From NCBI GenBank assembly GCA_021773435.1, contig JAJFKC010000020.1:124001-188000 (forward strand): DNA of 64,000 nt, read 5' to 3'. Shown one piece after another: positions 1-64,000 of the stretch (the stretch's first letter is position 1; every line of letters begins with the position of its first letter). This DNA is from Porticoccaceae bacterium (lineage in GTDB: Bacteria; Pseudomonadota; Gammaproteobacteria; Pseudomonadales; Porticoccaceae). A program made the position numbers and the translations under genes. The notes under the pieces are model-generated. The model was given only the letters and a program-made list of their open reading frames with translations, did not search any database and was not told where the DNA came from.

Positions 1-261
1 AGACATTGGATCATTATTGATGGGCCGTGAATCAGGAGTTAGCGCTCGTGTAAAAAAGTCATTGAAGCTGCTATATCTTTCTGGGTTTTGGTATATGGCA
101 TCGTCCATATTCACTTGATATCGAGCAACAAATAATCGAATCAACAGGTTTTTGATCGAAACTGTTTTCGTGTTGGCCAGTTTGGCCGCCAGCCGTGATA
201 AGCGATGTTGCGGTAACATGCGTTGTAAGGCGCAGAAGATTTTGTCTTTAATATCACTCAC
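1..261 (-). CDS. psd: phosphatidylserine decarboxylase proenzyme, N-terminal part (cut by window edge)
   Basis: Makes phosphatidylethanolamine from phosphatidylserine at the inner membrane. Only the first 87 codons are in the window, read from a GTG start (MSDIKDKIFCALQRMLPQHR) to the left edge. The stretches LSRLAAKLANTKT, LLIRLFVARYQVNMDDA and YSSFNDFFTRALTPDSRPI match, in order, the N-terminus of gammaproteobacterial Psd. The pyruvoyl-forming LGST site lies outside the window. It follows rsgA on the same strand with a gap of about 95 bp, the usual rsgA–psd order in this class. The GTG start is inferred from homologue length. Confidence 0.85.
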   Translation of the reverse strand, partial: MSDIKDKIFCALQRMLPQHRLSRLAAKLANTKTVSIKNLLIRLFVARYQVNMDDAIYQNPERYSSFNDFFTRALTPDSRPINNDPMS

Positions 262-355
262 GTCTAAGCTCTGTTGGTCAGTAGGTGGTCGTTAAGACTT
301 AATGCGGAAGAGTGAGGATGGAGACGACTGTGCTCACTCCTTCCAACCAGGTTGG

Positions 356-1369
356 TCAATCGAGACCAAGACTCTGGCTGATCCGATGGTAGCTGTCCAG
401 TCTTTGTGCCGATATAGAGCCTTCCTTGCAGGCCGCCCGAAGAGCGCAGCCGGGGTCGTTTTTATGACTACAGTTGCGGAACCGGCACTGGCCCAAAAAG
501 GGTCGAAATTCGATGAACCCCTGGGCCAATTGTTGTCGATCCAGGTGCATTAAGCCAAATTCCCGAATACCTGGTGAGTCGATAATACTGCCGCCGTCAG
601 ATAACAAATAGAGATCGGCTGTGGTGGTGGTATGGCGTCCTTTGGCTTTGGCGGCCGATAGTTTACCGACTTTTGCATTAGCGGGCGGGCACAGCGCATT
701 AATGATCGATGACTTACCCACCCCGGACTGACCGACGAATACACTGGTTTTATTAGTCAACCGCGTGACCAGCTCGCCAATGCCCAGGCCGGATTTGGCC
801 GATACCTGGAAAGCCACGTAGCCGATATCCTGGTAGGGAGCCAGCAGGTTAGATACCGATTTTACCTGTTCGGCATTAAGGTCAGCTTTGTTGAGAACAA
901 TCATCGGAGTAATTTTGTGCTGCTCGCTGGCAACGAGATAACGATCGATTAGTTCGTGATGCGCTTCTGGTTCCGGCGCGACCACAATCATAATATTGTC
1001 GATATTTGCCACGACAGTGCGAATGTTGCCTCGACTATCTGGCCGTTCTAGTTGGCTCGTCCGGGGCAGTACGGCAGTTATCACCCCAGTTGAATCGCCT
1101 GCGCGCCAGACAACCTGGTCGCCAGTGACCAGTGACTCTAGATGAGACCGGAAATAACAGCGTCGTAGTGAGTCGGTGGGTCGAAGGCTCGACATGACAT
1201 CGGCCTGATTACTAAAGCGGGTCACCACCGTGCCGCTCTGCTCAGGTCCCAGTTGATCGGAAGACAGCAAATCGTCGAGCTGATCATCGTGTTTATTAGT
1301 CGGAGCAGCGCGCGATTGTTTATCGCGGATACGTTTTTGTTGCCGCAAAGTGAGCTTTGACTTTGCCAT
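356..1369 (-). CDS. rsgA: small ribosomal subunit biogenesis GTPase RsgA
   Basis: Circularly permuted GTPase that helps late maturation of the 30S subunit. Visible in order: a basic N-terminus, an OB-fold region with SLVTGDQVVWR, then G4 NKAD, G1 GQSGVGKSS and G3 DSPGIREFG in the permuted order typical of YjeQ/RsgA, and a C-terminal zinc site (CRFRNC–SH–DPGC). I place the start at the second ATG (MAKSKLTLRQQKRI) because it aligns residue for residue with E. coli RsgA; an ATG nine bases upstream is also open and the ribosome-binding context does not decide between them. Divergent from the MscS-like gene and upstream of psd. Confidence 0.95.
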   Translation of the reverse strand: MAKSKLTLRQQKRIRDKQSRAAPTNKHDDQLDDLLSSDQLGPEQSGTVVTRFSNQADVMSSLRPTDSLRRCYFRSHLESLVTGDQVVWRAGDSTGVITAVLPRTSQLERPDSRGNIRTVVANIDNIMIVVAPEPEAHHELIDRYLVASEQHKITPMIVLNKADLNAEQVKSVSNLLAPYQDIGYVAFQVSAKSGLGIGELVTRLTNKTSVFVGQSGVGKSSIINALCPPANAKVGKLSAAKAKGRHTTTTADLYLLSDGGSIIDSPGIREFGLMHLDRQQLAQGFIEFRPFLGQCRFRNCSHKNDPGCALRAACKEGSISAQRLDSYHRISQSLGLD

Positions 1370-1447
1370 ATCTCCCATTTTCTACATCTGTCCCGAAACC
1401 CTAGCTTATAGCATAATGAACTGCTAAGACATTGGGGCAGATTAACT

Positions 1448-2521
1448 TTGACGGACACTATTATTAATACAATAAGTGGCTATTTGCCGCTGTTGGTTGT
1501 CCTGGCAGCGTCGGTATTTACATTAAGTATTTGCCATCTATTGCTAATTCGTCGGGCGGATAAAAGCGAGGGTTCATCGCTGTTGCGACAGCTAACAATG
1601 CTCTTGTTGACGGTTGTTGCTGTCATCTCAGTCATTCTTGCCCTGCCGATTGCCGAGGGTCCAAAAGGGGATCTGTTGGGTTTGCTGGGCCTTGTGTTGA
1701 CCGGAGTTTTCGCGCTGTCATCCACGACCTTTGTCGCCAACGCTATGGCCGGTTTTATGCTGCGCACGGTAAAGAGCTTTAATTTGGGTGACTTTGTTCG
1801 CGTCAACCAACATTTTGGTCGTGTTACCGAGCGAGGTTTATTTCACACCGAGATTCAATCTGAAGACCGAGACCTGATTACGCTGCCCAACCTTTATCTC
1901 ACTGCGCATCCGGTCGAGGTGGTGCGTGCTTCCGGGACAGTGATCTCCTGCGATTTATCACTGGGCTACGATATAGCTTACTTCCAGGTAGAACCCTTGC
2001 TAAAACAGGCGGGAATTGATGCCGGTCTGGAGGAGCCGTTTGTGCAGATTCTCGCGTTAGGGGATGACGCTATCACCTATAAGGTGGCCGGATTTTGCGC
2101 TGAGGTAAAATATATCCTGACGTTGAGAACCCGCTTGCGAAAGAAGGTGCTTGATCAATTACACGGAGCGGATATAGAGATTGTCTCGCCAAATTTTATC
2201 AATCAAAGACGACTGGAGGTCGGTGAACGGAAGTTGGCTCCGGCACAGTCGTCAGCAGTACAGGCTGACGATATCCGAGCGCCCGAACAATCGATATTCG
2301 ATAAAGCGGATCGGGCAGAAAAAATTGATGCGCTAGGTAAAGAGCTGGCGACGCTTAAAGACGAAGTTCGATCAATCGATAAGATGGAGAAGGTGGATAA
2401 ATTTGATGACGGTAACGATGACGACCTGGCCAATGATGCCCGCCAGCATCAGGCCGAGCAACGCATTAAGCATCTGGAAAATATCCTTCGAGTTGCCAAA
2501 CAAAATCACAAGGAGGATTAG
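1448..2521 (+). CDS. small MscS-family mechanosensitive channel
   Basis: Predicted inner-membrane channel that releases osmolytes on hypo-osmotic shock. It starts at TTG, supported by a GGGG-containing ribosome-binding stretch just upstream. Three hydrophobic segments occupy roughly residues 8–30, 43–66 and 73–97; the last runs into the pore-helix-like NAMAGFMLRTVKSF. The beta-domain signature follows (NLGDFVRVN…GRVTERGLFHTEI…LITLPNLYL). The C-terminal third (about 270–350) is charged and probably coiled-coil, which is not part of the classical MscS core. Family assignment is from these motifs; gating properties cannot be read. It lies 29 bp upstream of orn and may be cotranscribed. Confidence 0.8.
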   Translation: MTDTIINTISGYLPLLVVLAASVFTLSICHLLLIRRADKSEGSSLLRQLTMLLLTVVAVISVILALPIAEGPKGDLLGLLGLVLTGVFALSSTTFVANAMAGFMLRTVKSFNLGDFVRVNQHFGRVTERGLFHTEIQSEDRDLITLPNLYLTAHPVEVVRASGTVISCDLSLGYDIAYFQVEPLLKQAGIDAGLEEPFVQILALGDDAITYKVAGFCAEVKYILTLRTRLRKKVLDQLHGADIEIVSPNFINQRRLEVGERKLAPAQSSAVQADDIRAPEQSIFDKADRAEKIDALGKELATLKDEVRSIDKMEKVDKFDDGNDDDLANDARQHQAEQRIKHLENILRVAKQNHKED

Positions 2522-2550
2522 GATGAATTCTCGTATTAACGGGTTCCCAA

Positions 2551-3093
2551 ATGGATGAGCTAAATTTAATCTGGATCGACCTCGAAATGACTGGGCTCGA
2601 TACCATAAATGATACCATCATAGAAATTGCGACGGTGGTGACTGATAAAGACCTGAAAATCCTTGCCGAGGGTCCCATGCTTGCCGTCCACCAAAGCGAT
2701 GAAATTATGGCTGGCATGGATGAATGGAACACCCGCCAACATGGGCAGTCGAGTTTAACAGATCGGGTGCGCCAAAGTGATTTAACGGCGAAAGATGCAG
2801 AAAAACAAACCTTAGAATTCCTTCAGGTCTGGGTTCCTGCTGGCAGGTCACCTATCTGCGGTAACTCTATCTGTCAGGATCGCCGCTTTCTGGCGCGAGA
2901 AATGCCGGTGCTCGAAGCCTATTTTCATTATCGCAACCTGGATGTGAGTAGTCTAAAAGAGCTGGTCTCCCGATGGCGTCCCGAGTTATTGCCGGGCTTT
3001 AGCAAAAAGGGCAGTCATCTAGCGTTGGACGACATTTACGATTCCATTGCCGAACTTGAGTATTATCGAGAGCACTTTATTCTCGATTCGTAA
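2551..3093 (+). CDS. orn: oligoribonuclease
   Basis: 3'-to-5' exoribonuclease of the DEDDh family that finishes RNA decay by cleaving 2–5-mers, including pGpG from c-di-GMP turnover. The 180-aa length is normal. Exo I is [10 protein letters not shown] near residue 8, Exo II is the [12 protein letters not shown] block, and Exo III is [14 protein letters not shown] near the C-terminus with the final catalytic His and Asp. The chosen ATG begins [13 protein letters not shown], matching family starts. The orn/rsgA/psd neighbourhood is conserved in gammaproteobacteria. The divergent rsgA gene is separated from it by the MscS-like gene. Confidence 0.97.
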
Positions 3094-3240
3094 TAGCTGA
3101 TTCGCGGTATTCAACCCCCTAGCGCTCAGTTCGTGGCACTTAAGCCGTGGCGCTCAATTCCTGGCTCTCATTTTCGAGTAACCGACTCGTCATTATTGAC
3201 CAGATAAATGGCCAGCCATATTTCGAAGTGTTACCTCTTT

Positions 3241-3328
3241 GGTAAGGCACTTTTTTTGGTGTGGAAATATTTGGTGTGGAAATATTTGGTGCGGCGACTT
3301 TTTGATACGACAATTTTTGGTACGGCAT
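3241..3328. repeat. degenerate 15–16-bp intergenic tandem repeat, about six copies
   Basis: The gap from 3094 to 3429 holds no credible gene. Its middle consists of consecutive units beginning GGTAAGGCAC, GGTGTGGAAATATTT (twice, identical), GGTGCGGCGAC, GATACGACAATTTTT and GGTACGGCAT. The two identical copies are at 3258–3272 and 3273–3287; outer copies have drifted. A shorter echo of the style (…GGCGCTCAATTCCTGGCTCTCA) lies just upstream at about 3150. No spacers, so not CRISPR. Similar repeats occur in many other gaps of this window. Confidence 0.85.
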
Positions 3329-3429
3329 AGTCGAATAAATACAGGTATCATTTGGCCCCCGAACTAAGACCTCGTGGCTAATTTAAAGCCGCTTAAGGCC
3401 AAATCAAATTGGCGACCAGGAGCCACAAT

Positions 3430-5070
3430 ATGATTGTCGACCCCATCCTCCCTCAAGCAAGAATAGACGCAATGCGTAGCGAAGGCTGGTGGCGCGATGA
3501 GAATTTGCTGGATTATTTTGATGCCGCGTTGGCAGCCTGTCCTGACGATGTCGCTCTGGTGGATTTCCGCACCGAGACGAGTCAAAAGATATCAATGACT
3601 TACCGGGAGCTAGATGAAAAATCTCGCAGTATTGCGGTCGCTCTAGCTCATTACGGTATTCAAAAACAGGACGTCGTTTCATACCAGTTGCCCAATTGGT
3701 GGCAATTTGCGGCTATTAGCCTCGCCTGTTTGCGCATCGGTGCCGTATGCAACCCCTTAATGCCGATATTTCGCGAACGTGAATTGTCGTTTATGGTCGA
3801 TTTTGCCGAATCAAAAATCCTTATCGTACCCAAACTGTTCCGCGGTTTTGACCATGAAGCCATGATTGATGGCATGCGGGACCAGCTTCCCAAACTAAAA
3901 CATTTGTTTGCGGTGGGTGGCGAAGGGGCTAGCAGTTTCGAAGATCATTTAGTTAATCACTCCCTGCCATCAGATGCCGATGCTCTATTTCAGGAACGTC
4001 AGCTTACCCCGCTCGACGTGGTGTTACTGATGTATACCTCCGGCACTACCGGGATGCCCAAAGGTGTCATGCATTGTGCCAATACCTTTGTTTACTATGT
4101 GCGCGGGATGATCGAGCGCGGTGCGATCACAGAAAAGGATAGTATATTTATGGGTTCCCCCCTGGCCCATCTCACCGGCTTTGCATTTGGTATGTGGATG
4201 CCGATGATGCTTAAGACCAGGACAATTTTGCTTGATGTCTGGAATGTAAATACCGGCTGGCAATTAATACACGATGAAGACGCATCATTTGCCATGGGTG
4301 CAACGCCCTTCTTAGCAGACCTGACCCAGTCCGATCGCGTCGAGGCCTGCAATAGCCCACGCTTTCGTTTGTTTGTTTGCGGTGGCGCACCTATTCCTCG
4401 GGTATTGGCAGAAACTGCTGCTGAAAAGCTCGATATCAACCTGATGGCGGTATGGGGCATGAGTGAATGTGGCGTGGTCACGACCACGAAGCTTGATGAT
4501 CCCAGGGAAAAAGTCTTTGGCACCGACGGTGTAGCCGTACCCGGGTGTGAAGTGAAAGTGGTGGATCGCGATGGTAAACAAATGCCGGTGGGTGAAGAGG
4601 GACTGTTGCTAGAGCGTGGTCCGGCCACATTTATCGGTTATCTCAAAAAACCTGAGGCTTACGACGTCGACCGAGACGGCTTTTTCGATACCGGAGATCT
4701 CGCCACCATGGATGAAGATGGTTATATCCGCATTACCGGGCGCTCAAAAGATATTATAATTCGCGGCGGTGAAAATATTCCCATCGTCGAAGTAGAGAAC
4801 CTTTTATACACCCATCCCGATGTGATCGATTGTGCCGTCGTCGCCATGCCAGATGATAGACTCGGTGAGTTAGGCTGCTGCTTTGCCACGCTAAAAGACG
4901 GTGCGAGCATGACCTTTAGCGATATGATTCAATTCCTCAAAGATAACAAGTTGGCAAGAAACTACCTGCCTGAACATTTAGAAATCCTCAATGACATGCC
5001 CCGAACCGCCAGCGGTAAGATTCAGAAATTCGAGTTGCGGGAAATCGCCAAAACCGTTCGCAGTAACTAG
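3430..5070 (+). CDS. AMP-forming acyl-CoA synthetase, cyclohexanecarboxylate-CoA-ligase-like
   Basis: Activates a carboxylic acid to its CoA thioester via an acyl-adenylate. Core motifs are present in order: A3 MYTSGTTGMPKGVMH, A5 VWGMSECG, A7/A8 FDTGDLATMDEDGYIRITGR followed by SKDIIIRGGENI, and the A10 lysine in RTASGKIQKFELR. The N-terminus (LPQARIDAMRSEGWW) resembles alicyclic-acid ligases of the AliA type more than long-chain FadD. I start at ATG 3430, eight bases after AGGAG; an in-frame TTG at 3409 lacks a site. It is 48 bp upstream of an acyl-CoA dehydrogenase, so the two probably form an operon that activates and then oxidises the same acid. The substrate is inference. Confidence 0.85.
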   Translation: MIVDPILPQARIDAMRSEGWWRDENLLDYFDAALAACPDDVALVDFRTETSQKISMTYRELDEKSRSIAVALAHYGIQKQDVVSYQLPNWWQFAAISLACLRIGAVCNPLMPIFRERELSFMVDFAESKILIVPKLFRGFDHEAMIDGMRDQLPKLKHLFAVGGEGASSFEDHLVNHSLPSDADALFQERQLTPLDVVLLMYTSGTTGMPKGVMHCANTFVYYVRGMIERGAITEKDSIFMGSPLAHLTGFAFGMWMPMMLKTRTILLDVWNVNTGWQLIHDEDASFAMGATPFLADLTQSDRVEACNSPRFRLFVCGGAPIPRVLAETAAEKLDINLMAVWGMSECGVVTTTKLDDPREKVFGTDGVAVPGCEVKVVDRDGKQMPVGEEGLLLERGPATFIGYLKKPEAYDVDRDGFFDTGDLATMDEDGYIRITGRSKDIIIRGGENIPIVEVENLLYTHPDVIDCAVVAMPDDRLGELGCCFATLKDGASMTFSDMIQFLKDNKLARNYLPEHLEILNDMPRTASGKIQKFELREIAKTVRSN

Positions 5071-5118
5071 TGCTCTCAAGGCTAGTTTCGACCGTCACCA
5101 CACCGCAAGGAGAGTTGC

Positions 5119-6279
5119 ATGACCTTACCCTGGTTATCCGAAGACGATTTATTGATTAAAGACACTGCCGAGCGCTTTGCCCGCGAGCGACTCAAGGATG
5201 GCTATCAGGATCGATGCAATGTCCACAAGCTCGATCGTGATCTATTACAGGAAATGGGTGCATTAGGCCTGATTGCGCCCACCTTCGGAGAAGCTTATGG
5301 CGGTATCGGCTCCACTAGCCTGCTGTCAGGCGTGATCTGTGAAGCTGTCGCCTATGCTGATTTGAGCATGAGTTACATGTGTATGACCACGCCACTGATT
5401 GGTGGTGTGATTGAAAAATACGGCAACGAAGAAATGAAAGCCGATGTGTTACCGAAAATGGCAGCTGGTGAACTGATTGTGCAGTTGGGTCTGACTGAGC
5501 CACGGGGTGGATCCGATGCCGCGAATTTAATCGTTAAAGCCGAAAAGAAAGGCGATGTGTACGTTATTAATGGCGAAAAAACTTCTATCAGTTATGGCGA
5601 TCAGGCCGAAATGATGTTGTTGTTTGCGCGCACTGATCAATCCAAGCCCGGTGCCCGTGGCGTTTCGGCATTCCTCGCGCCGCTTGATTTGCCCGGGGTG
5701 ACCTGCACCCACTTTGATGATATCGGTACTCGTCCGGTTGGCCGTGGCCAGGTGTTTTTTGATGACGTAGAAATCCCAGTCTCATCCCTTCTAGGTCAGG
5801 AGGGCGAAGGTTTTACCAAGGTGATGGAAGGCTTTGACCTCAGCCGTATGCTGATCGCCCTGCAATGCCTCGGTAGCGCCCAGGCTTCTGTGGATGAAAC
5901 CTGGCAGTATATTCAGGATCGCGAAGCTTTTGGCCGACCTCTGGCGAAATTTCAGGGCACCACCTTCCCCCTGGCCGAACATGAAGGCAAGATGTCTGCG
6001 GTGCGGGCGCTATGTCATCAGGGGCTGATGATGCGGGACAGGGGTTTGCCTCATACCAGCGAGGCGGCCATGGTTAAATGGATGGGCCCGAAACTGGCCA
6101 CCGACGTGATTCAAAATTGCATCCTGCTCAATGGCCACTATGGCTACACCACCGAAATGCCCCACCACCAGCGCATGATGGATGTCATGGGGCTTCAGAT
6201 TGGCGACGGCACCGCGCAAATCATGAAGACCATTATTACCCGGGAAAAGATTGGTTCGATTGGTGTGGCGTACAAATAA
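5119..6279 (+). CDS. acyl-CoA dehydrogenase with Asp at the usual catalytic-base position
   Basis: FAD enzyme that introduces a double bond alpha-beta to a CoA thioester. Landmarks: GLIAPTFGEAYGG, LTEPRGGSDAAN in the FAD-binding mid domain, DREAFGRPLAKFQ, and the C-terminal GLQIGDGTAQIMK. In medium-chain-type dehydrogenases the last motif reads YEGTSEIQ, with Glu as the base; here the aligned residue is Asp (about D363). The alternative base position used by isovaleryl-CoA dehydrogenase (LERLVL) reads FDLSRML, with Ser. An Asp base is reported in some cyclohexanecarboxyl/cyclohexenecarboxyl-CoA dehydrogenases, which would suit the ligase upstream, but that is inference. Start follows AAGGAG. 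Confidence 0.88.
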   Translation: MTLPWLSEDDLLIKDTAERFARERLKDGYQDRCNVHKLDRDLLQEMGALGLIAPTFGEAYGGIGSTSLLSGVICEAVAYADLSMSYMCMTTPLIGGVIEKYGNEEMKADVLPKMAAGELIVQLGLTEPRGGSDAANLIVKAEKKGDVYVINGEKTSISYGDQAEMMLLFARTDQSKPGARGVSAFLAPLDLPGVTCTHFDDIGTRPVGRGQVFFDDVEIPVSSLLGQEGEGFTKVMEGFDLSRMLIALQCLGSAQASVDETWQYIQDREAFGRPLAKFQGTTFPLAEHEGKMSAVRALCHQGLMMRDRGLPHTSEAAMVKWMGPKLATDVIQNCILLNGHYGYTTEMPHHQRMMDVMGLQIGDGTAQIMKTIITREKIGSIGVAYK

Positions 6280-6325
6280 GCTCTAGCTAATTAAGTCCTG
6301 GCTAATTACCGTAAGCTCGCGTTGA

Positions 6326-7207
6326 TTAAACTTGAACGCCTAACATCGCTGCTGCCTCCGCCGGATCGGCAATTTCCCGACCCTGAGAACGCGCAACTTC
6401 TGCCACATGGACAACTATCTCGGCATTGGTTGGGGTGCCCAATTCCAGGTAAGGCCAGTCACCGAGACCGATGGAGACATGCCCGCCCTCGCCAATTATT
6501 TTTGGCGCTAGTGCTAGCAAGTCACCACCGTGGTTCATTGCTGTCCACTGAATGTTACGATCATCAGGTATAAACATAGTGTGGGCATCAAGTCCTTGTT
6601 CAGTACCGGGGTGGGCCGAAGGTAGATCATCGCCGGTCATAATCAGGCAGGCGAAGGCCGGTTCAGCAATGGCACCCATCTTCAAAAAGGCCAGAAACTG
6701 CCGGGTAAAACCCACATTCCATAACGACGCATAAGGCCTCACGGCTACGGCCTGCAATTGCTCGGCAAAATACAGAAGGGTTTTAGTGGTATTGGTGTAC
6801 ACCACTTCGTCGCTGCGAAAGCTTTTTGTCGCAGAGTTATAGGCGTCGATATTGGTGGTACCCATATCCAGCGGCGCAAAGTGAGGCCGGGTTTCGGGAT
6901 CTTTGGCCAGGTCTAATATTGGCTGAATACGTTGAGATGCATCGCCATCATTGGCAAAAGCGCCAAGGGTGGGGTGGATCAGAATATCGCTGCGGGCTTT
7001 AATGCGGCGGATAATATCGGCGTAGACCGCCACGTCATGCTCGGGGCCACCATCTTTACTGCGGGCATGGAAATGAACGATTGAGGCTCCCGCCTCGCGG
7101 CACTGTGTGGCGGCCTCGGCGATCTCTTCGGGATTCCAGGGCACATTTGGATTCTGTCCTCGACCTGCGTATTCGTTAATACGCGCTTCGATGATCAGCT
7201 TATCCAT
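6326..7207 (-). CDS. BKACE-family beta-keto acid cleavage enzyme (DUF849)
   Basis: Zn-dependent TIM-barrel enzyme family that condenses a beta-keto acid with acetyl-CoA and cleaves it in a retro-Claisen manner, giving acetoacetate and a new acyl-CoA. The zinc ligand pair is visible as GASIVHFHAR (H45, H47), with the C-terminal GGHVSIGLGDW block that corresponds to the family's GGHVRVGLED motif. Length 293 aa is about normal. It is convergent to the acyl-CoA dehydrogenase upstream. In the context of CoA-ligase and dehydrogenase genes it may act on a ring-opened beta-keto acid; the substrate is not readable. Confidence 0.85.
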   Translation of the reverse strand: MDKLIIEARINEYAGRGQNPNVPWNPEEIAEAATQCREAGASIVHFHARSKDGGPEHDVAVYADIIRRIKARSDILIHPTLGAFANDGDASQRIQPILDLAKDPETRPHFAPLDMGTTNIDAYNSATKSFRSDEVVYTNTTKTLLYFAEQLQAVAVRPYASLWNVGFTRQFLAFLKMGAIAEPAFACLIMTGDDLPSAHPGTEQGLDAHTMFIPDDRNIQWTAMNHGGDLLALAPKIIGEGGHVSIGLGDWPYLELGTPTNAEIVVHVAEVARSQGREIADPAEAAAMLGVQV

Positions 7208-7290
7208 AAATGGCCCCGATCTTTCAAGGGCGACTGCTTAGCTACCACACGCCAGTTGCGCGTAGATCGCCGCCTTCGTTTATTTAAGGC

Positions 7291-8349
7291 TTAATTGACA
7301 GCCATTGCGGCTTCTTTTTCCAGTTGTCGGGCGCCTCTGAGCATACCGATCATGGCGTGATTGCCCTCATGACAGGCGTATTCAAAGATTTGGTCTTCCG
7401 TGGCCCGCAAAGGAATGGCTACCGTAAAGGGTTTAGTGAAGGTGGCGGGGTCGTTAACGGTATATTCGTAAATCAACTGCGAGTCGCTGGTTCGAGTAAA
7501 GCGCTCGATAAGGTGCATATTTTTACCCGATCCGACGGCACCGATTTGAGTGGGGTTATCAACGGTGATGGGTAATTGGAAAGCGGGCGTTTTATCGGTG
7601 AAATTTGTGGTTTCGACGACCAGCGTGTCGCCTTCCCAATGGCCAAGTGAATCACCTGTCCATTTTTTCATATCTTTTGACAGATGCGAGCGGCCATCGA
7701 TTGGTACGATCCGTGCTTCGTGAACCATCTCCGTGAATAGCACGACATGGTCAGGGGCCTGGACGATGCGCAGGTTGTTGTTATATGCGCTGGGTATAAG
7801 TGGTGGTCCGGCATTGAAGCCGATCATGCAACGTTCAGATAAACCAAGCGATTCGGGCCCTTCAGGTCTAAAGGTATTGAGACCGATAGAAAAGAATTCT
7901 CGTACGGGTAGTTTGCGTAAAAGATAGTTTTGTCGGCCTGCCAGTGCCTCCGCTGTTAGCTCGGGTAAACGGCCATTGGCTGGGTCGACGATCAGTGACG
8001 TTCTGCGATCCTCGTTCATTGCTGTACCGAAATCCAGCCAGAAATTGTTGTAGGGCACTTCTACGTCGGCGGCGGCTGGCAGGTCCAGATCCTTTTTATT
8101 ATCGGTGTCATTACCGACGACCACCTTGTTACGATAAGCTTGCTCTTCTTCTTTGCTGAAGACCTTCTTATCACCTAATTCCTTTGGCCGTTCCAGCGGG
8201 GTCAGTGTGCGGAAATCCCAGATACCCTGAAGATCAGGGTGGCCCTGAGCGTTGCGGGTGGGTTCATATTTTGTTTGACCCGACGCCGAAGCAGCGGAGA
8301 CAAAAATAATCGGAGTAATCAGTAGTAAAATGACCTTTAAGGTTTTCAT
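7291..8349 (-). CDS. secreted protein of unknown function
   Basis: I do not recognise a function. The N-terminus is a signal peptide: a positive start, a hydrophobic core (VILLLITPIIFVSA) and small residues before a likely cut near ASASG. The mature protein opens with GHPDLQGIWDFRTLTPLERP, a block I associate with an abundant family of exported proteins in Acidobacteria and marine Proteobacteria that carry no assigned activity. Later landmarks are ERCMIGFNAGPPL and GHWEGDTLVVETTNF, and EYACHEGNHAM near the end. It lies 83 bp downstream of and in the same direction as nothing obvious except the BKACE gene that follows it, so they may be cotranscribed. Confidence 0.7.
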   Translation of the reverse strand: MKTLKVILLLITPIIFVSAASASGQTKYEPTRNAQGHPDLQGIWDFRTLTPLERPKELGDKKVFSKEEEQAYRNKVVVGNDTDNKKDLDLPAAADVEVPYNNFWLDFGTAMNEDRRTSLIVDPANGRLPELTAEALAGRQNYLLRKLPVREFFSIGLNTFRPEGPESLGLSERCMIGFNAGPPLIPSAYNNNLRIVQAPDHVVLFTEMVHEARIVPIDGRSHLSKDMKKWTGDSLGHWEGDTLVVETTNFTDKTPAFQLPITVDNPTQIGAVGSGKNMHLIERFTRTSDSQLIYEYTVNDPATFTKPFTVAIPLRATEDQIFEYACHEGNHAMIGMLRGARQLEKEAAMAVN

Positions 8350-8713
8350 GGGTTAATTTCCTCGCGCTAGTTTGATATTTATATGACCGGGATGGTGGCT
8401 GGCTTAGCAGTCGAAAATCGTCTAAATATTACTCAGACGCCTTCACAAACCAATGTCAATACAACCCGTGCCAATTCCATGGTGTAGGTTAGTACAGAAT
8501 CGTTATTTCGGCTATATCTTTCGGATTAATATTGGTCCTCCGGCATAGAAGCGAATCGTTAATACGCAAGGCTTGGGTGTTTAGGACGAAGGGAAATAAA
8601 GAATTCTTCTATATAGGCTTACAGCTTGTCAGCTCTGGTATAGTTTTAATGTCAATATAATTGCACGCCGGTCATGTCGGCCATCAAAACTAACCTCACT
8701 GGAGACCGCAAAC
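8350..8713. other. 364-bp gene-free divergent promoter region
   Basis: It separates the secreted protein (minus) from the next plus-strand gene, so it should hold promoters for both. A TATAAT at 8656–8661 could be the -10 for the plus-strand gene, but I see no matching -35 at the right distance. AT-rich in the middle. No RNA gene, repeat array or small ORF with a ribosome-binding site is evident. Confidence 0.35.
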
Positions 8714-9844
8714 ATGCTGAACAAATTTGATGATTTCCCCGTCCACCAAACCGCCGAGCCGCTGGCGCATCCAGCTACCAGTGATCCTAATTTTTATGAT
8801 CGCACCTGGTTTAACGGCTATGCAAAAGACGGCAGCTGGTATTTTGGCATCGGCATGGCGGTCTATCCGCATCTCGGTATTCTGGATTGCGCCTTTAGTG
8901 TCATCGAGAAAGGCGGCCGACAACATTGTTTTTATGGCTCCTGCCGAGCGCCCCTTGAGCGCACCGAAATGAAAGTCGGCCCTTTTAGTATCGAAGTGCT
9001 TGAACCCATGCGCCGCACGCGCGTGGTGCTGGAAGACAACAAGACCGGCATTAGTTGCGATCTCACTTTTTCGACCCGGACGGCTGCTATTGAAGAAGCT
9101 CGGCAAACGGTATGGAGTGGCACTCGGCGAATTATGGATGCGACCCGGTTTGATCAGTTCGGCGAATGGTCAGGTGAGGTCAACTATCCTGATGGCAATA
9201 TTCGGGTCGAGGCAGATAAGTGCCACGGTACCAAAGACCGTTCGTGGGGCGTTCGTAACCTGGGTAAATCTGGTCCAGTGGGCGCGCCACAACCGCCGTC
9301 GTCGTTCTTTTTGCTGTGGGCACCGTTGTTCTGGGATGACCACGTGTCGCTGGCGATCTTTTTTGATGGCCCCGACGGCGAGATCGTTTGCAGAGAAGGA
9401 CTCACTGCGCCGCTTTATCAGAATGCCGCCGCCGTTCCGCGAGGTGAAGATCCAGGGGTTACGGATATGCCATATATGACGCACCGTCTTGAGTATGTGC
9501 CTGGCACGCGGTCGATTTCCAGGGCTGAAATTGATATGACTAATTTGCAGGGCGCTACCCGCACGATTTCGTTCGAACCTTTATTCAAATTCCAGATGAA
9601 GGGCCTGGGCTACTTCCACCCTGTTTGGTGTCAGGGTGTCTGGCAGGGCGAAATGGAGATTGGCGGTGAGGTGTTTGACCCGGAAACTCTTGATCCTAAT
9701 GACGCGTCCAATTTGCATGTGCAACAGGTGGTGCGTGTTTCAGACGGATCACAGCAAGGCATGGGCGTGCTCGAACATGCTTGCCTGGGGCCATATCGGC
9801 CGTATAGGTTTACCGATTTCGCTACCGGCAATGCTTCGCTTTGA
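8714..9844 (+). CDS. conserved hypothetical protein, possibly lipocalin/CrtC-like fold (DUF7064/7065-type)
   Basis: No catalytic motif I can name. The 376-aa protein lacks a signal peptide and membrane segments. It is rich in aromatic residues and glycine in beta-type patterns (DGSWYFGIGMAVYPHLG; KDRSWGVRN; SFFLLWAPLFWDDHVSLAIFF), which resembles the duplicated beta-barrel proteins annotated as DUF7064/DUF7065 or carotenoid-hydratase-like, often found near steroid or terpenoid catabolic genes. That relationship is recalled, not computed. The start has GGAG about ten bases upstream. The neighbours, CoA-ester and oxygenase genes, suggest a role with a hydrophobic small molecule. Confidence 0.6.
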   Translation: MLNKFDDFPVHQTAEPLAHPATSDPNFYDRTWFNGYAKDGSWYFGIGMAVYPHLGILDCAFSVIEKGGRQHCFYGSCRAPLERTEMKVGPFSIEVLEPMRRTRVVLEDNKTGISCDLTFSTRTAAIEEARQTVWSGTRRIMDATRFDQFGEWSGEVNYPDGNIRVEADKCHGTKDRSWGVRNLGKSGPVGAPQPPSSFFLLWAPLFWDDHVSLAIFFDGPDGEIVCREGLTAPLYQNAAAVPRGEDPGVTDMPYMTHRLEYVPGTRSISRAEIDMTNLQGATRTISFEPLFKFQMKGLGYFHPVWCQGVWQGEMEIGGEVFDPETLDPNDASNLHVQQVVRVSDGSQQGMGVLEHACLGPYRPYRFTDFATGNASL

Positions 9845-9886
9845 CTTAGCCGCCTGTTGAATGGAAGTTAATGAGTGGTTAATGAA

Positions 9887-10804
9887 TCACCGGGTTTTGT
9901 AGTGACTATCTGTGATCTGGTGTTGGCTATCCAGGCTTAAAACCACATTAGCTCTATCAGGCATCTCGGCTAGATTGTGAAGGGTGAGCCGTTCGTAATG
10001 CTGAATAAATCGCGACAGAGACTGTTTATTCATAATCTGGTTTGGCGCCTCTGAAGTATCTGTTAGAGCGCTTTGGGTGGCGAGCTTTTGTTCCTGCTCC
10101 AGACGCCAGCGACGGACGCAGTCGAAGTTCGGTGCTTTGAGCATAATCAGCGTATCAAGCGTGGCAAATAAAGCTCGATAGTCGGATAGCAGCCGCTGAT
10201 TGATATAGTTTCGCCAAACTCGGTCTGGGTCTTCCTCGGCTTCCAGGCTATTGATCGGAGTGATCAATGCGCCACTATCAAAGGGTTGCGAGCCGACACA
10301 CCAGCCTTCAAAAATAATTAAATCAGCCGGCCCTGTGAACGCTTCCCAATCATTTAGAGGTTTTCGATCATCCAGTGCTTTATCAAAACGGGGTAGTTGG
10401 ATGGTGTGACCGATTGTAAGCTTTTGCAGTTGGGCAATAATATCGATGCCCAGACCAGTGTCGTGGGTGCCGGGCACGCCTCTGGTTTGTAGTAGTGGGT
10501 GCACAGTTTGTGCGAGGGTTTGTCGTTCAATGCGACCTAAATAAATATCGTCAAGGGACAAAATAGCGGTTCGCCATCCGTAGTTGCCTTCCAGGATAAT
10601 TTTCAAAATAGCGCTTAAGGTAGATTTCCCCGTGCCCTGTGCACCGCTAACGCCGACCACCGGCGGTGTAGCCATTTGCAATTTCCCGGGTTTATATTTT
10701 GTATAAAGCCACTGTGCGAGCGGTAAATAGTAGTCATCGACAACGGCCCAGAAAGCCTGGGGTAGTTGCTGAGCGTCGATAAATTCTTCCAGCCGATTAG
10801 TCAT
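9887..10804 (-). CDS. D-glycerate 3-kinase-like P-loop kinase
   Basis: Predicted cytosolic kinase of the GLYK/YggC/Tda10 group, which phosphorylates D-glycerate to 3-phosphoglycerate. Seen: Walker A GVSGAQGTGKST (about residues 50–62), LSLDDIYL after it, the RGVPGTHDT loop, RFDKALDDR and the Walker-B-like DLIIFEGWCVG. These blocks in this order are typical of plant and bacterial glycerate kinases and distinguish it from uridine or pantothenate kinases. It is divergent from a peroxiredoxin and shares with it a region containing a Fur-box-like palindrome. Substrate is by family inference only. Confidence 0.75.
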   Translation of the reverse strand: MTNRLEEFIDAQQLPQAFWAVVDDYYLPLAQWLYTKYKPGKLQMATPPVVGVSGAQGTGKSTLSAILKIILEGNYGWRTAILSLDDIYLGRIERQTLAQTVHPLLQTRGVPGTHDTGLGIDIIAQLQKLTIGHTIQLPRFDKALDDRKPLNDWEAFTGPADLIIFEGWCVGSQPFDSGALITPINSLEAEEDPDRVWRNYINQRLLSDYRALFATLDTLIMLKAPNFDCVRRWRLEQEQKLATQSALTDTSEAPNQIMNKQSLSRFIQHYERLTLHNLAEMPDRANVVLSLDSQHQITDSHYKTR

Positions 10805-10852
10805 GATTTATCCCACAGCACTGTTGCGAGCGTAGTTTTGTGGTTTGTTGTA

Positions 10853-10871
10853 ACTGATAATAATTATCAGT
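10853..10871. promoter_or_regulatory. Fur-box-like palindrome (7-1-7 type)
   Basis: The sequence ACTGATAATAATTATCAGT is a perfect 9-1-9 palindrome. Its inner 15 bases (10855–10869) match exactly the 7-1-7 Fur consensus TGATAAT-N-ATTATCA. It lies 49 bp upstream of the glycerate-kinase start and 80 bp upstream of the peroxiredoxin start, so a repressor bound here could control either gene. Function is inferred from the consensus match. Confidence 0.6.
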
Positions 10872-10951
10872 GACGGGCGGCGCGGGATAATGCCATAATC
10901 TGCCATCGAGGTAAGACCTAATCGCTTAATTTATAAGACCAGGAGGATATT

Positions 10952-11434
10952 ATGACAATCAAAGCAGGCGACAAAGCACCGGAAGGTCGATTCAACGTAA
11001 TGAACGAAGACGGCCCCGGCTCATTGAGCACGAAAGATTTATTCGGTGGCAAAAAAGTGGTGATTTTTTCTGTCCCCGGCGCATTCACGCCAACGTGCTC
11101 CCGCCAGCATCTGCCGGGTTTTGTTGAGCAGGCCGGTGCCATTAAAGGCAAAGGCGTTGATACCGTGGCCTGTACGGCGGTCAATGATGTCTTTGTTATG
11201 GATGCCTGGGGCAAGTCTGCCAATGTTGGTGATAATGTCCTGATGCTGGCCGATGGCAATGGCGACTATGCCAAGGCTCTGGGTCTAGAGCTGGATGGTT
11301 CCGGTTTCGGTCTGGGTCAACGGGGCGCTCGTTTTGCCCTGGTGGTGGAAGACGGTACGGTTACGCAGACTTTTATTGAAGAAGGCGGTGCCTTTGAAGT
11401 CAGCTCCGCAGAAAACGTGCTGGCTAATCTATAA
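10952..11434 (+). CDS. Prx5-type peroxiredoxin
   Basis: Thiol peroxidase that reduces hydrogen peroxide or organic hydroperoxides in the cytosol. The peroxidatic cysteine is C49 in VPGAFTPTCSRQHLPGF, the diagnostic motif of the Prx5 group. A second cysteine, C74 (VACTAVNDVFVMDAW), is at the place where bacterial members have a conserved cysteine of uncertain role. Length 160 aa is normal, with no fused glutaredoxin domain, so it should use external glutaredoxin or thioredoxin. AGGAGG precedes the ATG. A Fur-box-like palindrome in the upstream gap suggests iron-linked control. Confidence 0.93.
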   Translation: MTIKAGDKAPEGRFNVMNEDGPGSLSTKDLFGGKKVVIFSVPGAFTPTCSRQHLPGFVEQAGAIKGKGVDTVACTAVNDVFVMDAWGKSANVGDNVLMLADGNGDYAKALGLELDGSGFGLGQRGARFALVVEDGTVTQTFIEEGGAFEVSSAENVLANL

Positions 11435-11487
11435 CGAACACAGCGTTTTAGAAATAAGAAAGCTGGTGCATTTAGCGTAAGCTTTTT

Positions 11488-12786
11488 TTATCCCAGCCCG
11501 GCCTTCCTGAGACCACTGGTAAACAATTGCCAATCGACATCGTCTTTGTAGGGCCAGCGTCGCATAGTGTCGATGCTGATTTCAGAATGCTTTTCTTTAA
11601 GTGATTCAATTGTCCTTTGGGCCACTTCGTCGTTTCCTGCCAGCCCAGCGGCAGCGGCCAGTACGATCAGGGTTGGGGTGACATTGCCAAACCGGTGGAG
11701 TGCCCGCTCAGCCCATTCCGTTGCCGTATCAAAGTTACCCAGCTTTAACTCACCTGCAGCAATCGCCTGCATCGTCTGACAGGTCGACACATCGGATTCA
11801 CCGATAGTAAGTTTCTTTTTGCATAACTCTATCCCTTTTGTGGTTTCCCCTCCAAATACTTCCAGTTGACCAAGGTACAATTGGCCGAGGCCGTAAAAAG
11901 GGTTGATTTCTATGCTGCGTTGGAAGTTACGGTTCGCGCCCGCGTGGTCGAGCCGACCGTACAATAAAAAATAACCCATTACCCAGTACCCAAAGTCGCT
12001 GTTTCTATTTAGATCAAGGGATTTCTGAATAATATTTTCAACCTTTGTTAGTTGTTCCTGATCTAGAAGGCGGCATCCAATCAATAATTCACGTTGTAAA
12101 AAAAAACCGAACATTCCCTGCAACATAGCGTGTTCGGGTTGCTCAGCTAGCAGTTCATCCACAATTACAGTGCCGCTGTCCCAGACAGCCTCATCGACAC
12201 TACATATAACCACGGTCAGCTTAGACAGGTTGGTTTCGAAATCACCGTCGTTGCGCAGTGCAAATCGCTTGCGCAGCTCAATTCTTAAAGCGCTTGATAA
12301 TTGTGAGTTGAGTTGGTCGATGGTTTCAAGTCGATCATCTATGGTGGCTTCAAACCGGGCTGACCAAAAATCCTCATTGTTGTGTTGGTCCTGTAAACGT
12401 AGGGTCACTCGACAGCGGGATTCGTTGAGCACGACATTTGCCCTGGCAATATAATCAGCAAGCGCCACATCTGTGACCAATACACTACCGGTTAAGTTGG
12501 CCATTGCCCGTCGCACTTCTTCGTTTATTTGGTGAGCAAAACTACTTTCGTCGTTGGAGCTGCCCGTGAACGGCTCGATATAAATAGTTGGCTTGCCCGC
12601 TTGTCTGGCGTTACTCGCACTTGCCACGCCCTGCTTGGTTTTTTTCTTTGACTTAAAAAATAAGGATTTAAAGTTGCCGCCGAGAGGTGACAGGAGCAAG
12701 GCGATAATCGCGATAAATGCGGCAACGCCGGATAAAACGGACTCGTTCTTATCGAACCAGTTGATGATTAATGTTATCCAGTCCAT
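11488..12786 (-). CDS. membrane-anchored FlgO-like/TPR protein, paralogue 3 of 3
   Basis: Last member (in transcription order) of three adjacent paralogues. A single membrane helix at about residues 17–36 (ESVLSGVAAFIAIIALLLS) follows a short amphipathic start, MDWITLIINWF. After a basic linker comes a domain starting PTIYIEPFTGSS and ending in LETIDQLNSQLSSAL, like the TolB-N/FlgO-type domain fused to class III adenylate cyclases and winged-helix regulators. TPR-like helices follow (DHAGANRNFQRSIEINPFYGLG), ending in RRWPYKDDVDWQLFTSGLRKAGL. That end also matches cyclase-associated TPR proteins, but no cyclase or DNA-binding domain is present. Role unknown; a scaffold or sensor is a guess. 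Convergent with the peroxiredoxin gene. Confidence 0.75.
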   Translation of the reverse strand: MDWITLIINWFDKNESVLSGVAAFIAIIALLLSPLGGNFKSLFFKSKKKTKQGVASASNARQAGKPTIYIEPFTGSSNDESSFAHQINEEVRRAMANLTGSVLVTDVALADYIARANVVLNESRCRVTLRLQDQHNNEDFWSARFEATIDDRLETIDQLNSQLSSALRIELRKRFALRNDGDFETNLSKLTVVICSVDEAVWDSGTVIVDELLAEQPEHAMLQGMFGFFLQRELLIGCRLLDQEQLTKVENIIQKSLDLNRNSDFGYWVMGYFLLYGRLDHAGANRNFQRSIEINPFYGLGQLYLGQLEVFGGETTKGIELCKKKLTIGESDVSTCQTMQAIAAGELKLGNFDTATEWAERALHRFGNVTPTLIVLAAAAGLAGNDEVAQRTIESLKEKHSEISIDTMRRWPYKDDVDWQLFTSGLRKAGLG

Positions 12787-12847
12787 CTAATAGTCACTAT
12801 ATATGGCCGGCAATTTAGTAGTTTATCAAAGTATATTGTTGGCAACT

Positions 12848-14149
12848 CTAGCTCAGCTCAGCTTTTCTGAGTCCACTAACAAATAATTCCCAGTCGGCAT
12901 CGTCCTTGTAGGGCCAGCGTCTCATAGTATCGATGCTGATTTCCGGGTGCTTTTCTTTTAATGAATTGACGGTCCGGGTAGCCACTATTCCATCGTCCGC
13001 AAGGCCTGCGGCAGCGGCGAGGATAATCAGCGATGGTGTTGTTTCAACCCCCGCATGACGGATGGCTTGCTCGGCCCAGTTCACAGCCTGGTCAAAGTTG
13101 CCGAGCTTTAACTCACCTGCAGCGACACTACGCATCGACTGCTCGTCTCGCTGGAACGATTGCGTATTTGCGTTAGCATCTTTGCATAATTCAAGCCCTT
13201 TCGCCGTATCGCCGCAGAATATATCCATAATGGCGAGACCTTTTAGCCCGACGCCATAAAGGGGGTTAATATCGAGGCTGCGGGAATAGCTGGTTCTGGC
13301 CCCGGCAAAATCCAGTTGGCCGTAGAATAAATAACGCCCCAGCATAGTGTGAGCAAAATCGCTGCGGTTGTTCAGTGCAACGGCTTTCCGCAACGCCCGC
13401 TCGGCTTTTTCACTGTCTTCGTCACCCAGTGGGCCATAGCCATGGGCAATTTCGTGCATCAGTAGGCCACCGTAAATTGCCTGCAACATTGAGTTTTCGG
13501 ACTGTTCATCGTGCCATTTTTCGGCAGATACGCGTGCCTCAGCCCATACCGCCGGATCGAGGCTTATCATGGCAAAACCCATACGACCTAGCTCGACCTC
13601 AAAACTGTCATCCTCACGATTGGTGAATCGTATCGATACTTCATACCTTATTGAGCTTGATAGCTTGGCGGTCAGTTGGTCGATGGCCTCGAATCGGTTC
13701 TCGATATCCGCCTCGAATCGCCCCGACCAGAAATCCTCGTTGTTGTCACGATCCTGCAAGCGCAGAGTGACTCGACTGCGTGAACCGGTGAGCTGAACAT
13801 TGATATAGGCAATATAGTCGGCGAGCACGACATCATTGACCAGGATACTGCCGGTCAAGTTGGTTACTGCGCGACGGACATCTTCGTTGAGCTCGAGTCC
13901 AAAACTAAGTGCTTCGTCGGAATTGCCGGTAAACGGCTCTATATAGATGGCTGGTTTACTTTCCTGGCGGATTTTATTTGTCGGAGGTGGGTTGGCTTCG
14001 CTGGAGTAGATAGATTTTGCCAGGAATATTTTGAAGTAGCGGCCAAATGACGTTAATAACAGACCAGCAATGACCACAAAGGCAGCAATGCCCGATAATA
14101 CCGATTCGTTTTCGCCGAACCAGTTTGTGATGAAGGTTATCCAGTCCAT
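12848..14149 (-). CDS. membrane-anchored FlgO-like/TPR protein, paralogue 2 of 3
   Basis: Middle copy of the tandem triplet. Same order of parts: MDWITFITNWFGENESVLSG with a membrane helix (AAFVVIAGLLLTSFG), a diverged linker, a FlgO-like domain from PAIYIEPFTGNS to IDQLTAKLSSSI, then TPR-like repeats (LDFAGARTSYSRSLDINPLYG) and the signature RRWPYKDDADWELFVSGLRKAEL. The termini are almost identical to the other copies, while the linker and the region around residues 190–260 differ most, as expected if membrane and C-terminal contacts are constrained. It is 61 bp from the downstream copy and 99 bp from the upstream one, so a shared transcript is likely. Confidence 0.75.
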   Translation of the reverse strand: MDWITFITNWFGENESVLSGIAAFVVIAGLLLTSFGRYFKIFLAKSIYSSEANPPPTNKIRQESKPAIYIEPFTGNSDEALSFGLELNEDVRRAVTNLTGSILVNDVVLADYIAYINVQLTGSRSRVTLRLQDRDNNEDFWSGRFEADIENRFEAIDQLTAKLSSSIRYEVSIRFTNREDDSFEVELGRMGFAMISLDPAVWAEARVSAEKWHDEQSENSMLQAIYGGLLMHEIAHGYGPLGDEDSEKAERALRKAVALNNRSDFAHTMLGRYLFYGQLDFAGARTSYSRSLDINPLYGVGLKGLAIMDIFCGDTAKGLELCKDANANTQSFQRDEQSMRSVAAGELKLGNFDQAVNWAEQAIRHAGVETTPSLIILAAAAGLADDGIVATRTVNSLKEKHPEISIDTMRRWPYKDDADWELFVSGLRKAELS

Positions 14150-14248
14150 CTGGTAATGCCTGTCCGTTGCTAACTGTTTATCGCATTTTCTTCAGGTTAA
14201 AGTTCTTCTATAAAATTAGGGTTCTTCTTTAGGCCAGTTTAGCCTAAT

Positions 14249-15565
14249 TTATTCCAGCCCAGCTTTTCTAAGGCCGCTGACAAATAGCTCCCAGTCTGCG
14301 TCGTCTTTATAGGGCCAACGGCGCATGGCTTCGATGCTGATGTCCGGGTGTTTTTCTCTTAATGAATTGACAGCCTGAGAGGCAACTTGATCGTTCCCCG
14401 CCAGGCCAGCGGCGGCAGCGAGTACGATAAGTGTCTGAGTAACTTCGCCGTATTTATGAATGGCGTCTTCGGCCATTTCAAGGGCTGCGTCGTAGTTGCC
14501 CAAACGAATTTCACCGGCAGCAATGGCTTCATGATTGCGGCCATTTTTTAGTATGGGCGATTTTAGATCTAGCGTGCATAGGTCACTACCTTTTCCCGCA
14601 TCCCCACTGTATATCTCGATCTCGCCCAGACCCGCTTCACCTAAGTGATAGCGCGGCGTGATCTCAAGACTGCGCAAAAAACTGTGTTTCGCGCCAGCAA
14701 AATCACCTTTAGCGTAGAGCAAATAAGTCCCCAGGCACACATGTGCAAAATCGCTGCGATCATTTAAGGCGACGGCTTTTCGAGCGGCCAGTTCAGCTTT
14801 GTCTATTTGCTCATTGTTGAGAGGGTGATAATCAAATCTGATTGTTGCGACCAGCAAGCGACTATAGATGGCTTGAAACATCGAATCGTTGGCATGTTCC
14901 TCAAGCGCATCCTCAGCGAGGGCCAGCGCTTCTATGAAAAGGTTTTCATCTGAACGGGCTATGCTCCCACCCATCCGGATCAACAGTGACTGAGTATCAT
15001 CGCCTTGTTGCGTTAATAGATGAGTGGCTATGCCATACCTCATCGCCATGGAGAGCTGCGCGCTCAGCTTGTCGATGGCTTCCAGTCGATTATCAATATT
15101 TGCTTCATAACGTTCTGACTGAAAATCCTCGTTATTGTGGACGTTCTGCATAAGCACCGTGGCCCGACAGTGTGTGCCGGTGAGCAGCACATTGACGCGG
15201 GCGATATAGCTGGCACGTTTGATATCTGAAACCAGCGTGCTACCCGTAAAATTAGCCACCGCCCGGCGCACTTCTTCATAGAGTTCGTGGGCGAGTGTGC
15301 TGGCTGCTTCGGAGCTGCCGGTAAATGGCTCGATATAAACAGTCGGTTTGCCCGCTGGTCTGCTTGCACCATCATGAGAAGGCAAGGGTTTAGCTTCAGG
15401 GTTTTGTTTGGCCCCAGTTTTGGACTTGGCTCCGGGAAAAAGCGCTTTGATATTACCGCCCAGGGGCGACAGCAGTATGCCGACAATTGCTACCAGGGCC
15501 GCTATGCCCGATAACACCGATTCGTTTTCTCTAAACCAGTTGGCGGTTAATGTTATCCAGTCCAT
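14249..15565 (-). CDS. membrane-anchored FlgO-like/TPR protein, paralogue 1 of 3
   Basis: First copy of the triplet. MDWITLTANWFRENESVLSG leads into a membrane helix (AALVAIVGILLSPLGG) and a Lys/Pro-rich linker. The FlgO-like domain runs from PTVYIEPFTGSS to IDKLSAQLSMAM, followed by TPR-like units (GDFAGAKHSFLRSLEITPRYHLG) and the shared end RRWPYKDDADWELFVSGLRKAGL. Its LSPLGGNIKALF stretch matches paralogue 3 more closely than paralogue 2. Upstream (15566–15656) is a short gap beyond the end of the Rieske oxygenase gene, which has the same orientation, so the triplet could be read through from it. No function is recognised. Confidence 0.75.
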   Translation of the reverse strand: MDWITLTANWFRENESVLSGIAALVAIVGILLSPLGGNIKALFPGAKSKTGAKQNPEAKPLPSHDGASRPAGKPTVYIEPFTGSSEAASTLAHELYEEVRRAVANFTGSTLVSDIKRASYIARVNVLLTGTHCRATVLMQNVHNNEDFQSERYEANIDNRLEAIDKLSAQLSMAMRYGIATHLLTQQGDDTQSLLIRMGGSIARSDENLFIEALALAEDALEEHANDSMFQAIYSRLLVATIRFDYHPLNNEQIDKAELAARKAVALNDRSDFAHVCLGTYLLYAKGDFAGAKHSFLRSLEITPRYHLGEAGLGEIEIYSGDAGKGSDLCTLDLKSPILKNGRNHEAIAAGEIRLGNYDAALEMAEDAIHKYGEVTQTLIVLAAAAGLAGNDQVASQAVNSLREKHPDISIEAMRRWPYKDDADWELFVSGLRKAGLE

Positions 15566-15656
15566 GAATGGTTTTTGTCCAGGTCGTTATTTGTCGTCAG
15601 CCATTATGCTAGCAATAAAACTGCTAGACGATTTTGCACGTCAGCCTGCTGAGATT

Positions 15657-16823
15657 TCAATGGTCATTGACCACAGCTTGCTGAATAGATTTTTTGTAAT
15701 GGCCCAATGAGGGTTCGTTACGGCCGACAATCACTTCCTCCAGCGCGTTCGATAGATAAGCCCGTTCGATATCTTCCGAGATCCGATAGTCTTCTTCATC
15801 CACCGTCCTGAAGGCCAGGTCGATATTGGCATCCCAGTATTTTCTGGCTTTTGGGTCGGTGACCGGTACTGGCACATAGCAGTCGAAGCGAATCACGCAT
15901 TCGTCAACACGATCTTTGGACGGGAAAACCCGCCAGGTTTCCACATGGTCAGCCTGGATAACGAAAATAGTATTGGGGAAGAGCTGATAAGAAAGCCCGG
16001 TATGTTTGACAAAGTCCCATTCACTTTCGGGTTTATCGCGGAGGCTTTCAATACTTTTGCGAATCACCGATTCCCGGTGGTTGAGCCCGAAGGCTTCAAA
16101 TAGACATTTATTGTGGAAAAACAGCGGTGCTACGGTATTTTTATGTAGGGTACTAAAATGATAGGCCTCCAGAAAAGTCTCAATGGGTTGCTTCCAGTTG
16201 GCGCGGCGCTCAATGGTACGGGTTTTGTCGGCGTGGTAAGCACCGAAATCATAAGAGGCTAGCTCACCACTCAGACCTGCCAGGTGTTCGTCGATGCACT
16301 GTTCTAGATCCTGGCCCCAATCTGCCTTAGGATTGGGGATAACCCAGATCATGCCGTGTTTTTCCAGAGTTGGTAGGGGGGTTAAACCTTCCTGAGTGGG
16401 ATCAACACCGGGAAATGAGCGTTTATCCGGCAGACCAACCAGTTCGCCCTGTTTATTGTAATTCCAGGCATGGTAGGGGCAGGTGAACGTGGCACTGCGG
16501 CCACAACCCTTGGCCAGTGGCGTACCCCTGTGGCGACACATATTAACGAAGGCGCGGGCGATTCCATCATCGCCTCTGATTAGCAGAGTTGGGATTTCAC
16601 CATGATCTTCGGCCAGATAATCACCGGCTTCGGGGATTAAACCAGAAAGCCCCATAAACAGCGGGTAGTCACGAAACAGGGTGGCTTTCTCACGGCTAAA
16701 CCAGTCGGGGCAGGTGTATTCGCTGACCGGATGTCTGAGTACTTCGGCACCGAGATCGGTGCTATCGGCATCGATATGAGCGAAGGCTTTTTTGGTCAGT
16801 TTGACCTGTAACTGCTGCTGCAT
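15657..16823 (-). CDS. Rieske-type aromatic/alicyclic ring-hydroxylating oxygenase, alpha subunit
   Basis: Oxygenase component that hydroxylates an unreactive carbon using O2 and electrons from a separate reductase. The Rieske [2Fe-2S] ligands are C96/H98 in NMCRHRGTPL and C115/H118 in CPYHAWNY. The mononuclear iron site includes H222 and H227 in ETFLEAYHFSTLH. Length 388 aa is typical. No ferredoxin, reductase or beta subunit gene adjoins it, so electrons must come from elsewhere. AGGAG precedes the ATG by six bases. It is divergent from an LLM monooxygenase, with an operator-like dyad between them. The substrate is unknown. Confidence 0.9.
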   Translation of the reverse strand: MQQQLQVKLTKKAFAHIDADSTDLGAEVLRHPVSEYTCPDWFSREKATLFRDYPLFMGLSGLIPEAGDYLAEDHGEIPTLLIRGDDGIARAFVNMCRHRGTPLAKGCGRSATFTCPYHAWNYNKQGELVGLPDKRSFPGVDPTQEGLTPLPTLEKHGMIWVIPNPKADWGQDLEQCIDEHLAGLSGELASYDFGAYHADKTRTIERRANWKQPIETFLEAYHFSTLHKNTVAPLFFHNKCLFEAFGLNHRESVIRKSIESLRDKPESEWDFVKHTGLSYQLFPNTIFVIQADHVETWRVFPSKDRVDECVIRFDCYVPVPVTDPKARKYWDANIDLAFRTVDEEDYRISEDIERAYLSNALEEVIVGRNEPSLGHYKKSIQQAVVNDH

Positions 16824-16963
16824 GCTGTGCTCCTGCCTGGTTTAGGTATCCGCTTCCGTAGCTTGTCGGTGGATGGCTACCTGTGTGCTTTAAGATGGCA
16901 ATGCCCGCGTATTTTAAGACCTCAATGATAGCCATCAAGCAAATTAGGTAAAGGCCCTGCATT

Positions 16964-17006
16964 ATGGCAGAATCGGCGGCCGTATTTTATTTTGAAATTC
17001 TGCCAT
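16964..17006. promoter_or_regulatory. operator-like inverted repeat between divergent oxygenase genes
   Basis: ATGGCAGAAT at 16964–16973 and its exact complement ATTCTGCCAT at 16997–17006 are separated by 23 bases, placing the half-sites 33 bp apart centre to centre, about three helical turns. The right arm lies 24 bp upstream of the LLM monooxygenase start. Position and spacing suit a regulator controlling both the Rieske oxygenase and the LLM operon. No regulator gene is nearby, so the binding protein is unknown. Confidence 0.45.
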
Positions 17007-17030
17007 TAACTATCACTGTAAGGAGTATGT

Positions 17031-18119
17031 ATGGACGTCGGCGTCGTCATGGCTTTTCAGAGTAGCCACAATCAACCTTTATCAGACCTTGAGGTTTACC
17101 AGAAAGAAATTGAGGTAGCCAAACTGGCCGAACCACTGGGTTTCAGTTCAATCTGGGGGGTGGAACATCATTTTACTGATTACACCATGTGCCCCAATCC
17201 CATCGAGTTTTTAACCTATATGTCGGCTGTTACCAGCACCATTAAGCTGGGCACAGCGGCGATGATTCTGCCCTGGCACAAGGACCCGCTGCGTATCGCC
17301 ACGGATTTGTCCATGCTCGACAACCTGTCCAATGGCCGAGTGATTGTAGGCCTGGGTCGCGGTCTGGGTAGGGTTGAATACGACGGTTTTGGTGTCGATA
17401 TGGCCTCATCCCGTGATCGTTTTAACGAAGCGGCACCGATGATCCTCGATGCTCTTGAAAATGGCGTAATGGCCGAGCACCATGGCGAATTCTTCGATCA
17501 GATCGCGGTGGATATCCGCCCCAAGCCGGTTAAATCCTATAAGGACCGTACTTACATCGTTTCTATGTCCCCGGATACCGTGCCCCACGCGGCGCGTCTG
17601 GGCGGCACCATGATGACTTTTGCCGTAGGACCCTGGGAGCAACGGGCTAAAGATATCCGTCTGTATCGAGAGCTCTTTGAGAAGGAACATAATCGGCCCG
17701 CGCCGCCCACCTCAGCCAATATTTTCACCTATTGCGATAAAGACTCTGGTCGCGCCAAGGACATGGCTTATAAATACATGGGCGACTACTGGGAGTCGGC
17801 GATGAGGCACTACGAAATGAAAGGCGAGCATTTCGATAGCATCAAAGGTTACGAGCATTACGGACGTTCAGCGGTCGCGATGCGTGAAAATGCCGACCGC
17901 GTGACTGAGCAATACGTCGAGCAGCAAATTTATGGCACGCCGGATCAGTGTCTCGAAAAACTCAGAGGCATTGAAGACATTGTTGGCCCGATCGAGCTCA
18001 ATTGCTTCTTTACCTATGCCGGTATGGATTATGAGCAAGCAAAACAAAGCATGACCCTGTTCGCAGAAGGCGCATTGCCCGCACTGAAAAAGTGGGAATA
18101 TAAGGAGCATGCAGCCTGA
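17031..18119 (+). CDS. LLM-class flavin-dependent oxidoreductase (luciferase-like monooxygenase)
   Basis: TIM-barrel flavoprotein of the bacterial-luciferase-like family; members carry out FMNH2-dependent oxygenation, including Baeyer–Villiger reactions on cyclic ketones. Family marks: AEPLGFSSIWGVEHHF, TSTIKLGTAAMILPWHKDPLR, LDNLSNGRVIVGLGRG and the C-terminal YGTPDQCLEKL. The HH of the EHHF motif matches luciferase-like rather than F420-reductase members. AAGGAG precedes the ATG. It is first in a plus-strand run with an alpha/beta hydrolase, a second LLM protein and an epoxide-hydrolase-type gene, which suggests sequential ring oxidation and hydrolysis. Confidence 0.88.
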   Translation: MDVGVVMAFQSSHNQPLSDLEVYQKEIEVAKLAEPLGFSSIWGVEHHFTDYTMCPNPIEFLTYMSAVTSTIKLGTAAMILPWHKDPLRIATDLSMLDNLSNGRVIVGLGRGLGRVEYDGFGVDMASSRDRFNEAAPMILDALENGVMAEHHGEFFDQIAVDIRPKPVKSYKDRTYIVSMSPDTVPHAARLGGTMMTFAVGPWEQRAKDIRLYRELFEKEHNRPAPPTSANIFTYCDKDSGRAKDMAYKYMGDYWESAMRHYEMKGEHFDSIKGYEHYGRSAVAMRENADRVTEQYVEQQIYGTPDQCLEKLRGIEDIVGPIELNCFFTYAGMDYEQAKQSMTLFAEGALPALKKWEYKEHAA

Positions 18120-18232
18120 TTTTTCTGGTGGAGTTTTGGGGAGTTCTGTATTCGACTCCCTGTAACCCGGAAGAAAATCAGCGTTAAAGTAGACAAGTAA
18201 GGCCATAAAATAACGGGACAAGAGTATTGACG

Positions 18233-19018
18233 ATGAATGAGTGGACAACAAAAACAATCACGGCCGGGGGTTCTGAGCTGGTCTTTACTGAAGGCGGCAG
18301 CGGCAAACCCCTGCTGGTGCTATGTGAAGAGTTAGGTGATCCAGGCTGGCTTAAGTGGAAAAAGGAACTGGCTAAAACACGCACTTTAATAACGCCACAA
18401 CATCCTGGCTTTGGTGTTTCGCCGCGTATTAGCTGGGCTCTGAGTATCGGCGATCTGGCTAATTATTACGCCCAGGTCATGGTTGAGCAGGGCTGGGTCG
18501 GCGCGGATGTGGTTGGCTTTAGTCTGGGTGGCTGGATAGCGGCGGAGATGGCGGCGCAAAATCCGGTGCAGTTTTCATCCATGACGCTGGTGGCGCCCAT
18601 GGGCATTAAACCGCCGAGCGGCGATATTTGTGATATCTATCAATATCTGACCAGCGATTACCTTGCCTATAGCGTCAGCAATGTTGACGGGACGCCTGAG
18701 TTTGGTGATTTGTTCGGGGGCGAGGTAACTGCCGAGCAATTTGAACGTTTTCAGGATGCGACAGCGGAGTCAGCGCGTTTTGCCTGGCAGCCCTATATGA
18801 ATAATCCCGCGCTTAGCAAGCGCCTCGGCTTAATCAAAGATCTGCCTACACAAATCCTGTGGGGCGATGAAGATAAAATCGTTCCTGCCAGCGCGGCGGA
18901 TGTTTATCAAAAATCCATCCAGGGCTCCAAAGTGGTGACATTTAAGGGTTGTGGTCATCGTCCGGAAATCGAACAGACCGATAAATTCGTCGCCGAAGTT
19001 CAAAGCATATTATCTTAG
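18233..19018 (+). CDS. alpha/beta-fold hydrolase
   Basis: Hydrolase with the complete triad in plain view: nucleophile S97 in GFSLGGW, acid in LWGDEDKIVP and histidine in GCGHRPEIEQ. The 261-aa length and lack of signal peptide fit a cytosolic esterase, lactonase or C–C hydrolase. I start at ATG 18233 rather than at a TTG six bases earlier, because the AAGAG-like site is spaced better. Between two LLM monooxygenases, a natural role would be to open a lactone or cleave a diketone made by one of them; that is inference from context. Confidence 0.88.
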   Translation: MNEWTTKTITAGGSELVFTEGGSGKPLLVLCEELGDPGWLKWKKELAKTRTLITPQHPGFGVSPRISWALSIGDLANYYAQVMVEQGWVGADVVGFSLGGWIAAEMAAQNPVQFSSMTLVAPMGIKPPSGDICDIYQYLTSDYLAYSVSNVDGTPEFGDLFGGEVTAEQFERFQDATAESARFAWQPYMNNPALSKRLGLIKDLPTQILWGDEDKIVPASAADVYQKSIQGSKVVTFKGCGHRPEIEQTDKFVAEVQSILS

Positions 19019-19068
19019 GTCATTATTTTAGGTAGGCAGACCGACACCCAGATACAGGAGATTAAATC

Positions 19069-20376
19069 ATGCATATAACAACATTTACCGAACGACCCTA
19101 CGCCCATATCCCCGAGGAAGAAGTGATCAAGAATTCCAGTTTTTTTGGGGTTTCCAATAAGTTTCTTGATCCGGTTAAAGGTGGCGCGCTGTTTAATCGA
19201 TACTTCGATGAAAAAGTCTATGCTGAAGAGCTGGGTTTTGATGGCGTTATGCTTAACGAACACCATGCCAACCCGTTTACCATGGGTGGCGTGATGGACG
19301 TAGAAGCGTCAATTTTGGCGCGTATTACCAAAAAGGTGAAAATCGCCCTGATGGGTAATCCTCTGCCGGTAGCAGATCCGTTGCGATTAGCAGAAGAATT
19401 GGCGACCATCGATATGATCTCCGGGGGACGCCTGGTCACCGGTTGGGTCCGGGGTGCCGGTTGTGAGCAGCTGGCCAATAATATTAATCCGACCTATAAC
19501 CGCGAACGTTTCGACGAAGCCCATGACTTTATTATGCAAGCCTGGAGCAAAGATGGCCCCTGGCGTTATGAAGGCAAGCATTACGAGTATCGCCACGTAA
19601 ACCCCTGGGTGAAGCCCATTCAAAAACCCATTCCAGAAACCTGGATTCCCAGCCTGGTCAGCCCTGAAACCGCTGAGTTCGCAGCGCGTAATCGTTATTC
19701 ATACTTTGCTCTGGCGACTTTTTTAGCGCCCACCGTCGAAATGTGGAATCTCTATGCTGACACTGCTGCGAAAGAAGGTTATCAGGCCGGGCCAGAATGC
19801 TTTGGTTACCTGCAAAAAGTCGTCTGTGCTGATACTGACGAAGAAGCTTATGAGCTGGGCAAAAACTATGTTTATGGTGGTGGTCAGCCAGCCTTTGCGC
19901 GCCCTGAGTGGATGTTCCCCGCAGGCTACAACTCCAAAGCCGCGACGAAACGCATGGCCTATGCCTTGACTGACCCGGAAACCAATGAAGCGGTGGTCTC
20001 TGGCAAGGATGCCAGCGAAGAAATTAACGTCCCTGAAATGAAAAAATATAATACCGAAGTGCTATACAAAAATTTAATACGTAATCGGCAAATTATTACC
20101 GGCACTCCTGAGACTTGTCTGGTGAAGATCAGGAATATCATGGAGACGTTACGTCCCGGTATTTTCGCGGTGTGGCATATCGAAGGTGGCCCGACCACTC
20201 ACGAACAATCCATGAAGAGCATGAAATTATTGGGCGAAGAAGTGTTGCCAAAAATGCGCGAATGGGCAAAGGAACTTGATTTGCCCGGCCCTGGCGAGGT
20301 CAAACCGGGATCCCGAAAGCTACCCACTAATGGCAAACGTGACCCGGTGTGTGATGAGTCGGCGCTGGCTGCATAG
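19069..20376 (+). CDS. LLM-class flavin-dependent monooxygenase, 435 aa
   Basis: Second luciferase-like flavoprotein of this run, longer than the first and only distantly similar. Marks: LGFDGVMLNEHHAN, KKVKIALMGNPLPVADPLRLAEELA, ISGGRLVTGWVRGAG (the phosphate-binding region of FMN) and ITGTPETCLVKIRNIM. A C-terminal tail of about 35 residues (GPGEVKPGSRKLP…) is polar and probably disordered. AGGAG precedes the start, 50 bp after the hydrolase. The EHH motif again suggests oxygenation. With the hydrolase and the gene downstream it likely belongs to one pathway; the substrate is not known. Confidence 0.87.
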   Translation: MHITTFTERPYAHIPEEEVIKNSSFFGVSNKFLDPVKGGALFNRYFDEKVYAEELGFDGVMLNEHHANPFTMGGVMDVEASILARITKKVKIALMGNPLPVADPLRLAEELATIDMISGGRLVTGWVRGAGCEQLANNINPTYNRERFDEAHDFIMQAWSKDGPWRYEGKHYEYRHVNPWVKPIQKPIPETWIPSLVSPETAEFAARNRYSYFALATFLAPTVEMWNLYADTAAKEGYQAGPECFGYLQKVVCADTDEEAYELGKNYVYGGGQPAFARPEWMFPAGYNSKAATKRMAYALTDPETNEAVVSGKDASEEINVPEMKKYNTEVLYKNLIRNRQIITGTPETCLVKIRNIMETLRPGIFAVWHIEGGPTTHEQSMKSMKLLGEEVLPKMREWAKELDLPGPGEVKPGSRKLPTNGKRDPVCDESALAA

Positions 20377-20476
20377 GGCCTGAATAAATCTTTGATTAGA
20401 CGCGACGAACTTTGATGAAACTGGTGGTTCAGTCGTTTTGCCAGTGAGCGGCAATAAGTTGCGCGTGTATGGCTAT

Positions 20477-20508
20477 AGGAGAACGCACCAAAAGGAGAAC
20501 GCACCAAA
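20477..20508. repeat. 16-bp intergenic tandem duplication
   Basis: AGGAGAACGCACCAAA occurs twice back to back (20477–20492 and 20493–20508), followed by a partial third echo (GGAGAACCGG near 20522). It lies 100 bp after the LLM stop codon. No ORF with a start uses the AGGAG as a ribosome-binding site. Confidence 0.9.
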
Positions 20509-20616
20509 CCGGTAAGCCAATGGAGAACCGGGGGAAGGATTAGTTTTAGTGGGTCACACTCTTGGGACTAAAATTTCTGAAACAAATCAAATTCACCGAC
20601 TAGCAGGTCAAGTACT

Positions 20617-20988
20617 ATGATTAACAATGAAGAGATCGTTTGTGACTTTATATCGGCCTGGTCCAGGCTTAACGCAAAAGAGCTGTCAGCATTTTTCACT
20701 GATGACGGTTGCTATTACAATATGCCCATGCAGCCAGCAAAGGGTCGTGAAAATGTTGAACAGCTTATCGCTGGTTTTCTGTCAACCTGGACAGAAACAG
20801 ATTGGGAAATTGTTAATATCGCCTCATCAGGCAACATTGTCATAGTCGAGCGTATCGATAAAACAAAAACTACAGAGGGTAATGTTGACCTGCCCTGTGT
20901 TGGCGTTTTTGAATTGGAAAATGGAAAAATCAAAGAATGGCGAGATTATTTTGATATGGCCACTTATTCTGGAGCAATGCAAACGTAG
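20617..20988 (+). CDS. limonene-1,2-epoxide-hydrolase-type protein
   Basis: Small cone-fold (NTF2-like) enzyme. The catalytic set of limonene epoxide hydrolase can be laid over it: Y33/N35 (YYN), R79/D81 (ERID) and D110 (WRDYFD). The spacing N35–R79 equals that between N55 and R99 of the characterised enzyme, and D81–D110 is only two shorter. LPCVGVFELENGKIKEWRDYFD is also typical of that family rather than of generic SnoaL proteins. Predicted to add water to a cyclic epoxide without a covalent intermediate. It follows two LLM monooxygenases, supporting a terpenoid or alicyclic pathway. True substrate unknown. Confidence 0.78.
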   Translation: MINNEEIVCDFISAWSRLNAKELSAFFTDDGCYYNMPMQPAKGRENVEQLIAGFLSTWTETDWEIVNIASSGNIVIVERIDKTKTTEGNVDLPCVGVFELENGKIKEWRDYFDMATYSGAMQT

Positions 20989-21030
20989 CGTTTCGCCGTT
21001 CTAGTATTTCTATTTCGTTTTTCCTCAGGT

Positions 21031-21086
21031 CTGTGAATAAAGGGCTGTAAATAAAGGGCTGTAAATAAAGGCTTGTGAATAAATGC
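21031..21086. repeat. 14-bp intergenic tandem repeat, four copies
   Basis: Four consecutive 14-base units: CTGTGAATAAAGGG, CTGTAAATAAAGGG, CTGTAAATAAAGGC and TTGTGAATAAATGC, with a decayed fifth (CTGTTACTGAAG). It starts 43 bp after the epoxide-hydrolase stop codon. The inner copies are the most alike, as expected for slippage followed by drift. Confidence 0.92.
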
Positions 21087-21160
21087 CTGTTACTGAAGAT
21101 TTGTAATTAATGATTGGCTTGTATTGATTTCATCCGTATGGAAAATAAAACCCTTCGAGA

Positions 21161-21793
21161 ATGATCCAGCTCATTAAAACTACCGTGGGTGCCTGTTTAT
21201 TCAGGTGCTATGCTCAATTCGTGCACGGATTGACATTCAGAGTGGCGAGGCAAGCCGATATGGATGCGCTTTATCGTTTTCGGTTCGATGTTTATACCGA
21301 TGAAGGCTATGTTAATCCCGACGACTATCCAGACAAGCTATTCAGTGATCAATACGATCTGTTTTCTGTCAGTGTTATCACCTTAAAGGGTGGTCGAATC
21401 ATTGGTTGCGGACGGGCCACTCACTGGTCTGATCTGGGCTTGCCAGTATTCCAGTTTTTCGCCATTCAGTTGCCGGCGGACATTGAACTTCAGTCAATAG
21501 TCGAAATGGGTCGCTTTATGGTGAACCCGGCCCATCGTGGCAAAGCCCGACTGGCAACCCTGGGTATGTCTATGGAGCTTAGGTCCCATGTGCGTAGTGA
21601 TAGCTCAACAAAATGGTTAATCGCTTTTATGTCAGAGAAAGTGCGTAACGCCTTTTATGCCATCGTGCCTTTTGAAATATTAGATCAACATCCCCCGGAA
21701 CAAAACCACCTTGAGGCAAGAACAATACGACAGGGCTATTGGGACAAGGGAGTGATCCACCCAGTAATTGCCGAGTCATCGCAATTACTTTGA
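21161..21793 (+). CDS. FeeM/LuxI-like GNAT-fold acyltransferase
   Basis: Resembles N-acyl amino acid synthases (FeeM) and acyl-homoserine-lactone synthases. The N-terminal half has FRFDVYTDEGYVNPDDYPD followed by DQYD, where FeeM-like proteins carry the acyl-ACP/substrate region. The core has IVEMGRFMVNPAHRGK, equivalent to the family's E-x-S/G-R-x-x-V-x-P-x-x-R-G motif. Length 210 aa fits. The first 25 residues are hydrophobic with Arg/Cys and may associate with the membrane. No LuxR-type regulator or exosortase gene adjoins it. It may acylate an amino acid or amine; signalling is a possibility but nothing here proves it. Confidence 0.65.
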   Translation: MIQLIKTTVGACLFRCYAQFVHGLTFRVARQADMDALYRFRFDVYTDEGYVNPDDYPDKLFSDQYDLFSVSVITLKGGRIIGCGRATHWSDLGLPVFQFFAIQLPADIELQSIVEMGRFMVNPAHRGKARLATLGMSMELRSHVRSDSSTKWLIAFMSEKVRNAFYAIVPFEILDQHPPEQNHLEARTIRQGYWDKGVIHPVIAESSQLL

Positions 21794-21795
21794 AT

Positions 21796-22947
21796 TTATC
21801 GCACCTTTAGGCCCATGGTATTGGCGATCAAATTTCGTTGCATCTGAGAGGTGCCCGCGGCAATCGTCGTACTACGTGCATCCCGGTAGTGACGTTGCAT
21901 GGCATATTCCATCATGTAGGAATAGCCACCCATGATTTGCATCCCCTGATTGGCGACTTCAGCAAAGGTTTCTGAGCCAAAGAGTTTGGCCTGGGTGACC
22001 TCGCGCATCGCGTTTTCGCCTTTGGCCAGTTTCACCGCAGCACGTAACATCAACATCCTCGACGCATCCACATTGGTTTGCATATCCGCCAGCATGTGCG
22101 CAATGGCCTGGGAATGACCGATAGGCTTGCCAAACTGCTTTCTTTGTTTGGCATATTCCAGCGCTTGATCAACCACCGTCTGGGCATTGCCCACATAACC
22201 TGCTGAAGTAACAATTCGCTCAAACATCAAACCCGACAACATGCACTGCCAACCGCCATTGACCTCGCCAACCCGCTGGCTATCACTGACCCGAACATTT
22301 TCAAAAAACACCTCGCTGAGCCCCAGCATGTTGCAACCGAAAGTGTCTAACCTTCTAATTTCCAGGCCGGATGTATCGTTGGGGACCAGAAATGCCGTAA
22401 TACCTTCCTGGTAAGGGACATCATTATCGGTCTTACAATAAAGCGTGATGATGTTGTTATTCGCATCAGCAGCGGTAGAAAATACTTTTTGGCCATTTAT
22501 CACCCAGCTATCGCCGTCGGCCACCGCCAGTGTGCGCATATTCCCGGCATCGGAGCCCGCATCCGGTTCTGTCATTGAAATTGACATGCGAATCTCGCCA
22601 TTAATCAGCTTTGGTAGGTAATGTTTTTTCTGCTCTTCGCTGCCATTGTGTAACAGAGTAAGCCCGCTAAAAGCTGACAATCCATAGGCTTCCAGAAAGG
22701 GGTAGGCTTTACGGCCGAGTTCTTCACTGACGATGGCCATATCAATAACATCGCCACCATAACCACCGTACTGTTCAGGAAAAGGCAGGCCCAGGAGGCC
22801 CATTTCCACCCATTTTTCGTAGACTTCGTAGGGGTAAAGTCCGTTTTCATCATGCTCACGAAGATAATCTGATGTGGCAATGTCGTCCATCATTTTGCGG
22901 AGGTTATCCCTTAATATGGTCTGCTCTTCGTTAAGATCAAAATCCAT
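21796..22947 (-). CDS. acyl-CoA dehydrogenase (isovaleryl-type base position)
   Basis: FAD-dependent alpha-beta oxidation of an acyl-CoA. Visible: GLLGLPFPEQYGGYGGD, MTEPDAGSDAGNMRT, KQRKQFGKPIGHSQAIAHMLADM and the end motif TTIAAGTSQMQRNLIA. The usual Glu in the last motif is Ala here, but the alternative catalytic Glu of isovaleryl-/long-chain-type enzymes is in place in GLMFERIVTSAG. The protein should therefore be active with a branched or bulky substrate. I start at ATG 22947, after AAAGG, and not at the GTG nine bases earlier. It is convergent with the FeeM-like gene, ending two bases from it. Confidence 0.9.
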   Translation of the reverse strand: MDFDLNEEQTILRDNLRKMMDDIATSDYLREHDENGLYPYEVYEKWVEMGLLGLPFPEQYGGYGGDVIDMAIVSEELGRKAYPFLEAYGLSAFSGLTLLHNGSEEQKKHYLPKLINGEIRMSISMTEPDAGSDAGNMRTLAVADGDSWVINGQKVFSTAADANNNIITLYCKTDNDVPYQEGITAFLVPNDTSGLEIRRLDTFGCNMLGLSEVFFENVRVSDSQRVGEVNGGWQCMLSGLMFERIVTSAGYVGNAQTVVDQALEYAKQRKQFGKPIGHSQAIAHMLADMQTNVDASRMLMLRAAVKLAKGENAMREVTQAKLFGSETFAEVANQGMQIMGGYSYMMEYAMQRHYRDARSTTIAAGTSQMQRNLIANTMGLKVR

Positions 22948-23655
22948 AGCTGGCACCTTTATCGTCAGTTGATTTTGTATTGTTGATGGCAGGATAAAAT
23001 GGATTGGCGCTACAGTATACCGTTAACAAGGGCTTTGAATCGAAGCATTGACAAGTACAGAGCAAAACGAAATTTATGCAAAGACAGTGTGTTTCGTTCG
23101 ATTAATGAAAGTTTTGTTGCAATAGTTGAACATGATGGTATCTGGTCATGATGCTTGCTCCGAAGTTGCCCAGCAAAGGCAGGAGTGAACCGAGTGCGAC
23201 AAATCTGTACTTGTTGTATAGGCTAATTTTGGTGTGGTCCTGTAGATAGGCTAGCGAGTGGCTGTGAACGGCCACCACGATGGCAAGCAGCTCGTATTGG
23301 ATGAACCGCTAGTACTCCGAAACTCACTGAATCGAGATCACTGTCATTAGCTCGCTTACCAAGGTTATAGGAAAGCCTTCGCTAATTTTAAAAATTGGGC
23401 TTGGAAAACTCTTCGTGAATATATTGGAAGAGTTAAAATATTTATTAGAAAACGGTACGCCACACCCCAGGAAGGTTAAAGCCATTAAGAAGTCTATTTG
23501 AGGTAAACCAGATAAAGGAACTTACGCCGATTGTTGATAGTGTCCGAAAGCACCTTTTTTGGTCTCGGTTGTTAAGTCGGTGTAAAGCTATGGAATTAAA
23601 TCAGATCGACAGTTTAAAATTGAGAACTCTTGCTGTTTTCGTAACAGTAGTCAAA
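22948..23655. other. 708-bp gene-poor stretch next to the element's left end
   Basis: No complete gene is seen. The frame ending at 23501 is open for about 50 codons without a proper start and reads LEELKYLLENGTPHPRKV in its last part; it may be the decayed tail of a lost gene, but I could not identify it. The stretch is AT-richer than the catabolic region. It ends at the left 51-bp att copy and may be scar from earlier insertions at the tRNA. Confidence 0.4.
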
Positions 23656-23706
23656 TTATATGGTGGGCCCAGAAGGACTTGAACCTTCGACCAATCGATT
23701 ATGAGT
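23656..23706. repeat. left attachment site (51-bp direct repeat, copy 1)
   Basis: Identical over 51 bases to 29519–29569. Positions 23661–23706 are the 3' 46 bases of tRNA-Ile2(CAU), from the anticodon to CCA, on the minus strand. The sequence beyond (TGCAATAAGC) no longer matches the tRNA. This is the tRNA remnant left on the distal side by integration. Confidence 0.92.
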
Positions 23707-23837
23707 TGCAATAAGCCCCCTTTCCCCAATTTTTCCCAACACCGCTTTTACATTGATAAACATATATAAAACAAATAGATACCGTTTTATCTTGTCTTCT
23801 TTAGATTTCCCTAGTACCCTCATTTTTCCTGCCAAGA

Positions 23838-23856
23838 GTAGCACATGGGTAGCACA
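23838..23856. promoter_or_regulatory. candidate integrase arm-type site, left
   Basis: GTAGCACATGGGTAGCACA is a pair of GTAGCACA half-sites 11 bp apart. The same 19 bases with one mismatch occur at 29460–29478, near the other end. It lies just upstream of the integrase ATG, so binding could also repress int. Assignment is inferred from symmetric placement. Confidence 0.55.
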
Positions 23857-23868
23857 GAAGGATCTGGG

Positions 23869-25200
23869 ATGGAGACAAAATTCCGTTTTAACAAGAAAAC
23901 CATCGATCAAATTCCGATCCCGGCGCAACGTTTACGCCTCTACGATACCGGCGTAGCCGGTCTGATCCTGGAATTATCGCCAGCAGGCAGCAAAACTTTT
24001 CGCGTCTACCGAAAAATTAAGGGCCAGCAAGTACCGGTGACCGTGACCCTGGGTAAGTATCCAGCGCTGTCGATTGAGAACGCCCGCCGACAGGCTATCG
24101 AGAAATTGGAGGTGCTTAGTTGCGGGGTGAACCCCAATGATCAGCAACGTTCGAAAAAACTAGCTGAGATTTCTTTGGATGAGGTCTACCGGGACTACCT
24201 CGATGCGAAAAGACTCACTGACAGTACCCGCACTGGTTACAAGCGTATTGTCGAAACGTACCTCAAAGCCTACCGATTTAAACCCCTGGGTAAATTGACC
24301 GAGGAGGCGGTCAAAAAAGAGCACCGCCGGATTACCCAGGCGAGCCCCGCCCAGGCTGATTTAGTTATGCGCTTCCTACGCGCCTTATTCAACTTTGCTC
24401 ACTACGAATACCGAGGCCTCGATAATGCTTTTTTGTTTGAACACAATCCTGTGCATATCCTGAGTCATCAGAACTTATGGAACAAAGTTCCTCGCAAACA
24501 CACCCGACTGACAAAAGGGCAGTTGCCGGATTGGTTTGATGGCCTCGAAACGGTTCGTCAGCAGGGCAATCCGTTTTCTATTTCGGTTTGCGATTTGGTG
24601 GAAACTGCTCTGTTAACCGGCTTGCGTCGTAACGAGCTGATTGGACTCACCTGGAATTGCGTGAATCTTAAGGAGCATACTTTTTACATCGATACGGCCA
24701 AAAACGGCGATCCGCTGGAATTACCGATAAGCGACCATTTATTTGCTTTATTCGTGCGCCGGAAGGCTCTGCGTAACGAGAGCGCCTATGTATTTGATGC
24801 GCCCAATCGTCACGGTAAGATTGTTGAGCCGAAAAAGATCCTTGCCGAGATCGTGAAGCAGGCGAATGTTACCTTTACTTTGCATGACCTACGAAGAACT
24901 TACACCACCACCGCTGAAGCCCTTAATGTGGGTACCTATACGATTAAGCGATTGCTGAACCATCGAACACGCCGTGACGACGTCACCGCAGGGTATACGG
25001 TGTTAACGCCGGAAGAGCTGAGGGAACCGGCGCAACGAATCGAGGACGCCATCCTGAGGCAGGCAGGAATTAAAACCCCGGAAGCTGGGTTGGATAAAAC
25101 GTTGACCTCCTTGCTGGAGAAACTCTCAGAAAATGATAAACGTGAACTCATTTTTGATTTGTCAGAAAAAAGACATGGAGCGGTTGAGCATGGGCGATGA
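23869..25200 (+). CDS. int: P4-type tyrosine integrase
   Basis: Site-specific recombinase of the DUF4102/P4 group, which usually targets tRNA 3' ends. The N-terminal DUF4102 domain is at about 1–90 (AGLILELSPAGSKTFRVYRK, VTLGKYPALSIENARRQA), the core-binding domain at about 100–190, and the catalytic domain has Arg in TGLRRNELIGL, His-x-x-Arg in LHDLRRTYTT, His in LLNHRTRR and the nucleophile Tyr in TAGYTVLTPEEL. I start at METKFRF, where AAGGA is well spaced, rather than at an ATG 24 bases upstream. It reads inward from the left att copy, as expected. Its 3' end overlaps the next gene by 11 bases. Confidence 0.93.
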   Translation: METKFRFNKKTIDQIPIPAQRLRLYDTGVAGLILELSPAGSKTFRVYRKIKGQQVPVTVTLGKYPALSIENARRQAIEKLEVLSCGVNPNDQQRSKKLAEISLDEVYRDYLDAKRLTDSTRTGYKRIVETYLKAYRFKPLGKLTEEAVKKEHRRITQASPAQADLVMRFLRALFNFAHYEYRGLDNAFLFEHNPVHILSHQNLWNKVPRKHTRLTKGQLPDWFDGLETVRQQGNPFSISVCDLVETALLTGLRRNELIGLTWNCVNLKEHTFYIDTAKNGDPLELPISDHLFALFVRRKALRNESAYVFDAPNRHGKIVEPKKILAEIVKQANVTFTLHDLRRTYTTTAEALNVGTYTIKRLLNHRTRRDDVTAGYTVLTPEELREPAQRIEDAILRQAGIKTPEAGLDKTLTSLLEKLSENDKRELIFDLSEKRHGAVEHGR

Positions 25201-25927
25201 CGAGGAAAGTTGGGAGGAAGAATTCTATAGGGAGGAAACACTTGAAGAGGAGGAAGCAAGGTCAGATTTTTTTGCTGAAATGCACCAGAAAGAGGAAGCC
25301 CGACAATATGCTATTGAGCATAAAACTCTAGTATACGATCTTAGTTATCGGAAGCGATTCTATGGGCGGTTTATCCATCTCGATACCTGGCTATTATTCA
25401 ACGAAGCAGTGCCAATATATTTCTGCTATGAGCCCCAATATTGGATATCTGGTTATTGCGCCTATATAGAAGAAAGCATCCAGCTGTTGCGGCAAATTGC
25501 AGCGGGTGCTGGCTACACCTTAAATGTATTAAATCCCAGTGCCGAACGAATCGAATGGCGCGTTAAACCCAAAGAGTTCATCAAATGGGTGGCTGACAAA
25601 GATTTCGATACTCCTGTCGAATTGGCCGATATTTTTGGGTTAGATGCAGAGGGTAAGTCTCAGCAAAAGATTGGTGATTACAAGACTCACGGCAATACAG
25701 AACATCATGCACAGCGTAGAGAAAAAATCCTCGCGGCAGCTTTGGCGGTGTTATCAGCCGTCCCAGACAAATGTCAAAACAAAGGTAAAATATCATCCAG
25801 TGCCATCGCCGATCAAATTGAGTTATTTGGCGACCATGTTTACGGCCAGTATGAAGATCCTCCTCTTTCACGTAGAACAACCATAGACACTATTAGTAAG
25901 GCGTTAAAGCTAATTCCAGAAAAGTAA
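25190..25927 (+). CDS. element-encoded protein of unknown function
   Basis: No family recognised. The 245-aa product starts at ATG 25190, nine bases after GGAG, inside the integrase 3' end, so translation is probably coupled. The first 40 residues are extremely acidic (repeated Glu in EESWEEEFYREETLEEEEA). The middle is aromatic-rich (YDLSYRKRFYGRFIHLDTWLLF; IYFCYEPQYWISGYCAYIEES). The C-terminal half, about 165–245 (TEHHAQRREKILAAALAVLSAVPDKC…ISSSAIADQIE…STIDTISKALKLI), has the helical look of element-encoded proteins that act beside integrases. No membrane segment. The role is unknown. Confidence 0.65.
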   Translation: MGDDEESWEEEFYREETLEEEEARSDFFAEMHQKEEARQYAIEHKTLVYDLSYRKRFYGRFIHLDTWLLFNEAVPIYFCYEPQYWISGYCAYIEESIQLLRQIAAGAGYTLNVLNPSAERIEWRVKPKEFIKWVADKDFDTPVELADIFGLDAEGKSQQKIGDYKTHGNTEHHAQRREKILAAALAVLSAVPDKCQNKGKISSSAIADQIELFGDHVYGQYEDPPLSRRTTIDTISKALKLIPEK

Positions 25928-26052
25928 ATTGAGTAAAGCAAACAACAATAAAATAAAAATACTCAGTACGCACTAAACAGATAGTCTGCACATAGCTTCC
26001 TATCTATTCGCTAGGATTGTTTCCGACCCTTACTGAACGGAAATAAAGCCTA

Positions 26053-26274
26053 ATGAATGTAGATCAATCAGATCGACTCTTAACCGCCAGCCAGGCCGGT
26101 GAATTCCTCGGTGTCAGCGAACAGACACTAGCTATTTGGCGTTGTAATAAGCGTTATGACCTTAAATACGTAAAAATTGGAAGGAAGGTTAGATATCGTT
26201 TTCGTGACCTAATGATGTTTGTCGAATCAAGAACTGTTGGTGCTGAATCAACTGGTTCTGAGGAGACCTCCTAA
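26053..26274 (+). CDS. AlpA/excisionase-like helix-turn-helix protein
   Basis: A 73-aa DNA-binding protein. LLTASQAGEFLGVSEQTLAIWR is the MerR-like winged-helix of the HTH_17 excisionase family, followed by YVKIGRKVRYRFRDLMMFVESR, the wing and its second helix. In P4-like elements such proteins activate int expression or direct excision. It heads a three-gene run in which the stop of each gene overlaps the start of the next, so it is likely cotranscribed with rep. The C-terminal ten residues are Ser/Thr/Glu-rich. Confidence 0.85.
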   Translation: MNVDQSDRLLTASQAGEFLGVSEQTLAIWRCNKRYDLKYVKIGRKVRYRFRDLMMFVESRTVGAESTGSEETS

Positions 26275-26618
26275 TGAAAAAGAACCTTCTCGATTATGTG
26301 ACTGCCTGCGAGGGGCAAGCCATTGGCCGACCCGCAGCAGCAGACACATTATCCATATTGGTAATGTGGGTAACGGTGACAGGTAATTATTTGATAGCAC
26401 CTGTGGCAATCATCGAAGCGGTAGTCCATATGGCATCTTGTTCGTTAACGGTGGTTTATGATTTGTTTTATACGAATGACTCATTAGATTTAGCGCATCC
26501 TAAGCAGACTAAATTACACCCCGCAAGCTTGAAACGGAATAAACCTATAGCGTTTATACAAAACTCACCCAGCCGATCCCATTGTAAAAACAAGCGTATT
26601 AGAAGCATGTTGCGATGA
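26274..26618 (+). CDS. small hydrophobic protein of unknown function
   Basis: 114 aa, not recognised. Its ATG shares one base with the preceding stop (TAATG) and its TGA overlaps the rep ATG (ATGA), so it is translationally coupled on both sides. This is the main reason to accept it as real. A hydrophobic stretch at about residues 24–64 (LSILVMWVTVTGNYLIAPVA then VVHMASCSLTVVYDLF) could span the membrane once or twice. The C-terminal third is basic (LKRNKPIAF, CKNKRIRSMLR). The position between a regulator and Rep would suit a copy-control or packaging accessory, but that is a guess. Confidence 0.55.
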   Translation: MKKNLLDYVTACEGQAIGRPAAADTLSILVMWVTVTGNYLIAPVAIIEAVVHMASCSLTVVYDLFYTNDSLDLAHPKQTKLHPASLKRNKPIAFIQNSPSRSHCKNKRIRSMLR

Positions 26619-28177
26619 GCATCTATAAAACCCACCCCGATTTAAATGGGGAATCCGTTAAGGAGTCTCCTGAGGCTCCTTTTGTTTATGCCGACGGTTT
26701 GACCCTGGAGCAAGTGAGAAATCCTGAACCTGTCATCACCAATTTTGGCGTTGCTGTGCCCGGCCAGCCTTTGAGCGGTAGCGAAAAGCATAGGCTAGTC
26801 AAGGCAGCCAAAAGTCCGACACCGCCTGTGAAGCCAGATAACTGGGGACAATTGCCGGATACCTGCCCGGAACCCGTATATATTGATCCGCTGCCCGTAC
26901 CGGTTACCCCAGAGGGGGCGCCCGGTGCTTATACAGTCATCCAGTACCGCGAATGGGCCGATGAATACCGTGTACGCACGCGAGTGGAAACAACAAGCGG
27001 TACGATGCCCCCTGGACACTTTGGCCCGAGGATTACAGCGATGTTATCGCAACGTGCTGTCCGCAAGATCGCAGAGAGTTGTGCCTATGTCGCTAAGCAG
27101 CATGATGGCTACTCGACGTTTTTGACCTTGACCTTCACCCCTGATCAACGATTTTGTTTGCAAGCGAGCGGCAAATATTGCGACCTGACGACACGTAAGG
27201 TTACAAAGCCAACCTCCATTCAAAAGGAGGTCAGCCGGTTTTGTGATGGTCTTAGTAAAATGTGGCGGCGCGGTTGGCAGGCTGAGTTTACGATCAACGG
27301 CAGGCGTATCGCTTGCGTTGATGAACATGGCGTGACAATGGGCGAGGAAGCCCGAGGTGATACCCCCCTGCTCTATTGTTGGGTTGCTGAGGTGCCGGAT
27401 AATGACCAAGGCGAACCCAATCCACATGTGCATATGATGATCCGCTGCCGTGTCCCCAAGCCGCTATTTGCCTGCTGGGCTAAACGCTTTGAGGAGCTAT
27501 GGGGCAATGGCCTGGCTCATTTAGAAAAAATCAAAGATGGCGACGCGGCGGCAGCTTATATGATGAAAGCGGCTGGCTATCTTTGTAAAGCCCAGGGTAA
27601 GACCGATCAAGGCACGATACGGGGCAACCGTTATGGCATGAGTGCGGAGGCACGAGCACCCGACTGGGTAACAATTGAAGAAAGTCAGTTGCATGCCATG
27701 GGGCTGCTTATTGCTGATGTCCATGACTACATTACGACCCGGTATGCCAGTGAGTATCAATTACGAAAGACTTTGAAGCAAAACCTCGACAACGCTCCGA
27801 AAGGATCGAAGGCGCGTTTTATTATTGGCAAGAAACTCGAAAGTGTTCGGGCGATATTGGCCAAGGTTCCCATCGTAGCGAGCAAATATCAAGTCATACT
27901 AAAAGGCAGAGCGGCTTTTTATGAGTTTATGAATTGGGCTAAGTCACCGGGCCATTGGCGGGATTTTGTGTGTGACTGGTTACCGGAAAAGTGGCCTGGC
28001 GAAAATTGGCTACCCGGTAGCCGCCCCGATTGTCACTGGATGGCAGACTTTAAAAAGCGGCACTATCAACGTCGAGTTTTGCGTCATATGCCAAAAACCC
28101 TGTCTGATGAGGAATGGGGGCAAGCTGTTGATGAGTATGCTGAGTGGGCAGAAATGGACTTGGAATTCTGTCAATAA
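26615..28177 (+). CDS. rep: HUH-endonuclease rolling-circle replication initiator
   Basis: Predicted to nick one strand at the element's origin and stay covalently attached through tyrosine. Three motifs are in the expected order: motif 1 FLTLTF (169–174), the HUH metal site NPHVHMM (H271/H273) and motif 3 in AAAYMMKAAGYLCK (Y315, Y322). Two tyrosines seven residues apart are unusual for single-tyrosine plasmid Reps and recall the two-tyrosine phage initiators. The C-terminal 170 residues (FYEFMNWAKSPGHWRDF…) are element-specific. Length 520 aa is long for plasmid Reps and closer to those of integrative ssDNA-phage-like elements. Metal and tyrosine assignments are by motif only. Confidence 0.8.
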   Translation: MSIYKTHPDLNGESVKESPEAPFVYADGLTLEQVRNPEPVITNFGVAVPGQPLSGSEKHRLVKAAKSPTPPVKPDNWGQLPDTCPEPVYIDPLPVPVTPEGAPGAYTVIQYREWADEYRVRTRVETTSGTMPPGHFGPRITAMLSQRAVRKIAESCAYVAKQHDGYSTFLTLTFTPDQRFCLQASGKYCDLTTRKVTKPTSIQKEVSRFCDGLSKMWRRGWQAEFTINGRRIACVDEHGVTMGEEARGDTPLLYCWVAEVPDNDQGEPNPHVHMMIRCRVPKPLFACWAKRFEELWGNGLAHLEKIKDGDAAAAYMMKAAGYLCKAQGKTDQGTIRGNRYGMSAEARAPDWVTIEESQLHAMGLLIADVHDYITTRYASEYQLRKTLKQNLDNAPKGSKARFIIGKKLESVRAILAKVPIVASKYQVILKGRAAFYEFMNWAKSPGHWRDFVCDWLPEKWPGENWLPGSRPDCHWMADFKKRHYQRRVLRHMPKTLSDEEWGQAVDEYAEWAEMDLEFCQ

Positions 28178-28201
28178 CTGTACTCAGGAGCGATCCAACC
28201 G

Positions 28202-28990
28202 TTAAACCGCCAAACTATCTGCGGGACTCAGCACTCCCTTGCCACCTCGATTAATCACATGGGTATAAATTTCAGTCGTAGAAACGTCAGAATGACCCAA
28301 TAACTCCTGGATCGTGCGCAAATCATAACCAGATTCCAGCAGATGCGTGGCAAAACTGTGGCGAAAGCTGTGTGATCTCGCAGGTTTGTTAATACCTGCG
28401 CCCCGAACAGCTTGCCGAATCTTTTTGGCAAGTGCAGAGGCATGTAAATGATGCCTTCGTAAGATACCTGAACGGGGATCTTTGCCAATCTTGCTAGCTG
28501 GGAAAAGATATTGCCAGCCCAATTCCCTGGCTGCGTTAGGGAATTTCCTGCTCAACGCATCTGGAAGATAGACATCGCCATAACCCTCCTCCTTATCTTG
28601 GTCATGGAGTTTTTTTACTTTTTCAATTTGGCGCTTCAAGGATGGGATTAATCGCTGAGGTAACATCGTAGTTCGATCCTTACTACCCTTACCGCGATAA
28701 ACAAAAACATTATTGCTGCCAAAATCAACATCTTTGACACGCAAAGAAAGTAACTCTGCACTACGTATACCCGTCCCGTACATTAACCCAACCTGTAAAC
28801 GGTATGTGCCGTGTAAATGGCCCATAATTGCAGTTATTTCATCGCGACTATAGACCACCGGTAATCGCCTTGGCACATGCGCTAAGGAATAATCCAGTTC
28901 ACCTATTTCTAGACCCATATATCGCTTATAGAGATAAATCAGAGCATTTAGTGCAATGCGTTGCGTACTAATCGAACAATGGCGTTGAAC
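28202..28990 (-). pseudogene. integron-type integrase, 5'-truncated (intI-like)
   Basis: The 28202–28918 frame gives a full IntI catalytic domain: LPVVYSRDEI, YGTGIRSAELLSLRVKDVDF, GKGSKDRTTMLP, the IntI-specific insertion (LGWQYLFPASKIGKDPRSG then RRHHLH), HSFRHSFATHLL and the Tyr in TTEIYTHVINRGGKGVLSP. In-frame codons upstream of the first ATG still read like IntI (VQRHCSISTQRIALNALIYL), but similarity stops at the Val codon at 28988–28990 and a stop follows at 29045–29047. About 60 N-terminal residues of the core-binding domain are missing, so recombination activity is doubtful. It converges with rep, 24 bp away. Confidence 0.8.
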
Positions 28991-29146
28991 ACCAAACCGC
29001 CACTTCGTTCTGGTTTGTCGTCCCCTGCTGCAGGCGTTAAGTTTTCAAGTTACCCACAGAAAGTAGACACCCTATATAGTTTATTGGAGAGTCAATACAG
29101 GAAAGGCGAAACTGAAATTGTATTCATTAATGGTAAGGCAGACTAA
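28979..29146 (+). CDS. possible small protein, unrecognised
   Basis: A 55-codon frame (MALNTKPPLRSG…) running away from the truncated integrase. The second half (KVDTLYSLLESQYRKGETE) looks protein-like, but no ribosome-binding site precedes the ATG, and its first ten codons are antisense to intI sequence. It could be an accidental frame or the relic of a gene brought in when intI was truncated. Confidence 0.3.
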   Translation: MALNTKPPLRSGLSSPAAGVKFSSYPQKVDTLYSLLESQYRKGETEIVFINGKAD

Positions 29147-29180
29147 ATAACCGTCGAAGGCATTGACTATATCCCTTTGT

Positions 29181-29213
29181 CTAATAAGGCCTGGGCTTTC
29201 CAGGCCTTATTAG
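29181..29213. other. perfect 14-bp stem hairpin near the element's right end
   Basis: CTAATAAGGCCTGG (29181–29194), loop GCTTT, then its exact complement (29200–29213). No T-run follows on either strand, so it is not a classical terminator. In an element with a rolling-circle Rep, such a hairpin could be a single- or double-strand origin; it could also be a transcription stop for the small ORF 35 bp upstream. Confidence 0.75.
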
Positions 29214-29401
29214 CTAGCTTCCTCCTCTGATAACCTTCCTAGTCGCTAGCGTACCGTGCCTGTCGAGTATCTCTAGCAATCTTCTCCAGAAAGTAATTAC
29301 TTTTTGAAATCATAAATATGCATAGCCGCCTACATACAATGCTTTATGGGCATGGCTCATTGCAAGAAAAATAAAATACGACTGTAACTTGTTGTTTTTA
29401 T

Positions 29402-29450
29402 TGGTACCGGAATCGAACCGGCACGGTATTGCCACCGAGGGATTTTAAGT
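29402..29450 (-). pseudogene. tRNA 3'-half remnant, tRNA-Leu(UAA)-like
   Basis: The minus strand reads CTTAAAATCCC (anticodon loop with TAA and the 3' side of its stem), then a long variable arm TCGGTGGCAATACCG, a T arm GCCGGTTCGATTCCGG and TACCA. The order and the long variable arm identify a leucine-type tRNA. The acceptor-stem bases between T arm and CCA end are missing, and there is no 5' half, so it is not functional. It looks like an attachment-site relic from a different tRNA gene. Confidence 0.65.
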
Positions 29451-29459
29451 TATCCAAAA

Positions 29460-29478
29460 GTAGCACATTGGTAGCACA
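29460..29478. promoter_or_regulatory. candidate integrase arm-type site, right
   Basis: GTAGCACATTGGTAGCACA differs at one base from the left-end copy at 23838–23856 and lies 40 bp inside the right att repeat. The matched pair near both ends is what arm-type integrase sites look like. Binding is not shown. Confidence 0.55.
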
Positions 29479-29518
29479 AAGATTTAAGTGCAGTGATAAG
29501 TATGCATAACATATTGAT

Positions 29519-29569
29519 TTATATGGTGGGCCCAGAAGGACTTGAACCTTCGACCAATCGATTATGAGT
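29519..29569. repeat. right attachment site (51-bp direct repeat, copy 2)
   Basis: Identical to 23656–23706. It overlaps the 3' part of the intact tRNA-Ile2 gene, whose remaining 5' half continues to 29600. This marks the chromosomal side that kept the tRNA promoter and 5' end. Confidence 0.92.
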
Positions 29570-29600
29570 CGACTGCTCTAACCAACTGAGCTATGGGCCC
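29524..29600 (-). tRNA. tRNA-Ile2 (anticodon CAU, lysidine type)
   Basis: A 77-nt cloverleaf with encoded CCA: acceptor GGGCCCA/TGGGCCC, D arm GCTCAGTTGGTTAGAGC, anticodon stem GTCGA/TCGAT with loop CTCATAA, T arm GAAGG-TTCAAGT-CCTTC. The CAU anticodon would mean Met, but the anticodon-arm and variable region (GACTCATAATCG, TTGGTCG) match E. coli tRNA-Ile(CAU), whose C34 becomes lysidine via TilS, rather than elongator tRNA-Met. A TATAAC about 11 bases upstream may be the -10 of its promoter. The element's integration regenerated its 3' half. Confidence 0.92.
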
Positions 29601-29679
29601 ATGACTTGCCTGTTATAGCTTCGCGCATTGCGAGGCGGAAATTTTTTGTTTCAGCTTTTGACGATGACGAGAATAACGC

Positions 29680-29705
29680 AAAAAACCACCCCAGTTGCGG
29701 GATGG
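29680..29705 (-). terminator. rho-independent terminator after rpoD
   Basis: On the minus strand, CCATCCC, a six-base loop GCAACT, GGGGTGG (one G·T pair) and a run of six T. It lies about 40 bp past the rpoD stop codon. Confidence 0.8.
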
Positions 29706-29747
29706 CATTATAAAAGCTCTGTGAAATACCTGCTATATTTAACCGGT

Positions 29748-31571
29748 TTATTCGTCGAGAAAACTGCGCATATGTTCTGAGCGCGAAGGATGGCGTAGTT
29801 TGCGCAGAGCCTTGGCTTCGATTTGGCGAATCCGCTCGCGAGTGACATCAAATTGTTTGCCGACTTCTTCCAGGGTGTGATCGGTATTCATGTCGATGCC
29901 GAAACGCATGCGCAGAACTTTGGCTTCTCTGGCGGTGAGTCCGTTTAAGACCTCATGGGTTGCTTCAGTAAGACTTTCCTGAGTTGCGGAATTTACGGGT
30001 GAATCGACATTAACATCTTCGATAAAATCACCGAGATGGGAATCTTCGTCATCGCCAATGGGTGTTTCCAGCGATATTGGTTCTTTGGCGATTTTGAGCA
30101 CTTTGCGAATCTTGTCTTCAGGCAGTTCCATGCGCTCGCCGAGTTCTTCAGGTGTTGGTTCACGGCCCATTTCCTGAAGCATTTGTCGTGAGATGCGATT
30201 GAGTTTGTTGATAGTCTCAATCATGTGGACAGGTATGCGAATAGTGCGGGCCTGGTCAGCAATCGAGCGGGTAATTGCCTGGCGAATCCACCAGGTGGCG
30301 TAGGTCGAAAACTTGTAGCCGCGACGGTATTCGAATTTATCGACTGCTTTCATCAGGCCGATGTTGCCTTCCTGAATCAGGTCGAGAAACTGTAAGCCGC
30401 GATTGGTGTATTTTTTGGCGATGGAAATCACCAGGCGTAGGTTGGCTTCAACCATTTCTTTCTTGGCGCGTCGCGATTTCGCTTCACCGATAGACATGCG
30501 ACGGTTCATATCTTTGATTTCAGATATTGCCATGCCACATTCTTGTTCTAACACTGATAGTTTCTGCTGCTCTCGGACGATATCATCATGGCGAGCTTTG
30601 ATCGCGGCGGCATAGGGCTGCTTTCTACGGGACAGGTTTCCAGCCCATTTGAGATTGGTTTCATTGTCGGGAAAGTTATCAATGAATTCCCGGCGCGACA
30701 TTTTTGCTTCGCGAATGCAAATATTCATGATATTGCGTTCGTGGTTTCTGATTTTCGTCAGGGTCGTTCGGACGCTAACGATCAGCGGGTCGTATTGGCG
30801 TGGTGTTAATTTTAGGAATTTGAACACTTCACCCAGTTCAGCAAGATTCTTCTGAGCAGATGTATGGGTTCGACCATTACGCGCAACTGAGCGTTTTGTT
30901 TTGTCGTTTTGTTTGCGGATTTCGGTAAAGCGGCGAACAGCTTCTACGGGGTCGAGACCGCCTTCGTTTTCATCTTCGTCATCTTCGTCATCGTCATTGC
31001 CTTCGTTAGCGGCTTTTTTGTTGGCCTGTTCCAGCGCTGAGGGCACATGTTCGACCGGGTTAAGGTAACCGGCAATGATATCAGTGAGTTTGCGTTTCTC
31101 TAATTCGACAAGATCATACTCGCCAATGACTCGGTCGACATTACCAGGCCATTCCGAAACCGCTGACATAACCTCGCGAATGCCTTCTTCGATACGTTTG
31201 GCGATGGCAATTTCGCCTTCGCGTGTAAGTAATTCTACGGTACCCATTTCCCGCATATACATACGCACGGGGTCAGTGGTTCGGTGTTTCTCGGTCTCTA
31301 CCGCAGCCAATGCAGCTGCAGCTTCGGCGGCGGCAATTTCGTCGGCGGAGTTGTCGCCACCGGTAATCAGTAGCGTGTCGGCGTCGGGCGCATTTTCAAA
31401 TACGCCAATACCCATGTCATTGATCATTTGAATAATGTCTTCAACCTGATCTGGATCAGAGATATCTTCCGGCAGGTGATCGTTCACCTCTGCATAGGTC
31501 AGAAAGCCTTGCTCTCGGCCTTTGGCGATGAGTTCTTTGATCCTGGATTGTTCGTGGGCAGCTGTACTCAT
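29748..31571 (-). CDS. rpoD: RNA polymerase primary sigma factor sigma-70
   Basis: Directs RNA polymerase to housekeeping promoters. 607 aa, normal for gammaproteobacterial RpoD. Region 1.1 is at the start ([24 protein letters not shown]), then region 1.2 ([21 protein letters not shown]), an acidic non-conserved insert ([13 protein letters not shown]), region 2 ([21 protein letters not shown]), region 3 and region 4.2 ([21 protein letters not shown]). It is the last gene of the rpsU–yqeY–dnaG–rpoD operon and is followed by a terminator. The 261-bp gap to dnaG may hold an extra promoter, but I did not find a convincing one. Confidence 0.99.
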
Positions 31572-31658
31572 AGAGTTTCCATCGTCTGTCGGTTAGGGCT
31601 GTTGGTTGGGTCGCTCAGTTAGGTTGTTCGGATACGTCAAATGTTAAATTAATCTTGC

Positions 31659-31686
31659 GCCAGTGTTGAATAGCCAGTGTTGAATA
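31659..31686. repeat. 14-bp intergenic tandem duplication
   Basis: GCCAGTGTTGAATA twice in a row (31659–31672, 31673–31686), in the gap between dnaG and rpoD, 88 bp upstream of the rpoD start. It lies in transcribed leader sequence of a core operon, so it is probably neutral. Confidence 0.9.
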
Positions 31687-31832
31687 AATGGGTCTGCGCA
31701 GTCTGCCAGTTTATGGCGCTATTTCGGTCGGGCTGTGGCCCTATTTTAAGAAAGCGACAGTGCATAAAATAAAGCGCGCGATTATATATGATAATTGGGG
31801 CTCTGTCTCTCAATTACAAGTGTAGCCGAGCT

Positions 31833-33815
31833 TCACTTTTCTGCCACCGCGGTGCTTGTAAGCAATTGTTTTATAGACAAAATTAATTCTGGCGCTGCGC
31901 CTTCGGCCTTGAGCTTATGCCACAGGGTTATGGCAATTTTTCTGTCTTCATCATTAAGCGGGGATTTGTTGGTCAGGGCCGCTATTTGCTGCTCCGGGGG
32001 GAGGTTTGCTTCTACGTTGCGTAGCAGGGTCGAGACAATATCTGCAACCTGGGCACGATTGGATTCATCGGTCTGCCCCGGCGCGGTAATCAGGTCACTA
32101 TTAATGATTTTGCCCAGTTGTTCGCCCTGTTCCTGGCCGTGAATGCCGCGCCAGTAGCCGAGCAGATGGTTGAGCGAGTAGTCGGGGTGTTCCTTTAGCA
32201 ATGTAATCAGGGGTAATAATATCTCCACGCCCGGCGAATCGAGCTTAGCCAATCGTTTAATGTGCTCATCATCTATGGTCGCGATCAGGCCAGGATTATG
32301 CGCCAGCAAGGCGATTAGCCAGTGCGCCGGTGAAAGTTCAACCTTTTTACCGGTGTTTGGCGGCAGCGCTGATCTTTGCGGGCGGCGACTTTGATCGGGC
32401 ACAGCGGCATGCGAGACATCTGTTGGATAGCCGCTACCATCAATGTCGGCATAGTTGTGGGTGTAGGCGTCGGTCGGCGGGTTTTGCCAGGGCGGTGGAT
32501 TATTGTGTTCATCGCTAATAATTTCTTCAAGCCTGGCACTGGCCAGACCGGTTTTTTCGGCCAACTGGTCGATCATCAGTTGATGGAACACGCCGGTCGG
32601 CAGGCGGTTAATCAGGGGTGCAGCCAGTTGGCTTAATTTGGCCCGATCATCCGGCAAGCTCAAGTCGAGGTTTTCGGCTAAGGTTTCAAATAAATAAGCT
32701 GATAGGGGTGTGGCTGCTTTGAGTTTTTTATTAAACGCCTCGGCACCGATTTTTCGGACCAGGGTATCGGGGTCTTCACCGTCGGGTAAGAATAAAAATC
32801 GGGCACTACGGCCATCTTGCAAAGTGGGCAGGGATGTCTCCATAGCTCGTCGAGCAGCTTTACTGCCAGCACTATCGCCATCAAAACAGAATACGACCTC
32901 GCTTGTATAACGGTATATTTTCTCCAGATGATCAATTGAAGTAGCGGTGCCCAGGGTGGCAACGGCGTTAGTGATGCCAAACTGGGCGAGGGCGACGACA
33001 TCCATGTAACCCTCGACAACTAACAGGTTGTCCATGTTTTTAGCGGCGCGGCTGGCTTCGTAAAGACCATAAAGTTCGCGACCTTTGTGGAACACTGGTG
33101 TTTCAGGGGAGTTCAAATATTTGGGTTTGTCGTCACCGAGCACTCGGCCGCCGAAGGCTACGGTGCGGCCCCGGCTATCGCGAATGGGAAACATAATGCG
33201 GTGGCGAAACCGGTCGTAAACCTTGTCACCTTCGTCCCGTACCACCAACATGCCAGCGGTGGTTAAGTGCTCAATTTGCTTATCGTCACCATCGGCCAGA
33301 TTGAGCAGATTGGCCCAGCCAGGCGGGGCGAAGCCAATGCCAAAGTCTCGCACGACTTCGCCGGACATGCCTCGGTTGCGCAGGTATTCGATGGCTTCGT
33401 TGGTTTTTCTATCAGGGGTTTGCTCACGCAATTGCGCCCGATAGAAACGGTCAGCTGTTTCGAGAGCAGCATAGAGGCTGCGCCGTCGGTTTGCCTGTTC
33501 ATCATCACGAGTGCCTTCGGTGGGCACTTCCATGCCCACCAGGCTAGCCAGGTTTTCGACCGCTCTGGGGAAATCGATGCGGTCGTAATCCATGACAAAG
33601 CCCAGGGCATTGCCGCCTGCGCCACAACCGAAACAGTAAAAAAATTGTTTGTCGGGACTGACCGAGAAGGATGGCGTTTTTTCATCGTGAAAGGGGCAAC
33701 GGGCAGAATGGTTTTTGCCGGTTTTGCGTAAATCCAGTCGAGCGCCCACTACATCGACAATATCGACGCGGTCGAGGAGGTCATCAATAAATCGCTGCGG
33801 GATTCTTCCAGACAT
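31833..33815 (-). CDS. dnaG: DNA primase
   Basis: Makes RNA primers for replication. The N-terminal zinc-binding domain has CPFHDEKTPSF and FYCFGCGAGGNAL (Cys/His/Cys/Cys). The catalytic core has ERFRHRIMFPI-like DRFRHRIMFPIRDSRGR and the TOPRIM acidic residues in VVEGYMDVVAL and VFCFDGDSAG. The C-terminal helicase-binding region (about 480–660) is helical and more variable, with a Pro/Asn-rich linker at about 440–490. Length 660 aa is somewhat above E. coli's 581, owing to the linker. Second-to-last gene of the macromolecular synthesis operon. Confidence 0.99.
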   Translation of the reverse strand: MSGRIPQRFIDDLLDRVDIVDVVGARLDLRKTGKNHSARCPFHDEKTPSFSVSPDKQFFYCFGCGAGGNALGFVMDYDRIDFPRAVENLASLVGMEVPTEGTRDDEQANRRRSLYAALETADRFYRAQLREQTPDRKTNEAIEYLRNRGMSGEVVRDFGIGFAPPGWANLLNLADGDDKQIEHLTTAGMLVVRDEGDKVYDRFRHRIMFPIRDSRGRTVAFGGRVLGDDKPKYLNSPETPVFHKGRELYGLYEASRAAKNMDNLLVVEGYMDVVALAQFGITNAVATLGTATSIDHLEKIYRYTSEVVFCFDGDSAGSKAARRAMETSLPTLQDGRSARFLFLPDGEDPDTLVRKIGAEAFNKKLKAATPLSAYLFETLAENLDLSLPDDRAKLSQLAAPLINRLPTGVFHQLMIDQLAEKTGLASARLEEIISDEHNNPPPWQNPPTDAYTHNYADIDGSGYPTDVSHAAVPDQSRRPQRSALPPNTGKKVELSPAHWLIALLAHNPGLIATIDDEHIKRLAKLDSPGVEILLPLITLLKEHPDYSLNHLLGYWRGIHGQEQGEQLGKIINSDLITAPGQTDESNRAQVADIVSTLLRNVEANLPPEQQIAALTNKSPLNDEDRKIAITLWHKLKAEGAAPELILSIKQLLTSTAVAEK

Positions 33816-34068
33816 TGAGGTGCTCGCTTGGCAACGGGCTTATTGAATCACGGAGCGGCGCTAATGTTTAGCGGTGTGATGAAAAAAAATTGACTGCCTG
33901 GCCTTGTGAACCTGAATCGGTTGACCTGGCTCTGTTGATGAGTCGGCCTTTATTGAAAAAGTGGGGGTGTTTATAGTTGTCTTGTTATGAAACAAGGACA
34001 ATTGCCTGCATTGCAATAGCTTCTGTACCGTGCCGTGCAGGTTGATCGGGGCTTAACTCAACCGCAGC

Positions 34069-34524
34069 TTAATTCAGACGGGTTTTGATAAGTTGACTCA
34101 CGACGGCCATATCGGCCCGACCCTGAAGCTGTGGTTTAAGTATCCCCATGACTTTACCCATATCGCGCATAGATTCTGCCTTGCTGTCAGTAATGGCCGC
34201 AGTAATTAGTTCGCCGACTTCGTCTTCGCTCAATGCTGTGGGTAGAAATTCAGCAATTACGGCTAGTTCGGCATGTTCCTGAGCAGATAGGTCGTCTCGT
34301 CCTGCTGCGTCAAACTGGGCGATCGAATCGCGCCGTTGCTTGGTCATTTTGTCGAGAATTGCCAGCACACGGGTGTCGTCTACCTCGATACGTTCATCGA
34401 CCTCGATGCGTTTAATATCGGCCAGCATTAAGCGAATCGCACCCAGGCGTTGCTTGGCTTTGGCGCGCATCGCATCTTTCATGGCTTCGGTGATTTGGTG
34501 TTTGAGTGAGGTGTCAGTCATCAT
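34069..34524 (-). CDS. yqeY: GatB/YqeY-domain protein
   Basis: 151-aa protein of the YqeY family, related to the tail domain of GatB of the tRNA-dependent amidotransferase. Family blocks: LKHQITEAMKDAMRAKAKQRLGAIRLM, DKMTKQRRDSIAQFDAAGRDDL, EFLPTALSEDEV and MGKVMGILKPQLQGRADMAVVSQLIK. Its cellular role is not established; tRNA binding is suggested from homology. It sits between rpsU and dnaG, a place where many non-enteric gammaproteobacteria keep it, so it belongs to the same operon. Two ATGs occur in tandem at the start (MMTD); either could serve. Confidence 0.95.
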   Translation of the reverse strand: MMTDTSLKHQITEAMKDAMRAKAKQRLGAIRLMLADIKRIEVDERIEVDDTRVLAILDKMTKQRRDSIAQFDAAGRDDLSAQEHAELAVIAEFLPTALSEDEVGELITAAITDSKAESMRDMGKVMGILKPQLQGRADMAVVSQLIKTRLN

Positions 34525-34552
34525 TTGGTTACTATAGCTGGGTGTAGGGCAA

Positions 34553-34584
34553 CAAAAAAAAGCGCCTCAATAGCGGCGCCTTTT
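34553..34584 (-). terminator. intra-operon terminator/attenuator between rpsU and yqeY
   Basis: On the minus strand, GCGCC, an eight- to seven-base loop, GGCGC, then nine T. The position, after rpsU and before yqeY-dnaG, matches the partial terminator that lets rpsU be expressed more strongly than dnaG in E. coli. That function is inferred. Confidence 0.8.
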
Positions 34585-34592
34585 AGAATGCT

Positions 34593-34616
34593 TTTTTTGA
34601 AATATTTTTTGAAATA
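34593..34616. repeat. 12-bp tandem duplication
   Basis: TTTTTTGAAATA twice (34593–34604, 34605–34616), between two hairpins downstream of rpsU. AT-rich, so it could have arisen by slippage. Confidence 0.8.
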
Positions 34617-34637
34617 CAAATAGCTTTCGGGCATCAC

Positions 34638-34662
34638 CTAAAGTTCTCATTATGAACTTTAG
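34638..34662. other. 9-bp inverted repeat 30 bp past rpsU
   Basis: CTAAAGTTC, seven-base loop TCATTAT, GAACTTTAG. Perfect stem but no T-run. It may stabilise the rpsU transcript's 3' end or be an RNA-processing site, ahead of the true terminator at 34553–34584. Confidence 0.65.
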
Positions 34663-34692
34663 CAACGAGTGTATGTGCTAGCTCATATAAAT

Positions 34693-34908
34693 CTAGTACA
34701 TGCGCTGAAATTTACGAGATTCTCGTTGCAGCTTTTTGGCATGACGCTTAACGGCGGCCGCCGCTTTGCGTTTACGACTCCAGGTGGGCTTCTCGTAAAA
34801 TTCGCGGCGACGTACTTCGGCTAAAATGCCGGCTTTTTCGCAGGAGCGCTTGAAACGGCGCAGTGCTATGTCGAAAGGTTCGTTTTCTTTTAAGCGTACA
34901 GAAGGCAT
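34693..34908 (-). CDS. rpsU: 30S ribosomal protein S21
   Basis: 71-aa basic protein that helps mRNA binding by the 30S subunit. The sequence [20 protein letters not shown] is near-identical to E. coli S21, and the tail ([19 protein letters not shown]) is the usual Arg/Lys helix. First gene of the rpsU–yqeY–dnaG–rpoD operon, with a well-formed sigma-70 promoter about 55 bp upstream. AGGGAA precedes the ATG. Confidence 0.99.
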
Positions 34909-34962
34909 GTTTTCCCTTGTCTAAGTCTCGTTTTAACTTGGCGTAGTTTAGTCAGGCCGCGC

Positions 34963-34991
34963 ATTCTATACAGTTAGCAGGCCAGTTGCAA
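34963..34991 (-). promoter_or_regulatory. sigma-70 promoter of the rpsU operon
   Basis: On the minus strand, -35 TTGCAA (34986–34991), a 17-bp spacer, and -10 TAGAAT (34963–34968). The expected start of transcription is about 45 bp upstream of the rpsU ATG. Both hexamers match consensus at four or five of six positions. Confidence 0.7.
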
Positions 34992-35146
34992 AAATAGTTT
35001 GGCTGAAAGGGCCGCCTAAGCTTTTGAATTCGGGGTGGTTTTGCGATAGGTCGAGCATTATTATGCGCAGGTTATCTGATTGGCAGGTAAATGCGTAATT
35101 GATCGCACAGGTAAGTTATCTCATAAAATTTCTAAGGACACCCTGA

Positions 35147-36175
35147 ATGCGAGTGCTGGGTATAGAAACCTCCTGTGATGAAACCGGGGTCGCGATTTAT
35201 GACAGCGAGGCGGGATTATTGGCAGATGCTTTATACAGCCAGGTAGCGGTGCACGCCGAATATGGTGGTGTGGTGCCAGAACTGGCGTCACGTGACCATG
35301 TCCGTAAATTGTTGCCGATGATCCGCCAGGTGCTACCTGATGCGGACTGTAAGCAAGAGGATATCGACGGTATTGCCTATACGGCAGGCCCTGGTCTGGT
35401 CGGCGCCTTAATGGTCGGTGGTGCCGTGGGTCGTTCCCTGGCCTACGCCTGGGGTATTCCCGCCCTGGGGGTTCATCATATGGAAGGCCACTTACTCGCC
35501 CCGATGTTAGAAGACCAGCCCCCAGGTTTCCCGTTTGTCGCGTTGCTGGTCTCAGGAGGACACACGCAGTTGGTGTCAGTAGCAGGTATTGGCGACTATC
35601 AAATTCTGGGCGAATCTCTTGACGATGCGGCGGGCGAAGCCTTCGACAAGGTAGCCAAAATGTTGGACCTTGATTATCCAGGCGGCCCGAGAATTGCGCG
35701 TTTAGCGGAGCAGGGTGATGACAGACGTTTTAAATTTCCTCGACCTATGACCGATAGACCCGGTCTCGATTTCAGTTTTTCAGGGCTGAAAACATTTACC
35801 ATGAATACCATTGCCACCTATAAAGGGGGTGACGTGCTACCCGATGATCAGACCATGGCCGATATTGCCTGCGCATTTCAAAACGCGGTGGTCGATACAT
35901 TGGTTCTTAAATGCCGCCGGGCCTTGAAGCAAACAGAGCTTAAAGTGCTGGTGATCGCAGGTGGTGTTTCGGCCAACGTGCTGCTGAGGGAAAAATTGAC
36001 TAGCGCACTAAATGAGCTGGACGCTCAGGTGTTTTATGCGCGCAATGAATTTTGCACCGATAATGGCGCCATGATTGCCTACGCTGGGTGCCAGCGTCTA
36101 CTAGCGGGCCACAGTGACGATTTGTCGATACGCGCCCAGCCACGCTGGCCGATGGATGAACTGAGTCCGCTCTAA
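35147..36175 (+). CDS. tsaD: tRNA N6-adenosine threonylcarbamoyltransferase
   Basis: Transfers threonylcarbamoyl to A37 of ANN-decoding tRNAs, together with TsaB and TsaE. ASKHA-fold marks: [17 protein letters not shown], the metal site [37 protein letters not shown] and the late metal-binding [13 protein letters not shown]. Length 342 aa is normal. Divergent from rpsU, the conserved gammaproteobacterial layout. AAGGA precedes the ATG. A GC-rich inverted repeat (GGGGCTAAGCCCC) directly after the stop lacks a T-run. Confidence 0.98.
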
Positions 36176-36314
36176 CGTTCCTGGGGCTAAGCCCCGTAAA
36201 GTATGCCCGGAAGGGGGAGGAAGATCCGGAGAGAAGGCCCCAGACATTGTAATTGAGCGGTGCTTCTATCTATTTACAAGAGCATCTGCATATAAGAGCG
36301 CCACAGGAATATCT

Positions 36315-36722
36315 ATGGATATTGTTTATATTCGCGATTTACAGGTTGATACTATTATTGGGATCTATGACTGGGAGCGGGAAGTGCGTCAGACTATCTC
36401 CCTGGATCTGGACATGGCGACAGACATTAGCATCGCTGCACATAGCGATAATATAAAGGATGCCCTGAACTATAAAGCCGTGGCCAAACGGCTGATCAGC
36501 TTTATTCAGGATAGTCAGTATCTATTGGTAGAACGATTGGCGGAGGAGGTGGCCATGATTGTCATCGCTGAATTCAGCGTACCCTGGGTGAGATTAAGGC
36601 TGAGCAAACCGGGGGCGCTGCGCGGTTCAAAAGACGTTGGCCTGATTATTGAGCGTGGCCATCTTGTTAATTCCAATAATCAGCCTGGCACAGGTGTTAG
36701 CGAGACAAGTAGTTCTTCATGA
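36315..36722 (+). CDS. folB: dihydroneopterin aldolase
   Basis: Cleaves 7,8-dihydroneopterin to 6-hydroxymethyl-dihydropterin in folate synthesis. IVYIRDLQVDTIIGIYDWE is the family start; the catalytic Tyr/Glu/Lys are expected in NYKAVAKRL, LVERLAEEVA and LRLSKPGALRGSK, all present. 135 aa; the last 20 residues (NSNNQPGTGVSETSSS) are a polar tail not seen in short homologues. AGGA precedes the ATG. The stop overlaps the folK start by four bases, so the two pathway-consecutive enzymes are translationally coupled. Confidence 0.96.
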   Translation: MDIVYIRDLQVDTIIGIYDWEREVRQTISLDLDMATDISIAAHSDNIKDALNYKAVAKRLISFIQDSQYLLVERLAEEVAMIVIAEFSVPWVRLRLSKPGALRGSKDVGLIIERGHLVNSNNQPGTGVSETSSSS

Positions 36723-37279
36723 GCGCACAGGAGACGCATCGAGTGTATCTCAGCATCGGCAGTAATATTGACCGTAGGCAGCACTTGAGTGCAGCACTTG
36801 ATGCTCTGGCAAAAGAGTTTGGCCCCCTGATGTTATCGAGCGTATATGAAAGCGTCTCGGTAGGCTTTGATGGCGATAATTTTTACAACATGGTGGTTGG
36901 TGTTGATACTGGTTATCCAGTTGTGCACTTAACAGCAGTGTTGCGAGCAATTGAGCAAGCCAATGGCCGCAGTCGCAGTGGGGCCAAGTTTGGGCCTCGT
37001 ACCCTCGATATCGATATTCTCACTTATGGACAATGCGCGGGCCTTGTCGATGGTGTGTCACTGCCACGGGATGAAATATTAAAGAATGCCCACGTCCTGT
37101 TGCCACTGGCAGAGATTGCCAGTGATGAGCATCATCCTGCCTGTCAGCAAACTTATCGGCAGTTGGCAGAGGTTTTTGCTAATGGTAATAAGGACGCTGA
37201 TCTAGACGGCGCAAAGCAAAAATTGTGGCCGATAGATTTTGCTTGGCAAGGTCGAAATATATCTTTCTATAAATCGTAA
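36719..37279 (+). CDS. folK: 2-amino-4-hydroxy-6-hydroxymethyldihydropteridine pyrophosphokinase
   Basis: Moves pyrophosphate from ATP to hydroxymethyl-dihydropterin, the step after FolB. Marks: VYLSIGSNIDRRQHL, VYESVSVGFDGDNFYNMVV, FGPRTLDIDILTYG with the two metal-binding Asp, and the LPRDEILKNAHVLLPLAEI block. 186 aa, slightly longer than E. coli HPPK. Overlaps folB by ATGA. A terminator shared with the convergent hsp20 gene follows. Confidence 0.96.
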   Translation: MSAQETHRVYLSIGSNIDRRQHLSAALDALAKEFGPLMLSSVYESVSVGFDGDNFYNMVVGVDTGYPVVHLTAVLRAIEQANGRSRSGAKFGPRTLDIDILTYGQCAGLVDGVSLPRDEILKNAHVLLPLAEIASDEHHPACQQTYRQLAEVFANGNKDADLDGAKQKLWPIDFAWQGRNISFYKS

Positions 37280-37284
37280 TTAAT

Positions 37285-37307
37285 TTTCCGGTACTGTTTC
37301 CGGTACT
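37285..37307. repeat. 12-bp-period intergenic duplication
   Basis: TTTCCGGTACT at 37285–37295 and 37297–37307, one base apart, so period 12. It begins six bases after the folK stop codon. Confidence 0.8.
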
Positions 37308-37364
37308 AATTCTAGTGCTTATCGATCGCGTTCAGATATATGTCTGCAGGACCAAGATTTACGG

Positions 37365-37404
37365 AAAAACCCATCACCAGATTATTCCTCCGGTAATGGG
37401 TTTT
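37365..37404. terminator. bidirectional terminator between folK and hsp20
   Basis: AAAACCCATCACC (37366–37378) pairs with GGTAATGGGTTTT (37392–37404), with one mismatch. The A-run on one side and T-run on the other give a U-tail in either direction. Genes converge on it. Confidence 0.85.
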
Positions 37405-37419
37405 AGCAAAAGCGAAAAT

Positions 37420-37848
37420 CTAGATTATCTCAATACGCCGTTTTTGAGGTTCTACGTCCCGGGCTTTCGGTACGTCGATTTTTAACACACCATCCGTAAA
37501 GCCGGCAGTGAGGTCTTCATCGTGTACGTCTGTTCCCAGCGTGAAACTGCGCATGTATTTACCATAGCGACGTTCCTGACGAATGACTTTGCCCTTCTCT
37601 TCGGTACTGTTTTCATCGACTATTTCTGCATTGATGGATAAAACTCCATCTTCTAATAAGACGTGGACATCATCTTTGTTGACGCCGGGCAGCTCAGCGG
37701 TGATTTCATAGTGATCCTCCAGCTCTTTAATATCAACGCGGGGAGCGAAAAACCCACTCTCAGCGGACAGGGGCCCAGAAGCTGGTGTCAGTAAATGATT
37801 AAAGACCCGATCGATATCAAAAAAATTTCCTCGTGGTACTAATGTCAT
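37420..37848 (-). CDS. Hsp20-family small heat-shock protein
   Basis: ATP-independent chaperone that holds unfolding proteins. The alpha-crystallin domain spans about residues 35–132: PRVDIKELEDHYEITAELPGV at the start and TAGFTDGVLKIDVPKA at the end, the latter with the GVLxIxVPK signature. The C-terminal IEII could act as the IxI anchor. AGAGGTAAT precedes the ATG. A sigma-32-type promoter lies upstream. A shorter paralogue is at 46013. Confidence 0.93.
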   Translation of the reverse strand: MTLVPRGNFFDIDRVFNHLLTPASGPLSAESGFFAPRVDIKELEDHYEITAELPGVNKDDVHVLLEDGVLSINAEIVDENSTEEKGKVIRQERRYGKYMRSFTLGTDVHDEDLTAGFTDGVLKIDVPKARDVEPQKRRIEII

Positions 37849-37892
37849 GATAATTACCTCTTGATGAATGCGCTAAAAATGAATCTCAAAGA

Positions 37893-37922
37893 ATTAATGG
37901 GATCTAAAAATTAAAATTCAAT
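37893..37922 (-). promoter_or_regulatory. candidate heat-shock (sigma-32) promoter of hsp20
   Basis: On the minus strand, ATTGAA (37917–37922), a 15-bp spacer, then CCCATTAAT (37893–37901). This resembles the sigma-32 pattern CTTGAA–(13–17)–CCCCATNT. It lies 45 bp upstream of the hsp20 ATG. Prediction only. Confidence 0.5.
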
Positions 37923-38076
37923 CTAATTTATCAATTTATTTTTTATAAAAACTATTATGTATAGATAAAATCCCAACGAAAGCGCCTGTTGTGTGATTCT
38001 TTCCAAAACAGGCTAAGATTGGTGTAGGAAAAAAATTTGAATAAAGTTAATAAGGTTTGCTAAAAAAGGTGGGGAG

Positions 38077-38826
38077 ATGTCTGAGCCGATTGCACAACTT
38101 AAAATGATACTGGAACAATCGCAGCGGACAGTGATATTCACTGGCGCCGGTATTAGTACCGAATCGGGTATTCCTGATTTCCGCAGCCCTGGCGGAATTT
38201 GGAGCAAGCATAAACCGGTAGATTTTGCTGATTTTCTTAATTCTGCTGAGGCGCGTCGCGATTCCTGGCGGCTTAAATTTATGTTTGATGAGGATATGCA
38301 AAAAGCCAAACCCAACCGTGGTCATCGTGCTATTAGTCACCTGGTCGAGCAAGGTGTGGTTAGCCATGTTATTACTCAAAACGTCGATGGTCTCCATCAG
38401 CAATCCGGTGTGCCCGACACGAAAATTATCGAATTACACGGTAATACGACTTACGCCCATTGTCTCGATTGCGGGCAACGTTATGACCTGAGACTTATCA
38501 AAGAAAATTTTGAGCGCGATGAAACGCTGCCCATTTGCGACCACTGTGATGGCATTGTTAAAACCGCGACCATCTCTTTTGGCCAGGCGATGCCGGAGGA
38601 TGAAATGTTAAAAGCCCAGGTGGCAACGGTTGCCTGTGATTTATTCCTGGCGATTGGCTCTTCTCTGGTGGTTTATCCTGCGGCTGGCTTTCCATCGGTG
38701 GCGAAGCAAAATGGTGCCACGCTGGTGATTATTAATCGTGACGCGACTGATCTGGATGATACTGCCGATCTGGTTATTCATGATGAAATTGGCCGTGTAC
38801 TCGGCAATGCTGTGGCCGTTCTGTGA
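38077..38826 (+). CDS. NAD-dependent protein deacylase of the sirtuin family
   Basis: Removes acyl groups from lysine using NAD+. The Rossmann part starts VIFTGAGISTESGIPDFRSPGG; the catalytic histidine is in IIELHGNTTY after ITQNVDGLHQQSG. Four Cys (CLDCGQ and CDHCDG) form the zinc site. No Tyr/Arg pair diagnostic of desuccinylases was assigned, so CobB-type specificity is uncertain. 249 aa, normal length. GGGGAG lies immediately before the ATG. Divergent from hsp20. The role here may be tied to acyl-CoA metabolism, as in other bacteria with many CoA ligases. Confidence 0.92.
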   Translation: MSEPIAQLKMILEQSQRTVIFTGAGISTESGIPDFRSPGGIWSKHKPVDFADFLNSAEARRDSWRLKFMFDEDMQKAKPNRGHRAISHLVEQGVVSHVITQNVDGLHQQSGVPDTKIIELHGNTTYAHCLDCGQRYDLRLIKENFERDETLPICDHCDGIVKTATISFGQAMPEDEMLKAQVATVACDLFLAIGSSLVVYPAAGFPSVAKQNGATLVIINRDATDLDDTADLVIHDEIGRVLGNAVAVL

Positions 38827-38885
38827 GGAAAGAGTTTTAACTGGGTGGAATTCAGTGTGAAGATTGACATGTGTTGGCTAACGAC

Positions 38886-40019
38886 ATGAATATAAATAAT
38901 TACCTACTGGCAATCGTCCTGATTACCGGGTCGATATGTCCCATGACTTTAGCCGCTCAGCCGCATTCCGAGTTCGACAAGGCAATGACGCCCTTCATTG
39001 TGGAAGAAATTGCCAGTGGTCTGGGCGTGACCTGGGGCATGAGTTTTCTCGATTCAGATCGCATTCTATATACCCAGCGTCGCGGCGCGGTGGGGATTCT
39101 AAATATCGATACCAACACAAGTGTAGCTGTTTCCGGGGTTCCCGAGGTATTGAGCGAGGGGCAGGGCGGACTGCTCGATGTGGCCATACAGCCCGGCTAT
39201 CTGCCTGGGGATTGGATCTATTTCACTTATAGCAAAGAGGTGGCCGGCCAGGGTGTCACCGTGCTTGCCCGCGCCCGCCTTGAAAATAATCGGCTAGCTG
39301 ATTGGACGGACATCGTTATTACCAATTCAGCCAGTGGGACAAGCCGCCACTTCGGTAGTCGCATTGCGTTTGATGATTCGGGACATCTATTTTTTACGGT
39401 AGGTGACCGAGGCCATCGACCCAACGGTCAGGATACCACTACCCATGCCGGCTCAGTGCTGCGCGTTAATCTGGATGGCAGCGTGCCCGATAATAATCCC
39501 TTTGTAGGCAAGCCGGGCGTGTTGTCGGAGATTTGGAGCTACGGTCACCGTAATCCGCAGGGTATCGCTTTCGACCGTAAAACTAAACGACTGTGGATCA
39601 ATGAGCACGGCCCTCGCGGCGGAGACGAAATAAATCTTATTTTGCCGGGGCGTAATTACGGTTGGCCCCTGGTCTCTCATGGCAAAGAATACTGGGGGCC
39701 ACTTGCAGTGGGCGAGGCTAAATACAAACCTGGTATTGAAGCCGCTCGGAAAGTTTATATACCCTCCATCGCGCCCAGCAGTTTATTGCTCTACACCGGG
39801 GAAGCATTTGCCCACTGGCGTGGCAGTTTGTTATCAGGTGCCTTAACGCTGACCCATCTTAATCGGGTAACCCTGGATAGTCAGGGCGATGTTGTTAGCG
39901 AAGAACGACTACTGGAGTCAATGAACATGCGTATCCGTCAGGTGATTCAAAGTCCCGAAGGCTGGTTGTATTTAGCCACCGACGACGGAATGATTTTACG
40001 GTTAAGGCCTCGTGAATAG
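38886..40019 (+). CDS. exported PQQ-dependent aldose sugar dehydrogenase (YliI-like)
   Basis: Six-bladed beta-propeller enzyme that oxidises sugars in the periplasm using PQQ. The signal peptide is residues 1–24 or so (NYLLAIVLITGSICPMTLAAQ). Family blocks: GVTWGMSFLDSDRILYTQRRG, GQGGLLDVAIQPGY, RHFGSRIAFDDSGHLFFTVGDRG, GHRNPQGIAFD and NEHGPRGGDEINLILPGRNYGWP. I prefer ATG 38886 because it starts the signal peptide; a GTG/TTG 15 bases earlier is also open. It follows the sirtuin on the same strand. Confidence 0.93.
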   Translation: MNINNYLLAIVLITGSICPMTLAAQPHSEFDKAMTPFIVEEIASGLGVTWGMSFLDSDRILYTQRRGAVGILNIDTNTSVAVSGVPEVLSEGQGGLLDVAIQPGYLPGDWIYFTYSKEVAGQGVTVLARARLENNRLADWTDIVITNSASGTSRHFGSRIAFDDSGHLFFTVGDRGHRPNGQDTTTHAGSVLRVNLDGSVPDNNPFVGKPGVLSEIWSYGHRNPQGIAFDRKTKRLWINEHGPRGGDEINLILPGRNYGWPLVSHGKEYWGPLAVGEAKYKPGIEAARKVYIPSIAPSSLLLYTGEAFAHWRGSLLSGALTLTHLNRVTLDSQGDVVSEERLLESMNMRIRQVIQSPEGWLYLATDDGMILRLRPRE

Positions 40020-40126
40020 CTTGTTTAGAAACAGAACAGCGACACCTAAGATTTAAGGAGTAGGGCGGAGCACCTTAAACGAGAGCTGCGATAGTCAATC
40101 AAAATAACCATGTCCAGGTCTGATAG

Positions 40127-40966
40127 TCAGTCAAAAAAGGCCAGTGTTCTGACTTCTATGCTCTGCCGGTCTGGCGCATCTCCAGGCGTATTGGGGTCAT
40201 CAAAGGCCGTGTGTGCGGTGTATCTGGCACAGCCGTCTTGCTCTGAATCGAAGCACTTCAGTAATAGTGCTTCGTCGGCTGTCATTTCTGACAAATAATA
40301 CCAACGGTGCGCTGGTTGATGCGTCACCATCTGAATTTGCCCGGTTCGGTCGCGGTATAGCAAAGCGGTATCGATAAAATCACTTTGCTGCATAGTGCTG
40401 GCATCACAGACGGCAAGGGGTGTGCGTAGCACTGGGCCGACAATGGGCGTCCAGACATTGATGACCGCAAAGCGATTTTTTAATAGTTCGTTGGCATCGT
40501 CACCCATAATATCTTTAACGCGCTGGGGGCCGGAGGCATCAGTGTAATCGTTGTGCACGAAGCGTACCGGCTTGCGTGCCATATATTTCTTCTGTTCCGA
40601 ATAGCTTTCGCATCTGACGTTGTAGTCAAACGCGTGAACCCGCTTAGCGCCAGTCGCTTGTTTGACCAGCGCCTCTACCTCTGGCATATAAATCGCGCGG
40701 ACCTGGGTGTCGTTATAATAATCTTCGAGGGTGGAGGAAAGCGGCACGACCGCCAACCCCTGATTATCTAGCGAGAAGGCTTGCTCGGAAGCTCGAATAT
40801 CATTAACCTCAACGTCATAGTCTCGATATTCCGGCTCTATATACTTTGTACTTAGATCGGGCTCACCCGGCCTTGGCCGGTAATTGTAAATCGCATGGGC
40901 ACCATCCTTTGCTGCGATATACCTCAGTTTAGTCTGTACAGATTTATTAGTGATGGTGGTTTTCAT
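40127..40966 (-). CDS. CmcJ/NvfI (AsaB-like) family oxidoreductase
   Basis: Putative member of a family named after CmcJ (cephamycin synthesis) and fungal NvfI, some members of which are Fe(II)/2-oxoglutarate-type or related oxygenases. Marks: the RPVRFVHNDYTDASGP block with His and Asp, FAVINVWTPIVGPVLRTPLAVCDAST, HRWYYLSEMTADEALLLKCFDS and TAHTAFDDPNTPGDAPDRQSIEVRTLAFF, where the last arginine is typical. 279 aa, normal. It is upstream of a GST-like gene? No: it is downstream of it on the same strand, 90 bp away, so they may be cotranscribed. Substrate unknown. Confidence 0.8.
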   Translation of the reverse strand: MKTTITNKSVQTKLRYIAAKDGAHAIYNYRPRPGEPDLSTKYIEPEYRDYDVEVNDIRASEQAFSLDNQGLAVVPLSSTLEDYYNDTQVRAIYMPEVEALVKQATGAKRVHAFDYNVRCESYSEQKKYMARKPVRFVHNDYTDASGPQRVKDIMGDDANELLKNRFAVINVWTPIVGPVLRTPLAVCDASTMQQSDFIDTALLYRDRTGQIQMVTHQPAHRWYYLSEMTADEALLLKCFDSEQDGCARYTAHTAFDDPNTPGDAPDRQSIEVRTLAFFD

Positions 40967-41056
40967 GTTGGCGGCTCTGGTTTTGGATAACCAAGTATTC
41001 GAATAAGTAGGATTTTGGATAAGCAGGTTTAGATAACCAGATTTAAACAGGCAGAC

Positions 41057-41779
41057 TCAATCTGGTGCAGATCTGGCCCGCTGATTATAGAGCAGCGCAC
41101 GTCTATGCGCTTTTTCTGCATCGGATAGTTTTTCGACATCCTCGCCCATATCTTTGCCCACAGCCATACCTCTCCGCACGGCTGGGCGCTCGCTGAGTTC
41201 TTCGAACCAGCGCTTAAAATACTTAAACTCATTAATATCCTGGCCCTGCAATTTCCAGCCAATAGTCCATGGATAACAGATCATATCGGCGATGGTGTAT
41301 TCCTCTCCGGCCAGGTACGGCCTGTCATAAAGTCGATTATTCATGACACCATACAAGCGATTCACTTCATCGTTAAAGCGAGCGCGGCCATGTGACTGAT
41401 CGCCAAAAGACTCGCCAAGTCGGCGGAAATAACCGGCTTCCCCTGACTTTGGCCCCTGGTTTGCCATTTGCCAATGCAGCCATTGATAGACCTCATATTT
41501 GCTTCGGGTATCCTGGGGGCAAAATTTACCAGTTTTTTCTGCGAGATATTGCAAGATGGCACCGGATTCAAAAATCGCGATGGGTTCGCCACCATCCAAG
41601 GGTTCGTGATCGACCATGGCGGGCATACGATTGTTGGGGCTGATCTTTAAAAACGCATCACTGAATTGGTCACCCCGACCAATATTGCATTCGACAATAT
41701 TGTATTCAAGCCCGCATTCCTCAAGAAAAATAGTCACTTTTTTGCTGTTCGGCGTTGGCCAGAAATGTATATCAATCAA
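41057..41779 (-). CDS. glutathione S-transferase family protein
   Basis: Cytosolic GST of the YfcG/nu-like type. Thioredoxin-like domain at about 1–85 (IDIHFWPTPNSKKVTIFLEECGLEY; NNRMPAMVDHEP; ESGAILQYLAEKTGKF) and helical domain after. The TPNSKKV turn, with Thr/Asn near the glutathione thiol, is that of disulfide-reductase-type GSTs. I choose the TTG at 41779: GGAGG stands seven bases upstream and the protein then starts as homologues do. Reading from the upstream ATG would translate an intergenic tandem repeat. Confidence 0.9.
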   Translation of the reverse strand: MIDIHFWPTPNSKKVTIFLEECGLEYNIVECNIGRGDQFSDAFLKISPNNRMPAMVDHEPLDGGEPIAIFESGAILQYLAEKTGKFCPQDTRSKYEVYQWLHWQMANQGPKSGEAGYFRRLGESFGDQSHGRARFNDEVNRLYGVMNNRLYDRPYLAGEEYTIADMICYPWTIGWKLQGQDINEFKYFKRWFEELSERPAVRRGMAVGKDMGEDVEKLSDAEKAHRRALLYNQRARSAPD

Positions 41780-41800
41780 TCTGATTCCTCCAGACTCAAA

Positions 41801-41852
41801 GTCCCGGGATATAAGTGGTCCCGGGATATAAGTGGTCCCGGGATAATAAGTG
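41801..41852. repeat. 17-bp tandem repeat, three copies, upstream of the GST gene
   Basis: GTCCCGGGATATAAGTG at 41801–41817 and 41818–41834, then GTCCCGGGATAATAAGTG with one added base at 41835–41852. Each unit contains the palindrome TCCCGGGA. It lies 22–73 bp upstream of the GST start codon, so it is in the promoter or leader region. Confidence 0.95.
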
Positions 41853-42023
41853 TAATTAAAGCATAGTACATCAGCGATCATTCAGCGCAGGATTACAGCT
41901 CGAGGGACAATGATAATTTCACGACCACAGCCTGCCCGACAATCTGCTAGCATAAGGGGGATAAATCAAACAATTATCTCTGGAGAGGCACTGCCTCCGA
42001 CTTTGGAAATTAGACGCCTGACG

Positions 42024-43580
42024 ATGCCCGTTCTGTCCCCACCGCTAAGCTTATTTGTCACACTCGCCGTTGGTTTAGTCATCGGCTTGATAGCAGGTTA
42101 TGCAATTGCCGCCTGGCGGGCCCGTAGTGCTCTGCATGCCGTTGAAAAGCAACACACGAAAACAAGCGGTGAAATCAGCACTATCAATCATCGGCTTGCC
42201 GATCGGGATGCACGCATAGAAACCCTTACCCAGCAAGCCAATACTGAACGAGTAGCGTTAGATCACGAACGTAAAATACTGGCCGATACCCGAGAGCAGG
42301 CAAAAGCTAATCAGGTCAATGTTGAACAATCCTCGCAGCGTATAGAAGAGCTTAAGGCCACATTGGCTAATCGGGAGCGGGATCATGCCGCGCTTGACGA
42401 AAACTACCGCCAACTCTCCACAGACCACACACAACTGAAAACCAGCCTTGAAGAAAAACAACGTCACTTTGATAAACAACTGCAATTGCTTGATGAGAAT
42501 AAAAAGCAATTAAAAACTGAGTTTGAAAATCTCGCCAACCAGATATTTGAAAATAAAGGCAAAGCCTTTACCGAGGCTAACCGCCAGTCTCTCGATGGCG
42601 TACTTAGCCCTTTTAAAAAGCAAATCGACGACTTTAAAAAGCAGGCCCAGGATATCCACCATAAGGACACCCAGCAACAGGCACAGTTGCGATCCGAATT
42701 AGGTCAGCTCAAAGAGCTCAACAAACAAATCACTGAAGAGGCCCACGCCCTCGCTACTGCGCTAAAAGGCGAAAAAAAAATGCAGGGCAACTGGGGCGAA
42801 TTGGTGCTGGAAAATGTGCTTGATCGATCCGGTCTGGTGCTCGGCAAAGACTATAAGAGAGAGGTTTCTTTTAACCTGGAAGAAGGTGGTCGCGCCCGGC
42901 CTGACGCCATCATCTATTTGCCCCAGGGCAAACACCTGGTGATTGACGCCAAAGTCTCCCTTAACGCCTACACCCGTTTTGTTAATAGCGAGGATGAAGC
43001 TGAACGCCAACTGGCCCTTAAAGAGCATGTCGCCGCGTTTGCCAACCGCATCAAGGAACTTTCAGATCGCGATTATTACAAACTCCCCGGCCTGAATTCG
43101 CCGGAAATGGTGTTTATGTTCGTACCCATCGAGTCGGCTTTTGTTGAAGCACTAAAGGCCGATGAAGCCCTCTTGCTTCAGGCGATCGAACAAAATGTAT
43201 TGGTGGCCACACCGACGACCATGCTGACCAGTCTTAATATCGTTCGCCAGCTTTGGCGCTATGAAGATCAGAACAAACACACCGCCGAACTGGCCAAAAA
43301 AGCTGAGGGAGTCTTTAAAAAGCTGAACAGCTTTCTAGCCAGTTTTCTGAACGTTAAAAGCGGTCTGGATAAAGCTCACGAAGCCTATCAGAAAGCCGAA
43401 GGGCAACTGGTCAGCGGTAAAGGCAGTCTGGTCAAACAGGTGGGGCAATTTAGAAATTTGGCCCCGGCCATCCAGGCTGAATTGCCCGACTATTTCACTG
43501 AAAAAGCCGATCTGGAAATTGATTTTGTTAGCGAGGACGATAAGTCTCTATCGCCTCCTGCGGAAACTCCTCCTGACTAA
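42024..43580 (+). CDS. rmuC: DNA recombination protein RmuC
   Basis: Nuclease-fold protein said to limit inversions and recombination at short repeats. A membrane helix is at about 8–30 (LFVTLAVGLVIGLIAGYAIA), a long coiled coil at about 45–230, and the conserved core at 230–430 (KMQGNWGELVLENVLDRSGLVLGKDY; LVIDAKVSLNAYTRFV; DYYKLPGLNSPEMVFMFVPIESAF). I start at ATG 42024, just before the membrane helix; an open frame extends 114 bases upstream without homologue support. Followed by a large hairpin shared with the convergent LLM gene. Confidence 0.93.
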   Translation: MPVLSPPLSLFVTLAVGLVIGLIAGYAIAAWRARSALHAVEKQHTKTSGEISTINHRLADRDARIETLTQQANTERVALDHERKILADTREQAKANQVNVEQSSQRIEELKATLANRERDHAALDENYRQLSTDHTQLKTSLEEKQRHFDKQLQLLDENKKQLKTEFENLANQIFENKGKAFTEANRQSLDGVLSPFKKQIDDFKKQAQDIHHKDTQQQAQLRSELGQLKELNKQITEEAHALATALKGEKKMQGNWGELVLENVLDRSGLVLGKDYKREVSFNLEEGGRARPDAIIYLPQGKHLVIDAKVSLNAYTRFVNSEDEAERQLALKEHVAAFANRIKELSDRDYYKLPGLNSPEMVFMFVPIESAFVEALKADEALLLQAIEQNVLVATPTTMLTSLNIVRQLWRYEDQNKHTAELAKKAEGVFKKLNSFLASFLNVKSGLDKAHEAYQKAEGQLVSGKGSLVKQVGQFRNLAPAIQAELPDYFTEKADLEIDFVSEDDKSLSPPAETPPD

Positions 43581-43628
43581 CCCGAACGGCTTACAACTTA
43601 ATCAACGAAGCGCTACTACCAGGAGCAG

Positions 43629-43674
43629 CGGCATATAAAACACCTTATACCTGGCTAAGGCGTTTTATATGCCG
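43629..43674. terminator. large hairpin between convergent rmuC and LLM genes
   Basis: CGGCATATAAAAC (43629–43641) pairs with GTTTTATATGCCG (43662–43674). After one mismatch the stem goes on with CCTTA/TAAGG, with an eight-base loop. It directly abuts the stop codon of the minus-strand gene. The T-run is inside the stem, so it may work as an unusual bidirectional terminator. Confidence 0.7.
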
Positions 43675-44532
43675 TTACATTAACTGCCCTGCTATTGTTT
43701 CCATCTCCGCCAATATTGCATCCAGCGGTCCCTCCGGTAACCAAAGCACGACGCGATTTGCGCCAGCCTTTTCCAGCGCCTGTATGTCTTCGGCTCTGCG
43801 CCACTGGCCCTGGCCACTAAATACCGTTTTGTCTAGTTCGTTATAATCCCGGCCCGCTTCGTCCGCTGCACGCTTGAGTTTTTCCACGCCTTCACTGAAC
43901 TGGGCGACGCTTTGCACAGCCGGTAACCAACCATCACCCCATTCGGCGATCCGTTGAAAAACTCGCTTATGAGTAAAGCCGCCCAATAAGATGGGCGGGT
44001 GAGGTTTACGGAAAGGTTTTGGATAACATTTTACCGGTGGGAAATCGACAAACTCACCGTGATATTCAGATTCATCTTTAGTCCACAATTCTTTCATGGC
44101 CAGAATGTAATCTTTGGTTTGCCCCCAGCGGCGATCAAAATTACCACCGAGGATTTCGCATTCAGGGCGGTTCCAGCCCGCACCAATGCCCATAATGAAC
44201 CGGCCCCGAGAGGCATCATCAAGGGTCGCTACCAGTTTCGCCATCAACAGAGGATTACGTTCGGGCACCAGAATAATCCCCGTGCCCAGCTTGATGGTGC
44301 TGGTTACCGCCGCTGCACGCATCAACATCATCAACGGGTCGGGCATTTTCCAGAGGTAATCCGGGTCAGGTACACCGCGGGCAACACCGGGATATTTTTC
44401 ATCATAATGTACCGGCAATATGGTGTGATCCGGCACCCAGTAAGAATCAAAACCCAGCTCCTCGGCTCTCTTAGCGACAATTGCAGGGTCGGCAGACATG
44501 TCCGCCAATATCGAAATTAGCCCTATTTCCAT
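43675..44532 (-). CDS. LLM-class oxidoreductase, F420-type (TIGR03619-like)
   Basis: Third luciferase-like protein of the window, of a different subgroup. Marks: AEELGFDSYWVPDHTILP, TSTIKLGTGIILVPERNPLLMAKLVATLD, SRGRFIMGIGAGWNRPECEILGG and PFRKPHPPILLGGF. These are typical of members annotated as F420-dependent; whether this organism makes F420 cannot be told here, and FMN use is possible. I start at the second ATG (MEIGLISIL) because AAGGAG is six bases before it and directly abuts the first. Divergent from the enoyl-CoA hydratase. Confidence 0.88.
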   Translation of the reverse strand: MEIGLISILADMSADPAIVAKRAEELGFDSYWVPDHTILPVHYDEKYPGVARGVPDPDYLWKMPDPLMMLMRAAAVTSTIKLGTGIILVPERNPLLMAKLVATLDDASRGRFIMGIGAGWNRPECEILGGNFDRRWGQTKDYILAMKELWTKDESEYHGEFVDFPPVKCYPKPFRKPHPPILLGGFTHKRVFQRIAEWGDGWLPAVQSVAQFSEGVEKLKRAADEAGRDYNELDKTVFSGQGQWRRAEDIQALEKAGANRVVLWLPEGPLDAILAEMETIAGQLM

Positions 44533-44731
44533 ATTCATCTCCTTAGGGTTTTTAATTATTGATGCTACTTAGTCTAGTTTTCATGGCTAGCTAAATCAAA
44601 CCAATACCCCCGGGTAGTTGGCTTTGACCACCGAAAAAAATATGATGTCGAACTACCGATAACTCACTGGCAGTGATTAGTCATTAAACCAGTCATTTAA
44701 GCCATCATTAGCCCCCGATAAGGAAACCCCC

Positions 44732-45517
44732 ATGAGCAAGCAAGAACTTGAATTCTGCACCACGGAGCTGGACGGACATATCCTCACGGTGACGATTAAC
44801 CGCCCTGAGGTTATGAACTCCCTGCATTCACCCGGCAATGCCGAAATGGAGCAAGTGTTCAACCAGTTTGCCGATGACCCAGAACAGTGGATTGCCATTA
44901 TCACCGGCGCAGGTGATCGCGCCTTTAGCGCCGGTAACGATCTGAAGTATCAGGCTGGCGGCGGCACAATGGTGCCCTCAAAAACCGGCTTTGCTGGGCT
45001 TACTTCCCGCTATGATCTGAACAAACCTGTTATCGCTGCGGTTAACGGCGTCGCCATGGGCGGTGGCTTTGAGATCGCTCTGGCCTGCGACCTGATTATT
45101 GCCTCAGACAATGCCGTGTTTGCGCTACCCGAACCCCGGGTTGGCCTGGCCGCACTGGCGGGTGGCCTGCATCGGCTGCCACGCCAAATTGGCCTCAAGC
45201 AAGCCATGGGCATGATACTAACCGGTCGCCGAGTCGGCCCTGAGGAGGGCGTCCAACTGGGTTTTGTCAACGAAGTGGTGTCCCAGACTGAATTGATGGC
45301 TGCGGCTCGACGCTGGGCAGAGCTTATTCTGGAATGTTCGCCGCTGTCTATTCGTGCGAGCAAGGCAGCGGTCATGAATGGCTTAGATGAAGCCGATTTG
45401 CAGCAAGCTATGGGCCAAAAGCTTGATGCAGTGCGTACGTTATTCAAAAGTGATGATTTTATCGAAGGGCCGAAAGCTTTCGCCGAGAAGCGCAAGCCGG
45501 ACTGGAAAGGTCGTTAG
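44732..45517 (+). CDS. enoyl-CoA hydratase/isomerase family protein
   Basis: Crotonase-fold enzyme, likely adding water to an enoyl-CoA. Marks: ITVTINRPEVMNSL-like LTVTINRPEVMNSLH, GDRAFSAGNDLKYQ (oxyanion hole), NGVAMGGGFEIALACDLIIA with one Glu candidate and FALPEPRVGLAALAGGLHRLPR with the second. 261 aa. AAGGAAA precedes the ATG. It is separate from the main catabolic region but could take the product of its acyl-CoA dehydrogenases. Exact reaction not assignable. Confidence 0.92.
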   Translation: MSKQELEFCTTELDGHILTVTINRPEVMNSLHSPGNAEMEQVFNQFADDPEQWIAIITGAGDRAFSAGNDLKYQAGGGTMVPSKTGFAGLTSRYDLNKPVIAAVNGVAMGGGFEIALACDLIIASDNAVFALPEPRVGLAALAGGLHRLPRQIGLKQAMGMILTGRRVGPEEGVQLGFVNEVVSQTELMAAARRWAELILECSPLSIRASKAAVMNGLDEADLQQAMGQKLDAVRTLFKSDDFIEGPKAFAEKRKPDWKGR

Positions 45518-45687
45518 CGGAAGGTAAAGCTGCCTGTGAGTGCAAGATAAAACACCCGCTAGTTCCAGGTAAAGTGCCCGTTAGCTAGAAGTCGAATATC
45601 CGCTAGCTAAATTGTACGTCTAGCTAGCTTTCAGTCGTCACTAAATGGCACAATAGCGACCCGCGAGGTCTCGCCTCTCGGGTCTCT

Positions 45688-45729
45688 ATTTTCACTAGAC
45701 GATTTTCACTAGACGATTTCCACAAAACG
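45688..45729. repeat. 14-bp intergenic tandem repeat, three copies
   Basis: ATTTTCACTAGACG twice, then ATTTCCACAAAACG. It lies 35 bp upstream of tRNA-Arg. The sequence before it, 45540–45640, holds a looser repeat built on CCGCTAGCT/CCGTTAGCT. Confidence 0.9.
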
Positions 45730-45763
45730 AATTGCACTACCTGTACCTTGAATGAAGTACCAC

Positions 45764-45840
45764 GCCTCCGTAGCTCAGCTGGATAGAGTAACCGGCTTCG
45801 AACCGGTTGGTCGGGAGTTCGAATCTCTCCGGGGGCGCCA
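45764..45840 (+). tRNA. tRNA-Arg (anticodon UCG)
   Basis: 77 nt with encoded CCA. Acceptor GCCTCCG/CGGGGGC (with one T·G pair), D arm GCTCAGCTGGATAGAGT with A20, anticodon stem ACCGG/CCGGT with loop CTTCGAA, T arm GGGAG-TTCGAAT-CTCTC, discriminator G. A20 and G73 are arginine identity marks in bacteria. Followed within ten bases by a tandem repeat. Confidence 0.93.
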
Positions 45841-45848
45841 ATCCTTAT

Positions 45849-45896
45849 ATCATGCCTTGTATCATGCCTTGTATCATGCCTTGTATCGTGGCTTAT
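45849..45896. repeat. 12-bp tandem repeat, four copies, after tRNA-Arg
   Basis: ATCATGCCTTGT three times (45849–45884), then ATCGTGGCTTAT. It starts nine bases after the tRNA CCA end. No spacers or cas genes. Confidence 0.95.
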
Positions 45897-46012
45897 TTCG
45901 CAACTAGCCCGTTTTACCTGCCCTCAAACTTGCTTTCAATACCTGGTCGCAAATCAATGGGCCAATGGCCAATTAATTGCTGTACCTTAATACTGGCGTT
46001 AATACCGGCGTT

Positions 46013-46405
46013 TTAATCTCGCGGCACATTTAAGGTTAGTAAGCCGTTGGAGTATTCAGTCTCGATGTCGGCTTTGTCGAGGATGGTATTCCCCAGGGTA
46101 AAACTGCGTATCAGTTTGCCGTTACGACGTTCTTGCTGGATAAGCCGCCCCTCTGGATTAGAAGCGTCCTCCGGGCTGGTTTTAGCAGTGATGGCTAGCA
46201 CGCCATCGTTCACCGTAATTTCGATGTTGTCTTGACTGATGCCCGGTAGTTCAGCAGTAATTTCGTAGTGATTCTCCAGCTCTTTAATATCAACTCGAGG
46301 GGCGGTAAGAGAGCTTTCCAGAGCCTTCACTTTTGATTGGCGAAGCGTCAGCCGGTTAATGATATTGCTAAAGTCAAAAGGACTTTTTGATGTTTCTAAT
46401 GTCAT
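46013..46405 (-). CDS. second Hsp20-family small heat-shock protein
   Basis: 130 aa; paralogue of the gene at 37420. Shared blocks: PRVDIKELENHYEITAELPGI, RLIQQERRNGKLIRSFTLG and the end GLLTLNVPRD. It ends right after the GLLxLxVP strand and lacks the C-terminal IxI anchor seen in the other copy, so its oligomer may differ. GGAGGTAAT precedes the ATG. A TATAAT-type -10 (about 46475) rather than a clear sigma-32 site is upstream, next to a CATAAAT/ATTTATG inverted repeat. Confidence 0.9.
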   Translation of the reverse strand: MTLETSKSPFDFSNIINRLTLRQSKVKALESSLTAPRVDIKELENHYEITAELPGISQDNIEITVNDGVLAITAKTSPEDASNPEGRLIQQERRNGKLIRSFTLGNTILDKADIETEYSNGLLTLNVPRD

Positions 46406-46534
46406 GGGTATTACCTCCGCATGATTTAATAATAGCGTCCAGGTAGTGGACTACTGTTACCAATTATAACACTGAGGCATAAATTTACATTAATTTATGT
46501 ATGAAAGTTATGCATAGTTGATATGCATCACACT

Positions 46535-47314
46535 TTACAAATTGAGGTGTTTTCCACCATCCACTGCAATAGTTTGTCCGCTAATGTAATGGGCTTTAGC
46601 GATCAAAAAATAAGCTAAATGAGCAATATCTTCAGGTTTTCCCATTCGGTTCAATGGTATTTTATGTAGAATATTTTCCTGATTATTTTTAGAGTTTTGA
46701 GGAATATTATTTTCTGGCCAAAGTATTACGCCCGGTGCGATGCCATTAACTCTGACGTTAGGCGCTAAATCTTTTGCCAAGGCTTTTGTCATCATGATAT
46801 TTCCCGCCTTTGCGATGCAATAAATGCTGTGCTTGCTTAAAGGCTGGAGAGCATGGATGTCGGCAATATTTACAATAACACCTCCTCTGGTGGCTAATTC
46901 CTGGCTGACTGCCTGACACAGGAAAAACGGACCCTGCAAATTATTACCCATTAATTCCAGCCAATTCGCTTCTGTGGCGGTTGGCAGTGGCGTCGGATAA
47001 AAACTGGAGGCATTATTGATCAGGGCATCCAGGCGTCCCCAGTGTTGAATGCTGCGTAAAGCCAATTGTTGTACTGAAGCAGTATCATTCAAGTCGGCGC
47101 TTATGCTCCATGCCGAATCGGCGCGTGTGGCATTTAACTCTTTGCACAGTGTTTCTGCATCTGCGACTGAGTGGTGATAATGAATAACGATTCTGTAATT
47201 GTTCTGGTGAAAATGTCTTGCCAGGCAAGCGCCAATCCGTCGGGCTGAGCCGGTTATCAGGACGACCGGGGGTTCTGCACTGTAATCAGCATTTTGTGCT
47301 TCAGGCTCAGCCAT
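46535..47314 (-). CDS. pteridine-reductase-like short-chain dehydrogenase
   Basis: NADPH-dependent SDR. The coenzyme motif is unusual for SDRs, TGSARRIGACLARHF, which with NNASSFYPTPL is the mark of pteridine reductases (FolM/PTR1 type) that reduce dihydrofolate or dihydrobiopterin. The active-site Tyr-x-x-x-Lys is SIYCIAKAGN, and the end has GKPEDIAHLAYFLIAKAHYISGQTIAVDGG. I start at ATG 47314, which overlaps the cca stop by eight bases; the longer frame would read back through cca. It may be part of folate metabolism. Confidence 0.87.
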   Translation of the reverse strand: MAEPEAQNADYSAEPPVVLITGSARRIGACLARHFHQNNYRIVIHYHHSVADAETLCKELNATRADSAWSISADLNDTASVQQLALRSIQHWGRLDALINNASSFYPTPLPTATEANWLELMGNNLQGPFFLCQAVSQELATRGGVIVNIADIHALQPLSKHSIYCIAKAGNIMMTKALAKDLAPNVRVNGIAPGVILWPENNIPQNSKNNQENILHKIPLNRMGKPEDIAHLAYFLIAKAHYISGQTIAVDGGKHLNL

Positions 47315-48542
47315 GACTTGAATGGTCGGTCTTATGTTGGGCGATAATTTCGAGCCGCCGTTGATCAATCGCGTCACCGATGCCGCTGCCTTTAACGCCC
47401 GCGTCGATAAATTTCTGAGTTGTGATCGTGCCAAGTTTTTTTGCGAGGGAGCTTAACCAGGGTGCAGAAAGATACGCGGTATTTTCAAAATTAAGACGAC
47501 CCCTGGCATCGGCTTCGCAAGCCAGTAAAAACAGACTCAACTGCTCGGGGTTGCGAAATACATCGAGGCCTTTCAGTATTTTCAGTACAGTTTTAGGCCG
47601 GAGCGTATTGATCTTATGGCACATCAAGTGAAACCGGGTCACTCCGATGGCGACCTTGATAAAGCGCTTTGGGACGCGCAATCGCGCAGATACATTTTCT
47701 ACCAGCGGCACGCCATTTTCTTCATGGCCGCTATGGCGAGGCAAAATATGATCGGGGGTCAAACCCTTGCCAAGGTCGTGGACTAACACGGCGTAGCGAA
47801 CCTCGGGACGATCACTTAGCTCTGCGGCTTTATCAAGGGCCATCAAGGTGTGCAAGCCAGTGTCGATTTCTGGGTGATAATCTGCCCGCTGTGGCACACC
47901 AAATAAACAATCTACCTCGGGGAGTAACACTGCTAACGCACCGCATTCTCGAAGTACTTCTATATAGCTGCGGGGTGAACCTTCGGACAAGCCTTTCAAG
48001 GTTTCCTGCCAGACTCGCTCAGCGCTGAGGTGTTCCAGCTCGCCACTGGTAACAATATGCTTCATCATTTGGGCTGTTTCTTCAGCGATCGTAAAGCCGA
48101 GATGCTTAAATCTAGCGGCAAAACGAGCACCCCGTAAAACCCGAAGTGGATCTTCCACAAAGGCATCGGAGACATGACGGAGTACGCGAGCGTTTAAATC
48201 CCCCTGACCGTTGTATGGGTCTATCAGTTCGCCATTATCATCCTGGGCAATGGCATTGATGGTGAAATCCCGCCGCGATAAATCTTCCTCAAGGGTGACA
48301 TCTGAGCTGGTGTGAAAACTAAAGTCGCCATGACCCGGACCCATTTTGCGCTCGGTTCTCGCCAGCGCGTATTCCTCCCCCGATGTTGGATGGATAAACA
48401 CCGGGAAGTCTTTGCCTACTGGGCGATAACCAGCATCCAGCATGTCCTTAGGCGAGCAACCCACCACCACCCAGTCTTGCTCATCAACCGCAATATTGAG
48501 CAGCCTGTCGCGGACAGCGCCACCCACCAGGTATGTTTTCAT
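47307..48542 (-). CDS. cca: CCA-adding tRNA nucleotidyltransferase with HD domain
   Basis: Adds or repairs the 3' CCA of tRNAs. Starts MKTYLVGGAVRDRLL, the class II nucleotidyltransferase head, then RRDFTINAIAQ, DPYNGQGDL and RVLRGARFAARF. The HD domain (about 225–330; LHTLMALDKAAELS, YAVLVHDLGKG) gives E. coli-like phosphohydrolase activity. 411 aa, normal. I start at 48542; an in-frame ATG 27 bases earlier would precede the conserved head. The encoded CCA in both window tRNAs makes its role repair. Downstream overlap with the SDR. Confidence 0.96.
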   Translation of the reverse strand: MKTYLVGGAVRDRLLNIAVDEQDWVVVGCSPKDMLDAGYRPVGKDFPVFIHPTSGEEYALARTERKMGPGHGDFSFHTSSDVTLEEDLSRRDFTINAIAQDDNGELIDPYNGQGDLNARVLRHVSDAFVEDPLRVLRGARFAARFKHLGFTIAEETAQMMKHIVTSGELEHLSAERVWQETLKGLSEGSPRSYIEVLRECGALAVLLPEVDCLFGVPQRADYHPEIDTGLHTLMALDKAAELSDRPEVRYAVLVHDLGKGLTPDHILPRHSGHEENGVPLVENVSARLRVPKRFIKVAIGVTRFHLMCHKINTLRPKTVLKILKGLDVFRNPEQLSLFLLACEADARGRLNFENTAYLSAPWLSSLAKKLGTITTQKFIDAGVKGSGIGDAIDQRRLEIIAQHKTDHSSHG

Positions 48543-48612
48543 AGCTCGCGATGGTGCCATAGGCAACACTTGCCGAAAAGGTGAACAGCTGTGTCTGAAT
48601 GACTATACATTT

Positions 48613-51528
48613 TCAAACAGCGGCGGAGCTAGGGGATGCTAGTTCGGTATCGATAGACGCGGCTTTACGTTTGCGTGTTGAATTCCCCGGTGCTTTAGTT
48701 TTGCCTTTTTTCAGCATGGCTTTAAGAAAGCGACCGGTATGCGAGCGTTTTGATTTAGCCAGGTCTTCTGGGGTTCCGCTGGCAATGATTTGACCGCCAC
48801 CACTGCCACCCTCGGGGCCGAGATCAACGACCCAGTCGGCGGTTTTGATCACGTCGAGATTGTGCTCGATAACCACCACGGTGTTGCCATTATCACGAAA
48901 GCGATGCAATACCGCGAGTAGTTGTTTGATGTCCTGAAAATGTAATCCAGTGGTCGGCTCATCAAGAATATAGAGGGTTTTGCCGGTATCTCTTTTCGAC
49001 AGCTCCTTAGAGAGTTTGACGCGTTGGGCCTCGCCACCCGACAGGGTGGTCGCTGATTGACCCAATTTGATATACGACAGCCCGACGTCCATCAGCGTTT
49101 GTAATTTCGTCGCAATGGTGGGGATAGCATCAAAAAATTCCCGAGCAATTTCGATGGTCATCTCCAGCACTTCGTGAATATTTTTGCCTTTGTAATGAAT
49201 CTCCAGAGTCTCGCGGTTATAGCGGCTGCTGTTGCAGGTATCACAGGTTACGTAGATGTCAGGTAAAAAGTGCATTTCGACCTTCTTCACGCCGTCACCC
49301 TGGCAGGCTTCGCAACGCCCACCCTTGACGTTAAAGCTGAATCGACCCGGTTTATAACCCCGCGAACGTGCTTCCTGAGTACCGGCAAACAGTTCTCGCA
49401 CCGGGGTGAATATGCCGGTGTAGGTGGCAGGGTTGGAGCGGGGTGTACGACCAATGGGACTCTGGTCAATATCGACACATTTGTCGAGGTGTTGCAGGCC
49501 GTCGATGTTTTTGTGAGGTGCAGCTTTTAAAGTGCTGGCTTTGTTCAGCACAGTTGCGGCCAGGGGATACAGGGTTTCGTTGATCAAGGTCGATTTGCCC
49601 GAGCCGGAGACGCCAGTGATGCAAGTGAACAGGCCGATAGGGATGGCTAAATCAACGCTTTGCAAATTATTGCCGCCGGCACCATCGAGCTGCAACATCT
49701 TTTCAGGATTCGCGGGTATGCGCTTGTTGGGCAGGGCGATGGATTTTCGGCCCGCCAGATAATCGCCAGTCAAGGACTTTGGCTCAGCGGTAATATCGTC
49801 AAATTTGCCCTGGGCGATGATTTCGCCACCGTGAACACCGGCCCCGGGGCCGATATCGATAATATAGTCCGCTGCCCGAATGGCTTCTTCATCATGCTCA
49901 ACGACAATCACGGTGTTGCCCAGGTCACGCAGGCGATTCAAGGTGTTGAGTAAGCGTTCGTTGTCGCGCTGGTGCAGGCCAATGGAGGGTTCATCGAGAA
50001 TATACATTACGCCGACAAGACCGGCGCCGATCTGGCTGGCCAGCCGGATTCGCTGAGCTTCACCACCCGACAGCGTTTCTGCACTGCGATCCAGCGTCAA
50101 ATAATTTAGACCGACATCGACAAGGAAAACCAGACGATCACGGATTTCCTTGAGTATTTTATCGGCAATCTCGCCCTTTTGACCGGGTAAGGCAAAGTGC
50201 TGGTAATAATCGCACAGCTTACCAACAGACTGCGCGGTGATGCTGGGCAGAGTGGTTTCATCGACAAATACATGGCGCGCGGCCTTGTTCAAGCGCTGGC
50301 CCTCGCACTCAGGGCAGAGCTGTGTATCGAGATATTTGGCAAGATCTTCGTGCACCGACTGGGATTCGGTGTCACGAAAGCGGCGCTCCATATTGGGAAT
50401 AATGCCTTCAAATCGATGGGTTCGCTTGTAGACGGTGCCGCGATCATTGACGTAGTTAAAGGTGATTTCTTCGCCGTCACTGCCAAACAGAATTTTTTGC
50501 TGGTGCTGTGGCTTGAGCTGTTCGAAAGGGGTATCAATATTAAAGCCATAGTGGTCAGCGAGAGAGGTCAGCATATTGAAATAGAACAAGTTGCGACGAT
50601 CCCAGCCCCGAATAGCGCCTTCAGATAACGTCGCTTCGGGATGCAGGACAATCCGATCCACGTCAAAGAATTGTTTAACGCCCAGGCCGTCGCACCCGGG
50701 ACACGCCCCGGACGGGTTGTTAAAGGAAAACACCCGGGGTTCCAGCTCATTAATGCTGTAATTGCAGACCGGGCAGGCAAAGCGCGCAGAAAACACCAGG
50801 TCGGGTTGATCGTCCTCGACAAAGTTAATCAGTACTAGCCCCTCTGACAGAGCCAGTGCGGTCTCTACGGATTCAGATAGACGTAGCGCCAGATCAGCGC
50901 GTACCTTGATACGATCAACCACGACTTCAATGGTGTGCTTTTTGTTTTTCTCCAGTTTGGGTAACTCATCCAATTCATAGACGCGATCATTGACTCGGCA
51001 GCGAATAAACCCCTGAGCACGCAATTGCTCAAAGATATGTAAATGCTCTCCTTTGCGCTCTCGTATCAGCGGCGCTAACAGCAACAGCCGTGTGTCGTCG
51101 CCTAGAGCAATTATTTGGTCGACCATTTGCGTCACAGTTTGGGCTTCTAGTGGTTCATTGTGATCAGGGCAGCGGGGTTCGCCCACCCGTGCAAAAAGCA
51201 GGCGCAGATAATCATAGATTTCGGTAATCGTGCCCACCGTCGAGCGAGGGTTATGGGATGTGGATTTTTGCTCGATAGAAATCGCCGGCGACAAACCTTC
51301 TATATGGTCAATGTCGGGTTTTTCCATCATCGACAAAAATTGCCTGGCATAGGCCGACAGAGACTCTACATAGCGACGTTGGCCCTCGGCATAAAGGGTA
51401 TCGAATGCTAGCGAAGATTTACCCGAGCCGGATAAGCCGGTGATCACAATAAGCTTGTCGCGCGGCAAGTCCAGGTCAATGTTCTTTAGATTATGCGTAC
51501 GTGCGCCGCGAAGCTGGATGGATTTCAT
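48613..51528 (-). CDS. uvrA: excinuclease ABC subunit A
   Basis: DNA-damage recognition ATPase of nucleotide-excision repair. Two ABC modules: Walker [20 protein letters not shown] and [17 protein letters not shown], signatures LSGGEAQR twice, Walker [19 protein letters not shown] and [15 protein letters not shown]. Zinc modules [14 protein letters not shown]…CPGCDG and CEACQGDG…[10 protein letters not shown]. 971 aa including a basic tail of about 30 residues ([16 protein letters not shown]). No LexA box was seen in the upstream gap, but I could not score it. Confidence 0.99.
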
Positions 51529-51733
51529 GGGCTGGAACTAGTCTGCGGGCTAACCAGAAATTATAGTTTCTTTGCTGTGGGTACGACAAGCAAAGACATG
51601 CTTTTAAAGACTTAATTCTGACGCTTTTAAAGGGATTAACTAATATGCGTCGCTGGTGCTTAGGTGTTAGTCCAACAAATGATGGCTCGGTGGCGCAGCG
51701 TTAGTGGCTAACAAATACGTTCAACAAACGAGT

Positions 51734-53149
51734 TCAATAAGCATTTTTGCCAGTGATGATAGCAAAGGGGGTTAATGCCATTATTTTGATATCAAGCCAG
51801 ATAGACCAGTTATTTAGATATTCCATATCATATTTAAAGCGCTTTTCCATTTTCTCTCTGGTTTTCGTTTCGCCTCGGTAACCGTTGATCTGAGCGAGGC
51901 CTGTTATACCTGGCTTTACTTTATGACGCTGCATATAACCCCATATCGAACCGCGGTACTCTTCATTGTGTGCCACTGCGTGGGGTCTTGGGCCAACAAC
52001 GGACATATGCCCGGTGAGGACATTGAAAAACTGGGGTAACTCGTCCAATGACGAGCGGCGAAGAAATTTCCCGATGCGGGTTACGCGCTTGTCACCGTTG
52101 CAGGCTTGTCTAAATCGCGAATCTTTGCCGGTGATCTCCATGCTCCTGAACTTCCAGATTGTAATCTCCTGTCCATTCAAGCCATGCCGTCGCTGCCTAT
52201 ATATTACAGAACCCTTAGAATCGATTTTGATTGCCAGAGCAATCAGCGCCATGATGGGCGCGGTTATAACGATAGAGACAAATGCAACGATCAGGTCTTC
52301 ACATCGTTTTAGTCCTGCGCTTGATCCCAGCATGGGCGTTTCAACTACGCTGACCGTAGGCGTATCACCGATGGTAATCCATCGCCCTTGAGCAAGCCCG
52401 TAAAGGTCAAAATCCGGCACCAGGAAGGTTGATACCGTCGAATCGGAGAGCATCTCGAGAATTTCGTCGATTTGCTGGTGCTGGCTTGCCGGTAGAGCAA
52501 TATAAACAATATCGACCCCGCCGTGGTCTTTCAGTTCATAAAGCGTGTCTAGCCCACCTAACCATTCCAGGTTCTCGTCGTCTTTCCGACAGCAGTCACC
52601 GGCTGGATTATTTTCTGTGATAAATCCCAGGAAATTCAACCCAATCCAGCTCATGTCCTGGATATTGCTGGCTAAACGCTGGGCTGTTTTTCCGGTGCCG
52701 ATAATCGCCACGCTGCGAGTGTTGTAGCCCAGCCTGCGGCCGAAATTTAGCCCTGATTTTAGCAGTGCACGCCACAATATTAAGGATAGAGGAGCGCCCA
52801 GGAACCAGAGGCCCAAAACCACGCGTGAATAGCCGTGGGTTATCTTGAATATATAACCCACAAACAACAGCCCAGTGATTGCACTGAACCAGGAATAAAG
52901 TAAAGGTGAAATCTCGTGGCTGACTCGACGATAGCGCGAAGATAGATAGAGGTTATTAATTTTTGCGGCAACATAAAAAAGTGCCACGCCGCTGATCGCT
53001 ACAAGAGTGTACTTTTCCTCCCACACTTCAAGATAAAGCCAGCACGCAAGTACCAGAGATAATATTATGAGCACACCGTCAACAGCGTGTTTGAGGATAT
53101 TAAGCTCTGATTCGTAAGGGCGGATGTGACCGCCAATAGTTTCGTCCAT
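51734..53149 (-). CDS. undecaprenyl-phosphate sugar phosphotransferase (WcaJ/WbaP-like)
   Basis: Puts the first sugar-1-phosphate on undecaprenyl phosphate to begin a surface glycan. Four hydrophobic segments at about 22–135, a Rossmann-like middle (SVAIIGTGKTAQRLASNI), another membrane segment at 285–308, then the catalytic domain with VIYRQRRHGLNGQEITIWKFRSM, SSLDELPQFFNVLTGHMSVVGPRP and GITGLAQINGYRGET. 471 aa, as in WcaJ. Likely glucose- or galactose-type; not decidable. It heads the polysaccharide locus, divergent from the exporter genes. Confidence 0.95.
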   Translation of the reverse strand: MDETIGGHIRPYESELNILKHAVDGVLIILSLVLACWLYLEVWEEKYTLVAISGVALFYVAAKINNLYLSSRYRRVSHEISPLLYSWFSAITGLLFVGYIFKITHGYSRVVLGLWFLGAPLSLILWRALLKSGLNFGRRLGYNTRSVAIIGTGKTAQRLASNIQDMSWIGLNFLGFITENNPAGDCCRKDDENLEWLGGLDTLYELKDHGGVDIVYIALPASQHQQIDEILEMLSDSTVSTFLVPDFDLYGLAQGRWITIGDTPTVSVVETPMLGSSAGLKRCEDLIVAFVSIVITAPIMALIALAIKIDSKGSVIYRQRRHGLNGQEITIWKFRSMEITGKDSRFRQACNGDKRVTRIGKFLRRSSLDELPQFFNVLTGHMSVVGPRPHAVAHNEEYRGSIWGYMQRHKVKPGITGLAQINGYRGETKTREKMEKRFKYDMEYLNNWSIWLDIKIMALTPFAIITGKNAY

Positions 53150-53680
53150 GGTTTGATTTGTCTTCTGGCAGCGATGACCATAATTAAATAAAGAACATTT
53201 ATTGACCTGTTCTTGCTCCGTTTATCGTACCGACAAACAGCTTGCTTGTCATCGTTGTGGTGCTGATGTTGCCTTGCTCAGGGAAGAAAACTCGATAGCT
53301 GACGCAGGTACCATCAAGACGATACGCCGACCGGAGCTATTGATCTTTCCGAAGTAACTGCTCAAATACCGGTTATTACACAATGCAGTTGATCGGAATT
53401 GATTGCCGAATGAACACGTGGTATCTCTCATTTAAGTGCCAGGGGAAATCCACACGGCATGGTTTTGGTGGTGCTATAATCGCCCGCTGCGAAAACCTCA
53501 ACATACGGACAAGTCAAGGCTAGTGCGAGTGTTATCAATAACAACAAAAGATTATTCCCCACCAGTGCCGCGTGTCAAAAATTCACAAATCGATTCAAAC
53601 TCTCTTCCTCCCCACCTTGGGTTAATCATGCTGCTTTGGCATCAAGCAATAAAGCTGTGTATTGAGTGGGTGATTGAAGC
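53150..53680. promoter_or_regulatory. 531-bp divergent control region of the polysaccharide locus
   Basis: No credible gene; an 82-codon plus-strand frame at its end has no family-like features. TGCTATAAT at 53472–53480 is an extended -10 element reading toward wzm, without a recognisable -35. I looked for the ops element (GGCGGTAG) used by RfaH and did not see one. The rest has no repeat or RNA structure I can name. Confidence 0.45.
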
Positions 53681-54514
53681 ATGATCAATCCACATGCAGC
53701 TCAACCCACCTCTTTGGGTTCTTTAGTTAAAAGCCTGGTTTCGCATCGACAGCTTATTCTGCAGATGGTTAAGCGAGAAGTCGTTGGACGCTATAAGGGT
53801 TCCTTCCTGGGGCTGATATGGTCATTCATCAATCCAGTGCTTATGCTGGCTGTCTACACTTTTGTTTTTGCCATTGTATTTAAGGCTAAATGGGGAGTAG
53901 GTGGCGAAGACAGCAAAACCCAGTTTGCCGTTGTGCTGTTTGTGGGTCTAATAGTCCACTCTCTGTTTGCTGAAGTGCTCAACCGGGCTCCCGGTTTAAT
54001 TCTTGCCAACACTAGTTATGTCAAGAAAGTGGTATTCCCGTTGGAGATACTGCCAGTTATTACCCTGGGCGCAGCCTTATTCCACAGTCTTATTAGTCTG
54101 GGTGTACTGCTGTCAGCCTTTGTGCTCTTTAATGGTTTTGTGCATTGGACTGCGGTGTTTATTCCTCTGATTCTTCTGCCGTTGGTCATCCTCACCCTTG
54201 GCCTCGCCTGGATGTTGGCTTCCCTCGGCGTTTTTCTGCGCGATGTAGGGCAGACCATTGGCATCATCACAACGGTCATGCTGTTTCTTGCTCCGGTTTT
54301 TTTCCCGGTAACGGCACTTCCGGAAAAGCTTCGTCCGTGGATTATGGCTAATCCATTGACATTTATTATCGAGCAGGCGCGGGAGGTGCTTATCTGGGGG
54401 CACCTGCCAAACTGGGTCGGTTTGGGTATTTACACTGCAGCGGCAACAGCCGTGGCGTGGGCAGGCTATGCCTGGTTCCAGAAAACCAGAAAAGGCTTTG
54501 CTGATGTCCTCTGA
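53681..54514 (+). CDS. wzm: ABC-2 polysaccharide export permease
   Basis: Inner-membrane half of a Wzm/Wzt exporter. 277 aa; about six membrane helices (for example FINPVLMLAVYTFVFAIVF, LFHSLISLGVLLSAFVLF, AVFIPLILLPLVILTLGLAW). The N-terminus VKREVVGRYKGSFLGLIWSFINPV and the FLRDVGQTIGIITTVMLFLAPVFFP block are those of polysaccharide rather than drug ABC-2 permeases. The last ten bases overlap the ATPase start. Together they move an undecaprenyl-linked glycan made in the cytosol. Confidence 0.95.
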   Translation: MINPHAAQPTSLGSLVKSLVSHRQLILQMVKREVVGRYKGSFLGLIWSFINPVLMLAVYTFVFAIVFKAKWGVGGEDSKTQFAVVLFVGLIVHSLFAEVLNRAPGLILANTSYVKKVVFPLEILPVITLGAALFHSLISLGVLLSAFVLFNGFVHWTAVFIPLILLPLVILTLGLAWMLASLGVFLRDVGQTIGIITTVMLFLAPVFFPVTALPEKLRPWIMANPLTFIIEQAREVLIWGHLPNWVGLGIYTAAATAVAWAGYAWFQKTRKGFADVL

Positions 54515-55886
54515 TCCGGCTTTTTCTGATGATGTGGCCATTCGCGTACAAGGGCTGAGCAAGTGCTACCAGATCTACGATAACCCTCGTGATCGTCTCA
54601 AACAGTTTATTATGCCTCGACTGCTGCGTCTGATCGGGCGGCCTGCTGGGCAATATTTTCGTGAATTCTGGGCGCTAAAAAATATTTCGTTCGAGGTCAA
54701 AAAAGGCGAATCAGTTGGCATCATAGGTCGCAACGGTAGTGGTAAGTCCACCTTGCTGCAAATGATTTGTGGCACGCTTCACCCCACTAGCGGCAGTATT
54801 CAAACCAATGGTCGTATCGCCGCTCTGCTTGAACTCGGTTCTGGTTTCAACCCCGAATTTACCGGGCGCGATAATGTTTATATGAATGCCGCTGTGCTTG
54901 GCTTGAGCAAAGAAGAAATCGATGCGCGCTTTGACGACATAATCGCTTTTGCGGACATTGGCCAATTCATTGAGCAGCCTGTTAAGACCTACTCTAGCGG
55001 AATGTATGTTCGCCTTGCCTTTGCGGTCATTGCCCATGTGGATGCTGACATACTAGTGGTTGATGAAGCGCTGTCAGTCGGCGATGCGGTGTTTACACAG
55101 AAATGCATGCGTTTCATCCGCAGCTTTCAGGAAAATGGGTCTCTGATCTTTGTCAGCCACGATGCCGCATCGGTGCAGAATCTCTGCAGGTCAGGTGTCT
55201 GGCTTAAAAATGGTGAGCTTGAACAGGTCGGTACGGCAAAGAGTGTCTCGGAAGCGTATTTGCAGTACACACTGCAGGAAATCTATGGTGATGAGTCAAA
55301 GCTAACTTCGACAATTTCTGCTGCTATCGGCGATGAACCATGTACTGAGGAACCCGTTCCAGATGCGGAGGCTCCGCCGACAATTGACTATGGTGCTGTT
55401 GCTTCTATGCGGGACAACATCGATGCAGCCAGTGGCTGGGAAACCGGTAGGGCGGAGATGCTTTCCGTTTCACTTGAGCACTTGTCTCAGGGTAAAGAAG
55501 GCATATTCGAAGGTGGTGAACGCGTGTGCATGCGCTTGCGTGCGATAGCCCGTGAGCCGTTGCAAAAACCGATCCTTGGTTTTGTGTTTCGCGACCGCCT
55601 GGGGCAGGACTTGTTTGGAGAAAATACATTACCCTTTACTGATCTCGTACCCACTCCAGTTGGGGCGGGTGAAACGTTCGAGGGTACTTTTGAGTTCAGG
55701 TTGCCCATTCTACCCGATGGGCAATATGCAGTGATGGCCTCCGTCGCTGGTGGTGAGCTTTATGATAATGAGCAGCACCACTGGATGAACAATGCGCTGA
55801 TTGTCACTGTGTCCTCCAGCAAAGTCCGGTTTGGACTAGTAGGTATTCCGTTCGAGCGGGTGAAATTAGAGCTAATTCATGAGTAA
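54504..55886 (+). CDS. wzt: ABC exporter ATPase with C-terminal glycan-recognition domain (Wzt)
   Basis: Walker A GRNGSGKSTLLQ, signature YSSGMYVRLAFA, Walker B ADILVVDEALSVGD and H-loop FVSHDAAS lie in about residues 20–250. The C-terminal part (about 300–460; VFRDRLGQDLFGENTLPFTD, FRLPILPDGQYAVMASVAGG) is the Wzt_C beta-sandwich that, in O9a-type systems, recognises the finished polymer's non-reducing end. The start is ATG 54504, inside the wzm end, with AAAGG upstream. The stop overlaps the next gene by eight bases. A terminal modification made by that gene could be what Wzt_C reads; that is inference. Confidence 0.95.
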   Translation: MSSDPAFSDDVAIRVQGLSKCYQIYDNPRDRLKQFIMPRLLRLIGRPAGQYFREFWALKNISFEVKKGESVGIIGRNGSGKSTLLQMICGTLHPTSGSIQTNGRIAALLELGSGFNPEFTGRDNVYMNAAVLGLSKEEIDARFDDIIAFADIGQFIEQPVKTYSSGMYVRLAFAVIAHVDADILVVDEALSVGDAVFTQKCMRFIRSFQENGSLIFVSHDAASVQNLCRSGVWLKNGELEQVGTAKSVSEAYLQYTLQEIYGDESKLTSTISAAIGDEPCTEEPVPDAEAPPTIDYGAVASMRDNIDAASGWETGRAEMLSVSLEHLSQGKEGIFEGGERVCMRLRAIAREPLQKPILGFVFRDRLGQDLFGENTLPFTDLVPTPVGAGETFEGTFEFRLPILPDGQYAVMASVAGGELYDNEQHHWMNNALIVTVSSSKVRFGLVGIPFERVKLELIHE

Positions 55887-58800
55887 AAAGACGCTTCATC
55901 AGCTGTATGCTGAGCAGACTGGCAAGGTTTCCGATAAGTGGTCGTTGTATTTAGCTGAGTACGAGCGGTTGCTTGATGGTTGGCGCGACAAGCCAGTACG
56001 CTTGTTAGAAATCGGCGTGCAGAATGGCGGCTCGCTCGATATCTGGTCAAAGTACTTTAGCAATGCATCAGCCGTGATTGGTTGTGATATCAATCACGGC
56101 TGCTCTCTTCTTAGCTATGACGACCCATGCATAAGTCTTATCGTTGGTGATGCTAATGCCGACGATGTACGTGAACAGATCCTCCAGTGCTCACCGCAGC
56201 TCGATATCATCATTGATGATGGTTCCCACCTGTCGGGCGACATAATCAAGTCGTTTACACTGTATTTTCAGCATGTTGTGGATGGTGGTATTTATATTGC
56301 TGAAGATTTGCATTGTAGCTATTGGAGTGATTTCCAAGGTGGTTTGTTTGATCCCTACTCTTCGATTTCATTCTTTAAGCGTCTTGCCGACATCATTAAC
56401 TATGAGCATTGGGGTATAGCTAAAGCGCGAGCAGATATTCTACGGGGTGTTTTTACGAAATATAATTGTGATATTGATGTAGAAGTGCTGGCTCAAGTGC
56501 ATTCCGTGGAATTCATTAATTCCATGTGTGTGGTGCGGAAAGCGCCAGCCGCCGACAACAACCTAGGCCGCCATGTTGTCTCAGGTTCAATGGAGTTAGT
56601 GGTTCAGGGGCATAAAGAGCTGCACGGTAGTCTACATGAGTTGGCTCCAAATCTGGAGTCTAGAAATCCGTGGGCTAATAGAGAGATACCACCCGATGAG
56701 TCGGTTCAACAGACAGAGCTGGCGCTTACCAATGCGTTCGAGCAGCTCGCCAGCCTTGGTCAGACTCTGGGTGAGAGAGAGAAGCAGGTTGCCGAATTCG
56801 GTCAGGCCATAAGTGCGCGTGAGGAACAGATTGACGAACTCAGCCAGAGCTTGGGTGAGCGTGAGGAATTGCTTGGCGAACACAGTCGGTTCCTGGTTGA
56901 GCGTGAGGAGCAGATTGCCGAACTCAGTAAGCTTATAGATGTCTACCGAAATTCAACTAGCTGGAAACTGACTAAGCCTGCCCGATTCGTTGGGCAGAAG
57001 ATCAGGCGGATCAAAAGAATTCTAGTTCTTTCTGGCGCGTTGCTTTCTAATTTTAAAAAGCTAATAAAGATGGCTTTCAAATTAAGAAGCAAGAGGTTAG
57101 TTGATGTTGAGCGTTATGTTCAATTACTTCGGTCTGAAGAATATGTAACCCGGGTTTCAAGAGATCGAGGGTTATCACCCGAGTTTTTGAGGGCATTGAT
57201 CGTTTTGTGGGACGTATTTCTGCGAATTAAGCAGTGGTGGTTGGCCAACAATTTACGTAGAGAATATACAGAACGTGTGACCGCTTTTTTTCACGGTGAA
57301 ACTGAGGCATGGAGAAAAATTGCGCCTGGGCACTTTCGTATTAATATCGATAGTCCAAATAGATTTTTTATGATAGTCGATGGCTCTTTTGTCATCTCTG
57401 GGTGGGGTGTTGATCTTGATACTTGCGCTGCCTTAAAAGTTAGAGCCCGGATTGGAAAAACTATATATCAACCACACCTGAAGCAACGCGAAGATGTACA
57501 GCGGGTTTTTGCCTCAGTAAGCGAGCTTCCTCTTGATGTCGGCTTTGCAGTCGTGCCAATGCTTTCAATAGGCTTGCATAGGCTGTGGGTTGATGTAGAA
57601 GATCCCGATGGCACCTGGATTCCTGTTCATCGCACGTTATTGCTCCACAGGCCTAAATTTATATCTTGCCAACGAAAGAAGGGGGTATCGTACAAAGCGT
57701 GGACTCGTGAGGAGCGGAAGCGACTGGAAGCTGAGTTTCCCGATATCACACGACACATGGATGTAATGCTTTATAAGCCAATATTTACTGTCGTTGTTGA
57801 TGTGAGGCAAGGCCTTGATGGCTGGGAGAAAACCTTACAGTCGATACGCAGGCAGATGTATCCATATTATGATTTGCGTGTCCTTGTAAGTGCTGAGACA
57901 AGGCTGCCAGCCCTTCTGAAAAAGGATGCAAGACCTCTTCTTGATATGTCCCTTGCGGATGTTTCAGGGGATTTCGTTGTCTTTATTGAAAGTGGTCAAG
58001 GTTTTTCTAGCAATGCACTTTATGAATTCGCTAATGCCATCAATCAGTACCCCGATCTCGATTTGATTTATGGAGATCAAGATCATTGGAGTGCTATCGG
58101 GAAACGCTGTGATCCTTTCTACAAACCAGATTGGAGTCCTGATTATTTAGAGACTTTTAATTACATCGGATTCCCTGCGTGTTTTCGAACCAAGGTTGCC
58201 CATGGTTGTTTTGACAGCACTCACTTATATGATCTTGCCCTTCGGGTCACGGAGCGCACCTCAAAAATTATGCATGTGGCGAAAATTCTTGGGCACGAAG
58301 CTGAACGACAAATTGATGAAAAAACATTAGATGCTCAATCTGCACAGAATATTACTGCTCTCCAAGGGCGGCTCAAGCGAACTGGACGTTATGGTGTTGT
58401 TCGCGAACATGCGTTATATCGTGGGTGTTATGACATTCAGCTGGAACTTAAGCGCGAACCACTCGTTTCAATAATCATCCCAACAGCAGGAAAAACGGTC
58501 ACCACAGAAGGGCGCCAGATAGACCTCATTACGAATGTCGTAGACCAGATTCGAAACCAATCAACCTACAAAAATATTGAGATTATTGTAGTTGATAATG
58601 ACGATTTGTCTGAGAGACAAAAGCAAGCACTGGTTGACTACGATTGTCAACGGCTTACCTATGCTGAGCCGGTATTTAATATTCCCAAGAAATTAAATCT
58701 TGGGGCAACAGTTGCCAATGGCGAGCTACTGTTGCTTATGAATGATGATATTGAAATTCTCGCGCCTACCTGGATAGAACGGATGGTCGAACATTTTGAG

Positions 58801-59289
58801 AAACCTCACGTTGGAGTCGTGGGCGCGAAGCTTCTCTATCCTGATGGTCGAACGCAGCATGTAGGGGTTGTTCATAACTCTGGGAATCCAGATCATGTAA
58901 GGCGTCTCTTTCCGGGGGATGAGGCAGGCTATTATTTTAGTACCTGTGGGGTACGCAACTTCATGGCAGTAACGGGCGCGGTCATGATGACTTTGTCGAA
59001 TGTGTATCGCCAGGTTGGAGGGTATAGCGAAGAGCTTGCCATAAGTTACAATGACGCGGATTATTGTCTTAAAGTGCAGGAGGAAGGCCTTTGGAGTGTA
59101 TATGCCCCCAAGGTTGAGTTGACGCACATGGAGTCACAGTCGCGTGTTGCCTCGGCGGACATATGTGAAGTTGTTTGGTACCAAAAACGTTGGGCCCATT
59201 GCGTTATCTCAGATCCATACTACAACGAACAGTTTTTTACGGTGGCTTCACCGACGTTCGTGCCACATGTTAATCAATGTATATTATGA
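55879..59289 (+). CDS. fusion: SAM methyltransferase – coiled coil – two GT2 glycosyltransferase domains
   Basis: 1136 aa. Residues 1–215 are a class I methyltransferase (VRLLEIGVQNGGSLDIWSKYF, IIIDDGSHLSGD, GGIYIAEDLHCSYW). About 275–350 is a heptad-type coiled coil with repeats of the form LGEREEQIAELS. TSWKLTKPARFVGQ links it to a beta-rich region (FVISGWGVDLD) at 485–600. A first, degenerate GT2-like domain (about 630–790) has DLIYGDQDHWSAIGKRCDPF and KPDWSPDYLETFNYIGF; a complete GT2 domain (855–1090) has VSIIIPTAG, LLLMNDDIEILAPTW and GGYSEELAISYNDADYC. It may extend and methyl-cap a polymer, with the coiled coil as a length ruler, as WbdD/WbdA do; inference. Confidence 0.85.
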   Translation: MSKKTLHQLYAEQTGKVSDKWSLYLAEYERLLDGWRDKPVRLLEIGVQNGGSLDIWSKYFSNASAVIGCDINHGCSLLSYDDPCISLIVGDANADDVREQILQCSPQLDIIIDDGSHLSGDIIKSFTLYFQHVVDGGIYIAEDLHCSYWSDFQGGLFDPYSSISFFKRLADIINYEHWGIAKARADILRGVFTKYNCDIDVEVLAQVHSVEFINSMCVVRKAPAADNNLGRHVVSGSMELVVQGHKELHGSLHELAPNLESRNPWANREIPPDESVQQTELALTNAFEQLASLGQTLGEREKQVAEFGQAISAREEQIDELSQSLGEREELLGEHSRFLVEREEQIAELSKLIDVYRNSTSWKLTKPARFVGQKIRRIKRILVLSGALLSNFKKLIKMAFKLRSKRLVDVERYVQLLRSEEYVTRVSRDRGLSPEFLRALIVLWDVFLRIKQWWLANNLRREYTERVTAFFHGETEAWRKIAPGHFRINIDSPNRFFMIVDGSFVISGWGVDLDTCAALKVRARIGKTIYQPHLKQREDVQRVFASVSELPLDVGFAVVPMLSIGLHRLWVDVEDPDGTWIPVHRTLLLHRPKFISCQRKKGVSYKAWTREERKRLEAEFPDITRHMDVMLYKPIFTVVVDVRQGLDGWEKTLQSIRRQMYPYYDLRVLVSAETRLPALLKKDARPLLDMSLADVSGDFVVFIESGQGFSSNALYEFANAINQYPDLDLIYGDQDHWSAIGKRCDPFYKPDWSPDYLETFNYIGFPACFRTKVAHGCFDSTHLYDLALRVTERTSKIMHVAKILGHEAERQIDEKTLDAQSAQNITALQGRLKRTGRYGVVREHALYRGCYDIQLELKREPLVSIIIPTAGKTVTTEGRQIDLITNVVDQIRNQSTYKNIEIIVVDNDDLSERQKQALVDYDCQRLTYAEPVFNIPKKLNLGATVANGELLLLMNDDIEILAPTWIERMVEHFEKPHVGVVGAKLLYPDGRTQHVGVVHNSGNPDHVRRLFPGDEAGYYFSTCGVRNFMAVTGAVMMTLSNVYRQVGGYSEELAISYNDADYCLKVQEEGLWSVYAPKVELTHMESQSRVASADICEVVWYQKRWAHCVISDPYYNEQFFTVASPTFVPHVNQCIL

Positions 59290-59298
59290 AAAGCTAGG

Positions 59299-60099
59299 GT
59301 GGAAATTTTATTGTTCGACTCAAATCAAACAATTGCGGTCGCCTATCTTGCCCGTGGCGCGGATAAGGATTGGTTTTTATCGTGTGAGCGATTCCTTGAT
59401 TCTTATAAGCGTAATGCCCCGGGCGTTACGCACTCTCTGTACGTGATATTTAAAGGGTTCGCGGATAACGCCGATTTGGAAAAGGCCGAAGCCTTATTTA
59501 ATTACGTGCCATATAAGCCAGTATTCTTGGATGATGAGAGTTTGGATATTGGTGCCTATATTGAATGGGCGAATATGATCGAAGAAGAGTTGATCTGCGT
59601 GTTTAATACGGGTAGTGAAATATTAGCGCCGGACTGGCTTGCTAAGCTGGCGATAAATTTAGCGTTGTCTGATGTGGGGTTGGTAGGTGCGAGCGCCTCC
59701 TACGAAAGCCTGAACGGATTAAACAGTGCTTTCCCTATTTTCCCAAATATTCATCTCCGCTCAACAGCTTTTATGATTGACCGTAGCTTATTTTGCAGAA
59801 TTACGGAGGGGCTTGAAATCTCTAGCAAAATTGATGCATTCCATTTTGAAAGTGGCCCAGATAGTCTGACACGGCAAGTTTTAGAGACAGGAAAAGAGAT
59901 TCTCCTTGTAGGGCGTAATGGCCGTGGATATTCGCCAAAATTTTGGCCTATGAGTGATACCTTCAGGCAGGGAGCGCAGAAAAATTTGCTGGTAGCTGAT
60001 AATCAGACCCGCAATTTTTTGGCATTTCCCTGGGCAGAAAAAAGGGAATTTGTAATCAGAACGTGGGGCAAATATATCGGGAATACGGCGGCTTTATAA
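59299..60099 (+). CDS. putative glycosyltransferase-like protein, polysaccharide locus
   Basis: 266 aa from a GTG start ten bases after the previous stop; no better start is open. It looks like a reduced GT-A-fold protein: SLYVIFKGFADN at the first strand, LDDESLDIGAYIEWANMIEEELICVFNTGSEIL where GT2 enzymes have their acceptor loop and D-x-D, and VGLVGASASYESLN next. Features of rhamnan-synthesis-type proteins. The usual D-x-D is replaced by NTGSEI, so catalysis is uncertain. No membrane segment. Same strand as neighbours. Confidence 0.6.
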   Translation: MEILLFDSNQTIAVAYLARGADKDWFLSCERFLDSYKRNAPGVTHSLYVIFKGFADNADLEKAEALFNYVPYKPVFLDDESLDIGAYIEWANMIEEELICVFNTGSEILAPDWLAKLAINLALSDVGLVGASASYESLNGLNSAFPIFPNIHLRSTAFMIDRSLFCRITEGLEISSKIDAFHFESGPDSLTRQVLETGKEILLVGRNGRGYSPKFWPMSDTFRQGAQKNLLVADNQTRNFLAFPWAEKREFVIRTWGKYIGNTAAL

Positions 60100-60171
60100 A
60101 GCCTGAGCCTATAATGGCGAATGGGTTTTGGTATAAATAATAGCAATTTAAGTAAAACTGGAGGCGTAGAA

Positions 60172-60939
60172 ATGAAGGCAGTCATCTTGGCGGGAGGATT
60201 GGGGACACGTATAAGTGAAGAGTCACATCTAAGGCCAAAACCCATGATCGAAATCGGCGGTAAGCCGATCCTGTGGCATATCATGAAAATGTACTCTCAT
60301 TATGGAGTTAACGATTTTGTTATTTGCCTTGGCTACAGAGGCTACATGATTAAAGAGTATTTTTCGAATTACTTTTTGCATACGTCAGATGTCACGTTTT
60401 GCATGCGCGACAACAAAATGGAGATTCATCAAAAGTTTGCGGAGCCATGGAAAGTCACTTTGGTCGATACTGGTGACACCACGATGACGGGTGGTCGCCT
60501 CAAGCGTATAGCGTCATATATTGATGACGAGACGTTTTGTTTTACTTATGGCGATGGGGTGTCAGATATTGATATTTCCGCCTTGATAGAGCACCACAAG
60601 TCGTCTGGTCGCCAGGCTACAGTTACGGGAATTCAGCCCCCTGGGCGTTACGGTGCGTTGCATATTGATAATGGCGCGGTTCACCAATTTCAAGAAAAAC
60701 CTGCGGGTGATGGTGCCTGGATTAATGGTGGTTTTTTCGTCCTGGAACCAAGTGTTCTCGAATACATCGATGGCGATGACACTGTTTGGGAACAGCAGCC
60801 ATTGAAGAAGCTGGCCACCAGTGGGCAACTTTCTGCTTATCAGCACAGAGGGTTTTGGCAAGCGATGGACACGTTGCGCGATAAAAACCATCTCGAAGGC
60901 CTTTGGTCGTCGGGTAAAGCACCCTGGAAAAGCTGGTGA
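60172..60939 (+). CDS. rfbF: glucose-1-phosphate cytidylyltransferase
   Basis: Makes CDP-glucose from glucose-1-phosphate and CTP, the entry to CDP-6-deoxy and 3,6-dideoxy sugars. MKAVILAGGLGTRISEESHLRPKPM is the sugar-nucleotidyltransferase head; WHIMKMYSHYGVNDFVICLGYRGYMIKEYF, FTYGDGVSDIDI, INGGFFVLEP and GFWQAMDTLRDKNHLE are specific to RfbF/DdhA. 255 aa, normal. GGAGG is eight bases before the ATG; 51 upstream bases are open but unlikely to be translated. The stop overlaps rfbG. Confidence 0.96.
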   Translation: MKAVILAGGLGTRISEESHLRPKPMIEIGGKPILWHIMKMYSHYGVNDFVICLGYRGYMIKEYFSNYFLHTSDVTFCMRDNKMEIHQKFAEPWKVTLVDTGDTTMTGGRLKRIASYIDDETFCFTYGDGVSDIDISALIEHHKSSGRQATVTGIQPPGRYGALHIDNGAVHQFQEKPAGDGAWINGGFFVLEPSVLEYIDGDDTVWEQQPLKKLATSGQLSAYQHRGFWQAMDTLRDKNHLEGLWSSGKAPWKSW

Positions 60940-62018
60940 TGATGTTTGGTGATGTTTATAAAAATCGACGGATTTTGGTAACCGGACATACCGGCTTCAA
61001 GGGAAGTTGGTTAGTGCTTTGGTTGCAAATATTGGGTGCAAAAGTGACGGGTATTTCTTTGCCGCCCGAGACGTCACCTAACCATTGGAATCTGTTAGCG
61101 CTTGACATGGAGTCTTTCCATATCGATATCCGTGATGAGCTTTTGCTCCGGCAGAAAATTGTGGAGGCCAAGCCGGAGATTGTTTTTCATTTGGCTGCGC
61201 AGCCTTTGGTTCGTCGCTCGTATCGGCAGCCGCTGGAAACCTGGGCCACCAATGTGATGGGCACCGCAAACGTGCTTGATGCCTGTCGGCAGGTTGAAGA
61301 ATTGGCGGCGATTGTCGTCGTCACGACCGATAAGTGTTACGAGAACAAGGAATGGGATTGGGCCTATCGAGAGATTGATCCCTTGGGGGGGCATGATCCG
61401 TACAGCGCCTCCAAGGGCGGTAGCGAACTGGTTGCAGCCAGCTATCGCCGATCTTTTTTCAACACGCCCTCCAGTCCTTTGTTAGCCACCGCACGTGCTG
61501 GTAACGTGATTGGCGGCGGAGACTGGTCAGAGGATCGACTGATTCCGGATCTGGTTCGGTCTGTAGAGGCTGGAAAGCCTCTGGAAATACGTTCACCTAA
61601 TGCGACTCGCCCTTGGCAGCATGTATTGGAATGCCTTTCCGGCTACCTGGTGCTTGGTAAGCAACTGGTGGAAGGAAGCAAGCGGTGCGCCGATGCCTGG
61701 AATTTTGGGCCTGATAGAGATGGCAATCGCCAAGTCAAGCAAGTGTTGGCTACATTAAAGGCAGATTGGCCGACTGTTGAATGGAACTGTACCGACACGC
61801 CCCAGCCACACGAAGCCCAATTGCTGCATCTGGATAGTGGCAAGGCGCGGGAAAAATTACTTTGGCGGCCTGTGTGGACCTTTGATGAAGGTGTTGCAGC
61901 GACGGCCGAATGGTATCGGGCTTTGATTGATCGTAACGATGTAATAAGTCTTGAGCAATTACGGCGATACATTAAGCTTGCTAAGGAACGTGGACTCTCA
62001 TGGGCAGGAGAGGTGTAG
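60939..62018 (+). CDS. rfbG: CDP-glucose 4,6-dehydratase
   Basis: NAD-dependent SDR that turns CDP-glucose into CDP-4-keto-6-deoxyglucose. Coenzyme motif TGHTGFKGSWL, then LAAQPLVRRSYRQPLETWATNVMGT, catalytic VVTTDKCYENKEW and DPYSASKGGSELV (Tyr-x-x-x-Lys), and RAGNVIGGGDWSEDRLIPD. 359 aa, normal. GTG and two ATGs in a row overlap the rfbF stop; I use the ATG at 60939. Its product is the branch point for the three genes that follow. Confidence 0.96.
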   Translation: MMFGDVYKNRRILVTGHTGFKGSWLVLWLQILGAKVTGISLPPETSPNHWNLLALDMESFHIDIRDELLLRQKIVEAKPEIVFHLAAQPLVRRSYRQPLETWATNVMGTANVLDACRQVEELAAIVVVTTDKCYENKEWDWAYREIDPLGGHDPYSASKGGSELVAASYRRSFFNTPSSPLLATARAGNVIGGGDWSEDRLIPDLVRSVEAGKPLEIRSPNATRPWQHVLECLSGYLVLGKQLVEGSKRCADAWNFGPDRDGNRQVKQVLATLKADWPTVEWNCTDTPQPHEAQLLHLDSGKAREKLLWRPVWTFDEGVAATAEWYRALIDRNDVISLEQLRRYIKLAKERGLSWAGEV

Positions 62019-62020
62019 CT

Positions 62021-62572
62021 TTGAATCCAGTTGAGACGAGTATATCCGGTGTATGGATTATAGAGAACGAAGTATTTAAAGATGATCGAGGGGCATTTAC
62101 TCGCTTATTTTGCTCTGATGAAATGCAAGGTATTATTGATGCGAGGGTGGTTGTCCAGATAAATCACTCGATGACACATAGTGTCGGTGCTGTAAGGGGT
62201 TTCCATTATCAAAACCCACCCCATGTGGAAATAAAGATAGTCCGCTGTCTCAAAGGGCGCGTTTTCGATGTGGCGGTTGATTTGCGTCAAGCCTCGCCGA
62301 CATTTTTGAAATGGACGGCGGTTGAACTAACGCCGGAAAACCGTTCTGCTTTTGTGATCCCCGAGGGGTGTGCGCATGGTTTTCAGGTATTAGAAGAGGG
62401 CAGCGAATTACTTTACCTGCATACGGCGTTTTACATGCCAAGTTTTGAAGGTGCCGTAAGATTTGATGATCCTAAAATTGGAGTAAATTGGCCGCTTGCG
62501 CCAATCGATCTTTCTGAAAGAGATTTAGGTCATCCACATTTAAAAGATGACTTTACAGGAATAGTTTTGTGA
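62021..62572 (+). CDS. RmlC-like 4-keto-6-deoxysugar epimerase
   Basis: Cupin-fold epimerase of the dTDP-4-dehydrorhamnose 3,5-epimerase family. DDRGAFTRLFCSDEM, QINHSMTHSVGAVRGFHYQ (with the catalytic His), KIVRCLKGRVFDVAVDLR (Asp partner), FVIPEGCAHGFQVLEEGSELLYLHT. In this setting the substrate is presumably CDP-linked. The start is most likely TTG at 62021 (seven bases after AGGAGAGG), since homologues start NPVETSISGVW; an ATG at 62000 inside rfbG is the alternative. 183 aa. Stop overlaps the next start. Confidence 0.9.
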   Translation: MNPVETSISGVWIIENEVFKDDRGAFTRLFCSDEMQGIIDARVVVQINHSMTHSVGAVRGFHYQNPPHVEIKIVRCLKGRVFDVAVDLRQASPTFLKWTAVELTPENRSAFVIPEGCAHGFQVLEEGSELLYLHTAFYMPSFEGAVRFDDPKIGVNWPLAPIDLSERDLGHPHLKDDFTGIVL

Positions 62573-63789
62573 AATGTCGCCATTGTCAAACTGTGTTAGA
62601 ACATGTTTTTCTTAATCTTGGGTTCGCACCTCCCTCCAATGCTTACCTTTCAAAAGAGGCGCTGTGCGCACCTGAGACCACTTTCCCGTTAAAGTTATAC
62701 GTATGTGATAAATGTTGGTTAGTACAAACTGAGGACTATACTGCGGCTGATGACTTGTTCTCAGGTGATTACGCCTACTTTTCATCTACTTCGAAGGGCT
62801 GGTTACAGCATGCTGAGCATTATACAGCAACAATTTCAAAGCGTTTGGACTTATCGAAGGAAAGTTTTGTCATTGAAGTCGCGTCTAATGATGGTTATCT
62901 ACTAAAAAACTTCGTTGCTGCGGGTATCCCTTGTCTTGGTATTGAGCCAACAGATAGTACAGCGGACGCTGCTGAGAAAATTGGTGTGCCAGTGCTACGT
63001 GAATTCTTTGGCATGTCCACTGCGATGTCCTTAGCTGAAGATGGAAAATGCGCAGACCTGATCTGTGGCAACAATGTTTATGCGCATGTCCCAGATATCA
63101 ATGATTTTACACAGGGACTTCGAATTGCATTGAAAGAAGGAGGTACCGTCAATCTGGAGTTTCCCCATTTGATGCGCCTAATCGAATATAATCAATTTGA
63201 TACCGTCTACCATGAACATTTCTCTTATTTGTCACTTACTTCTGTTTTGCAAATTTTCGCTCAATCAGGATTGCGGGTGTTTGACATAGAAGAGCTCGCT
63301 ACCCATGGTGGTAGTTTGCGGGTTTACGGTTGCCACGACAGTGATCTGAGAAAAACCGAGCCTGCTGTAGCCGCTATGATTGAAAGAGAAACGACATTTG
63401 GGCTAAAAGACCTCAGTGTGTATCAGGGGTTTCAGAAAAAAGCAGATAAAGTAAAAAATGATTTTCTTGCTTTTTTGGTTGAGCAGAATAGTGCGGGCAA
63501 TTCTGTAGCAGCGTATGGTGCTGCAGCTAAGGGAAATACCTTGATGAACTATGCAGGTGTTAAGCCTGATTTGATTGCTTTTGTTTGTGATGCCGCACCC
63601 TCAAAGCAGGGGAAGTTCATGCCTGGCAGCCATATCCCAATTCTTGCCCCTGCTGAACTTGCCAAACGTAAACCTGACTTTGTTGTTATCCTTCCATGGA
63701 ATATTGCTGAGGAGGTTGTTCAACAGCAGGTGCTGTCATGGGGTGGCTCGTTTGTGATGGCTGTGCCTGAGCTTAGGGTTCTTACATGA
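62569..63789 (+). CDS. sugar C-methyltransferase (TylC3/NovU-type)
   Basis: SAM-dependent methylation of a keto-sugar carbon. The N-terminal zinc domain has CRHCQTVLEH and LYVCDKCWLVQTED; the SAM-binding part has VIEVASNDGYLLKNFVAAG and LGIEPTDS; CGNNVYAHVPDINDF, VYHEHFSYLSL and a C-terminal Rossmann-like domain (VAAYGAAAKGNTLMNYAG) complete the three-domain layout of C-3 methyltransferases acting on NDP-4-keto-6-deoxyhexoses. 406 aa, normal. GTG start in GTGA overlap with the epimerase. Implies a branched sugar. Confidence 0.92.
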   Translation: MKCRHCQTVLEHVFLNLGFAPPSNAYLSKEALCAPETTFPLKLYVCDKCWLVQTEDYTAADDLFSGDYAYFSSTSKGWLQHAEHYTATISKRLDLSKESFVIEVASNDGYLLKNFVAAGIPCLGIEPTDSTADAAEKIGVPVLREFFGMSTAMSLAEDGKCADLICGNNVYAHVPDINDFTQGLRIALKEGGTVNLEFPHLMRLIEYNQFDTVYHEHFSYLSLTSVLQIFAQSGLRVFDIEELATHGGSLRVYGCHDSDLRKTEPAVAAMIERETTFGLKDLSVYQGFQKKADKVKNDFLAFLVEQNSAGNSVAAYGAAAKGNTLMNYAGVKPDLIAFVCDAAPSKQGKFMPGSHIPILAPAELAKRKPDFVVILPWNIAEEVVQQQVLSWGGSFVMAVPELRVLT

Positions 63790-64000
63790 GAGTGATGGTA
63801 ACAGGGGCTACGGGTTTCGTAGGAAGGCACGTGGTCAATGAATTATTAGCTTGTGGGCATTCTATTGTTGCAGTCGCGCGAGACATCAAACGTGCGAGTG
63901 GAATGCCCTGGTTTGAAAATGTTGATTTTATTGAGTGTGATTTACACAAAAATTTCCAACCGCTTTTACAAGGCGAGTCTCTCCCCAACGCAATAATCCA
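63786..64000 (+). CDS. NAD-dependent epimerase/reductase, N-terminal part (cut by window edge)
   Basis: Starts ATGA-overlapped with the methyltransferase. The first 71 codons show the SDR coenzyme motif VTGATGFVGRHVVNELL and VAVARDIKRASG, then run off the window. As the next gene of the CDP-sugar cassette it is probably the 4-keto-reductase or another epimerase. The family is clear; the reaction is not. Confidence 0.85.
   Translation, partial: MRVMVTGATGFVGRHVVNELLACGHSIVAVARDIKRASGMPWFENVDFIECDLHKNFQPLLQGESLPNAII

Follow-up and report, generated by a model that had tools for sequence, protein, structure and literature searches.

A probable satellite-like island without capsid genes, carrying a phage-type replication initiator, in a tRNA gene of a marine gammaproteobacterium

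A 5.9-kb element integrated in a tRNA gene of a marine gammaproteobacterium is probably a mobile, satellite-like chromosomal island devoid of capsid genes, for which excision, rolling-circle copying and carriage by a helper are proposed. The window analysed is a 64,000-nucleotide stretch of a Porticoccaceae genome, in which the unit between the terminal repeats of the element measures 5863 bp. Judging from its genes, the element can probably insert, excise and copy itself, and the sharing of its Rep and putative in-gene origin with tailless, filamentous and tailed phages suggests hitch-hiking on phages. An integrated element combining an integrase with a rolling-circle Rep had been proposed in the initial annotation and is supported by the features below.

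Boundaries, target site and genes

23656–23706, no strand: attL core, a displaced 3' tRNA fragment of 51 bp, perfect repeat of 29519–29569, single copy in relatives
23838–23855, plus strand: paired arm-type sites GTAGCAC...GTAGCAC at the left end, 11 nt apart; the right end has the same pair, as do the two ends of the related locus L056
23845–25200, plus strand: int, P4-type tyrosine recombinase (PF13356, E 5e-12; PF00589, E 9e-14)
25190–25927, plus strand: orf245, overlapping int by 11 nt, positional analogue of PICMI iolg (no family match; 34% identical homologue in locus L128)
26053–26274, plus strand: AlpA-like excisionase/regulator, 73 aa (PF12728, HTH_17, 37.5 bits, cut-off 27; phrog_66)
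26274–26618, plus strand: orf114, small hydrophobic protein by hydropathy, overlapping both neighbours (no family match)
26615–28177, plus strand: Rep, HUH replication initiator of NO16 type, 520 aa (phrog_38601, E 4e-48; invariant NPHVH; Foldseek matches to viral Reps)
26790–26821, plus strand: putative rolling-circle origin within rep, ATAGGCTAGTCAAGGCAGCCAAAAGTCCGACA (codon test; 146 loci, two reading frames)
28202–28918, minus strand: integron integrase, 5'-truncated pseudogene (TIGR02249, E 1e-97, positions 92–315 of 315)
29401–29450, plus strand: 3' half of a tRNA-Leu(UAA) that stops at the anticodon loop, probable fossil attachment core (98% over 44 nt to the tRNA-Leu of G000:C38; the segment is the repeat of L069)
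29460–29477, plus strand: paired arm-type sites at the right end, matching the left-end pair
29519–29569, no strand: attR core inside the tRNA gene, perfect 51-bp repeat
29524–29600, minus strand: intact CAU tRNA, probably tRNA-Ile2, the target gene (ARAGORN; Rfam RF00005, 75.8 bits)

Perfect 51-bp direct repeats, one of them in the 3' half of the tRNA, had been described before, and both have been recovered. The right copy comprises the 3' 46 nt of the tRNA up to the anticodon loop and 5 nt beyond, and a 32-bp core of the repeats occurs twice in the window and in none of 100 dinucleotide shuffles, with three mismatches allowed. The tRNA carries the ARAGORN label tRNA-Met; it is probably tRNA-Ile2, an assignment made by judgement rather than by computation. 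Repeats ending at the anticodon loop have also been found in the related elements L056, L057, L069 and L133. Short direct-repeat pairs, 11 nt apart, lie just inside each element end (GTCTAC-type pairs are visible in L057 and L069) and are probably the arm sites of the integrase; since the left pair overlaps the first ATG of int, the real start of this gene is probably at 23869. The tRNA-Leu(UAA) 3' half, adjoining the right arm sites, would be left over from another insertion in tRNA-Leu, either earlier or neighbouring. Two minor signals occur in the same region, namely a perfect 14-bp inverted repeat with a 5-nt loop in the cargo end (29181–29213) and a probably spurious match of the Rfam Plastid-ycf2 model, below the gathering score, on the antisense strand of the tRNA (29526–29600, plus strand).

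Seven relatives of the host (G003, of the same genus, and G006, G008, G009, G011, G012 and G014, of the same family) have a CAU tRNA, 93–97% identical, adjoining rpoD, with one repeat copy (91–96% identical) and no int, Rep or capsid match beside it. Past the tRNA the flanking sequences have diverged too far for alignment, so that the comparison is site-level rather than base-exact. The initial annotation had named two observations that would speak against integration, both 51-bp copies in relatives lacking the element and single-copy core genes at this place. The relatives hold one copy, and Rep matches occur in just 11 of 391 genomes of the host order, none of them another sampled genome of the host family. 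At the rpoD site of G001 and G005 the CAU tRNA is a different one. In G004 (same genus, other species; L235 2852–2949), a partial second tRNA 3' end is followed by an element-like right end with arm sites, at which the contig ends, indicating that a related element apparently is or was at that tRNA. As a separate observation, a 7.2-kb stretch near rpoD in G017 (L238 1742–8922) holds four CAU tRNA copies, two of them full and two partial, with no int or Rep, and these may reflect old insertions.

The genes int, orf245, AlpA-like, orf114 and rep are all co-directional, the last three overlapping by a few nucleotides. Matches to both integrase families bear out the assignment of int as P4-type. 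The label of AlpA-like regulator is retained in part, with the HTH_17 match and a phrog_66 annotation of 'excisionase and transcriptional regulator' on its side, but no match to the AlpA family PF05930. Two genes had been left unrecognised: orf245 indeed has no family match, but a clear homologue has been found in one other genome (L128), together with a short match in L056, while for orf114 no homologue has been found. The predicted structure of orf245 was uninformative (mean pLDDT 41), and neither the AlpA-like protein nor orf114 is homologous to the small proteins of NO16 and PE004. Family searches of the scanned ORFs detected no capsid, packaging, relaxase or coupling gene, in agreement with the earlier description; the tailless-phage major capsid protein (MCP) is absent by profiles that find it in 60 loci, and neither Zot nor a partition or mobilisation gene has been found in the element. 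Promoter and terminator scans gave results at chance level.

Four features had gone unmentioned in the initial annotation: the paired arm-type sites, the tRNA-Leu fragment, the origin-like block in rep and the integron integrase remnant. Upstream of this last gene a short in-frame stretch of homology is present with no start codon, for which reason it is regarded as a pseudogene. Two other long integron-integrase-like matches occur in the same genome, on C40 (71%, one stop) and C16 (48%), the former being the interrupted copy at G000:C40:80759–81460, to which the integron integrase of the element is 71% identical. No defence-type cargo such as Drt2, Gabija or a retron has been seen in the window copy. 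Taking into account the decay of the cargo end, evident from the truncated intI, the window copy might be inactive.

The replication initiator and a conserved block within its gene

The 520-aa protein had been described as an HUH initiator, and the phrog_38601 match, the invariant NPHVH motif, the invariant tyrosines Y315 and Y322 and the predicted fold all agree with this assignment; the PF23343 score lies just under its cut-off. The fold matches Reps in a viral structure library (Foldseek), with no match in the PDB at E<=0.001. The features of the NO16-type family, an HUH motif, a Tyr motif and a frozen block within the gene, are all present. Rep is single copy in its own genome. Single-sequence searches of genome and viral contigs returned no matches, so that an alignment was needed, and the alignment-based scan yielded 56 named loci and the 80 best virome loci.

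Members of the family have been found in 27 phage records, all of Vibrio, and in one record of a plasmid collection (72,556 records), a 2-Mb Vibrio replicon. By profile searches, 60 of the studied loci have the tailless-phage capsid protein and 6 have the inovirus protein Zot; in the remainder, some long virome contigs may be P2-like. The P2-like Peduoviridae phage ValB1MD-2 also carries a Rep of this family. The Rep and putative origin module is common to NO16-type tailless phages, inoviruses and one P2-like phage, not to plasmids. The P12 protein of PM2 was considered as a relative and rejected, being of a different family by sequence; in its motifs it resembles the PF05840 gpA-type HUH Rep of L128 and L133. 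One locus, L061, on a contig labelled as a Lentisphaerae MAG, is a tailless phage whose MCP is divided between the two ends of the contig; it is probably the circular genome of a phage and perhaps misbinned.

A quick tree of 73 rows, including five full-length island Reps and with SH-aLRT support only, places the island Reps in at least three places and, even with the count restricted to starred branches, requires three or more changes. The Reps of the window and L057 have the Zhongshania inovirus and tailless prophages of Spongiibacter type as neighbours, that of L056 groups with a tailless phage, and those of L066 and L069 fall among tailless phages. This scatter suggests that islands and phages have exchanged the Rep module repeatedly.

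A codon test on six Reps singled out a block of 12 codons in which 124 of 130 codon pairs are identical where 42 would be expected (z 15.3, the runner-up block reaching 3.7). Its 32-nt core occurs once per rep gene in 146 loci, which are not independent, the virome contigs being redundant, and its synonymous sites are frozen. In the 87 distinct strings, TAGGCT, GTC and GTC(C/G)GACA are almost invariant. Translation passes through the block in two frames, +1 in 117 Reps (RLVxxxKSPT) and 0 in 29, including NO16 (LGLSKGAKVRH), and conservation across both shows that selection acts on the DNA rather than on the protein. Ten of 391 genomes, all Rep carriers, contain the pattern, none contains the reversed control, and orphan origins lacking a rep gene have been found in none of the 391; the exact pattern in viral contigs retrieved two contigs, both already known as tailless. 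A pairwise test against NO16 is weak (26/32 versus a shuffled maximum of 21–23, and the best 32-mer of PE004 lies elsewhere), and the case for the block is built on the many-sequence comparison instead.

Strong comparative evidence argues for the block as the putative double-strand origin, located within rep. That it is some other signal in the DNA, such as a site for a regulator or for packaging, seems distinctly unlikely. PM2 leaves some room for this reading, as the cleavage site annotated there, for a Rep of another family, differs in sequence. Against it, the block is found only inside rep, one copy per gene, it accompanies the Rep family in islands and in three kinds of phage, and origins inside the initiator gene are already known in the HUH Rep superfamily. 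With this block, the NO16-type Rep family gains a specific origin candidate open to testing, as well as a sequence handle for locating such elements, which virus databases leave unflagged.

Related islands and known systems

The arrangement int, (overlapping ORF), AlpA, (small ORF), HUH Rep and cargo, set in a tRNA gene, is repeated in at least seven further elements that lack capsid genes:

L056, the same as L070: Chromatocurvus halotolerans DSM 23344, 8.57 kb, CAU tRNA, 47-bp repeats
L057: gammaproteobacterial MAG, tRNA-Phe, 48-bp repeats
L069: Pseudohongiella MAG, tRNA-Leu UAA, 54-bp repeats
L133: same family as the host, tRNA-Leu CAA, 58-bp repeats, PF05840 gpA-type HUH Rep
L128: partial member, tRNA-Thr, same layout, PF05840 gpA-type HUH Rep
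L066 and L080: partial members

The next ORF overlaps int by 4 nt in L056, L057 and L069, compared with 11 nt in the window; in L057 and L069 it is of a second type, mutually related. The window integrase is 59% identical to that of L056, and the island integrases form two groups about 35–39% identical to each other. Four related islands carry defence-type cargo, consisting of Drt2 (E 8e-196), Gabija (GajA 3e-219, GajB 5e-185), retron I-A with PtuA/PtuB (RT_I-A 7e-135, PtuA 1e-157) and a C5 methylase with HNH. None of the best 80 Rep-bearing virome contigs has the island form, and no published description of the group has been found in the literature searched, where journal coverage is incomplete and novelty accordingly unproven. 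These elements point to a group of minimal islands of marine gammaproteobacteria with anti-phage cargo and a replication module borrowed from phages of different realms. Because Chromatocurvus halotolerans DSM 23344, which carries one member, is a deposited strain, laboratory tests of excision and mobility are possible.

The closest parallel in function is PICMI115 of Vibrio chagasii, an experimentally proven satellite that is transduced and in which int, iolg and alpA excise the element (PMC10803314). PICMI elements share with the window element a size of about 6 kb, the series int, int-overlapping ORF, alpA, small ORF and replication gene, the lack of capsid and packaging genes, marine gammaproteobacterial hosts, defence cargo and a rolling-circle-like replication, the last being predicted for the window element (PMC10803314). 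The 11-nt overlap of orf245 with int likewise corresponds to a gene found in 21 of 35 PICMI subfamilies. On the other hand, PICMI elements integrate at fis and have co-localised int, alpA and a putative primase (prim), whereas the window element lies in the CAU tRNA gene next to rpoD and combines int and the AlpA-like gene with an HUH Rep holding a putative in-gene origin; induction and transduction by a phage is a further PICMI feature, and the host of the window element is not a Vibrio. The best reading is a satellite-like island that functions in the manner of a PICMI yet falls outside that class, two defining features being absent.

The jumbo-phage satellites I23, I44 and I55 of Pseudomonas resemble it in tyrosine integrase, AlpA, defence genes, RNA-gene target and lack of transfer genes, and an inovirus Gp2-like gene is listed beside their alpA; they differ in being larger, in tmRNA, with another gene set and a 14-bp repeat (PMC12595487). 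P4-like satellites share a P4-type integrase, an AlpA-type regulator, defence cargo and the lack of capsid genes, but the element is without Psu, Sid, delta, epsilon and alpha primase (PMC8628076): Psu, delta, epsilon and alpha gave no Pfam match in the six main ORFs, and the absence of Sid, which has no Pfam profile, is judged from the lack of further ORFs. NO16-like temperate tailless phages (Asemoviridae proposal) share the Rep family, the frozen block in rep and two small ORFs upstream of it, but have a double-jelly-roll capsid protein and a packaging ATPase, with NO16 integrating at dif-like sites (PMC9966536). The inovirus of Zhongshania sp. BJYM1 (L059, 9965–17326, tRNA-Phe) has a Rep about 54% identical, of the tailless-phage family, a perfect match to the block and a tRNA-gene site, but carries Zot and coat-type genes and has its integrase at the opposite end. 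Neither the tailless-phage pair of double-jelly-roll MCP and packaging ATPase nor the inovirus Zot/pI is present in the element. It is neither P4-like nor a complete tailless or filamentous prophage. Charybdis elements (PMC12324425) were also considered and rejected, being unrelated, with archaeal hosts and no hallmark genes.

Proposed life cycle and alternative explanations

In the proposed cycle, Int would recombine the anticodon-loop core of the tRNA, leaving the tRNA intact, as the repeats suggest. By analogy with PICMI115 genetics, the AlpA-like protein, probably with orf245, would trigger excision. The circle would then be copied by rolling-circle replication, with the HUH Rep nicking the putative origin in its own gene. 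Given that no capsid, packaging, relaxase or coupling gene is present, a helper phage would most likely take the DNA to new cells. Neither Zot nor one tested terminase family has been found in the element's own genome, which fits an infecting rather than a resident helper and proves nothing; the tailless-phage capsid had no match in 112 genomes of the family, in a search that had no positive control. Phage satellites in the cited literature use tailed helpers. A tentative idea, with the odds against it, is that the islands are satellites whose helpers are non-tailed phages, either tailless or filamentous, the shared Rep and origin allowing the islands to be amplified and packaged like the circular or single-stranded genome of the helper.

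The initial annotation had left the choice between satellite and integrative plasmid. The satellite is favoured because the Rep family is found in 27 phage records versus one plasmid record and the gene order parallels that of PICMI115. An autonomous integrating replicon, excising and replicating by rolling circle with no helper phage, is unlikely; int, excisionase, Rep and origin, all of them seen, would suffice for it, but the Rep is not of plasmid type, the related elements carry anti-phage cargo and the element lacks any detected partition or mobilisation gene. Still less probable is a remnant of a tailless NO16-like prophage that has lost its capsid genes. The Rep and origin are of tailless-phage type, with the closest tailless-phage Reps 55–58% identical, but several elements bounded by repeats, at various tRNA genes, have the same layout without capsid genes, the island Reps are scattered on the tree, the island int and AlpA differ from those of the compared tailless prophages, and no tailless prophage has been seen with the int-orf245-AlpA-Rep order plus capsid genes. 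Movement by conjugation, with the HUH Rep doubling as relaxase, draws on the chemistry common to HUH Reps and relaxases, but is very improbable, as the scanned ORFs match no relaxase or coupling family and the relatives of Rep reside in phages.

Elsewhere in the window, at 11488–15565, three related genes (432–438 aa) lie in tandem.
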